From NCBI GenBank assembly GCA_002435145.1, contig DJLT01000085.1, forward strand, positions 1 through 37,358: 37,358 nucleotides of DNA, written 5' to 3'. The DNA is from Neptuniibacter sp. UBA6509. Its GTDB lineage: Bacteria; Pseudomonadota; Gammaproteobacteria; Pseudomonadales; Balneatricaceae. Positions 1 through 37,358 of this stretch are shown piece after piece. A model generated the notes under the pieces. That model was not told where the DNA came from, did not search any database, and was given only the letters and a program-made list of their open reading frames with translations. Numbering within the stretch: position 1 is the first letter of the stretch; the number at the start of each line of letters is the position of its first letter. Made by a program: the position numbers and the translations under genes.

Positions 1-2
1 AG

Positions 3-1235
3 ACTGCTGAAGTGATACTGGATTTTCAGTTGAAGCAGGCCCAGTCCCTTTTGTATGTCGCTCAGCGCTCTGTTCCACTGTATCAAGATCGAATACCCAA
101 GATAAGTGGAGCCTTAAATAGAGAGCAGTGGGAAAAAATACCTGTATTGTCTAGAGAGGAGCTGGTGGGTGCTAAGGCTCAATTGATTAATAAGAAGCCT
201 TTGAAGGGGCATGATCAGTTGAATGAGATTACTACCTCTGGTTCTACCGGCATGCCTATTACCGCATATGGCACCCAAGTTACTCGGGCTTTTTGGGATG
301 CATTTACCTTAAGAGAGCATCTTTGGCATAAACGTGATTTTTCTGGAAAATTGATTTCGATACGGCCGGAGCAGGGTGAGCCGGGTAAGCCGTTAAAAGG
401 TTCCAGTTGGGGTGGAGGTGCTGCGGCGGTATTTAAAACGGGGCCTGCAGGTGTTTTAAATTCTAGAACAGACATTTCTGCACAGTTAGAATGGCTTCAA
501 GCTGAAAATCCTGAATATTTACTTTCTTTGCCTTCTATTTTAAGTGAGCTAGCTCTGAAATGTGAAGAACAGCAGATAGAATTACCAAATTTGAAGCAGA
601 TTCGTAGTTATGGTGAACTGCTGACTCAGGCGACACGCGATATTTGTCAGAGAGTTTGGAAGGTAGATATTACAGATGTATATAGTACTCAGGAGGTAGG
701 ATATATCGCAATGCAATGCCCTGAGCAAGGTAATTATCACATCCAGTCAGAAGGCCTCATGGTTGAAATCTTGGATGAAGACGATAGGCCTTGTAATGTA
801 GGTGAAACGGGAAGGGTTGTCGTGACTACATTGTTAAATTTTGGTGCTCCTTTGATTCGTTATGCTGTAGGTGATTACGCTCAGCTTGGGGAGCCCTGTG
901 GTTGTGGTAGAGGTATGCCTGTGATTCAAAAGATAATGGGGCGGCAGCGTAATATGATGAAAACCCCTGATGGTCGTACGCATTGGCCTAGTTTTCCGGC
1001 TAGTTATTGGAATCTTGATAAGATTAAGCAGCTGCAGCTTGTGCAAAAGGCTCTGGATACACTGCTTATTCGCTTGGTTGTCACGGCGCCATTGGATGAG
1101 AATGAAGAGGGTAAGTTGAAAGCGTTGTTTATTGAAAGGTTCGAATACCCTTTTATATGTGAATTTGAATATCTCGATTCTATTTCTCGCACCAAGGGTG
1201 GAAAGTATGAAGATTTCATGAGTATGGTTGATTGA
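3..1235 (+). CDS. PaaK/CapK-like adenylate-forming enzyme (5' end beyond window)
   Basis: This looks like a member of the phenylacetate-CoA ligase (PaaK/CapK) branch of adenylate-forming enzymes, which activate a carboxylate as an acyl-adenylate. Counting from a GTG at 12, the AMP-binding loop TTSGSTGMPI is at 74-83, and the region YSTQEVGYIA followed by GETGRVVVTTL and LIRYAVGDYA matches the adenylate-forming core. A Cys cluster (PCGCGRG) precedes the C-terminal domain. The frame is open to the left edge with no stop and no clear ribosome site at the GTG, so the true start is probably outside the window. It lies directly against a methyltransferase gene and is probably in an operon with it. 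The substrate is unknown. Family assignment is fairly sure; specific function is not. Confidence 0.75.
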   Translation, partial: TAEVILDFQLKQAQSLLYVAQRSVPLYQDRIPKISGALNREQWEKIPVLSREELVGAKAQLINKKPLKGHDQLNEITTSGSTGMPITAYGTQVTRAFWDAFTLREHLWHKRDFSGKLISIRPEQGEPGKPLKGSSWGGGAAAVFKTGPAGVLNSRTDISAQLEWLQAENPEYLLSLPSILSELALKCEEQQIELPNLKQIRSYGELLTQATRDICQRVWKVDITDVYSTQEVGYIAMQCPEQGNYHIQSEGLMVEILDEDDRPCNVGETGRVVVTTLLNFGAPLIRYAVGDYAQLGEPCGCGRGMPVIQKIMGRQRNMMKTPDGRTHWPSFPASYWNLDKIKQLQLVQKALDTLLIRLVVTAPLDENEEGKLKALFIERFEYPFICEFEYLDSISRTKGGKYEDFMSMVD

Positions 1236-1237
1236 TT

Positions 1238-1981
1238 ATGAACCGTAAGCGCAATGTACCGGCGGTATCTGCTGAATGGGCTATGAAAGAGTTTCCTAAT
1301 GCAAGGGATGCTGAAAGAGAGCCTTTGCTAAAGTTGGGTGAGCTTAAGCCGGGTGATATTGTTTTGGATCTTCAGGCTGCAGGGGGGTATTTGTCTGATG
1401 GGGTATATGATTATTTAAAGGGTGACGTATCACTGATATGTTTAGAGCCATGTGATGAATTAAGAGCCAGGCTTTCTACAAAATATTATAGTGTTGATGA
1501 TAGTGTGGAAAATTGGTGTTCTATCGCTAATGAATCAGTGGATGTTGTCCTTGGCTTGGCTGGTCTGCATCATAGTGAAGATCATCAGGCGACAATTAAT
1601 GAAGCTTATAGAGTGCTTAAGAAGGGCGGTCGTATTGTTATCTGTGATGTGGAGAATGGCTCGGATATGGCTAAATGGCTTAATGGTTATGTGAATGGTA
1701 ATAATCCTTCGGGTCACAAAGGAAATTTTATTAAAACGGGCTCATTAAGCAAATTATTTGAAAATACAGGTTTTTTTTCTGTAAATGAAACACGAAAGCA
1801 GGTTTCTTGGTGTTTTGGCTCATTCGAGGCTGCAGCTAAGTTCTTTAAGGGCTTGTTTGGTATAGAAAAAAAAGAAGAAGAGATTTTGCTGGCGATGCAT
1901 GAATACCTGAGACTGTATAAGGAGAATGATATGTTTTGGGTGGATTGGAGCTTGATATATGGAATAGCGGTAAAAAAATAA
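1238..1981 (+). CDS. Class I SAM-dependent methyltransferase
   Basis: A Rossmann-fold methyltransferase of about 247 residues. Motif I is degenerate (VLDLQAAGGYLSDG at about 43-56 instead of DxGxGxG). It is followed by the acidic loop LICLEP, a motif IV region VDVVLGLAGLHHSED, and the post-motif LKKGGRIVICDVE typical of the Methyltransf_11/25 type. The start chosen is the ATG two codons after a TTG that overlaps the previous stop; neither has a strong Shine-Dalgarno. It abuts the PaaK-like gene, so the pair probably acts in one pathway, for example activating and methylating a small molecule. The acceptor cannot be read from the sequence. Confidence 0.75.
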   Translation: MNRKRNVPAVSAEWAMKEFPNARDAEREPLLKLGELKPGDIVLDLQAAGGYLSDGVYDYLKGDVSLICLEPCDELRARLSTKYYSVDDSVENWCSIANESVDVVLGLAGLHHSEDHQATINEAYRVLKKGGRIVICDVENGSDMAKWLNGYVNGNNPSGHKGNFIKTGSLSKLFENTGFFSVNETRKQVSWCFGSFEAAAKFFKGLFGIEKKEEEILLAMHEYLRLYKENDMFWVDWSLIYGIAVKK

Positions 1982-2107
1982 GGGGGTATATGTACCTTGG
2001 TACAGTTACAAATACTAACTAGATGTATAGAATATGAACAAATACTCTTCTTACCCGCCTAATTGATTTGTTTAGGAGCAGGGTCGCAAATTAAGACAGG
2101 GAATAAC

Positions 2108-3217
2108 ATGATGTTTAAGCGTAATTTAGTATCTGTTTCTATTGCTTCGGTTTTGTTGACTTCATCTTTGGTTGCTTCGGCGAATACTGGCACTTCCGAA
2201 GAGGAAGACTCTGTAGGTTCTTGGGGCCAGTGGGCTCAGAACTATGCAACTGCTGCAGGCGGTGAATTTAATTTGGGCGCGTTAGCATTTGCTGCATCTT
2301 TGCAGGGAGAGACGGGTCGAAATAGGCTGAATGAAGCTGGATTTGATTCGCCGACTGATGATGCTCCTGTTGATGCAATTGGTTGTGATGCTGGTTCATA
2401 TTGTGGATTTGTTACGATCTCATCTCGATCTGTTAAACCTACTGAGAGTATGATGGGCGCTCCTGGTGATGTTGGTATCTTAAAAGCTGATGTTCAGCCT
2501 GTTTTTGATGGTGGCGAGCAAGGTAGAGCTCGAGTTCAGGTTGGTGGTGGTCTTTATGTGATGGGCTCTTTTGACGTAGAGGGTAATGAAGGTTATGAGC
2601 TATCTGTTGATGGCGCTGAAGGTTATGTAAGTCGTAACGGTGTTAACCTAAACAAGCGAACTGTTAATGGCGAGTCGGGCATGAGTTCCTATAGCCGTTC
2701 TCCATGGTTGGGAGTAGGTTCGGGTGGTTGGTACGATAATCAGTATGGTGAAGTTTACATGTCTCAAGGTGGTTCTCTTTATGGTGGAGTAACAACCTCT
2801 TTAGACCAGTTGAACAGTTATATAGGCTCGCATGGCCCTGTTGCTACTTATCGAGGAACTACGATTGATGGCGGTAACTTTATAGCGCGCATCGATTTTT
2901 CAGATAACTCATGGAGCGGTATCTGGAATGGTGGCTCAGATGGCAAAGTTGGTGTGAGTGGTGAAAACGTTGTCGGTCAAGTTGGCTTTACAGTAACGAA
3001 AGGTTCTATTGATGGGATTAATTTTTCTGCTGCTTCAAGTGAGCTAGGTGCGAAAGATGGCTCTGTTACAGGCAGTGTAAATGGCGCCTTATTTGGTGGT
3101 AGTGCTCAGAGTGTTGCTGGTATGGTTGATATAGAGAAGACAACAGGGAGTTATACCAATAAACAGCATGAAACTATCTTCGAAGGTGTAAATACAAAGA
3201 TTAGAGTGCCTAATTAA
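2108..3217 (+). CDS. Secreted Gly-rich protein with TbpB-like C-terminal barrel
   Basis: A 369-residue exported protein. A Sec signal peptide covers about residues 1-25 (KRN, then a hydrophobic run, then VASA-N), with no lipobox Cys, so it is not an obvious lipoprotein. The mature part is rich in Gly and Ser. The C-terminal third has GNFIARIDFSDNSWSG (256-271) and GSVNGALFGGSAQSVAG (322-338), which resemble the closing strands of the transferrin-binding-protein-B-like eight-stranded barrel. A Cys pair at 93 and 99 may form a disulfide. The ATG at 2108 follows ACAGGGAA by seven bases; a longer frame from 2063 would spoil the signal peptide. It is monocistronic, with a strong terminator downstream. 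The homology is inferred from motifs only; ligand and location are unknown. Confidence 0.6.
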   Translation: MMFKRNLVSVSIASVLLTSSLVASANTGTSEEEDSVGSWGQWAQNYATAAGGEFNLGALAFAASLQGETGRNRLNEAGFDSPTDDAPVDAIGCDAGSYCGFVTISSRSVKPTESMMGAPGDVGILKADVQPVFDGGEQGRARVQVGGGLYVMGSFDVEGNEGYELSVDGAEGYVSRNGVNLNKRTVNGESGMSSYSRSPWLGVGSGGWYDNQYGEVYMSQGGSLYGGVTTSLDQLNSYIGSHGPVATYRGTTIDGGNFIARIDFSDNSWSGIWNGGSDGKVGVSGENVVGQVGFTVTKGSIDGINFSAASSELGAKDGSVTGSVNGALFGGSAQSVAGMVDIEKTTGSYTNKQHETIFEGVNTKIRVPN

Positions 3218-3235
3218 AGAATACTTAATCAGATG

Positions 3236-3267
3236 AAAAACCAAGGCTCGCGCCTTGGTTTTTTTTT
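3236..3267 (+). terminator. Rho-independent terminator
   Basis: Perfect stem AACCAAGGC / GCCTTGGTT with loop TCGC, flanked by A5 upstream and a nine-base T run downstream. It ends the transcript of the secreted barrel protein and insulates the DUF1538 operon. Confidence 0.93.
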
Positions 3268-3288
3268 GTATTTTTCTTTACTCTTGGG

Positions 3289-3319
3289 TTGAATCGAAGT
3301 AGCCTTTCAATTGTATATA
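3289..3319 (+). promoter_or_regulatory. Candidate sigma-70 promoter of the DUF1538 operon
   Basis: TTGAAT at 3289-3294 and TG-TATATA with its hexamer at 3314-3319, spacer 19. It lies just after the terminator and before the AAGGAG at 3334-3339. The spacing is long, so this is a suggestion only, but a promoter is expected in this 65-base gap. Confidence 0.35.
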
Positions 3320-3348
3320 ACCCTTTATTTTATAAGGAGTTACCCGAG

Positions 3349-4083
3349 TTGAAAGCTGGGTTATTCGCTTTAGGTAGATCTATGTTTGGGAGCTTGAGGG
3401 ATCTTGCTCCAATTGTGTTAGTTATCGCATTTTTTCAGGTAGTGGTCTTACAGCAGTCGGTTCCAGATTTTGTGGGTTTGGTGACTGGATTGCTATGTGT
3501 TGTAGCGGGGTTAACTTTCTTTATTTATGGCCTAGAGATGGGGCTTTTCCCCATCGGTGAGAGTATGGCCCATGCTTTTGCGCGTAAAGGCAGTGTCTTT
3601 TGGCTACTTACTTTTGCTTTTTCTCTAGGTTTTGGAACAACTGTTGCTGAACCTGCCTTAATTGCTGTCGCTGCCGAAGCTGCGAGTGTGGCTGCCGCGG
3701 GTGGAATGATTGAGGTGGGTGAGGAGTCTCAGCATAGTTATGCTTCTGGCTTACGTTATACCGTTGCTTTCTCTGTGGGTTTGGCTATTGTTTTAGGCGT
3801 CCTGCGAATACTTAAAGGTTGGTCGATTCAGTACATGATAATTGCAGGCTATATGCTTGTTGTGATTATGACTATGTTTGCGCCAAGGGAAATTATAGGG
3901 ATTGCTTACGATTCTGGCGGCGTTACCACTTCGACAATTACGGTTCCGTTAGTTACAGCCTTAGGTGTAGGTTTAGCTTCATCAATCGAGGGACGTAATC
4001 CTATGATTGATGGTTTTGGCTTGATCGCTTTTGCATCATTAACGCCTATGATTTTTGTTATGGTATACGGGATGGTGATCTGA
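3349..4083 (+). CDS. DUF1538 family integral membrane protein, first subunit
   Basis: A hydrophobic protein of about 244 residues with roughly seven membrane segments. Family hallmarks are [14 protein letters not shown] (near 95-108), [20 protein letters not shown] (near 186-205) and [15 protein letters not shown] near the C-terminus. The same motifs recur in the next gene, so the two are paralogues, probably two halves of one membrane complex. Start choice: the frame is open from a TTG at 3289, but a strong AAGGAG at 3334-3339 sits nine bases before the TTG at 3349, and the candidate promoter overlaps the longer reading; an ATG at 3382 is the other option. No function is established for the family as far as I know. 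Conserved polar motifs in membrane segments and the P-II and CBS partners suggest a regulated transporter or channel, which is inference. Confidence 0.8.
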
Positions 4084-4862
4084 TGGAGTTGTTGAATCAA
4101 TTTATTCAGATAACCCTTTCAACCATTAAAGATGTTATTCCTATTGCGCTGATTATTTTTGGCTTTCAGTTCTTGGTAATTAGGCGTCGTATTGCTAATT
4201 TGCGTAAAGTCTTAATTGGTTTTGCTTACGTAATTATTGGGCTGGCTCTGTTTTTGTTAGGCCTAGAAAAAGCGCTGTTTCCTATTGGGCGCTTAATGGC
4301 AGAGCAGTTGACTGATCCTGATTTCATTCGAGGCTGGAGTGGTTCTGTTGCTGGAGCACTGCACTGGAGTGATTATTTCTGGGTTTACATATTTGCTTTT
4401 GCTATCGGCGCGAGTACAACGATTGCAGAGCCTTCTTTGATTGCTGTGGCGATTAAAGCACATGAAGTCTCTGGTGGGGCTATCGGTATTTGGGGGTTAC
4501 GAATCGCTGTCGCTATTGGTGTGGCAGTAGGGATTTCATTAGGTACTTGGCGAATTGTTACGGGTTACCCTATTCATTGGTTTATTATTTCTGGCTACGT
4601 TGTGGTCGTGATACAAACTTTCTTTGCGCCGAAAATGATTGTGCCGCTGGCTTATGATTCTGGTGGGGTAACAACATCAACGGTTACTGTGCCGTTGGTT
4701 GCAGCGTTGGGGCTAGGGCTTGCTGAGACAGTGCCTGGTCGAAGCGCTTTAATAGATGGATTTGGTTTGATTGCATTTGCTAGTTTGTTTCCGATGATTA
4801 CAGTGATGGCTTATGCTCAAATTTCTGAATTTCGTGGAAAGCGTAATCAGGTAACTGACTAG
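4083..4862 (+). CDS. DUF1538 family integral membrane protein, second subunit
   Basis: A 259-residue paralogue of the preceding gene, whose TGA stop overlaps this ATG by one base (TGATG), indicating translational coupling. Shared blocks are LEKALFPIGRLMAEQL (61-76), ASTTIAEPSLIAVAIKA (110-126), [20 protein letters not shown] (190-209) and [16 protein letters not shown] (224-239). There are about seven membrane segments, and basic residues (RRR at 34-36, RGKR near the end) suggest cytoplasmic loops. The -TTxAEP-LIAVA- and [10 protein letters not shown] motifs carry the only conserved charged or hydroxyl residues inside hydrophobic stretches and are the likely functional sites. The two genes most simply encode a heterodimer. 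The substrate is unknown. Confidence 0.82.
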   Translation: MELLNQFIQITLSTIKDVIPIALIIFGFQFLVIRRRIANLRKVLIGFAYVIIGLALFLLGLEKALFPIGRLMAEQLTDPDFIRGWSGSVAGALHWSDYFWVYIFAFAIGASTTIAEPSLIAVAIKAHEVSGGAIGIWGLRIAVAIGVAVGISLGTWRIVTGYPIHWFIISGYVVVVIQTFFAPKMIVPLAYDSGGVTTSTVTVPLVAALGLGLAETVPGRSALIDGFGLIAFASLFPMITVMAYAQISEFRGKRNQVTD

Positions 4863-4882
4863 AATTAGTCAAAGAGGCAGAT

Positions 4883-5233
4883 ATGCATTTTAAGTTATTA
4901 GTGGTTTTTGTCGAAGACTCAAAGACAGATGCTGTCATGAAGGCAGCTAGGGAAGCGGGTGCTACAGGTGCTACAGTCATTAATAATGCGCGTGGTGAAG
5001 GGGTTACCAAAACTAAAACCTTTTTTGGCTTAACCTTAGAGACTCAGCGAGATGTCGTCCTTTTTATTGTTGAAGAGCACTTAAGCCGAAAGATTTTGGA
5101 AACTATATCTGAAGTTGCTGAGCTTGATGAGCAGCCGGGCAGAGGAATAGCAATACAGATTGATGTTGAGGATGCGGTAGGTGTGGCGCATCAAGTAGAA
5201 AAGTTAGCAAATCTGGTTGAGGATGAACTATGA
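4883..5233 (+). CDS. P-II-like signalling protein
   Basis: A 116-residue protein with the GlnB/GlnK fold pattern: LLVVFVEDSKTDAVMKAARE (5-24), GATGATVINNARG (26-38), a T-loop of about 37-55, DVVLFIVEEHLSRKILETI, and a B-loop-like LDEQPGRGIAIQI (81-93). It lacks the uridylylated Tyr of canonical GlnB/GlnK; the T-loop reads EGVTKTKTFFGLTLETQ. It is therefore an atypical P-II, probably a nucleotide-sensing partner of the DUF1538 membrane pair, by analogy with GlnK-AmtB and SbtB-SbtA. GAGG stands eight bases before the ATG. It overlaps the CBS gene by four bases (ATGA). Fold assignment is confident; ligand and partner are inferred. Confidence 0.8.
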   Translation: MHFKLLVVFVEDSKTDAVMKAAREAGATGATVINNARGEGVTKTKTFFGLTLETQRDVVLFIVEEHLSRKILETISEVAELDEQPGRGIAIQIDVEDAVGVAHQVEKLANLVEDEL

Positions 5234-5634
5234 ATTCGTCAAGAAAGGTTGTTAGGGCTCAAGATGTTATGACTGATGAGTTCGCTATTATTGATGGTCT
5301 GATTACAGTGAAAGAGGCGTTGCAGATATTTAAAGAGCGTGGTGCCAAGGTTCTGATAATTGATAAGCGGCATGAAGATGATGAATATGGCCTATTGTTA
5401 TTATCTGATATAGCTAAAAATGTTGTTGCTAAAGATCGTTCGCCAGAGCGTGTGAATGTTTATGAAGTAATGGCTAAGCCATTGATCTCAGTTGATCCTC
5501 AAATGGATATTCGTTACTGCGCGCGGTTGTTTGAGAGCTTTGGTTTAGCTCATGCGCCAGTGATAGAGGCTGATAAGGTCTTAGGTGTTGTTAATTATCA
5601 CAATATTGTATTAAAAGGTTTGCTGGAAAATTAG
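5230..5634 (+). CDS. Tandem CBS-domain protein
   Basis: A 134-residue stand-alone Bateman module. CBS1 runs from about residue 9 (AQDVMTDEFAIIDGLITVKE) to LLLLSDIAKNVV. CBS2 starts at VYEVMAKPLISVDPQMDI and ends at VIEADKVLGVVNYHNIVLKG. Such modules usually bind adenine nucleotides and gate an associated transporter or enzyme. It is the last gene of the DUF1538/P-II operon, starting inside the P-II stop codon (ATGA), and is followed by a strong terminator. Two adenylate-type sensors on one membrane pair suggests control by cell energy or a second nucleotide. The domain call is firm; the role is inferred. Confidence 0.85.
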   Translation: MNSSRKVVRAQDVMTDEFAIIDGLITVKEALQIFKERGAKVLIIDKRHEDDEYGLLLLSDIAKNVVAKDRSPERVNVYEVMAKPLISVDPQMDIRYCARLFESFGLAHAPVIEADKVLGVVNYHNIVLKGLLEN

Positions 5635-5639
5635 TTAAT

Positions 5640-5666
5640 AAAAAGCCTGCTAAAAGCAGGCTTTTT
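5640..5666. terminator. Bidirectional Rho-independent terminator
   Basis: Perfect stem AAAAAGCCTGC / GCAGGCTTTTT with a short loop TAAAA. The A and T tracts on both sides allow it to serve the CBS gene (plus) and the class II DAHP synthase gene (minus), whose stop lies about 20 bases away. Confidence 0.92.
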
Positions 5667-5686
5667 ATTATGTGGAGCCTGCCTTG

Positions 5687-7042
5687 TTATTGGCGTGCTG
5701 CTTTCAATGTGTCAGCAATTAAATAGGCTAGCTCTAGTGCTTGCTCACCATTGAGGCGAGGGTCGCAATGGGTGTGATAGCGGTCTGCTAGATCCTGCTC
5801 GGAAATCATATAAGCACCACCAATACACTCTGTTACATTCTGCCCCGTCATTTCAAAGTGCACACCGCCGGCATGTGTCCCTTCTGCACGATGTACTTCA
5901 AAGAAACCTTTCATCTCTTTTAAAATTGCATCGACGCTTCGAGTTTTATAGCCACTGGATGCTTTGATTGTATTGCCATGCATTGGGTCTGAACTCCAGA
6001 TGACCTGATGTCCGCCGTTTTTAACTGCGCGGACTAAAGGTGGGAGGAAGTCAGTGATTTTCTCGGCACCCATACGGGCAATTAAGGTGATACGGCCAGC
6101 TTCGTTATTCGGATTTAATACTGCTAGTAGTTTTTCTAGATCATCAGGTTTTGTTGTAGGACCCACTTTTATGCCGATAGGGTTTTTCACACCGCGGAGG
6201 AACTCTACATGGGCATGATCGGGTTGGCGTGTTCGGTCACCGATCCATAGCATATGAGCGGAGCAGTCGTACCAGTTACCAGAGAGGCTGTCTTGACGAG
6301 TCAGGGCCTCTTCATAACCCAAAAGTAGTGCTTCATGAGAAGTGTATAGTGACGTCTCATGCAGTTGAGGCGTGTTTGTCGCATTAATGCCGCAGGCTTC
6401 CATAAAACGAATTGACTGGTCTATTTGATCAGCTAGGTTCTGGTATTTCTTACATAGCGGACTTTTGGTGACAAAGTTCTGATTCCAGGCATGTACTTGG
6501 TGTAGGTCTGCAAAGCCGCCACGTGAGAATGCGCGTAGGAGGTTGAGTGTAGATGCTGCTTGATGGTATGCGGTCACAAGACGTTCAGGATCAGCTTGTC
6601 GAGCATCGTTAGTAAATTCAATGCCGTTAACAATATCGCCGCGATAACTAGGCAGTTCAATGCCGTTGCTGCTTTCCATATCACTGGATCGTGGCTTGGC
6701 ATATTGGCCTGCAATTCTACCCACTTTTACAACAGGGCAGCTGGCAGAGAATGTCATGACAATTGCCATCTGCATTAATACTTTGAATGTATCCTTGATC
6801 TTATCGGCGTTGAATTCGCTGAAGCTCTCGGCGCAGTCACCGCCTTGTAGAAGAAAAGCCTTCCCTTTAGCTACTTTGGCTAAATCATTTTGTAGTTGAT
6901 TTATTTCGCCGGCAAAAACGAGCGGGGGCATATTGTTAAGTGTTGCTTCTGCATGATTAAGGGCTGAAATATCTGGGTATTGAGGCTGTTGTACAATAGG
7001 TTTGCTTCTCCAGCTGGAAGGGGTCCATATCGACGTTGTCAT
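5687..7042 (-). CDS. Class II 3-deoxy-7-phosphoheptulonate (DAHP) synthase
   Basis: Catalyses PEP plus erythrose 4-phosphate to DAHP, the first step of the shikimate pathway. The 451-residue length and the pattern are those of plant-like class II enzymes: [10 protein letters not shown] at the N-terminus, [11 protein letters not shown] with the metal-ligand Cys at 70, [49 protein letters not shown] and a late [15 protein letters not shown]. It is transcribed leftward, separately from metR, and ends at the shared bidirectional terminator. The upstream region has two inverted repeats. Allosteric insertions cannot be judged by eye. The family call is certain. Confidence 0.96.
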
Positions 7043-7112
7043 CTTCTTCTATTCCTAGGGTGTTTTAGCTTTGGCTATAGATATAAATACTATGAAAATT
7101 GGTGTAAGTCAG

Positions 7113-7130
7113 TTTGCAAGTAAATGCAAA
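7113..7130. promoter_or_regulatory. Inverted repeat TTTGCA-N6-TGCAAA upstream of the DAHP synthase gene
   Basis: Perfect six-base arms separated by AGTAAA, about 70 bases upstream of the DAHP synthase start. The 18-base size and spacing are those of a dimeric regulator's operator. It is not the E. coli TyrR box (TGTAAA-N6-TTTACA). The protein that would bind it is unknown. Confidence 0.4.
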
Positions 7131-7138
7131 GAGGGGGT

Positions 7139-7179
7139 GGTCTGTCAATTTTGTGCGGCTAGCACAAAGCCTACAGACC
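7139..7179. repeat. Nested perfect inverted repeat upstream of the DAHP synthase gene
   Basis: GGTCTGT (7139-7145) pairs with ACAGACC (7173-7179), and inside it TTTGTGC (7150-7156) pairs with GCACAAA (7162-7168), around a five-base GGCTA loop with a symmetric 4 x 4 internal loop. It lies 97-137 bases upstream of the start codon. No T run follows on either strand, so it is not a simple terminator; it could be a leader RNA structure or a two-site operator. Confidence 0.55.
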
Positions 7180-7310
7180 TAAATAAAGTAGGTGTGTAAA
7201 GAGAACGAATTACTCTGGCTGTAATTTATTTTCAGCTCTAATACATTCATGTTGCTACGATTCTCGATGGTAACTTTCCATTAAAACCAGTTGAAACAGT
7301 ATAAGAGTAA

Positions 7311-8225
7311 TTAGGCTGTCTTGATACCCGTTAAATTGCGGAAAGATACATCTTTTGCTGTATTTAGGAAATCGACCATAAATTCAGCGTCTTTTTGGTC
7401 ATCACGAATCGCGGCATAAAGTGTGCACCAGACGCCTTTTTCGCCAAGAGGTTTAGAGGCAATATAGTCCCGCTGAATATACTCATGAAGAGCCCAGTTA
7501 GGCAGAGCTGAAACGCCTCGTCCGCTGGCAACAAGCTGCAGCATCATGACGGTTAGTTCTGCGGTTCTAATTGCTTGGGGTTCAACATCTGCCTCATCTA
7601 GAAAGTGGTTAAAGATATCTAGACGTTGGTGTTCTACAGGGTAAGTTATCAATGTCTCTTGGGATAAATCCTCGGGGTGGATGTACCTGCGTGCCATGAG
7701 TCGATGCTGTTTGCTGATTGCTAAGCGCGACTCATAAGTGAAGAGTGGAATATAGGTGATCCCATTTCTTGGTTCAGGGTCAGAAGTGATGACTAGATCT
7801 AAGTCTCCACGAGCGAGTGCGGGTAAGGGTTGGAAGCTAAATCCACTGGACAGATCGAGTTCAACTTCAGGCCAATGCTGTCTAAAATGATCGATGGTTG
7901 GCATAAGCCAATCAAAACAACTGTGACACTCGATGCAAAGGTTAAGTCTACCGGCTTCTCCTCCTGCTAGACGCGCTATATCTCTTTCTGTGTTGCGAAT
8001 CATCGGTAGAATCTCATCCGCAAGAATCAGGAGTCGTTGTCCAGCGCTGGTGAAACAGATAGGTTTAGTCTTGCGGATAAATAGTGAGCAGTTGAGGCGG
8101 TCTTCCAGATCTTTAATCTGATGCGATAAAGCAGATTGAGTGAGGTGAACTCGTTCAGCGGCTTCAACAAGGCTGCCAGCGTCGCGTAAAGCTGACAGTG
8201 TTTTAAGGTGACGAAGTTCAACCAT
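7311..8225 (-). CDS. metR: LysR-family transcriptional regulator MetR
   Basis: A 304-residue LysR-type regulator that closely follows MetR, the homocysteine-responsive activator of methionine genes. The N-terminal helix-turn-helix contains LKTLSALRDAGSLVEAAERV and TQSALSHQIKDLEDRL. The MetR-typical inducer-domain strings ECHSCFDWLMPTIDHF, LDLVITSDPEPRNGI, LITYPVEHQRLDIF and GRGVSALPNWAL are all present. GGAGA lies about 11 bases before the ATG. It is leftward, 110 bases after argF, with a 10-base inverted repeat between them. No neighbouring methionine gene is in the window and no convincing TGAA-N5-TTCA site was found nearby. Orthology is confident. Confidence 0.92.
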   Translation of the reverse strand: MVELRHLKTLSALRDAGSLVEAAERVHLTQSALSHQIKDLEDRLNCSLFIRKTKPICFTSAGQRLLILADEILPMIRNTERDIARLAGGEAGRLNLCIECHSCFDWLMPTIDHFRQHWPEVELDLSSGFSFQPLPALARGDLDLVITSDPEPRNGITYIPLFTYESRLAISKQHRLMARRYIHPEDLSQETLITYPVEHQRLDIFNHFLDEADVEPQAIRTAELTVMMLQLVASGRGVSALPNWALHEYIQRDYIASKPLGEKGVWCTLYAAIRDDQKDAEFMVDFLNTAKDVSFRNLTGIKTA

Positions 8226-8292
8226 GAGTAATTTTCTCCAGACCTGCTCAGTTAATGCAATATACGCAGTATAGTACGGTCGGGCAAGAAGG

Positions 8293-8326
8293 GTAGGTAA
8301 CCATCAAAAAGACTTAGGTTACCTAC
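8293..8326. repeat. Perfect 10-base inverted repeat between argF and metR
   Basis: GTAGGTAACC (8293-8302) and GGTTACCTAC (8317-8326) with a 14-base loop. On the minus strand it starts 10 bases after the argF stop and is followed by CCTTCTTGCC, a poor U tract. It may be a weak argDF terminator, an mRNA 3'-end stabiliser or an operator in front of metR. Confidence 0.55.
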
Positions 8327-8335
8327 ACATTTTGA

Positions 8336-9241
8336 TTATTTAACGAGAAGGAATTCGAGTAGGGCTTTTTGAGCGTGTAGACGATTCTCTGCTTCATCGT
8401 AAACGACCGAGCGCGGATCTTCCATCATGTCCATGCTAATCTCTTCGCCACGGTGAGCGGGAAGGCAATGCATAAATAATGCATCTTGGTTAGCGTGATC
8501 CATGAGTTCCGGTGAAACTTGAAAGCCAGTAAACTTTTCTTCTCGTTCTTTCTGTTCTTCCTCTTGGCCCATTGAGGCCCAGACATCAGTCACAACTAGA
8601 TCGCTGTTTGTAACTGCTTCCTGAGGGGAGCGAGTGATAAATACACGCTCTTTATTTTCCTCGACCAGTGTCATATCTGGGTCAAAGCCTTCAGGGCAGG
8701 CGATATTCAGCTTAAAGTCAAACTGGCGTGCTGCATTGATGTAGGAATGGCACATATTATTGCCATCTCCAATCCAAGTAACTGTTTTACCTTGGATGTC
8801 GCCACGATGCTCGAAATAAGTTTGCATATCAGCTAATAGCTGGCATGGATGGTATTCATCTGTCAGCGCATTAATTACAGGCACAGATGAGTTTGCAGCA
8901 AACTCTTGTACCAATTTATGGCTGAAAGTTCTGATCATGACAACATCGACCATGCTAGAGATGACTCGCGCACTGTCACTAATAGGTTCGCCGCGGCCAA
9001 GCTGGGTATCGCGTGGAGATAGGAACATTGCATGTCCACCAAATTGCGCCATACCTGCTTCAAAAGAAACACGAGTACGTGTCGATGACTTTTCAAAAAT
9101 CATCGACATTACTTTATTCTTCAGAGGTTCATATACTTCACCGCGGTTGCGTATATCCTTAAGTTCGCTAGCGCGCTTCACTAGATTGCGTAGCTCATCA
9201 GAGCTTAGATCTCTGAGTGTTAAAAAGTGTCTAGTAGTCAT
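8336..9241 (-). CDS. argF: Ornithine carbamoyltransferase
   Basis: Converts ornithine plus carbamoyl phosphate to citrulline in arginine biosynthesis, in the cytoplasm. The 301 residues contain the carbamoyl-phosphate motif SSTRTR (about 52-57), HPCQ (about 131-134) and the ornithine/catalytic motif [10 protein letters not shown] near the C-terminus. Its ATG overlaps the argD stop by one base (TAATG on the minus strand), so it is translated as the second gene of argD-argF. The pairing with argG 4.5 kb away, through grxD, peroxiredoxin, rnt and motY, recalls the Pseudomonas gene order. Assignment is certain. Confidence 0.97.
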
Positions 9242-10476
9242 TATGCTCTACGTTCGCCTTCCGGACCGTCTTCTTTTGCTTCTGAGCTGCGCTCATCGGC
9301 TGCATAAACGCGGATAATCTGAGAGAGTGTATTTACAAGGAGTTCAGCTTCACTATCCGTCATTGTTAGTGGTGGTAGCATTCGAACTACTTTCCCGCCG
9401 CCAGTGACGTTTAATAGAATGCCTTTTACTTTAGCGAGTACGGCAAGTTCGCTGCCTGCTTCGCTAAGTTCAATGGCAATAAGCATACCTTTATTGCGGA
9501 CTTCGTTAACGTAGCCCGCTTGGCCCAATTGCTCACGGAAGCCGTTAGCGATTCTATTACCGAGTATTTCGGCGCGTTCGCATAGGTTTTCATCCATGAT
9601 GGTGTTAACAACGGCTAGGGCTGCTGCACAAGACAGAGGGTTACCTCCATAAGTAGAACCATGGGTGCCCGCTGTTAATATTGTAGCCGCCACACCTTTA
9701 GCTAGGCAGGCACCGATAGGTACGCCATTACCTAACCCTTTAGCTGTCGTAACTACATCTGGAAGAATATCATTGTGCTGATATGCGAAGTATTTACCAG
9801 AGCGGCCATTACCACTTTGAACTTCATCAAGCATCATCAACCAATCATTGTTGTCGCAAATGGCACGAATTTGATTGAGGTAGTCATCTGCAGGTATTTG
9901 TATGCCTGACTCACCTTGAATAGGTTCCACAAGAATGGCAACGATATTAGGATTGTTTTCAGCGATTTTTTTGATTGCGTCAATATCGTCGTAAGGTGCG
10001 CGAACAAAACCGCTGACTAGGGGCTCAAAGCCTGCCTGGGCTGATCGATTGCCTGTTGCGCTAAGCGTTGCCATTGTGCGGCCGTGGAAGGAGTCTTCCA
10101 TAACAATAATGGCAGGGTTGTCTATATTGCGTACTGTATGTCCATAACGGCGAGCAAGTTTGATGGCTGCTTCATTGGCTTCAGCGCCAGAATTGCCAAA
10201 AAAAACGTTTTCCATGCCTGATATCTGCGTAAGGCGTTCAGCAAGTTGCTGCTGGTTAGGTATCGTGTATAAATTGGATGTATGCAGTACTTTACCTGCT
10301 TGCTCACAGATGGCATGAGTTACTGCAGGGTGAGAGTGTCCAAGTCCACATACGGCAATGCCGCTTAATGCATCTAGATACTTATTGCCATCAGTGTCAT
10401 ACAACCAGCTTCCTTCACCGCGCTCGAACGCTACGGACAACCGGTTGTAGGTAGTCATAATCGATTCTACAGCCAT
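9241..10476 (-). CDS. argD: Acetylornithine aminotransferase
   Basis: A PLP-dependent class III aminotransferase of 411 residues converting N-acetylglutamate semialdehyde to N-acetylornithine. Visible signatures are [73 protein letters not shown], the PLP lysine in TTAKGLGNG, and [24 protein letters not shown] lies about ten bases before the ATG. The last roughly 20 residues (from ADERSSEAK on) are a charged extension beyond the usual end. A promoter and an immediate hairpin lie upstream. SuccinylOrn/AcOrn dual activity is possible, but the argF partner supports arginine synthesis. Confidence 0.95.
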
Positions 10477-10498
10477 GTTTATAATTCCCTACAAACGC

Positions 10499-10519
10499 AA
10501 AAAGGCAGCCAAGGCTGCC
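10499..10519 (-). terminator. Terminator-like hairpin in the argD leader
   Basis: On the minus strand a perfect GGCAGCC-TT-GGCTGCC stem is followed by TTTTT. It sits 23 bases before the argD start codon and a few bases after the predicted transcription start. No gene upstream on this strand needs terminating, so it may act in the argD leader. Confidence 0.6.
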
Positions 10520-10532
10520 AATCAAAGGACGA

Positions 10533-10561
10533 ATAATAGGCAGCTTTAGGTGTTTTGGCAA
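10533..10561 (-). promoter_or_regulatory. Predicted sigma-70 promoter of argDF
   Basis: Read on the minus strand: TTGCCA (10561-10556), 17-base spacer, TATTAT (10538-10533). Each box matches five of six consensus bases and the spacing is ideal. The expected transcript start is near 10526. Confidence 0.65.
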
Positions 10562-10751
10562 GATGTTGCAGTATAAAAACAGTATTTTTCTAAAAGCCTT
10601 AGTACAAAGAATGAGCGATAGGTTTTTTTTATCGGATTGATTAAGAAAAGCAAATGTACATTAACAGAGTAAGATGGTCGGATATATGGTATATTGTTCG
10701 CCACGATATAGCGTATTTTGTTTCCAGAATTAGTAATAGAAAGGTGTATGA

Positions 10752-11090
10752 ATGAGTGTAATTGATACCATCAAAGAGCAAATCGAAGGTAATGATGTTC
10801 TTCTTTATATGAAGGGGACGCCTCGTTTTCCTCAGTGTGGCTTTTCTTCTCGTGCTACGGAAGCGGTAATGGCTTGTGGCGAGCGTTTTGCTTTTGTAAA
10901 TATTCTGGAAAATCCAGAGATTCGCGCTGAACTACCAAAGTATGCGAATTGGCCCACTTTTCCACAGTTGTGGGTTAAAGGCGAACTTATTGGTGGCTGC
11001 GATATTATTTGTGAAATGGCTGAAAGCGGTGAGCTTGAGACTGTGATCAAAGAATCAGTTGCGGACTCTGCTAAACCAGATGCTGAGTAA
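10752..11090 (+). CDS. grxD: Monothiol glutaredoxin Grx4
   Basis: A 112-residue CGFS-type monothiol glutaredoxin involved in carrying and delivering [2Fe-2S] clusters together with glutathione and BolA-type partners. Hallmarks are MKGTPRFPQCGFSSRA with the active CGFS at 29-32, NWPTFPQLWVKGELIGGCDI (the glutathione-binding TFPQ and GGCD), and a short acidic tail. AGGTG precedes the ATG at good spacing. It lies divergent from argD and upstream of the peroxiredoxin gene, forming a redox pair. Assignment is certain. Confidence 0.96.
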   Translation: MSVIDTIKEQIEGNDVLLYMKGTPRFPQCGFSSRATEAVMACGERFAFVNILENPEIRAELPKYANWPTFPQLWVKGELIGGCDIICEMAESGELETVIKESVADSAKPDAE

Positions 11091-11181
11091 GTTTTAAGAT
11101 TTAAGGGCTTGCTTTTGAGGCTTGCTCTTCTATCATAATATTTCTAAACGCTAGATAGCACTTTAATGGAGATTTATTACA

Positions 11182-11784
11182 ATGGGCGTACTTGTAGGCA
11201 AACAGGCACCTGATTTTACTGCACCAGCTGTATTGGGTAACGGTGAGATCGTTGATTCCTATACACTGTCTGAAGCTACTAAAGGTAAAAAAGCGGTAGT
11301 GTTTTTCTACCCGCTAGATTTTACATTTGTTTGTCCTTCTGAATTGTTGGCTTTCGATCACCGTATCGAAGAGTTCAAAAAGCGTAATGTTGAAGTGATT
11401 GGTGTATCTATTGATTCTCACTTCTCTCACAACGCATGGCGTAACACTCCAGTTAACGAAGGCGGTATTGGCGCTGTTAACTACACATTGGTTGCGGACA
11501 TGACTCACAGTATCTGTCAGTCTTTTGATGTTGAATCTGAAGGCGGTGTTGCTTTCCGTGGTTCTTTCTTGATCGACGAAGATGGTCTTGTTCGCCATCA
11601 AGTTGTTAACGATCTTCCTCTAGGCCGTAACGTTGATGAGATGTTGCGTATGGTTGATGCGTTAGCATTCCACCAAGAGCACGGTGAAGTTTGTCCTGCA
11701 GGTTGGAAAGACGGCGATAAAGGTATGGTTGCTTCACCTGAAGGTGTTGCATCTTACCTAACAGAAGAAGCTGATAATCTTTAA
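11182..11784 (+). CDS. Typical 2-Cys peroxiredoxin (AhpC/Prx1 type)
   Basis: A thioredoxin-fold peroxidase of 200 residues that reduces hydrogen and organic peroxides. The peroxidatic Cys is in FYPLDFTFVCPSE (Cys 51) and the resolving Cys in HGEVCPAGW near residue 172. GGIG in VNEGGIGAV corresponds to the GGLG element linked to over-oxidation sensitivity, but the usual C-terminal YF is replaced by YL in GVASYL, so the enzyme is only partly of the sensitive type. A GGAG is 12 bases before the ATG. It follows grxD by 91 bases and ends in a strong terminator. The reductant cannot be told from here. Confidence 0.94.
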   Translation: MGVLVGKQAPDFTAPAVLGNGEIVDSYTLSEATKGKKAVVFFYPLDFTFVCPSELLAFDHRIEEFKKRNVEVIGVSIDSHFSHNAWRNTPVNEGGIGAVNYTLVADMTHSICQSFDVESEGGVAFRGSFLIDEDGLVRHQVVNDLPLGRNVDEMLRMVDALAFHQEHGEVCPAGWKDGDKGMVASPEGVASYLTEEADNL

Positions 11785-11811
11785 TAAAGATTGTTAAGTG
11801 GAAAGATAAAA

Positions 11812-11834
11812 AACCCGCTAATGCGGGTTTTTTT
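11812..11834 (+). terminator. Rho-independent terminator
   Basis: AACCCGC-TAAT-GCGGGTT stem followed by a T run, 27 bases after the peroxiredoxin stop. The A run on the other side could also serve rnt from the opposite strand. Confidence 0.93.
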
Positions 11835-11870
11835 GTGACTGGGTGAATATATCTTTATAAATTACAAGTG

Positions 11871-12530
11871 TTATTCATCATAGTCTTCGTAGCTATCGAC
11901 CATATCCCAGCCGCCTAGTTCTTTCCAGCGGTTAACAATAATACAAAATAATTCAGCCGTCTTCGTTGTGTCATATAAAGCTGAGTGTGCTTTGTTTCCA
12001 TCGAAATCAATGCCGGCTACTTGGCAAGCTCTCGCTAGCACAGTTTGCCCAAATGCTAAGCCGCCAAGTGTCGCTGTATCAAATGATGAGAAAGGGTGGA
12101 ATGGGTTGCGTTTTATATCAGCTCGATTTGAGGCCGCATTCACAAAACCCTGATCAAAGGATGCATTGTGTCCGACAAGCACAGCTCGTTTGCAGTCGTG
12201 TGCTTTGAGTGACTTACGCACAGCTTTGAAAATCTGTTCTAGTGCTTCGCGTTCAGGTACTGCTTCGCGATTAGGGTCGAAAGGGTCAATGCCAGTGAAA
12301 TCGAGGGCTGCCTGTTCGATATTAGCGCCTTCGAATGGATCAACCTGTGCTTCAAAGCTTTGATCTATAATTAAGAAGCCGTTCTCGTCCATGGTCAGTG
12401 TGACGGCGGCAATTTCAAGTAGTGCGTCGGTACGGGAATTGAAACCAGCTGTTTCAACATCGATAACGACGGGTAGAAAACCGCGGAAGCGGTTCGCCAT
12501 TGGGTGTTTTGTATTGTGAAGGTTACTCAA
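11871..12530 (-). CDS. rnt: Ribonuclease T
   Basis: A DEDDh 3'-5' exoribonuclease that trims tRNA CCA ends and stable RNA 3' ends. Catalytic blocks: [10 protein letters not shown] (first D and E), [10 protein letters not shown] (D) and [15 protein letters not shown] (H and D). [18 protein letters not shown] and WKELGGWD are RNase T hallmarks. The start chosen is a TTG at 12530 with AAGGG six bases upstream on the minus strand; the alternative ATG at 12500 has no ribosome site but would also keep the whole exonuclease domain. It is convergent with the peroxiredoxin gene and divergent from motY, matching the order I recall in Pseudomonas. Confidence 0.95.
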
Positions 12531-12697
12531 GTGTGGCCCTTACTTGGCGATAGGTTTCCGTTTAAGATGGGGGTATTCTAACAGTGTAATTGTAGTCACT
12601 CCAATTACTCGCTTAAGATATTCATATTTCAGCCGAAATAATATAGATATTCTTAGTTTTAAAATGTTTTTTCGGGTTTATTTGGACGGTTATTGCT

Positions 12698-13555
12698 GTG
12701 TTTGTTCGTTTTGTTTTGCCTTTACTGCTTTTATGTTCTGTTTCATCTGTTAATGCGATGACATTTCGCAGCTCAATTGATGATGCTAAGTGGGAATTAG
12801 AGGCTTCAAAATTTAGCTGCCGGCTTAGTCAGTTGATTCCAGCGTTTGGTGATGCTGTTTTTGAGCATGAGGCGGGTGAATCTGTTCGTTTTGTCTTGAA
12901 GCCAACTGAAAATATACATTTTCAACAGGGAGCTAAGCTTGTTGCTGAAGCTGCGCCTTGGCAGCCTGGTATTGCGCCCCGTTATATTAGTTCAGTTAAG
13001 CCTTTGGAGAGAACAGGGTACTTAAAAGTAGAGCCTGATCATGCGCAGAATATGTTGGCTGCCCTTTATAAAGGGATGATGCCTACTTTTACATCGCAAG
13101 AGTGGTATGGGACCAATGAGTCGCTGCGTGTGTCTGTATCGGCGGTTAACTTCCAGTCGGCATATTCAGATTATGTCGCTTGTACGGTTGGATTGTTGCC
13201 GGTTAACTATCGTCAAGTTGCAAGAACGGCTATCTTGTTTCCATCAGCGCAATGGCGTTTGTCCGATGCTTCGCGTGAAAGGCTTGATTTGATCGCGTTG
13301 TATGTCAAAAATGATAACAGTGTTAAGGGGGTCTTTGTTGATGGTCATTCCGATAACATGGGCCGCCGTTTGATGAATCGTGATATCTCAAAGCGAAGAG
13401 CTGAAGAGGTAACGGCCTATTTGATCAGTATAGGGATGGAACCAACCAGTATTACCACTCGTTATCATGGCGAACGTTATCCTGTCGTTGAAAATAACAG
13501 CAAGAAGAATCGCGATCGTAACCGTCGTGTGACGATTCGTCTTGAACGTGATTAA
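12698..13555 (+). CDS. motY: MotY-like flagellar stator ring protein, OmpA C-terminal domain
   Basis: A 285-residue exported protein. The GTG start gives a good signal peptide (FVRFVLPLLLLCSVSSVNA, cleaved before MTF), and GGACGG stands about eight bases upstream. The N-terminal domain (DDAKWELEASKFSCRLSQLIPAFGDAVF and so on) is characteristic of MotY, the T-ring protein that helps hold the polar flagellar stator. The C-terminal OmpA-like peptidoglycan-binding domain shows VDGHSDNMGRRLMNRDISKRRA and RYHGERYPV, ending with NRRVTIRLE. No other flagellar gene is in the window, consistent with motY being a lone gene in Vibrio and Pseudomonas. The organism is thus probably polarly flagellated. Confidence 0.88.
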   Translation: MFVRFVLPLLLLCSVSSVNAMTFRSSIDDAKWELEASKFSCRLSQLIPAFGDAVFEHEAGESVRFVLKPTENIHFQQGAKLVAEAAPWQPGIAPRYISSVKPLERTGYLKVEPDHAQNMLAALYKGMMPTFTSQEWYGTNESLRVSVSAVNFQSAYSDYVACTVGLLPVNYRQVARTAILFPSAQWRLSDASRERLDLIALYVKNDNSVKGVFVDGHSDNMGRRLMNRDISKRRAEEVTAYLISIGMEPTSITTRYHGERYPVVENNSKKNRDRNRRVTIRLERD

Positions 13556-13729
13556 TTTTCTCTGCTGATGGCTAGCTGAATTGCATGGGTCGGTCTGCAG
13601 TTTCTTGTTTTAAGTCGCTTGTTTGGCTTCGCTACTTATATAGTTTTCTGCTATACTTTCGCGCTAAATTTGAATCATCCCATTCAGTCGATTTCGCGGC
13701 TGATTTTGTTCGCAAGTTGGAGCTTGAGA

Positions 13730-14956
13730 ATGTCCGAGATTAAAAAGGTCGTTCTGGCCTATTCCGGTGGATTGGATACGTCCGTTATTGTTCGCTGGTT
13801 ACAAGATGAATACAACGCTGAAGTTGTTACTTTTACTGCTGATTTAGGTCAGGGTGAAGAAGTAGAGCCTGCACGTGCTAAAGCAGAAGCTTTAGGTGTT
13901 AAAGAGATCTATATTGAAGATCTACGTGAAGAGTTTGTACGTGATTTTGTATTCCCAATGTTCCGTGCGAATACAATATATGAAGGCGAGTATCTTTTAG
14001 GTACCTCTATCGCCCGTCCGTTGATTGCTAAGCGTTTGATCGAGATCGCTAATGAAACGGGTGCTGATGCTATTTCTCACGGTGCTACGGGTAAAGGTAA
14101 CGATCAGGTTCGTTTTGAGCTGGGTGCATATGCGCTTAAGCCAGGCGTTCACGTAATTGCGCCATGGCGTGAGTGGGATCTTAGTTCTCGTGAATCATTG
14201 ATGAACTATTGTGCTACCCATGATATCGAAGTTGATTATGCGAAAAGTAAGAAGAAGTCTCCTTATTCAATGGATGCTAACCTTCTTCATATCTCTTATG
14301 AAGGCGGTATTCTTGAAGATCCATGGGCTGAAGCAGAAGAAGAGATGTGGCGTTGGTCTGTATCTCCTGAAAATGCGCCTGATAAGGCAACTTACCTAGA
14401 GTTAACTTATGAGAAAGGTGACATTGTAGCGATTGATGGCAAAGCAATGAGCCCAGCTACTGTGCTTGAATATCTTAATAAAGTAGGTGGTGAGAACGGT
14501 GTAGGTCGTTTGGATATCGTTGAAAACCGCTTTGTTGGAATGAAGTCTCGCGGCTGTTATGAAACACCCGGCGGTACTATCATGATGAAAGGACATCGTG
14601 CAATCGAGTCTATTACCTTGGACCGCGAAGCGGCTCATCTAAAAGATGAGTTGATGCCTAAATATGCGAAAGTAATTTACAACGGTTTCTGGTGGTCAGA
14701 AGAACGTAAAATGATGCAGCAGCTAATCGATTATTCACAGCGCAATGTGAATGGTGATGTTCGCGTTAAGTTGTATAAAGGCTCTGTAGAAGTTGTTGGC
14801 CGACGCTCTGACGATAGCTTGTTTGATGAAAGCATTGCTACGTTTGAAGATGATGCTGGCTCTTATGATCAGAAAGATGCTGCTGGCTTTATTAAGCTGA
14901 ATGCGCTGCGCATGCGTATTGCTGCGGGTAAAGGGCGTGATCTTTTAGAAGATTAA
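13730..14956 (+). CDS. argG: Argininosuccinate synthase
   Basis: Joins citrulline and aspartate using ATP in arginine biosynthesis. 408 residues from the ATG at 13730, which has GGAG about nine bases upstream and gives the standard N-terminus [17 protein letters not shown] with the N-type ATP loop. Other signatures: [54 protein letters not shown] and [12 protein letters not shown]. The open frame extends upstream to 13619, but that stretch looks like leader, with a TATACT -10-like box at 13652-13657. Followed by a strong terminator. Assignment is certain. Confidence 0.98.
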
Positions 14957-14973
14957 TTACCAATTAATCTTTA

Positions 14974-15006
14974 AAAAAACCCTGTAGTGACCCTGCAGGG
15001 TTTTTT
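14974..15006 (+). terminator. Rho-independent terminator of argG
   Basis: ACCCTGTAG and CTGCAGGGT arms (one G-T wobble) flanked by an A run and followed by six T residues. Confidence 0.9.
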
Positions 15007-15081
15007 ATTGCCCGTAAGGTGGCCTAAACTTTGATAATAGCCTGATTTATATGCTACTTTTGCTCATACTTAAACTTTGCG

Positions 15082-16695
15082 ATGCCTATGGAAATTAACT
15101 ACTCAGGAAAGTCGGCACTCATAGTAGACAGCAAGCTCGAAGACCTTGGGACGTTACGGCAAGTCCTGAGTCGTATGGGCGTGGGGCAAATACAGGTCGC
15201 ATCCTCAGTTAATATGGCACTAAGCTTAATGCGTGAGTTTACATATGACCTTTGTTTTGCTGCTTATGATATGGGCAAGGCAGATAAAAATGGACTTCAG
15301 TTGCTGCAGGAAGCTAATGCAGAATTTATCTTTCCGGCATCAAGTGCTTATTTCCTAATTGTTGATGCTGAGGCATCAGAGCTTCTCTTCGGTTCCCTAG
15401 AAAATTCACCAGATACTTATATTTCTAAACCTTTTGATCAAGGGAAAATCCGTCACCGTGTCGAGAAGCAGCTCAGAATAAAAGAGGCTATAAAGCCAAT
15501 CGAACAGCTTTTAGATGATGAGCATTTTGAAGAGGTTATTGAAAAGGGGGAAGCGCTAAGCAAACTGTACCCTGGCTTAAGTGTTTTCCTGCAGCGAATA
15601 ACCGGAATTGCTTTGCTTCGCATGCGCCGTTATAGCCAGGCCAAGGTATTGTTTGAAAAGTTGACGGATAAGCGTGATCTCCCATGGGCAGAAGTGGGTA
15701 AAGGAATCGCTTACTTTAATCTAGGTGAATATGCTGATGCGCTTAGTTGCTTAAATCGTATTGTCGATCAGCAGCAGATATGTGTAGAGGCTTATACTTG
15801 GCTTGCGCGGACACACCAAGTTAAAGGGGAGTTGGCGTTAGCAGTCACACTTATGCGTAAAGCGGTTATGTTGCAGCCTACCGTGCCAAGGCTTCAGGGT
15901 GAGTTAGCTGAGCTTTCAAGTCAAACCGCTGAATGGGATATATCTAAAGCGGCTTATCAGAACGCGATCCGCTATGCTCGCTATTCCGCTTTTCAAACAC
16001 CCTCCTACTATTTTGGGTATGTGCGAGCGCTTATTCAGGCGAACCTTAAGCGATTGTCTGAAGTTGAGGGTGACGTAATTCGAACGTTGGAAGATGCGGT
16101 GCTTGATCATCCTGATAACCAGGAGGTGATGTTTAGAGCTAAGTTGATCAACTGTGATCTCTATAGGGCAAAGGGATTGGAGAGTCGTTTAGAGCAGATG
16201 TTGCAGCAGACCTGGAATTTTTATCTGCGCATGGAGCTAGATAACCAGTGCAAGTGGTTAGATATTATGGTCGATGCGGCTCATAGTACTGGCTTGGAGG
16301 TTGAGGTGCAGAAGAAGCGTAAAGACCTCAGTCGGGCCATGATTGAAAAGGAGTGGGGAAAGGCTAATTACGCTGCGATGACTAGTTTTAGAAGTGGAGA
16401 CTTAGATCGTGCCTTCCAAATGTTTGGTAGAGCGAATGAGTTGTTGCCTAGTCACACTGGGATTGCGCTTAACCTTGTGCAGGCGGGAATAGAGAAAGCG
16501 AAGCGTGGGCATAATGCCTTGTGGATACTATTATCTGTGCGAGATGTATTAATGACAGTCAGTTATGGCTCTTTGCCCACAAAGCAACAACAACGTTACA
16601 AGGCGCTTTCTGAACGATTCGTTGAACAATACAATACGCTAATGCAACCTGAGGAAAGTGGATCTGGTGAGGACCCTTTGAGTCAGGAATTATAG
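15082..16695 (+). CDS. Degenerate receiver domain plus TPR-repeat protein
   Basis: A 537-residue protein with an N-terminal receiver-like domain (about 10-130) and then about 400 residues of helical TPR-like repeats (for example RYSQAKVLFEKL, EVGKGIAYFNLGEYADALSCL and ELALAVTLMRKAVMLQPTVP). It belongs to the TPR response-regulator group seen in Pseudomonas relatives. The acidic pocket is reduced (LIVDS instead of DD). The phosphoacceptor position appears to be Ala 61 in CFAAYDMG, with an Asp two residues later, while the Lys of YISKPF remains. It may therefore be phosphorylation-independent. No output DNA-binding or enzymatic domain is seen, so a protein-interaction role is likely. A role with the secretion genes downstream is only suggested by position. 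Confidence 0.75.
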   Translation: MPMEINYSGKSALIVDSKLEDLGTLRQVLSRMGVGQIQVASSVNMALSLMREFTYDLCFAAYDMGKADKNGLQLLQEANAEFIFPASSAYFLIVDAEASELLFGSLENSPDTYISKPFDQGKIRHRVEKQLRIKEAIKPIEQLLDDEHFEEVIEKGEALSKLYPGLSVFLQRITGIALLRMRRYSQAKVLFEKLTDKRDLPWAEVGKGIAYFNLGEYADALSCLNRIVDQQQICVEAYTWLARTHQVKGELALAVTLMRKAVMLQPTVPRLQGELAELSSQTAEWDISKAAYQNAIRYARYSAFQTPSYYFGYVRALIQANLKRLSEVEGDVIRTLEDAVLDHPDNQEVMFRAKLINCDLYRAKGLESRLEQMLQQTWNFYLRMELDNQCKWLDIMVDAAHSTGLEVEVQKKRKDLSRAMIEKEWGKANYAAMTSFRSGDLDRAFQMFGRANELLPSHTGIALNLVQAGIEKAKRGHNALWILLSVRDVLMTVSYGSLPTKQQQRYKALSERFVEQYNTLMQPEESGSGEDPLSQEL

Positions 16696-16741
16696 TTTTA
16701 GCTTTCTGTTTATTACTGCTTTATAGACGGTTTCTTCTAAT

Positions 16742-16785
16742 CCCTTCCTTTAAAGCTCTTCTTTTAAAAACCTTCTTTTAATAAA
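16742..16785 (+). repeat. Three imperfect pyrimidine-rich direct repeats
   Basis: Three adjacent 14-15 base units (CCCTTCCTTTAAAG, CTCTTCTTTTAAAAA and CCTTCTTTTAATAAA) fill the gap between two convergent genes. They may be simple low-complexity drift. A TAAGCCT/AGGCTTA pair (16791-16797, 16822-16828) further on could form a weak hairpin. Confidence 0.35.
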
Positions 16786-16825
16786 CCTAGTAAGCCTTTT
16801 TAAGTTGTTTGTTGAAACCTTAGGC

Positions 16826-17191
16826 TTAAAGAATATCATTATCATCAATTAAAAATGAACTAGAGCTAGATTTAGCTTCAGAATTATCATCTTCTTTTCT
16901 ATTGATGTTACGTGCCAGTTTTCGGCTCAATAATTTCTTCTGTGCCATTTCTGGTAGATCGGTAAACATAATTATATTTTTACCGATAAGGACATCAATT
17001 AAGTCTTCAAAAATACGGGCGACAGATGTGTCTGATTGCTCAAGGAACTCTTCGGCAGAGAATTCATCGTTATTCATTGAGAGGAAGTCTAGTACTTCTT
17101 TGTTTTTTATATCGACGACTTCAGCACCAGATTGAGGTGTTTCAGATAGGCTTATGATGCGTCCTTCGGTGTTACGTATGGCGTATAACAT
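16826..17191 (-). CDS. Small conserved protein ('tryptophan synthase beta-like' family)
   Basis: A 121-residue soluble protein beginning MLYAIRNTEGRIISLSETPQ. The middle is helical and acidic (NKEVLDFLSMNNDEFSAEEF) and leads into FEDLIDVLIGKNIIMFTDLP, then EMAQKKLLSRKLAR and a Ser-rich acidic tail. I recognise this pattern from short proteins in Pseudomonas and relatives that are often labelled 'tryptophan synthase subunit beta like', although they are far too short to be TrpB and carry no PLP site. Function is unknown. It is divergent from the lapB-like gene, with only 94 bases between the start codons, so shared regulation with the secretion operon is possible. Confidence 0.65.
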   Translation of the reverse strand: MLYAIRNTEGRIISLSETPQSGAEVVDIKNKEVLDFLSMNNDEFSAEEFLEQSDTSVARIFEDLIDVLIGKNIIMFTDLPEMAQKKLLSRKLARNINRKEDDNSEAKSSSSSFLIDDNDIL

Positions 17192-17285
17192 ATTGATTTG
17201 CTAAATTGGTTTAGTTTAGTTGGGTTGCACTTTTAAGTGTGGCTGTTTTGAGTATCTCTCTCATTTAAGGTTAAGGTCAAGGTTA

Positions 17286-19406
17286 ATGGAAGTAGTTCAG
17301 GATCCTTTGCTCGGTTGTCTGGTTCATCTCAGTAGGCAAAATCATAAACCCTATTCTCCTGAAGTGCTTTGTGAGGGGCTGCCATTAGAAAATCATAAAC
17401 TGACACCTAAGCTTTTTATTCGAGCGGCAAAGCGAGCTGGCTTCTCGGCAAAAGTGCTTTCGAGAAGCTTAGAGGATATTTCTCCGCTGGTTCTGCCGGC
17501 AGTCCTACTTCTAGAGGGTGATCAAGCGTGTATCTTGCAAGAGATTGATCATGAAACTGGGCAGGCTTTGATTATCCAGCCTGAAAGTGGCGGTGAGCAC
17601 CAAGTAGATCTGGAAACCCTGTCTAATAGCTATATTGGCCATGCTATTTTTGTTCGGCTTGAATATCGATTTCAAGAGCAGGTATCTAAACTGCTCGAAG
17701 GGCATAAAGGTCATTGGTTCTGGGGAACAATTAAGCGTTCAACTGCTATTTATCGTGATGTTTTAATTGCCTCCTTTCTGATTAATTTATTTGTAATTGC
17801 TAACCCGCTTTTTGTCATGAATGTATATGACCGAGTGGTGCCAAATAACGCTATCGAAACTTTATGGGTTTTAGCGATTGGTGTGGTCGTGGTTTACTTG
17901 TTTGATTTCGGTTTAAAAATGCTTCGATCCTATTTTATTGAGGTGGCCGGTAAAAAAGGGGACGTTATTCTTTCAGCGTTGTTATTTGAGAAAGTATTAT
18001 CTTTGAAATACAGCGTTTTGCCCGCATCGGTTGGTTCGTTTGCGAGTAACTTAAGAGAATTTGACAGTATTAAGAGCTTTTTGAGCTCTACAACAAATGT
18101 GGTGTTTATTGATCTTCCTTTTGCGATTCTGTTTCTAATCGTTATTGGGTTTATTGGCGGCCCTATTGTTATTGTGCCGATTGTTGCAATTCCCCTAATT
18201 ATACTTTTTTCTTTCATTGTACGCCCTCACCTTAAAGAGGCGGTTGAGAAAACGTTTGCATCTAACTCTCAAAAAAACGCGACATTAATTGAAAGCTTAA
18301 CGGCAATGGAAACTGTGAAAACACAGCGTGCGACCTCTTCATTGCAATTAAGCTGGGAACAGGCGGTGGGTTATATCGCTAAGTGGAGTTTAAAGTCTAG
18401 GATGCTTTCTGCTTCAGTTGTGAATTTTGCTTCGTTTATCCAGCAGTTAACTTCAGTTGGCATTATTATTACGGGTGTATATCTGATCAGTGAGCATGAA
18501 ATGACAATGGGCGCGTTGGTTGCGTGTGTCATGCTATCAGGTCGTGCCATCTCACCTATGAGCCAGGTTGCAAACCTAGTTATCTCGTATCACCAAGCAT
18601 CTACAGCTTTAAAAGGGCTTAATGAGATAATGGAGATGCCCTCTGAGCGGACGGAAGGTCAGAAGTTTGTTTACCGTGATGAATTAAAGGGGGCTATAGA
18701 GTTTAAAGATGTCAGCTTTGTTTATCCGGGTGAGGAGCAGAAGGCGTTAGATCGAGTGTCTTTTAATATAAAGCAGGGGGAGAAGGTCGCTTTGATTGGT
18801 CGCATTGGCTCGGGCAAGTCGAGTATTGAGAAGCTTGTGTTAGGGCTTTATGAGGCGACAGAGGGTTCAGTGCGCATTGATGGCCTAGATATCAATCAGA
18901 TTGATCCTGTGGATTTGAGACGAAATTTTGGCTACATGCCTCAGGATATTATGCTTTTTGCAGGGAGTGTTAGGGATAATATTGTTATAGGTTCGCCGCA
19001 GACAGATGATTCAAGGCTTGTGGATGTAGCCAATATGTCAGGTGTATCGGATATGGTTAATCGCCACCCTCAAGGCTTTGATATGCCCGTTGGCGAGCGA
19101 GGCGCTTCTTTATCAGGCGGGCAAAGGCAATCTGTCGCGGTAGCGCGTTCCATTGTACATGACCCCAATCTTCTGGTGTTAGATGAGCCTACGGCATCTA
19201 TGGATAATGCATCGGAAGAGCAGATTAAGGTGATGCTTAAAAATTACACTAAAGATAAAACGATGCTGGTTGTGACGCACAAAATGTCGCTATTGACATT
19301 GGTCGATCGAATTATTGTGATGGATGCTGGCAGGGTTGTGGCTGATGGACCAAAAGAAGCTGTATTGGATGCGTTAAAGCAGGGCCGTCTTCAGGTGCAA
19401 AAGTAA
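17286..19406 (+). CDS. lapB: Type I secretion ABC transporter, LapB-like
   Basis: A 706-residue HlyB/LapB-type exporter ATPase for large RTX adhesins. The N-terminal 140 residues are a C39-like domain without the catalytic Cys (DPLLGCLVHLSRQ has Pro where the protease has Cys). The membrane domain starts at about 155 (YRDVLIASFLINLFVIANPL). The ATPase has Walker A GRIGSGKSS (about 504-512), signature LSGGQRQ (about 609) and Walker B LLVLDEPTASMD. The start is the ATG at 17286 with AAGG eight bases before it; a TTG at 17220 would add 22 unlikely residues. The stop overlaps the next ATG by one base. The family is clear; the lap name is by similarity, since no substrate gene is present. Confidence 0.88.
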   Translation: MEVVQDPLLGCLVHLSRQNHKPYSPEVLCEGLPLENHKLTPKLFIRAAKRAGFSAKVLSRSLEDISPLVLPAVLLLEGDQACILQEIDHETGQALIIQPESGGEHQVDLETLSNSYIGHAIFVRLEYRFQEQVSKLLEGHKGHWFWGTIKRSTAIYRDVLIASFLINLFVIANPLFVMNVYDRVVPNNAIETLWVLAIGVVVVYLFDFGLKMLRSYFIEVAGKKGDVILSALLFEKVLSLKYSVLPASVGSFASNLREFDSIKSFLSSTTNVVFIDLPFAILFLIVIGFIGGPIVIVPIVAIPLIILFSFIVRPHLKEAVEKTFASNSQKNATLIESLTAMETVKTQRATSSLQLSWEQAVGYIAKWSLKSRMLSASVVNFASFIQQLTSVGIIITGVYLISEHEMTMGALVACVMLSGRAISPMSQVANLVISYHQASTALKGLNEIMEMPSERTEGQKFVYRDELKGAIEFKDVSFVYPGEEQKALDRVSFNIKQGEKVALIGRIGSGKSSIEKLVLGLYEATEGSVRIDGLDINQIDPVDLRRNFGYMPQDIMLFAGSVRDNIVIGSPQTDDSRLVDVANMSGVSDMVNRHPQGFDMPVGERGASLSGGQRQSVAVARSIVHDPNLLVLDEPTASMDNASEEQIKVMLKNYTKDKTMLVVTHKMSLLTLVDRIIVMDAGRVVADGPKEAVLDALKQGRLQVQK

Positions 19407-20734
19407 TGGATAGTATGAATCATAATAAGAAAGACCTGCAGTATATGTCCAGTGTAAGTGAAGCGATGGCTGAGCAGGCGCCACGAGGAGCAAGTGCTTT
19501 ACTATGGGCTATGTTGCTCTTTATCGTGATAGCAATTTTCTGGGCAACTTGGGCTGAATTAGATGAAATTACCCGTGGTGACGGGGAGATTATTCCATCG
19601 AGCCAATTGCAGGTCATAGAAACACTTGAGGGTGGAGCTGTATCGGAAATTTTAGTTAAAGAGGGTGATATTGTTGAAAAGGGGCAGGTGCTGCTGAGAA
19701 TAGATGATATTCGTTTCTCTAGCTCGCTAAAAGAAAACCAAGTTCGACAATATGAGCTGATAGCTAAAGCTGCCCGTTTGAAGGCAGAATCAGATAATGT
19801 TGAATTTATTAGTCCCGAAGGTTTTCCCGAAGAATATCAATCAATGATTGAGCAAGAGAAGTTTTTGTTTAGTACTCGTAAGGAGGAGATGCTAGCTGGT
19901 TTAGGTGGTTTAGAACAGCAGGTTGCTCAACGCGGTCAAGAGCTTAAGGCGGCAAAGTCGCAAGAGGGGCAGTTACAACGTAGTTATAGCCTGCTCAAGA
20001 GAGAACTTGATATTACTCGGCCTCTTTTGAAAGAGGGGGTTATCTCAGAGGTGGAGTTTTTACGCTTAAAGCGCCAGCTAAATGATCTACTGGGTGAGCT
20101 GTCCGGTGTTCGTTTAAATATCCCTAGAATTGAATCTACATTGCAAGAAACAAAGCAGAAATTGGGTGAGTCTGAGCTGCAGTTTCGAAATGAAGCCCGT
20201 AGGGAGTTAAATGAAGTAGGAGCAGAGGTTTCTCGAATTAAACAAGCATTAACCGGTATGAATGACCGAATTGACCGAGCTGAGGTGAAGGCGCCGGTGA
20301 AAGGTACGGTGAAGCAGCTGCTTGTAAATACGGTAGAGGGGGTTGTTCAGCCAGGTGATGAGTTACTGAATATTATTCCTTGGGAAGATACTCTGTTAGT
20401 GGAAGCAAAAATACGCCCATCTGATATCGCTAATATTGCACCAGGGCAAAAGGCGGTGATCAAAGTTTCGGCCTATGATTTTTCTATCTATGGAGGAGTG
20501 GGGGCTAATGTTGTTTTTATCAGTCCGAGTACCATTTTGGATGAAGAGGGTGAAAGTCACTATTTGGTGCGCTTAGAAACGGAGCAGCCGTTTTTAGGCA
20601 CGGCTTCAACCGAACTTCCTTTGATGGCGGGAATGACTGTCGGCGTGGATATTTTAACAGGTAAGAAAACAGTAATGGATTATCTACTTAAGCCTGTTTT
20701 GAAAGCTAAAAATCGAGCATTAACAGAGCGATAG
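19406..20734 (+). CDS. lapC: Type I secretion membrane fusion protein, LapC/HlyD-like
   Basis: A 442-residue HlyD-family adaptor linking the inner-membrane ABC exporter to the outer-membrane channel. There is a single membrane anchor at about 31-50 (ALLWAMLLFIVIAIFWATWA). The lipoyl half-motif VIETLEGGAVSEILVKEGDI follows, then a long helical hairpin rich in Gln/Glu/Leu (about 150-290), and the second half RAEVKAPVKGTVKQLLVN. The C-terminal beta domain contains LMAGMTVGVDILTGKK, the HlyD signature. It starts inside the lapB stop (TAATG), so the two are translationally coupled. Confidence 0.9.
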   Translation: MDSMNHNKKDLQYMSSVSEAMAEQAPRGASALLWAMLLFIVIAIFWATWAELDEITRGDGEIIPSSQLQVIETLEGGAVSEILVKEGDIVEKGQVLLRIDDIRFSSSLKENQVRQYELIAKAARLKAESDNVEFISPEGFPEEYQSMIEQEKFLFSTRKEEMLAGLGGLEQQVAQRGQELKAAKSQEGQLQRSYSLLKRELDITRPLLKEGVISEVEFLRLKRQLNDLLGELSGVRLNIPRIESTLQETKQKLGESELQFRNEARRELNEVGAEVSRIKQALTGMNDRIDRAEVKAPVKGTVKQLLVNTVEGVVQPGDELLNIIPWEDTLLVEAKIRPSDIANIAPGQKAVIKVSAYDFSIYGGVGANVVFISPSTILDEEGESHYLVRLETEQPFLGTASTELPLMAGMTVGVDILTGKKTVMDYLLKPVLKAKNRALTER

Positions 20735-20956
20735 CTTGAATTATTGTCAGAAAAATGTTCTTTGTATGTTTAGTTTTTTTAAAATAAGCTATAGGCTAAC
20801 CGTATTAAATAAGTGGTTATTTGTTTGATCGTTCAATAGGACAATAGTGATGTTGATTTTAGATCTTTGAATCACTAGAAACTTGTAGCAATTGAGTGAA
20901 AGTTATACTATGCGCGCCAAGATCTGTCATGTGTAGTCGGGTTTTGGTGTCTTTGG

Positions 20957-21613
20957 ATGCTGAATGTTATGAAGCTGTTTTTCATTGGTAACCGACCGAA
21001 GGTTCTGGAGCGTTGGGATAAGCTTTTATCCGATTGGCAACCAGAGCTGCTAGATATTCATCGTATAGAAGAAAAGCTAGCGCAGGGTGGGATCATTATG
21101 ATGCACTTAAGTTCAGTTGAAGCTGAACTTAGTCAGCTAGTGTTCAGTTATAAAAAACATAATCCCAGTGCCATTTTAATTGTGTGCACTGATACACCTA
21201 ATGAAGAAGAGGGTGTAGAAGCCATTCAAAATGGAGCTAATGGATATACCAACACGTATGTTACAGGCTCGCTGCTTCTAGAAGTAGTGAAAACTGTACT
21301 CCGTGGTGATATTTGGGCGGGGCCTGAATTATTACAAAAACTGCTCAGACGGCTGTTAAGTAATATGCCTGTTACAAATAGTAAAGTGGACACCGCAGAA
21401 TCTATAAATTGTTTTGATGCATTAAGTAGCCGTGAGAATCAGGTGCTTTCAGTTTTAATAACTGGAGCTAGCAATAAGGAGATTGCTCGCGAGCTTGATA
21501 TTACAGAGCGAACTGTCAAAGCCCATCTGAGTTCGATATTTCAGAAAACGGGGGTTTCGGACAGAGTCGCTTTGGTCTTGTTGACCAATAAGTTTCCTTT
21601 AAAGGTGGCTTAG
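20957..21613 (+). CDS. LuxR/NarL-type regulator with degenerate receiver
   Basis: A 218-residue two-domain protein. The C-terminal helix-turn-helix is clear (LSSRENQVLSVLITGASNKE, then IARELDITERTVKAHL, near 155-190). The N-terminal part has the receiver outline (IIMMHLSS, AILIVCTDT, AIQNGANGYTN) but lacks the acidic pair (FIGN), has His 50 where the phosphoacceptor Asp belongs, and has no conserved Lys. It is probably not a phosphorylated response regulator. A second ATG four codons later is an alternative start. It sits between the lapC and lapE-like genes after a 222-base gap, so it is likely to regulate the secretion or adhesion genes, which is inference. Confidence 0.8.
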   Translation: MLNVMKLFFIGNRPKVLERWDKLLSDWQPELLDIHRIEEKLAQGGIIMMHLSSVEAELSQLVFSYKKHNPSAILIVCTDTPNEEEGVEAIQNGANGYTNTYVTGSLLLEVVKTVLRGDIWAGPELLQKLLRRLLSNMPVTNSKVDTAESINCFDALSSRENQVLSVLITGASNKEIARELDITERTVKAHLSSIFQKTGVSDRVALVLLTNKFPLKVA

Positions 21614-21660
21614 TAATACGGCGGTGGCTACGAACTTTTTATTTTAGGGTGAAAAACTAT

Positions 21661-23004
21661 ATGTTCAGGTCAATTGTGACAGGTGTACTTTTAGGGTCAC
21701 TAAGTACTCTTGTAAGTGCTGCTTCTTTGGAAGAGGTTGTGACACAGGGATTGTCGGATAACCCCGATGTTCAACGCGCCATCAATTCGCGTAATGCTGT
21801 TTACCAAGAAGTTAAACAGGCAGAATCAGGCTATAAACCTCAGGTGGAAGTTACTGCAGGTTATGGCTACGAGTGGACTAATAGTCCAGGCACTCGTGGT
21901 AATGGTAATGGTGATGTTGAATTAAATCGAGGCGAGGCAGGTTTAAGTATTCGCCAAATGATTTTTGATGGCTATGCAACGTCTAGTGAAGTTGATCGTC
22001 AACAAGCTAGAGCTCTTTCTGCTGATAAACGCTTAATTGAAACGGCTGAAAGCTATGCCCTTGATGCCGCACGTTCTTATATTGAGTTAAATCGCCGAAA
22101 TGTTCTTTTGCAGCAAGCGAAAGAAACCCTCTTTAACCATGTCAAAATCTATGATCGTATTAAACGCCGTTCAGAGTCTGGTTTAGGTGCGTTAGCCTCG
22201 ATACAGCAAGCTGAAGGTCGTTTGGCTTTAGCTGAAGTTAATGTGTTGGCTGCAGAAAATAACATGCTGGATGCCAAGGCTAATTTTGAGCGTGTGACTG
22301 GTTTGTCGGCGCCAGAAGAAATTACCTACCCTGAATTACTCAATGTAACCATTCCGAGGACTTTAGCTGAAGCGACAGAAGCTGCGCTAAATAATCACCC
22401 GACACTTCAAGTTGCTGAGGCTGATGCTTTAGCTGCGGTTGCTCAATATAATGCAGCTAAGCGTAACTATTATCCGCGTGTTGACTTTGAAGTTGATCGT
22501 ACATGGAATAATAATCTAGACGGTGTGGAAGGTTTTAACGAAGACCTAACAGCAATGTTTAGAATGCGTTACAACTTGTACAATGGTGGTGCGGACCAGG
22601 CAAGAGTTCGCCAAACTCAGCACCAGATTGAAGAAGCTAAAGCGATTCAAATCAATAGCCAGCGCGAAGTACTGCAAAGTGTAGAGCTTTCATGGAATGC
22701 TCATTCCATTTTGTCTCGTCAGTTGCCTCATCTGGAGCAGCATGTTGCTTCGAGTCAGAATACACGTAATTCATACCTTAAACAGTTTAATATTGGTCAG
22801 CGTTCTTTGCTAGATCTGCTTGATACTGAAAATGAAGTGTTTTCGTCTAAGAATGATCTAACAAATGCGTTACATGATCATTTAGCTGCGCAGTACCGGG
22901 TGATGAATGGCATGGGTGTTTTGCTAGATACGCTTAATCTAACTGTCCCTGAACCTAATTTAGGTGAGGTGATGGATAAGCAGGAAATTGCTCAAGCTAA
23001 ATAA
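21661..23004 (+). CDS. lapE: TolC-family outer-membrane channel, LapE-like
   Basis: A 447-residue outer-membrane efflux/secretion channel. The ATG at 21661 gives a signal peptide (MFRSIVTGVLLGSLSTLVSA-ASLEEVV) and has AGGGTG upstream; a GTG four codons earlier is less likely. Two TolC repeats are visible, each with long amphipathic helices (NPDVQRAINSRNAVYQEVKQAESGYKPQV is mirrored by HPTLQVAEADALAAVAQYNAAKRNYYPRV, the two halves being about 210 residues apart). The second repeat ends with the typical QFNIGQRSLLDLLDTENEVF. With the LapB and LapC homologues it completes a tripartite type I secretion system. Confidence 0.9.
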   Translation: MFRSIVTGVLLGSLSTLVSAASLEEVVTQGLSDNPDVQRAINSRNAVYQEVKQAESGYKPQVEVTAGYGYEWTNSPGTRGNGNGDVELNRGEAGLSIRQMIFDGYATSSEVDRQQARALSADKRLIETAESYALDAARSYIELNRRNVLLQQAKETLFNHVKIYDRIKRRSESGLGALASIQQAEGRLALAEVNVLAAENNMLDAKANFERVTGLSAPEEITYPELLNVTIPRTLAEATEAALNNHPTLQVAEADALAAVAQYNAAKRNYYPRVDFEVDRTWNNNLDGVEGFNEDLTAMFRMRYNLYNGGADQARVRQTQHQIEEAKAIQINSQREVLQSVELSWNAHSILSRQLPHLEQHVASSQNTRNSYLKQFNIGQRSLLDLLDTENEVFSSKNDLTNALHDHLAAQYRVMNGMGVLLDTLNLTVPEPNLGEVMDKQEIAQAK

Positions 23005-23008
23005 GTCA

Positions 23009-23038
23009 TTGAAATGAGTAGGTGAAGTTCATTAAAAT
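23009..23038 (+). promoter_or_regulatory. Predicted promoter of the mevalonate operon
   Basis: TTGAAA (23009-23014), 18-base spacer, TAAAAT (23033-23038); five of six matches in each box. It starts four bases after the lapE stop. The predicted start near 23045 is upstream of the hairpin at 23061-23089, so that hairpin would be inside the leader of the mevalonate mRNA. Confidence 0.5.
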
Positions 23039-23058
23039 CACCTCTCAACCTTATTTAT

Positions 23059-23090
23059 TCAAAAAGGGTTGCCGCTGGCAGCCCTTTTTC
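23059..23090 (+). terminator. Intrinsic terminator before the mevalonate operon
   Basis: AAAAAGGG-T-TGCC, loop GCT, GGCA-G-CCCTTTTT (one T-G wobble), followed by more T residues. It is well placed to end the lapE transcript, but its end is only 19 bases before the HMG-CoA reductase ATG, too little for a promoter between them. Confidence 0.85.
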
Positions 23091-23108
23091 TTTGTATGAA
23101 GTGCTGAT

Positions 23109-24143
23109 ATGAAAGCCCATAAGATCACTCAAGCTCCAATTCCTATGCGTACAGTAGGGCCAATTAAGATCAGCGGTTCTATAGTCGATGAAAAAATCTC
23201 TGTGCCATTGGCGACATATGAAACGCCTCTTTGGCACTCTGTTGGTCGAGGAGCTAGGGTCTCTGCACTAACTGATGGTATTAAAACCACTGTTGTTGAT
23301 GAACGGATGAGTCGTTCGATACTGCTGGAAGCGGAAGATGCGTCTGAAGCGGTACAGGCATTGAATTCAATCAAATCAAGAATGGGTGACCTCAATGAGG
23401 TTGTGGCTCAAAGTAGCCGTTTTGCTAAATTGATTGATATGAACAGCCAAATAGTTGCGAACCTTATCTATCTTAGATTGGAATTCACAACCGGTGATGC
23501 GTCGGGCCATAATATGGTGACGAATGCGGCAGATAGAATTATCCCTTGGATTTTAACTGAATACCCTCAGTTACGTTATTCTTCTATTTCAGGTAATTAT
23601 TGCTCGGATAAAAAAGCGACGGCCGTTAATGGTATTCTTGGTCGTGGTAAATATGTTGTATGCGAAATACTGATTTCACGTGATATCTGTGAGCGCCGCT
23701 TAAAAACCACGCCCGAAAAGGTGGTTGATCTCAATATTAAGAAAAACCTGATTGGTACCATGATCGCTGGTGGTCTTCGTAGTGCAAATGCGCATTATGC
23801 CAATATGCTTTTGGCTTTTTATCTGGCTACAGGTCAGGATGCCGCTAACATAATTGAAGGCTCTCAAGGTGTAGTTCATGCTGAAGTGCGTGGAGATGAT
23901 CTTTATTTTTCCTGTACTTTACCTAATCTGATTATGGGGTCGGTCGGTAATGGTAAAGGAATTGATTTTGTCGAAGACAATCTTGCTATGTTAGGTTGCA
24001 AAGAAGTGCGCGAGCCGGGTGAGAATGCTCGTAGGTTGGCTGCGATTTGTGCGGCGACGGTACTATGTGGTGAGTTATCCCTATTAGCGGCGCAAACCAA
24101 TCCAGGTGAATTAATGGAAGCGCATTTGAAGCTGGAGCGATAA
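23109..24143 (+). CDS. Hydroxymethylglutaryl-CoA reductase
   Basis: Reduces HMG-CoA to mevalonate. 344 residues, soluble, without the eukaryotic membrane domain. The core looks class I-like: SGNYCSDKKATAVNGILGRG with catalytic Lys, KNLIGTMIAGGLRSANAHYA, ATGQDAANIIEGSQG with catalytic Asp, LPNLIMGSVGNGKGI, and MEAHLKLER with a C-terminal His. The catalytic Glu is probably E38 in YETPLWHS. The NADP-binding motif usually written DAMGMNM is DASGHNMV here. It is the first gene of the mevalonate operon and overlaps the isomerase gene by one base (TAATG). Cofactor preference cannot be read safely. Confidence 0.93.
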   Translation: MKAHKITQAPIPMRTVGPIKISGSIVDEKISVPLATYETPLWHSVGRGARVSALTDGIKTTVVDERMSRSILLEAEDASEAVQALNSIKSRMGDLNEVVAQSSRFAKLIDMNSQIVANLIYLRLEFTTGDASGHNMVTNAADRIIPWILTEYPQLRYSSISGNYCSDKKATAVNGILGRGKYVVCEILISRDICERRLKTTPEKVVDLNIKKNLIGTMIAGGLRSANAHYANMLLAFYLATGQDAANIIEGSQGVVHAEVRGDDLYFSCTLPNLIMGSVGNGKGIDFVEDNLAMLGCKEVREPGENARRLAAICAATVLCGELSLLAAQTNPGELMEAHLKLER

Positions 24144-25171
24144 TGTCTGATCTGACAAATGATCGTAAGCTGGAGCATATTAGAGCGATAGAGAATGATC
24201 CGCTCACGGATCGTTCTGCCCACTATTATGATCGTATACAGTTAACCCATCGGGCATTGCCTGAAATATCGCTTAATTCAATTGATACCTCGTGTACCTT
24301 TTTAGGTAAACAACTCAGTTTTCCGTTATTGATATCGTCAATGACTGGAGGTGATCATGAGCTTATTAAACAGGTAAATCATAACCTTGCTAAAGCAGCG
24401 CAAATTTGTGGTGTTGCTATGGCTGTCGGGTCTCAGCGAGTTATGTTTACTAAACCGGAAGCGATAGAAAGCTTTCAGTTAAGGGAATTAGCCCCGGATA
24501 TTCCTCTTATCGGTAATATAGGTGCGGTGCAGCTTAATTATGGGATTTCGGCCCCTGAGGTACAGCAGGCTATCGACTGTTTAAATGCTGATGCTATCTA
24601 CTTACATCTAAATCCATTGCAAGAGGCTGTTCAACCTGAGGGAGATACTGATTTCTCAAATTTGGAAGCGGCTATTACTCAGTTAGTTAAAGATATAGAT
24701 GTACCTGTTTTATTAAAAGAAGTAGGAAGCGGTCTTTCACCTGCTGATATTGAACTGGGGCTTAAAGCTGGAGTCACTGTTTTTGATGTGGCAGGTTCTG
24801 GCGGTACGTCTTGGAGTCGAATTGAGCATCACCGTCGTAATGATGGAAGTGATCTAGGATTAAAGTTCCAAGATTGGGGTATTCCTACACCTACAGCGCT
24901 TAAATTAGCTCAGCCCTACCTTAATAATGCCACAATAGTTGCAAGTGGGGGCTTAAGGGATGGGATTGATATGGTTAAATCTGTTATACTCGGCGCCTCA
25001 TTATGTGGCATGGCTGCTCCGCTGTTAAAACCGGCGATGGTATCAGTTGAAGCAGTTGTCACTGAAATAGAAAAAATTAAAACAGAATTCAGAACTGCTA
25101 TGTTTCTGCTAGGTGCTCGGGACATCACCGCTTTATTTAATAACCGAGACCATATTCTTGAAGAGCGTTAG
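24143..25171 (+). CDS. fni: Type 2 isopentenyl-diphosphate isomerase
   Basis: FMN-dependent interconversion of IPP and DMAPP. The 342-residue TIM-barrel protein shows RKLEHIRAI at the N-terminus, FPLLISSMTGG, VGSQRVMF, HLNPLQEAVQPEGDTDF, VLLKEVGSGLS, the FMN/phosphate motifs DVAGSGGTSWSRIE and VASGGLRDGIDM, and a late LGARDITAL. Its ATG overlaps the preceding stop, and mvaS follows after 15 bases. Being in the mevalonate operon, it supplies DMAPP from mevalonate-derived IPP. Assignment is certain. Confidence 0.97.
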   Translation: MSDLTNDRKLEHIRAIENDPLTDRSAHYYDRIQLTHRALPEISLNSIDTSCTFLGKQLSFPLLISSMTGGDHELIKQVNHNLAKAAQICGVAMAVGSQRVMFTKPEAIESFQLRELAPDIPLIGNIGAVQLNYGISAPEVQQAIDCLNADAIYLHLNPLQEAVQPEGDTDFSNLEAAITQLVKDIDVPVLLKEVGSGLSPADIELGLKAGVTVFDVAGSGGTSWSRIEHHRRNDGSDLGLKFQDWGIPTPTALKLAQPYLNNATIVASGGLRDGIDMVKSVILGASLCGMAAPLLKPAMVSVEAVVTEIEKIKTEFRTAMFLLGARDITALFNNRDHILEER

Positions 25172-25186
25172 GATCGAGACCTCATA

Positions 25187-26353
25187 ATGTCAGTTGGTAT
25201 TGACGAAATTAGCTTCTATACATCTAATTATTTCTTGGATTTACGAACTCTTGCAGAAGTTCAGCAGATCGAATCGGAGAAATATTATCAGGGGATTGGC
25301 CAGGAAAAAATGTCCATGGCTGCACCTGATGAAGATGTAGTTACAATGGCTGCAAATGCTGCTCGCCCTCTTATTGAACGTGTTGGTACTGATTCAATTA
25401 GTACATTAATGTTCGCTACTGAAACCGGCGTAGATCAGTCCAAGGCGGCAGGTGTTTACGTGCATCGCTTGCTAGGGCTTACGAGCAACTGTCGCGTTGT
25501 TGAGCTTAAACAAGCTTGCTATAGCGCTACTGCTGCAATTCAAATGGCCTGTGCTTTGGTTGCTCGCCAGCCTGAAAAAAAGGTTTTGGTGGTCGCATCT
25601 GATATCGCTCGATATGATTTGGATACCTCCGGTGAAGCAACTCAAGGTTGCGGCGCGGTTGCAATGCTTATTACAGCAAACCCACGTTTGGTCGAAATCG
25701 ACGCTGAAGTAGGTAATTATACTGAAGACGTTATGGATTTCTGGCGTCCGAATTACCGTTCTACAGCGATTGTTGATGGCAAGTACTCAACTAAAATTTA
25801 TCTTAAGTCTTTGAAAAAAGCTTGGGAAAGCTTTTCTGAAGTGAGTGCTTTAGCTTTTGATGATTTTTCTCATTTTTGTTATCACTTGCCTTTCAGCCGG
25901 ATGGCTGAAAAAGCGCATAAGCACTTGTCTAAGCTAAATAAGGCTGGATTGTCTTTAGAGCAAATTGAGAATCAGGTTGAAGATACTTTGCATTACAACC
26001 GTATCATAGGGAACAGCTATACGGCCTCTATGTATATTGGTTTAGTTTCTTTATTAGAGAATGGTAAGAAGGACCTAGCAGGAAACAAAGTTGGTTTCTT
26101 TAGCTATGGTTCTGGCTGTGTGGCTGAGTTTTTCTCTGGTACTGTCGTGCCGGGATATGAGAAATGCTTACATACCTTATCCCATCGTAATATGCTTGAA
26201 GCGCGTCAAGAAGTCAGTTACGACGAGTATCTTAACCTTTATCGCCACCCTGATCCCCGTGATGGAGAGCATCATGATATGCCAACCTCTACACAAGGGC
26301 GTTATCGTTTAGCTGCGATCAGTGGTCATAAACGAGAATATGTTATCTGCTAA
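25187..26353 (+). CDS. mvaS: Hydroxymethylglutaryl-CoA synthase
   Basis: Condenses acetyl-CoA with acetoacetyl-CoA to HMG-CoA. The 388-residue thiolase-fold enzyme has the nucleophilic Cys 111 in ELKQACYSATAAI, the catalytic Glu in FATETGVDQSKAAG, the His in FCYHLPFSRMAEKA, and NSYTASMYIGL and FSYGSGCVAEFFSG near the CoA site. It ends inside the start of the mevalonate kinase gene (14-base overlap from the ATG at 26340). No acetoacetyl-CoA thiolase is encoded in the window, so that step must be supplied elsewhere. Confidence 0.97.
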   Translation: MSVGIDEISFYTSNYFLDLRTLAEVQQIESEKYYQGIGQEKMSMAAPDEDVVTMAANAARPLIERVGTDSISTLMFATETGVDQSKAAGVYVHRLLGLTSNCRVVELKQACYSATAAIQMACALVARQPEKKVLVVASDIARYDLDTSGEATQGCGAVAMLITANPRLVEIDAEVGNYTEDVMDFWRPNYRSTAIVDGKYSTKIYLKSLKKAWESFSEVSALAFDDFSHFCYHLPFSRMAEKAHKHLSKLNKAGLSLEQIENQVEDTLHYNRIIGNSYTASMYIGLVSLLENGKKDLAGNKVGFFSYGSGCVAEFFSGTVVPGYEKCLHTLSHRNMLEARQEVSYDEYLNLYRHPDPRDGEHHDMPTSTQGRYRLAAISGHKREYVIC

Positions 26354-27347
26354 AGCCCCTGGTAAATTGATACTGAGTGGTGAACATTCAGTTGTTTACG
26401 GGGCCCCTGCGATTGCTGTTGCTGTGACTAACACGGTTACAGCAACATTCACGCCTTCTGAATCTAAATTTATAAGTTTAAACTCTTCCGCTTTCGCTGA
26501 TGACGATTCAAGTAGCCGTGTACTATTTGCAACACTGAATGATTTAGTCGAACGCTTAGATAATCGCTTTGAACAATTCCTTAAGGGAACGCTCCCCATT
26601 CAGTCTGTTTTAGACAGTCCGCAGGAGCTACTTCTTTATACCGCTTATCAGGCTGGGATTAAACAGTCGGGATCTATCTCTATCAGTAGTGATATCCCTA
26701 CAGGCGCGGGTATGGGCTCGTCAGCCGCAGTCATAGCAGCTATCCTAAAAATGTTTGAATCTACTTCGAGTGAAGAAGTTGCAGAATCATTAAAACCTAA
26801 TTTCTTCAGAAACGTTAAGTATTGCGAACGTCTACAGCATGGTCGAGGTAGCGCTATCGATGCTGCTGCGGTCACTTATGGTGGAATGATTAAAGTTCAA
26901 GGTGATAGTGTCTCTCCAGTGTCTGTTGAAATCGGGCAGGGATGGTACCGTTATGATACGGGTACGCCTTGTTGTTCAACGGGCGAAACAGTCGCCGTTG
27001 TAAGGAAAAAATTTTCAGAGTCGGATATATGGAAGCGCTTTTCTAGAACCACTGAGCAGTTTGAAGCGAGTGAAGGTAAGGTTGAAAGTTTGTTTTCAGC
27101 GATACAAGACAATCATCAATTGTTAAACGAGATTGGCGTAGTACCCACTGACGTGGCGCATCTGATAGAAAAAATTGAATGTTTGGGAGGCGCAGCGAAA
27201 ATCTGTGGTGCAGGTGCTCATACTGGGCAAAGTGCAGGCCAAATTTTAGTTTTCTTGCCTGATCAAAATGTAGATGAGATAAGTGAAAAAATAGGTATAT
27301 CACTTATCCCTTTGGAGCAGCAAAGCGACGGAGCTTATCGTGAGTAA
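26340..27347 (+). CDS. Mevalonate kinase (GHMP family)
   Basis: Phosphorylates mevalonate. 335 residues from the ATG at 26340, which gives the family N-terminus SAKAPGKLILSGEHSVVYGAPAIAVAV; a GTG at 26322 would add six residues. The GHMP ATP loop is DIPTGAGMGSSAAVIAAIL, and LQHGRGSAIDAAAVTYGGMI matches the mevalonate-kinase substrate-side motif (HGxxSxxD). GAAKICGAGAHTGQSAG is the C-terminal motif 3 with a longer Gly-Ala run than usual. It overlaps mvaS by 14 bases and the next kinase by 8. The choice between mevalonate kinase here and phosphomevalonate kinase next is by motif comparison and could be reversed. Confidence 0.82.
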   Translation: MLSAKAPGKLILSGEHSVVYGAPAIAVAVTNTVTATFTPSESKFISLNSSAFADDDSSSRVLFATLNDLVERLDNRFEQFLKGTLPIQSVLDSPQELLLYTAYQAGIKQSGSISISSDIPTGAGMGSSAAVIAAILKMFESTSSEEVAESLKPNFFRNVKYCERLQHGRGSAIDAAAVTYGGMIKVQGDSVSPVSVEIGQGWYRYDTGTPCCSTGETVAVVRKKFSESDIWKRFSRTTEQFEASEGKVESLFSAIQDNHQLLNEIGVVPTDVAHLIEKIECLGGAAKICGAGAHTGQSAGQILVFLPDQNVDEISEKIGISLIPLEQQSDGAYRE

Positions 27348-28269
27348 TATTCGAGCAAAAGTACCTGGTAGTATTATGCTAATGGGGGAGCATTCAGTGT
27401 TGTTTGGTGAAAAAGCTTTAGCTTGTGCTGTTGATAAGTATATCCACTTATCGTTGATCCCTTGTGATCAGCGTACTGTCACCATTAAATCGGCACTTGC
27501 AGATTACCACTCTGATTTAGATTCTCTGACTGCCCACCCCGATTTAAGTTTCGTACTGGCTGGAATTTCACAATTCGTAGACCGATTGCCTAGTGGTTTT
27601 GTGTTGCAGATAGAATCTGAATTTTCACATACGGTTGGCCTGGGTTCTTCAGCAGCAGTAACCGCCGGCACGGTGGCTGTTTTAGCGGCATATGCCGGCT
27701 TAGAATTAGATAATGATATGCTGTTTGATCAGTCGTTGCGTGTTGTTCATCAAGTTCAAGATGGACGTGGTTCTGGTACTGATTTGGTGGCGAGTATTTT
27801 TGGTTCAATCGTGTCTTATTCGGTAGCTCCACGATCTATTCATGCACTGTCTGGTTTGCCGGATATCTCTTTGTATTATGTAGGTTATAAAACGACTACG
27901 CCTGTTGTGTTGAAAAAGATTGAGCAACTAAGGCGCTCAAATAAAGCGGTTTACGATCAAATTTATGCTTTGATGGGGCAGGTAACAGCTGAGGCGGAAT
28001 CAGCTGTTTTAGCACAAGATTGGACCAAATTAGGTGCTCTTATGAACAACTATCAAGGTCTTATGGATGCCTTAGGCGTGTCTGATTTAGCTATATCTGA
28101 TCTGGTCTATCGTTTACGAGAAAGTGAGAATGTTTTAGGGGCTAAAATTTCGGGCTCTGGTTTAGGGGATTGTGTATTAGCATTGGGTGCGGATTCCAGT
28201 TTAGACCTTCCCTATGAACAGATACCTGTGGGCGTTTCAGAACAAGGGGTAAGTCTTGAGTATTTCTAA
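27340..28269 (+). CDS. GHMP kinase, probable phosphomevalonate kinase
   Basis: A 309-residue GHMP kinase: MSNIRAKVPGSIMLMGEHSV at the N-terminus, ATP loop FSHTVGLGSSAAVTAG, and C-terminal LGAKISGSGLGDCVLAL. The middle motif VQDGRGSGTDLVASIFGSIV (GSGTD, then ASxxG) resembles phosphomevalonate kinases, while GEHSVLFG is mevalonate-kinase-like. The pathway needs a phosphomevalonate kinase and no other candidate is present. The GTG start has CGGAG seven bases before it and overlaps the previous gene by 8 bases. At 309 residues it is shorter than classical bacterial MvaK2 (about 330-360). Confidence 0.75.
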   Translation: MSNIRAKVPGSIMLMGEHSVLFGEKALACAVDKYIHLSLIPCDQRTVTIKSALADYHSDLDSLTAHPDLSFVLAGISQFVDRLPSGFVLQIESEFSHTVGLGSSAAVTAGTVAVLAAYAGLELDNDMLFDQSLRVVHQVQDGRGSGTDLVASIFGSIVSYSVAPRSIHALSGLPDISLYYVGYKTTTPVVLKKIEQLRRSNKAVYDQIYALMGQVTAEAESAVLAQDWTKLGALMNNYQGLMDALGVSDLAISDLVYRLRESENVLGAKISGSGLGDCVLALGADSSLDLPYEQIPVGVSEQGVSLEYF

Positions 28270-29260
28270 GCAGGAAGTTGTATCGCGTTATTTGCCTGAA
28301 GTATTGCAGCCAGGAACTCGCGCTGAGGCATTTGCCCCCAGTAATATTGCTTTGTGTAAATATTGGGGTAAACGTGATGTGGAATTAAACCTCCCAATTA
28401 ACAGTTCCCTCTCTATTTCGTTAGGTGATTTAGGTAGTTTAACCTCTATTACTGAATCAGAGATAGGGGTTGATCAGGTTTACCTTAATGACGAAGCGCT
28501 GTCTGCTGATAGTCGTTTTGCAAAGAAGGTACTCGCCTTTTTAGAACTATTTCGGCGAGAACTAAGGCAACCTGTAATTGTGCGTACCACTAATAATATT
28601 CCCACAGCAGCGGGGTTGGCTTCTTCCGCTTCAGGCTTCGCGGCTTTAACTTTAGCGATTAATGATTTTTATGGGTTAGAGCTGAGCGATAATTGTTTAT
28701 CTGCATTTGCTCGGATGGGGAGTGGCAGTGCTTCCAGATCTATTTACCAAGGGTTTGTTGAGTGGAATAAAGGCTCCAGTGTTGACGGTATGGACAGTTG
28801 TGCCCAACAGCTTGACTATAAATGGCCGGGTTTTCGTATTGGATTGTTAAAAGTAGCGATTGGTGAGAAAAAGGTCGATTCACGAGCAGGCATGCAGCGT
28901 ACTGTTGAATCTGCAGCCCTTTACGGCGCTTGGCCTCAACAGGCTGAGAATGATCTAGTTACTATTAAGCGTGCCATTGTTGATAGAGATCTTCAGCTGT
29001 TAGGACAAACGGCTGAACATAATGCGCTCTCAATGCATGCAACCATGATTGCCTCTTGGCCGCCTTTGTTATATTGGCAGCCCGAATCTGTTGCTGCTAT
29101 GCATCGAGTTTGGGAATTAAGAGAATCAGGTGTGTCGATCTACCTCACAATGGATGCAGGCCCTAATTTGAAGCTAATCTATCAGCAAGCAGACGAGTCA
29201 CGCATTAGAGATGCTTTCCCTGAGCTACTTGATGTCGATATTGTGGCGCCTTTTGATTAA
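28256..29260 (+). CDS. mvaD: Diphosphomevalonate decarboxylase
   Basis: ATP-dependent decarboxylation of mevalonate 5-diphosphate to IPP. 334 residues with APSNIALCKYWGKRD and LNLPINSSLSISL (substrate site), IPTAAGLASSASGFAAL (phosphate loop), GSGSASRSIYQGFVEW, and the catalytic-Asp motif TMDAGPNLKLIY. The start is a TTG, supported by AAGGGG six bases upstream, and it overlaps the kinase gene by 14 bases. It is the last mevalonate gene; polB begins 44 bases later with no terminator between. Assignment is certain. Confidence 0.97.
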   Translation: MSISKQEVVSRYLPEVLQPGTRAEAFAPSNIALCKYWGKRDVELNLPINSSLSISLGDLGSLTSITESEIGVDQVYLNDEALSADSRFAKKVLAFLELFRRELRQPVIVRTTNNIPTAAGLASSASGFAALTLAINDFYGLELSDNCLSAFARMGSGSASRSIYQGFVEWNKGSSVDGMDSCAQQLDYKWPGFRIGLLKVAIGEKKVDSRAGMQRTVESAALYGAWPQQAENDLVTIKRAIVDRDLQLLGQTAEHNALSMHATMIASWPPLLYWQPESVAAMHRVWELRESGVSIYLTMDAGPNLKLIYQQADESRIRDAFPELLDVDIVAPFD

Positions 29261-29304
29261 GGCGTCATAGTGATATTAACGCTATATGGCGATCTTTCCT
29301 GAAT

Positions 29305-31656
29305 ATGCCCAGTCAATTACCTTCCTACACTAGACAGGGCTTTATTTTAACCCGTCAGCAACAAGATTCATTGAACGGAATGCTACTTACCTACTGGGTG
29401 CGTAGCGATGAATTAGTTTTTCCAATCACAATAGAAAATCAAGAAACTGTATTTTTTGTATTAGATCAGCAGGTGCCTGATGTACAGCGAATTTTGGCCC
29501 GGTTTACTGGTTGGCGCCTCGCTAAAGTTGAGCTGACCGATCTAAATTACAACGGTGTGCATGGCTTATACTGCCAAAGCCTGAAGGTTATGAGGCAGGT
29601 GATTGATCTCCTGCGGCTGTCGAATATAACAATGATGGAAGAGGACATTAGGCACACGGATCGCTTCTTGATGGAGCGTTTTATTCAGGGTGGGGTTTCC
29701 GTACTTGAGAGTGCAGGGCAGCTCCGTCTTAAAGCCGCTGACGTGACACCCGTTTTTAGAATTCTTTCTATCGATCTTGAAACCACTATGCGCGCAGATA
29801 AAATTTTATCCGCGGCTTTTTATGCGGATGATTTTAGTCTGGTTTTAATGCAAGGCGAAGGAATTGATACGGATGAAATAAAGTATTTTGGTGATGAAAA
29901 ATCGTTATTGACTACTTTTGTTGCAACGGTTGTTTCTTACGATCCAGATATATTTATCGGTTGGAATGTTGTTGGCTTTGATTTTAGGGTTTTAAAAAAT
30001 CGTGCGGATGCGCTTCATATTCCGCTTCGTTTAGGTCGAGATGATAAAGCTATGCAGCTGCATGAATCGGGGCAGGGGAAACTCTTTGTTCGCATGGCTG
30101 GGCGTATGGTGCTTGATGGTATAGATACCTTAAAAGGGGCAACCTACCAGTTTGAAAGCTTCTCATTGGAAAATGTATCTCGTGAGATGCTCGATCGAGG
30201 CAAGCTGATTGATCATGTTGATGTTCGAGGCGATGAGATTCAACGCCTTTTCCGGGAAGATAAACCCGCACTTGCTCGATATAACCTTGAAGATTGTAAG
30301 TTAGTTTGGGATATTTTTGAAAAAGCGGATCTAATCAATTATCTGATTGAAAGAGCGCGCTTAACGGGCCTTCCTTTAGATAAAGTTGGTGGGTCAGCCG
30401 CAGCTTTTGATAACCAGTACTTACCCCACCTGCACCGTAAAGGCTATGTAGCTCCTGAATATGCGTCGGGTGTTTCCGGGCTTAGTGCACCAGGCGGTTA
30501 CGTAATGGAATCTCGCCCTGGTCTTTATAAACAGGTACTGGTGCTCGATTTTAAAAGTCTATATCCGAGTATTATTAAAACCTTCAAAATTGATCCCTAT
30601 GGTTTAGCGGAGGGGTTGAAAGAGGGGGCTGCGTTTGACGATCTGCTCCCAGGCTTTAACCATGCGATTTTTTCACGCAGCAAAACCATTCTGCCTGAAT
30701 TGATCGAAACATTATGGAACGCTAGGGACCAAGCAAAGCGTTCAAAAAATGCGGCGCTGTCCCAGGCAATTAAAATTATTATGAACTCTTTTTATGGTGT
30801 TCTTGGCTCAAATGTCTGCCGGTTCTATGATCAGCGTTTGTCTAGCTCAATTACGCTTCGTGGGCATGAGATCTTAATAAAAACTCGTGACTGCATAGAA
30901 GAACATTTTGGTTTTAAGGTTATTTACGGGGATACAGATTCTGTCTTTGTATGGTTGGGTGATGAGTTCCCGGTTGCTCAAGCGAATGAAAAAGGCGAAG
31001 AATTAGCAGCGTTTCTTAATCAATGGTGGACTGAAAATTTAGAGCAACGTTTCCAGTTAGAAACTTCCCTAGAAATAGAATATGAAACCCATTATAGCCG
31101 TTTCTTGATGCCAACCATTCGAAATTCGGAGAAAGGCACTAAGAAGCGCTATGCCGGATTAAAACGTGGTCTTGATGGTACTGAAGTTATGGTATTTAAA
31201 GGGCTTGAAAATGTTCGTACGGATTGGACGCCTCTTGCTCGGGAACTTCAGGAGCAGATGTATGAACGTATTTTTAAGCAGCAAGAATGGAAAACGCTAC
31301 TTAAAAGTACAGTAGAGCAATTGAAGACGGGTGAGTTAGATGACAAGCTGATTTATAGAAAGCGTATTCGTCAGCGTTTAGATCAATACGTTAAGAATAA
31401 GCCGCCACATGTACAAGCAGGTTTAAAGGCAGAGTGTTTTTATGAACAGCTTGGTCAGCCTAGTCCCTACCATTCAGGCAGTTATATTGAATACATGATG
31501 ACAGTTAATGGGGCAGAAACCGTAGAGTTTTTGAGTTCTGCATTGGACTATCAGCATTATTTGGATAAGCAAGTTAGGCCTGTGGCTGAAGCTATCATGC
31601 AGTTTCTTGGAGAGAGTTTTGATGACTTGGTCGCTCCTCAGATTAAACTTTTCTGA
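29305..31656 (+). CDS. polB: DNA polymerase II
   Basis: A family B repair polymerase with proofreading. The length of 783 residues equals E. coli Pol II. Exonuclease motifs: SIDLETT (Asp about 157), IGWNVVGFDFRVL and YNLEDCKLV. Polymerase motifs: A, VLDFKSLYPSIIKTF (Asp about 415); B, KIIMNSFYGVLGS (about 490); and C, VIYGDTDSVFVW (Asp about 543). TKKRYAGLKRG follows in the thumb-side region. It sits 44 bases after mvaD and may be read from that operon. No LexA box of the CTG-N10-CAG type is visible immediately upstream, although polB is SOS-controlled in E. coli. Confidence 0.98.
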   Translation: MPSQLPSYTRQGFILTRQQQDSLNGMLLTYWVRSDELVFPITIENQETVFFVLDQQVPDVQRILARFTGWRLAKVELTDLNYNGVHGLYCQSLKVMRQVIDLLRLSNITMMEEDIRHTDRFLMERFIQGGVSVLESAGQLRLKAADVTPVFRILSIDLETTMRADKILSAAFYADDFSLVLMQGEGIDTDEIKYFGDEKSLLTTFVATVVSYDPDIFIGWNVVGFDFRVLKNRADALHIPLRLGRDDKAMQLHESGQGKLFVRMAGRMVLDGIDTLKGATYQFESFSLENVSREMLDRGKLIDHVDVRGDEIQRLFREDKPALARYNLEDCKLVWDIFEKADLINYLIERARLTGLPLDKVGGSAAAFDNQYLPHLHRKGYVAPEYASGVSGLSAPGGYVMESRPGLYKQVLVLDFKSLYPSIIKTFKIDPYGLAEGLKEGAAFDDLLPGFNHAIFSRSKTILPELIETLWNARDQAKRSKNAALSQAIKIIMNSFYGVLGSNVCRFYDQRLSSSITLRGHEILIKTRDCIEEHFGFKVIYGDTDSVFVWLGDEFPVAQANEKGEELAAFLNQWWTENLEQRFQLETSLEIEYETHYSRFLMPTIRNSEKGTKKRYAGLKRGLDGTEVMVFKGLENVRTDWTPLARELQEQMYERIFKQQEWKTLLKSTVEQLKTGELDDKLIYRKRIRQRLDQYVKNKPPHVQAGLKAECFYEQLGQPSPYHSGSYIEYMMTVNGAETVEFLSSALDYQHYLDKQVRPVAEAIMQFLGESFDDLVAPQIKLF

Positions 31657-31669
31657 GGGCAACCAAATG

Positions 31670-31879
31670 TTATGCGGTAACGTCCAATACAGAACCTAAA
31701 GGACTGAGAGGGTCGGTGCGTAGTTTGCCTGGTGCGGTTACTTCAAGTAACTGCATGACCTGTTCACCTTTTTTCTCAATTTCATCATTAGCCATTTCTG
31801 TTGACTTAATAGCGTGGCTTGTTTTTATGCTACTGTCATTTGCTAATGATGCACTCGCAGCAATTTCATTAACTTCCAT
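31670..31879 (-). CDS. Small YjfB-like putative motility protein
   Basis: A 69-residue protein beginning MEVNEIAASASLANDSSIKT, followed by HAIKSTEMANDEIEKKGEQV and MQLLEV. The layout (short N-terminal helix, a lysine/alanine heptad-like middle, and a QLL end) resembles the YjfB 'putative motility protein' family. AAAGG lies eight bases before the ATG on the minus strand, which supports real translation. It is convergent with polB, and its stop is 14 bases from the polB stop. Function is unknown; the family guess is tentative. Confidence 0.5.
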   Translation of the reverse strand: MEVNEIAASASLANDSSIKTSHAIKSTEMANDEIEKKGEQVMQLLEVTAPGKLRTDPLSPLGSVLDVTA

Positions 31880-32170
31880 AACAAAACCTTTATGTGATTA
31901 CGACAACCCAGCTGTAATCCCTATTCAGAAACTCTTTGTTGTTTCTCAAACTGGTTCCTAAGCTATCGGCAGATCCTAAGTTTGCTTGAGCTGAACTTGT
32001 CACTATTTTTTGGGTCGTAAATATTGGTTTTTGTTATTTAGGCATAAATTCCTTCTATGGGATTGGGCCTGAAGGAGCATTTTAGCTTTCAGCGAAACGA
32101 TGCAAGCTAGGGAACCTGTGCTTTCTTTATAGTTAGCGTCAAAATATTAAACATCAAATGAGTAGGGATA
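31880..32170. other. Intergenic region with no recognised gene
   Basis: About 290 bases between divergent genes. No open frame with a convincing ribosome site, no tRNA and no strong hairpin was seen. It presumably holds both promoters. Confidence 0.5.
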
Positions 32171-32665
32171 ATGAAACAAATAATAAATATTAAAAAAGGG
32201 ATGGCTGCAGCATGGATAGCGGCCTCGGTTCTATGTTCGGGTGCTGCAATGGCTGCAGGTAATATCAGTGTAGAAGAATCTGTCCAGCTAAATGCTAAGC
32301 CTGCTGCAGTCTGGGCTTTGGTGGGCGATTATAATGGTTTGTATCGCTGGCATCCTGCGGTTGCTAAAAGTGAACGCGATGATAAAACGCGTGTACTCAC
32401 TCTCGGTAATGGCGCTCAGATTACAGAGATGTTGTTGAGTAAAAATGAGCAGATGCATAAATACACATACTCAATTACAAAGTCCCCTTTACCTGTCGCT
32501 GAATATGAATCTTCTATTAGTGTTCAGCCTGACGGGCAGGGAGGCTCTAAGGTTACTTGGTCGTCAACGTTTAATGCCTCGGGTGCTACGGATAGTGACG
32601 CTGAAGGGGCTATCCGCGGTGTTTATCAGGCTGGATTAGAGAATCTGAATAAGCTGTATAACTGA
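32171..32665 (+). CDS. Exported SRPBCC (START-like) protein
   Basis: A 164-residue protein. The Sec signal peptide spans about 1-28 (KGMAAAWIAASVLCSGAAMA-A), so the product is periplasmic. The mature part is a polyketide cyclase/Bet v1-like SRPBCC fold: SVEESVQLNAKPAAVWALVG, DYNGLYRWHPAVAKSE, GAQITEMLLSKNEQ, SITKSPLPVAEYES, then SKVTWSSTFNASG and a long C-terminal helix (EGAIRGVYQAGLENLNKLY). Such folds bind hydrophobic ligands; the ligand is unknown. Single gene, closed by a strong terminator. Confidence 0.85.
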   Translation: MKQIINIKKGMAAAWIAASVLCSGAAMAAGNISVEESVQLNAKPAAVWALVGDYNGLYRWHPAVAKSERDDKTRVLTLGNGAQITEMLLSKNEQMHKYTYSITKSPLPVAEYESSISVQPDGQGGSKVTWSSTFNASGATDSDAEGAIRGVYQAGLENLNKLYN

Positions 32666-32706
32666 GCCTTGTCTAGTCGTAAGTGATTATTTTTGATAAC
32701 GGATTA

Positions 32707-32735
32707 TAAGCCACCTTCTAAGGTGGCTTTTTTTA
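32707..32735 (+). terminator. Rho-independent terminator
   Basis: AAGCCACCTT-CTA-AGGTGGCTT stem followed by a run of T residues, about 45 bases after the SRPBCC stop. Confidence 0.93.
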
Positions 32736-32867
32736 TAATGTGGTCCGTTGCTGTTCTGGAGATAGGTTAAGTATATTTAAGCGTTTTAGTCAGTGGTTTT
32801 TAGTTAGAACGATCGGAGAGTTGCAATTGGGCGGTAATTAAAAGGCCCTGTTGTTAAGTTAAGCGCC

Positions 32868-32900
32868 TATAATTGGTATGATTCTAAAACTGGTCTGACC
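32868..32900 (+). promoter_or_regulatory. -10 box and GntR operator before the GntR regulator gene
   Basis: A perfect TATAAT at 32868-32873 (no good -35) is followed at 32891-32900 by TGGTCTGACC, a GGT-N3-ACC dyad of the FadR/LldR type. Placed just after the expected start site, the dyad suggests negative autoregulation. Confidence 0.55.
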
Positions 32901-32925
32901 GAATGGCGTGGAGTTCTTTTCAGTT

Positions 32926-33627
32926 ATGTCTATAAAAGAAGGAAGTTTGAGCTGGGAATTGAGTCAGGCTTTGCAAAAGAAGATTCTTTTTGGCGATATC
33001 CCACCAGGTCATAAATTGGCATCACAGCGTCAACTTACAGCGGAGTACGGTGTCTCAAGAGGGACTGTGCGTGAAGCGATTCAAGATCTCGAGCTCAGAG
33101 GTTTCACTAAAAGCTTTCATGGTGCAGGAACGTTGTGTTGCAATCTGCTTGATCCGCATTTTGACATGCCCAATGAAGGTTTGGGTGATAGTCTTGATTT
33201 CCAGCTTCAAGTGATGGAGTTACGTGCAGCATTGGAAGGGGAGGCCGCTTATTTTGCGGCCCTACGAGCGACAGATGAACAATTACAACAGATAGAAAAT
33301 GAATACAATTCAATGCAGGTTCGTTCTAGTGGAACGACAACGTTAATCAAGGCAAAGGCAGACCTTCGTTTTCATATGATGATTGCTGAGGCGAGTCATA
33401 ACCTTCTGGTCATGTCTTTTAGCCAAATTTTTTATAACAGAAATTTTAATGCTATCTATGGGGTGCTTGATCGAACTTTCAAAAAGTTTGGGCGTTACCC
33501 AGACGGTATTAGTGCCCAGCATACGCAAATTTATCAGGCGCTGATGAATCGAGATGCTGATTCAGCACGGGATGCTGCTATAGAGCATATTAACTATACG
33601 CGGAGCCAGCTCGAGGATATTGGTTAG
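32926..33627 (+). CDS. FadR-type GntR regulator, probable LldR-like lactate repressor
   Basis: A 233-residue regulator. The winged helix covers about 8-75 (GDIPPGHKLASQRQLTAEYG, VSRGTVREAIQDLELRGF and FHGAGT). The FCD ligand domain contains ELRAALEGEAAYFAALRA, ADLRFHMMIAEASHN and HTQIYQALMNRDADSARDAA, with the His/Asp residues that bind a metal and carboxylate ligands. The start is the ATG at 32926, with GGAG 12 bases before it; a GTG at 32908 is nearer the operator and lacks a ribosome site. It lies upstream of lutABC with matching GGT-N3-ACC sites, so it probably represses lactate use until L-lactate binds. The ligand is inferred from context. Confidence 0.85.
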   Translation: MSIKEGSLSWELSQALQKKILFGDIPPGHKLASQRQLTAEYGVSRGTVREAIQDLELRGFTKSFHGAGTLCCNLLDPHFDMPNEGLGDSLDFQLQVMELRAALEGEAAYFAALRATDEQLQQIENEYNSMQVRSSGTTTLIKAKADLRFHMMIAEASHNLLVMSFSQIFYNRNFNAIYGVLDRTFKKFGRYPDGISAQHTQIYQALMNRDADSARDAAIEHINYTRSQLEDIG

Positions 33628-33711
33628 CTGTTCTGTTCTTTATCGACCTATTACTTTAACTTCCTTTAAAAAACTGCATTTTGGCCGCCGGTAGATTAAT
33701 TTCAAATATTT

Positions 33712-33722
33712 TGGTTAGACCA
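33712..33722. promoter_or_regulatory. GntR/LldR-type operator upstream of lutA
   Basis: Perfect dyad TGGT-TAG-ACCA, followed closely by a related half-site TTGGTATGTCTGG (33724-33736). It has the same core as the site in front of the regulator gene. Confidence 0.6.
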
Positions 33723-33823
33723 GTTGGTATGTCTGGCTGTTGCTGTTTTTGAATAGGGGTTAGTGTGTCTTTAGAAGGCTTTAACTGATTATCTGTACTA
33801 GATTAAAAGCTGTAGTGAGATTT

Positions 33824-33852
33824 TTTACATTCTGGTCGACTAATCAAACAAT
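33824..33852 (+). promoter_or_regulatory. Candidate lutABC promoter with internal operator half-site
   Basis: TTTACA (33824-33829), 17-base spacer, AACAAT (33847-33852). The spacer holds TGGTCGACTAA (33833-33843), a degenerate copy of the GGT-N3-ACC site, so a bound repressor would sit on the promoter. Confidence 0.45.
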
Positions 33853-33888
33853 AAGAATAACCCCATCTACATGGATAAGGGCGAGCAA

Positions 33889-34722
33889 ATGTCTGAAAAA
33901 AATAGTAATGCTGATACTGAAAGCGTTCAATCTAATACTATCGAGTGTCTGAATATCTCTGAAAAGAGAGTAGGGTTCTTTGTAACTTGTTTAGTCAACA
34001 CTATGCGCCCCAGTGTCGGCTTTGCTTCAATTACATTACTAGAACAAGCTGGATGTAATGTTGAAGTGCCTGAACTTCAGTCTTGTTGTGGGCAACCCGC
34101 TTTTAATTCCGGTGATGATGAAGGAACACGGCAGGTTGCTTATCAAACGATTGAGCAGTTTGAAAATTTTGATTATGTCGTTCTGCCCTCCGGTTCTTGC
34201 GCAGGAATGATTAAGAAGAACTTTGTGGAAGTTTTTAAAGATGACTCTGAGTGGCTGCAAAGAGCGCAAAATTTAGCTGACAAAACCTATGAGCTTCTAT
34301 CGTTTTTAGTCGATGTTTGTAACTTTGAACCCGAGAATGTTGAATTTGAAGGTTCTTATACGTATCACGATAGTTGTTCGGGTTATCGTTCTTTAGGGGT
34401 TTATGAACAGCCAAGGAAGATGTTGTCAAAAGTTAAAGGGCTCGATCATAAACCGCTCAACGGTCATTCTGAGTGTTGCGGCTTTGGTGGCACATTTTGT
34501 GTTAAATATTCTGATATTTCGAATGAGATTGTCGCTGAGAAAACAGAAAATGTTTTAGCTACGGAGGCTGATTATCTACTTGGTGGTGATATGGGTTGCT
34601 TGATGAACATCGCAGGTAAACTCAATCGCGAAGGTCATACAGAGATAGAAGCATTGCATACAGCTGAAGTTTTAGCAGGCTTAGCTACTGAAATTGTAGG
34701 AGCTAAAAATGCACGCAAATAA
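33889..34722 (+). CDS. lutA: Lactate utilization protein A (CCG-domain Fe-S protein)
   Basis: Part of the LutABC (YkgEFG) iron-sulfur complex that oxidises L-lactate to pyruvate. About 277 residues with two cysteine-rich CCG domains: QSCCGQPAFNSGD in the first half and HSECCGFGGTFCVKY in the second, plus VTCLVNTMRPSVG and YHDSCSGYRSLG. The ATG at 33889 has AAGGG seven bases upstream; the earlier ATG at 33871 has none and adds six residues. The N-terminal roughly 25 residues before KRVGFFVTC are longer than in the usual protein and Asn/Ser-rich. It overlaps lutB by 14 bases. Confidence 0.93.
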   Translation: MSEKNSNADTESVQSNTIECLNISEKRVGFFVTCLVNTMRPSVGFASITLLEQAGCNVEVPELQSCCGQPAFNSGDDEGTRQVAYQTIEQFENFDYVVLPSGSCAGMIKKNFVEVFKDDSEWLQRAQNLADKTYELLSFLVDVCNFEPENVEFEGSYTYHDSCSGYRSLGVYEQPRKMLSKVKGLDHKPLNGHSECCGFGGTFCVKYSDISNEIVAEKTENVLATEADYLLGGDMGCLMNIAGKLNREGHTEIEALHTAEVLAGLATEIVGAKNARK

Positions 34723-36136
34723 ACCTGAAAACTTTTATCAGAATGTAACTGAGGCGTTAGCTCAGCCTGATCTTAAGATGATTATTCGGCGTACGACAGA
34801 CAAAGCCGAAACTAAACGAGCTGAAGCGATAGCTAACTTTCCAGAATTCGAAAAAGCGCGTCAACAAGGTCAAAAAGTAAAGGACCATACGATTAAGTAT
34901 ATGGATCACTACTTGGCCGAGTTTGAGAAGAATGCCGCAGCTCAAGGAACCATTGTACATTGGGCGAGTACCGGCGAAGAAGCCTCTAAGATCGTGCTGG
35001 ATATTTGTCGTCAGCATGAAGCGAAAAAAGTCACGCGCAGTAAGTCGATGCTAGGCGAAGAGATCGGTTTATCACATGCTTTAGATAATTCAGGTATAGA
35101 GCGTGTTGAAACGGATCTGGCGGAACATATTATTCAGCTAGCAGGTGATCCTCCTTCTCATATCGTTTGGCCCGCAATGCATCGCAGTCGAGAGGATGTT
35201 ATTAAGCTGTTTAGGGAGTTCCATAAAGACCCTACCTATTCAGAAGAAATTACTGATCTTGTCAGAAGTGCTCGTCGTGATCTGCGGACAAAATTTTTGA
35301 CCTCGGATATAGGCATTAGTGGTTCAAACTTCTTACTGGCTGATAGCGGCTCATCTTGTACGGTAACGAACGAAGGTAATGCTGAGTTAACGATTACTCC
35401 ACCTAAAGTTCATATAGTAACTGCTGGCATTGAAAAGCTTGTGCCTTCAATGGCTCACGCAGTGCCTTTATTACGTTTGCTAACGCGCTCGGCAACAGGC
35501 GGAGAGATTACTCAGTACATTACCTTCCATAATGGTCCTAAAAGACCTAATGACGCCGATGGCCCTGAAGAGTGTCATATTGTTTTGGTGGATAACGGTC
35601 GTACAAAAATGTTGGCCGACGGGATGGAAGAGATGTTGCGCTGCATCCGTTGTGGCGCGTGCATGAATCACTGTGTTGTCTATAAACACATTGGTGGTCA
35701 TGCTTATGGTTCTGTTTATCCAGGCCCTATGGGATCAGTTTTAACACCGCATTTAGACAGCCTTAAAGTTGCAAATAAACAAACGCATGCCTGTACCTTA
35801 AATGGACGTTGTGAAGAGGTTTGCCCGGTAAATATACCCTTACCGAAATTACTACGTGCGCTTAGAGCTGAATCTTGGCAGAAAAAATATGAGCCACTTA
35901 CTAACCGTTATGTTGTTAAGGCATATGCCCAGCTGGCTAAAAGACCACGGATGTTCCAGTTTGTTTCATCGTGTGGTGTCGTCTTCATGAAATTGTTTAG
36001 TCGCCAAGGGTGGATAAAGTCTATGCCCTTTACAGGTGGGTGGACACGTAATCGTGATTTGATAGAGCCAGAATCAAAAACGTTTATGCAGCAATATAAA
36101 GCCTCGAAAAAAGCTAAAAGCAGCGGTGGTCGGTAA
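34709..36136 (+). CDS. lutB: Lactate utilization protein B (ferredoxin-type Fe-S subunit)
   Basis: 475 residues: an N-terminal LUD domain (KKVTRSKSMLGEEIGL, SHIVWPAMHRSREDV and GISGSNFLLADSGSSCTVTN) and then a ferredoxin-like region with two [4Fe-4S] sites, CIRCGACMNHC (about 311-321) and CTLNGRCEEVCPVN. The C-terminal tail is basic (KASKKAKSSGGR). GGAG precedes the ATG and the gene overlaps lutA by 14 bases and lutC by one base (TAATG). It is the electron-transfer subunit of LutABC. Confidence 0.95.
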   Translation: MHANKPENFYQNVTEALAQPDLKMIIRRTTDKAETKRAEAIANFPEFEKARQQGQKVKDHTIKYMDHYLAEFEKNAAAQGTIVHWASTGEEASKIVLDICRQHEAKKVTRSKSMLGEEIGLSHALDNSGIERVETDLAEHIIQLAGDPPSHIVWPAMHRSREDVIKLFREFHKDPTYSEEITDLVRSARRDLRTKFLTSDIGISGSNFLLADSGSSCTVTNEGNAELTITPPKVHIVTAGIEKLVPSMAHAVPLLRLLTRSATGGEITQYITFHNGPKRPNDADGPEECHIVLVDNGRTKMLADGMEEMLRCIRCGACMNHCVVYKHIGGHAYGSVYPGPMGSVLTPHLDSLKVANKQTHACTLNGRCEEVCPVNIPLPKLLRALRAESWQKKYEPLTNRYVVKAYAQLAKRPRMFQFVSSCGVVFMKLFSRQGWIKSMPFTGGWTRNRDLIEPESKTFMQQYKASKKAKSSGGR

Positions 36137-36819
36137 TGGATAATAAAAGAAATAATGAAAGTAGAGAGCGAATCTTTAATGCGATTAAAGCTGCAGCGCC
36201 AACCGTCAGTATGGATCTGGATATAATTCAGAAAGAAGCGCAGGATATCCTAGCTGAAAGTGAATTTGCACGCCCGAAGCTTCTGGCTGAGGATGCACCT
36301 GAGGCCTTAGTGAATCGTATTAATGCAGGTCTGGTTATCGGAACGAGCTGTGAAATTGTAGCTTCGCTGGAGGATTTGCCTCACTCGGTTAATCAGTTTT
36401 TAAATAAATACTCTTTACCTCCAGAGCTTAAAGTACAGAATGTTCCTAAATTACAAAGTCTGAACTGGGAAAGTCTTTCTATCGATGTGGATTTACAGAA
36501 AGACAATACCGTTGGCATGTGTTGGGCTGAGTATGGTGTGGCAGAAACCGGCTCGTTTGTCGTTCACTCAAGCCCGGAGATGCCCATACTGCTGAACTTT
36601 TTACCTTTGTATCTAATTGCAGTGATCCCTAAGTCAAAAATTCTCCACTATATGGATGACTATGCTTTGATTGCTAGTGAAATAGCAAATAGAGGTGAGA
36701 CGCCTCGCAATATGTGTCTAATCTCAGGCGTAAGTGGTACGACAGATATTGAAGGTGTTCTGGTTCAGGGTGCGCATGGCCCCGAGATTTCTCATATCAT
36801 TATTGTTGAAGATCAGTAA
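36136..36819 (+). CDS. lutC: Lactate utilization protein C (LUD domain)
   Basis: A 227-residue LUD-domain protein, third subunit of LutABC. Visible family blocks are VGMCWAEYGVAETGSFVVHS, LPLYLIAVIPKSKIL and the C-terminal ISGVSGTTDIEGVLVQGAHG (SxTxDIE, then GxHGP). It starts inside the lutB stop codon. No lactate permease gene (lctP/lldP) is next to the operon in this window. A hairpin follows the stop. Confidence 0.93.
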   Translation: MDNKRNNESRERIFNAIKAAAPTVSMDLDIIQKEAQDILAESEFARPKLLAEDAPEALVNRINAGLVIGTSCEIVASLEDLPHSVNQFLNKYSLPPELKVQNVPKLQSLNWESLSIDVDLQKDNTVGMCWAEYGVAETGSFVVHSSPEMPILLNFLPLYLIAVIPKSKILHYMDDYALIASEIANRGETPRNMCLISGVSGTTDIEGVLVQGAHGPEISHIIIVEDQ

Positions 36820-36848
36820 ATGTCGATCGATCTCAATTAGGCATTAAG

Positions 36849-36892
36849 AAAAGGGAGCGGCGGGTTACAGGTTTGCTCCCTTATTTATTTTA
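36849..36892 (+). terminator. Probable terminator of lutABC
   Basis: AAGGGAGC (36851-36858) pairs perfectly with GCTCCCTT (36875-36882) around a 16-base loop, followed by ATTTATTTT. The stem is good; the T tract is interrupted by A. Confidence 0.65.
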
Positions 36893-36899
36893 AGTTTGT

Positions 36900-37358
36900 T
36901 TAGCGTGAATTAAGATATTTCTGCATCCATTTCTTGGGTGTCGTTCCAAAATGCTTTTTAAATACTTTGGCTAAAGAGGAGGCATTTTCATAACCCACTT
37001 CGTTAGCAACGAGGCCAACGGGTTTATTTTGTTGCAGTAAGCCTTTTGCCATCGCCATACGTAAGCTCGTCACATATTCTATGGGTGCTTGCCCAACAGT
37101 ATCTTTAAACACGGAGGAAAATTTTGAGCGAGACATCGCGGCAGATTCTGCCATCTCTTCAAGATTCCATTCACGTTCCGGTTGCCTTTTAAGCGCCTCG
37201 ATCAACTTGGCAAGTTGTGGGTGAGATTGAGCCGCTATAAGGCCTAGTTCGATCGTTCCTTGTTCAACAACTTTGCGCAAAGTTTGGACCATGAAAATGT
37301 CGCATAGACGATCGATCATGATCTGCCGTCCCTGTTTTTCCGCAAAACCTTCTCTAAA
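36900..37358 (-). CDS. AraC-family regulator (5' part beyond window)
   Basis: The C-terminal half of an AraC/XylS regulator. The two helix-turn-helix motifs are NLEEMAESAAMSRSKFSSVF and GLVANEVGYENASSLAKVFK, ending with FGTTPKKWMQKYL. Before them, IDRLCDIFMVQTLRK is the linker helix typical of the cupin_6 subgroup of AraC regulators. An ATG at 37317-37319 exists, but the frame stays open for 13 more codons to the right edge and the preceding residues look coding, so the sensor domain lies outside the window. Targets are unknown; it is convergent with lutC. Confidence 0.85.
   Translation of the reverse strand, partial: FREGFAEKQGRQIMIDRLCDIFMVQTLRKVVEQGTIELGLIAAQSHPQLAKLIEALKRQPEREWNLEEMAESAAMSRSKFSSVFKDTVGQAPIEYVTSLRMAMAKGLLQQNKPVGLVANEVGYENASSLAKVFKKHFGTTPKKWMQKYLNSR

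Follow-up and report, generated by a model that had tools for sequence, protein, structure and literature searches.

Two paralogous DUF1538 membrane proteins, an atypical P-II protein and a stand-alone tandem-CBS protein are encoded in a four-gene operon of Neptuniibacter sp. UBA6509, within the window analyzed here (the whole 37,358-nucleotide stretch of contig DJLT01000085.1). We find that the DUF1538-P-II(-CBS) system to which this operon belongs is real, widespread and undescribed as a system in the literature searched, whereas its transporter part is already known. On balance, we consider it probable that the operon encodes a two-subunit monovalent cation/proton antiporter of the UmpAB type with dedicated cytoplasmic regulators, the P-II protein docking on the transporter and the CBS protein providing a further input.

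Organization of the locus

The umpA-like gene occupies positions 3349..4083 of the plus strand and starts with TTG, with AAGGAG at 3334-3339; another in-frame TTG further upstream, at 3289, begins the listed ORF. It overlaps by 1 nt the umpB-like gene (4083..4862, plus strand). The P-II-like gene (4883..5233, plus strand) lies 20 nt past umpB and overlaps by 4 nt the stand-alone tandem CBS gene (5230..5634, plus strand). The DUF1538-DUF1538-P-II-CBS order and the one-base and four-base overlaps of the original prediction are therefore correct, and Pfam confirms every family. Such overlaps recur across the 80 named loci introduced below, where, with start codons chosen by a script, 62/79 cases have an A-B gap of -1 or -4 and 69/78 a PII-CBS gap of -4, and for this reason they exceed what chance would give.

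Terminators had been predicted on both sides of the operon. Terminator-like hairpins are indeed present on its upstream side (3235..3264, plus strand; 13 pairs, then a T run) and between the operon and the convergent gene for a class-II DAHP synthase on the opposite strand (5636..5670; 16 pairs), but the terminator scan alone is weak, giving 3 sites where shuffled sequence gives 2.4 on average. For the second hairpin the scan lists the minus strand only, and the T run that ends it on the plus strand was seen by eye. No promoter-like site was found on the plus strand by a scan of positions 3150-5750. The upstream neighbor is an ORF of 384 aa that matched neither Pfam nor NCBIfam at the thresholds applied.

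The DUF1538 membrane pair

Both membrane proteins have a full-length DUF1538 domain (Pfam entry PF07556; E = 1.3e-69 for the UmpA-like and 2.9e-68 for the UmpB-like protein, model positions 1-211 and 1-210, respectively). Two such domains are the rule, being found in 196/198 of the clusters that we surveyed, with a single domain in one cluster and three in another. The NCBIfam models NF041627 (UmpA) and NF041628 (UmpB) matched the window proteins with 383 bits (4.5e-115) and 369 bits (9.4e-111), under the equivalog cut-offs of 490 and 500, so by these scores the pair is related to the UmpA/UmpB equivalogs and is not filed as them. A natural UmpA-UmpB fusion occurs at locus L097.

The two proteins share the block TTxAEPxLIAVA and an 11-residue motif, as had been noticed originally. 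Sequence inspection places the 12-residue motif of the UmpA-like protein at 3637..3672 and its 11-residue motif at 3904..3936 (both plus strand); the corresponding motifs of the UmpB-like protein lie at 4416..4451 (TTIAEPSLIAVA) and 4650..4682 (both plus strand). Both fall at helix breaks in the single-chain model of UmpB (pLDDT 91.7, pTM 0.83), and each contains an acidic residue, E116 in the first and D192 in the second, that is invariant in 43 aligned UmpA/UmpB sequences, together with D225, D17, R140, R157 and R220. We regard E116, D192 and D225 as candidates for a cation/proton site. A comparison of the UmpB model with PDB folds returned no confident match, an absence that is no evidence of a new fold, and when the UmpB profile was run against PDB sequences, the one match was to a design model (E = 2).

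The statement of the original prediction that no function was established for DUF1538 is out of date and was rejected, and the substrate, also given as not known, is now known as a class. In the available text of Meng et al. 2017 (PMC5484666), a DUF1538 pair, umpAB, was cloned from Halomonas zhaodongensis on a 4.2-kb fragment comprising ORF1, ORF2 and the pair, and it rescues E. coli KNabc, a laboratory strain devoid of NhaA, NhaB and ChaA, for salt and pH. The same text describes a UmpA/UmpB hetero-dimer, seen by co-immunoprecipitation, and Na+(Li+,K+)/H+ antiport with an optimum at pH 9 in E. coli cells expressing only the UmpAB pair. That two DUF1538 proteins form one heteromeric transporter, as had been inferred for the window, has thus been published for a homologous pair.

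These properties of UmpAB (antiport of Na+, Li+ and K+, pH optimum of 9, co-immunoprecipitated hetero-dimer), and the rank of DUF1538 among the 20 heaviest Pfam families in a growth-pH model (available text of PMC13255231), make it unlikely that the same architecture serves mainly another cargo. Such a cargo could be, for example, an organic ion or bicarbonate, with Na+ or H+ as the coupling ion; the antiport measured in E. coli would then be a partial or side activity, and the P-II protein would report carbon or energy state like SbtB. This reading draws on the fact that only one biochemical study, with one assayed DUF1538 pair, was found in the literature searched, on the presence of DUF1538 in Clostridia too, and on the P-II-controlled transporters covered in the available text of PMC10710835, which are nutrient importers (AmtB, urea/nitrate ABC transporters and SbtA). 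It also draws on Na+-NQR, a marker of sodium bioenergetics, which accompanies DUF1538 in 13/13 genomes from the order or class of the window but in 0/61 from other classes in the same sample, while nqrA occurs without DUF1538 in 35 order or class genomes. This mixed co-occurrence implies that a Na+ role of DUF1538 is not general.

The P-II-like protein

Pfam recognizes P-II in the third protein (1.2e-10, above the gathering score), and its single-chain model (pLDDT 79, with T-loop residues 37-45 below 50) adopts the P-II fold, with fold matches to GlnK (among them one chain from the AmtB complex) and SbtB. The protein is atypical and lacks the uridylylated Tyr, as first noted: its T-loop has a five-residue gap compared with two canonical P-IIs of the same genome, and T54 stands at the equivalent of Tyr51. 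Of 62 aligned sequences, comprising the window protein and 61 of the 79 P-IIs found at loci, 61 are free of Tyr across residues 36-62. At the positions that we take to be the canonical GlnB/GlnK ligand positions (Q39, K58, K90, R101 and R103), the window protein has T42, a gap, I89, G100 and A102; it does not keep the canonical residues for phosphate and 2-oxoglutarate. We read this as a changed ligand site. The loss of these residues leaves the original label "dual-nucleotide-gated" unproven for its P-II half, and the protein may sense something else or nothing. Other polar residues are retained in 55 to 62 of the 62 sequences, namely, R37, E39, Q55, R56, D57, E64, E65, H66, R69, E73, D94, E96, D97 and Q104.

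In some lineages the P-II domain is repeated within a single chain encoded after fused DUF1538 genes, being doubled at five Clostridia loci and tripled at L060, L264 and L265. Since P-II proteins act as trimers, the three-domain chain looks like a single-chain trimer. Our reading of these chains is tentative because their first domain scores weakly (domain E of 0.0001 to 0.004) and because Pfam reports no more than a single P-II domain per chain, and none for L265.

The replacement of the canonical ligand residues and the existence of a locus kind with three P-II domains per chain would suit a P-II-like protein that is a ligand-insensitive subunit or an assembly factor rather than a sensor. 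We hold this to be quite improbable, given that the other conserved polar residues could form a binding site and that UmpAB works without P-II, according to the available text of PMC5484666.

The CBS protein

The fourth gene encodes, as predicted, a stand-alone protein with a tandem CBS pair, seen by Pfam as two CBS stretches (3.5e-14). The CBS nucleotide motif is G-x-x-S/T-x-x-D. In CBS1, G54 and D60 are found in 38/38 sequences, the window protein having L57. In CBS2, position 122 is S or T in 31/38 sequences (N122 in the window protein), and position 125 is D in 23/38 and D or E in 30/38 (N125 in the window protein). Nucleotide binding by the CBS protein is plausible, although CBS2 of the window departs from the motif.

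P-II genes beside DUF1538 genes in distant bacteria

Rare co-occurrence of DUF1538 with P-II and CBS genes had been named beforehand as the outcome that would speak against a system, and it was not seen. A P-II gene was found at most 1 kb downstream in 191/196 DUF1538 clusters with room downstream, so that rare or local co-occurrence was rejected as a candidate; rows of this survey are related, and the corresponding Fisher value of 2e-60 is descriptive only. Two clusters with less than 500 nt of room fall outside the 196: L270, which is cut and shows no P-II, and L096, where P-II is present. A CBS gene is present in 142/187 clusters, which led us to reject CBS as an obligatory part. The conserved P-II-plus-CBS system envisaged at the outset therefore holds for P-II, which is near-invariant, whereas CBS is optional. 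The P-II neighbors extend to Clostridia, with tandem-double P-II, and to some long fused DUF1538 proteins with three-domain P-II chains. No DUF1538-PII or PII-CBS fusion within one ORF was found in four locus sets.

DUF1538 occurs in 28/57 genomes comprising the window's own and 56 relatives; in regions from the 27 other relatives, P-II lies downstream of 29/29 clusters and CBS is present in 26/29. A scan of named genomes gave at least 583 confirmed DUF1538 stretches. The 80 named loci are the best 80 of these, hence close relatives whose species may repeat in other sets, and they have P-II in 78/79 cases with at least 500 nt downstream and CBS in 76/76 with 1000 nt downstream. DUF1538 was found in 74/249 genomes of the window's phylum, and the regions from 59 of the 73 such genomes besides the window's own, which do not always include every cluster of a genome, show P-II downstream in 67/71 clusters and CBS in 32/65. 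For the remaining 14 genomes, match coordinates place P-II beside DUF1538 in 12; in the other two, the DUF1538 match is at a contig edge (G174) or the P-II is on another contig (G191).

Two further samples were centered on genomes that had been reached through this operon and that are included in the counts. Around a Nitrospirae-labelled MAG, DUF1538 is present in 5/100 genomes, 5/5 with P-II and CBS; around a Desulfuromonadales-labelled MAG, it is present in 7/148 genomes, and the six that no contig end truncates have P-II in 6/6 and CBS in 3/6. Eight plasmid records match UmpB, and the six that were read (five Clostridia and one Methylocystis) have P-II in 6/6 and CBS in 0/6; in the four with annotation there, the DUF1538 neighbor is named "P-II family nitrogen regulator". 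The linkage of P-II with DUF1538 genes is thus retained over a wide phylogenetic distance.

In a sample of 293 genomes of the order, the form most similar to the characterized UmpAB likewise has these regulators beside it. The UmpB model matches in 57 of the genomes and exceeds its cut-off in one, G033 (500.1 bits), whose UmpA, at 418 bits, stays below the UmpA cut-off. At this locus a P-II gene lies upstream of umpA, and P-II and CBS genes lie downstream.

There are exceptions. P-II is missing beside the DUF1538 pair in L106 (a Thiomargarita MAG), L188, L190 and L200, and in one further cluster, in L144, it lies upstream instead. A P-II-CBS pair is found elsewhere in the genome for L188 (G138) and L200 (G170), as well as in G191, which has a partial DUF1538 match; in the two distant pairs tested (L254 and L255), it adjoins a malic-enzyme-like gene. 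In the genome of L190 (G143), one P-II of the subtype is located near argB (L245), and another DUF1538, which is fused, is accompanied by a P-II of its own (L222); the genome of L106 yielded only two P-IIs, both at canonical-level scores. Conversely, some P-IIs of the subtype have no DUF1538 neighbor, several of them lying near argB, and G078, G159 and G163 have the subtype with no DUF1538 match.

Co-occurrence and co-inheritance

We evaluated the association at the genome level with a profile, A2, built from 18 rows of P-IIs adjoining DUF1538 genes. Its scores in the 249 phylum genomes split sharply, at least 84 or at most 52 bits among the matches listed. By this profile, and among the matches listed, the subtype is present in 77/249 genomes, that is, in 74/74 with DUF1538 and in 3/175 without; this test is not fully independent, 9/18 A2 rows being from 8 of the 249 genomes, the window's included. 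Tree-distance correlations over 191 DUF1538/P-II pairs were high (A-P 0.88, B-P 0.87 and A-B 0.98). Shared species history contributes to them, and the cleaner evidence comes from three loci with two scorable systems, in which the nearest neighbors of each P-II are P-IIs of the same DUF1538 class. The 191/196 adjacency across very different genomes in fused and unfused forms, the co-inheritance of matching classes and the retention of P-II elsewhere in the genome make it very improbable that P-II and CBS are merely co-transcribed with UmpAB and regulate other targets, in spite of the subtype P-IIs away from DUF1538, several of them near argB, and those of G078, G159 and G163.

Proposed mechanism

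We propose that UmpA and UmpB, the DUF1538 proteins, would form the monovalent cation/proton antiporter and that the atypical P-II, kept almost everywhere, would be its regulator, docking on the cytoplasmic face of UmpAB. A small ligand would prompt the docked P-II to lower or tune antiport, much as in GlnK-AmtB or SbtB-SbtA, and the CBS pair would most likely bring in an adenine-nucleotide (energy) signal, with either P-II or the antiporter as its target. Since expression of the UmpAB pair alone sufficed for activity in E. coli (available text of PMC5484666), neither P-II nor CBS is needed for transport, and P-II more likely restrains or tunes UmpAB than enables it. P-II control seems limited to transporters able to act as trimers, in the available text of PMC10710835. 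Several points weigh against our preferred reading of a regulated UmpAB-type antiporter: the activity of UmpAB in the absence of both partners, the NCBIfam scores under the cut-offs, the loss of canonical P-II ligand residues, the departure of the window CBS2 from the motif, the pairs without P-II, the subtype P-IIs without DUF1538 and the overlap of the A2 profile with the test genomes.

A broader view, in which we have somewhat less confidence, is that DUF1538 antiporters may constitute a distinct and widespread class of P-II-gated cation/proton exchangers. An ancient, dedicated P-II subtype, whose ligand site would be new (other than for ATP/2-oxoglutarate), would cap UmpAB; Pseudomonadota and other lineages would have gained a CBS energy sensor, and in some lineages fusion would have turned the P-II trimer into one three-domain chain serving a single fused antiporter.

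The main known roles of P-II proteins are in nitrogen and carbon regulation. If a dedicated P-II does act on an alkali-cation/proton antiporter, the reach of P-II control would also include pH and ion homeostasis, and the system would open a way into an antiporter family with one biochemical study found and no solved relative found in PDB searches. The recurrence of the system in distantly related bacteria points to an unstudied regulation of salt and pH balance, and it would bear on many genes named only "DUF1538 domain-containing protein" or "P-II family nitrogen regulator", the scan of named genomes alone having confirmed at least 583 DUF1538 stretches.

Comparison with known systems

The terms "PII", "P-II", "GlnB", "GlnK" and "CBS" are absent from the available text of PMC5484666. 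No P-II or CBS was found in the literature searched that mentions DUF1538; preprints and most subscription papers lie outside this literature, so the link may be in print. In the available text of PMC7221264, "PII" occurs only inside a motif string.

Like UmpAB of H. zhaodongensis, the window has two adjacent, overlapping paralogous DUF1538 genes, and both models are matched over nearly their full length; unlike the UmpAB equivalogs, the window proteins score below the NF041627 and NF041628 cut-offs. The best PDB sequence match of the CBS pair is CBS-CP12 (5nmu; E = 1e-34), which has 208 aa compared to 134 aa for the window protein, and, unlike CBS-CP12, the latter is encoded alongside the putative antiporter and P-II. 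Compared with other P-II-related families, the window P-II matches DUF190 and PG0541 weakly (0.0039 and 0.065, both under the cut-off), and CPII chains are among its Foldseek matches. It differs from GlnK and SbtB by its shortened T-loop, the absence of Tyr and the lost canonical ligand residues, and the window transporter belongs to another family than those of GlnK-AmtB and SbtB-SbtA, with no confident PDB fold match for UmpB. What the window operon has in common with GlnK-AmtB and SbtB-SbtA is a P-II-fold protein encoded beside a membrane transporter.

Variant gene arrangements around DUF1538 and P-II genes

Upstream of the Neptuniibacter operon lies an ORF of 384 aa (positions 2063 to 3217 of the window), for which searches of Pfam and NCBIfam gave no match at the limits applied. 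Among the loci fetched from other genomes, the G326 locus (L237/L242) carries three consecutive DUF1538 genes in the order A-B-B, followed by the P-II and CBS genes. Fused and separate UmpAB systems adjoin in the double clusters L037, L043, and L144, where a P-II gene lies upstream of umpA.

P-II proteins of the same atypical subtype were also found without an adjoining DUF1538 gene (L243 to L253, L257, and L258). An acetylglutamate kinase gene (argB) is close by in L243 and L245 (NCBIfam match), and ORFs judged by eye to resemble it in L244, L248, L250, L251, and L253; L243 also has a glutamate-cysteine ligase gene nearby. A malic-enzyme-like gene adjoins the P-II-CBS pair in L254 and L255, where the pair is separated from DUF1538.

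Multidomain P-II-like proteins

In five Clostridia plasmid records (L273 and L275 to L278), a fused DUF1538 gene is directly followed by a tandem-double P-II gene, whose products have 217 to 229 aa (the ORF of L278 has 305 aa). Three other fused genes directly precede a triple P-II-like ORF (L060, 3902 to 5161; L264, 331 to 1437; L265, 290 to 1432), encoding a single polypeptide of 369 to 420 aa. Our profile A2, built from 18 P-II proteins encoded beside DUF1538 genes, recognized three P-II-like stretches in each chain, the first matching weakly; Pfam detected at most one P-II domain per chain. These proteins are possibly single-chain P-II trimers.
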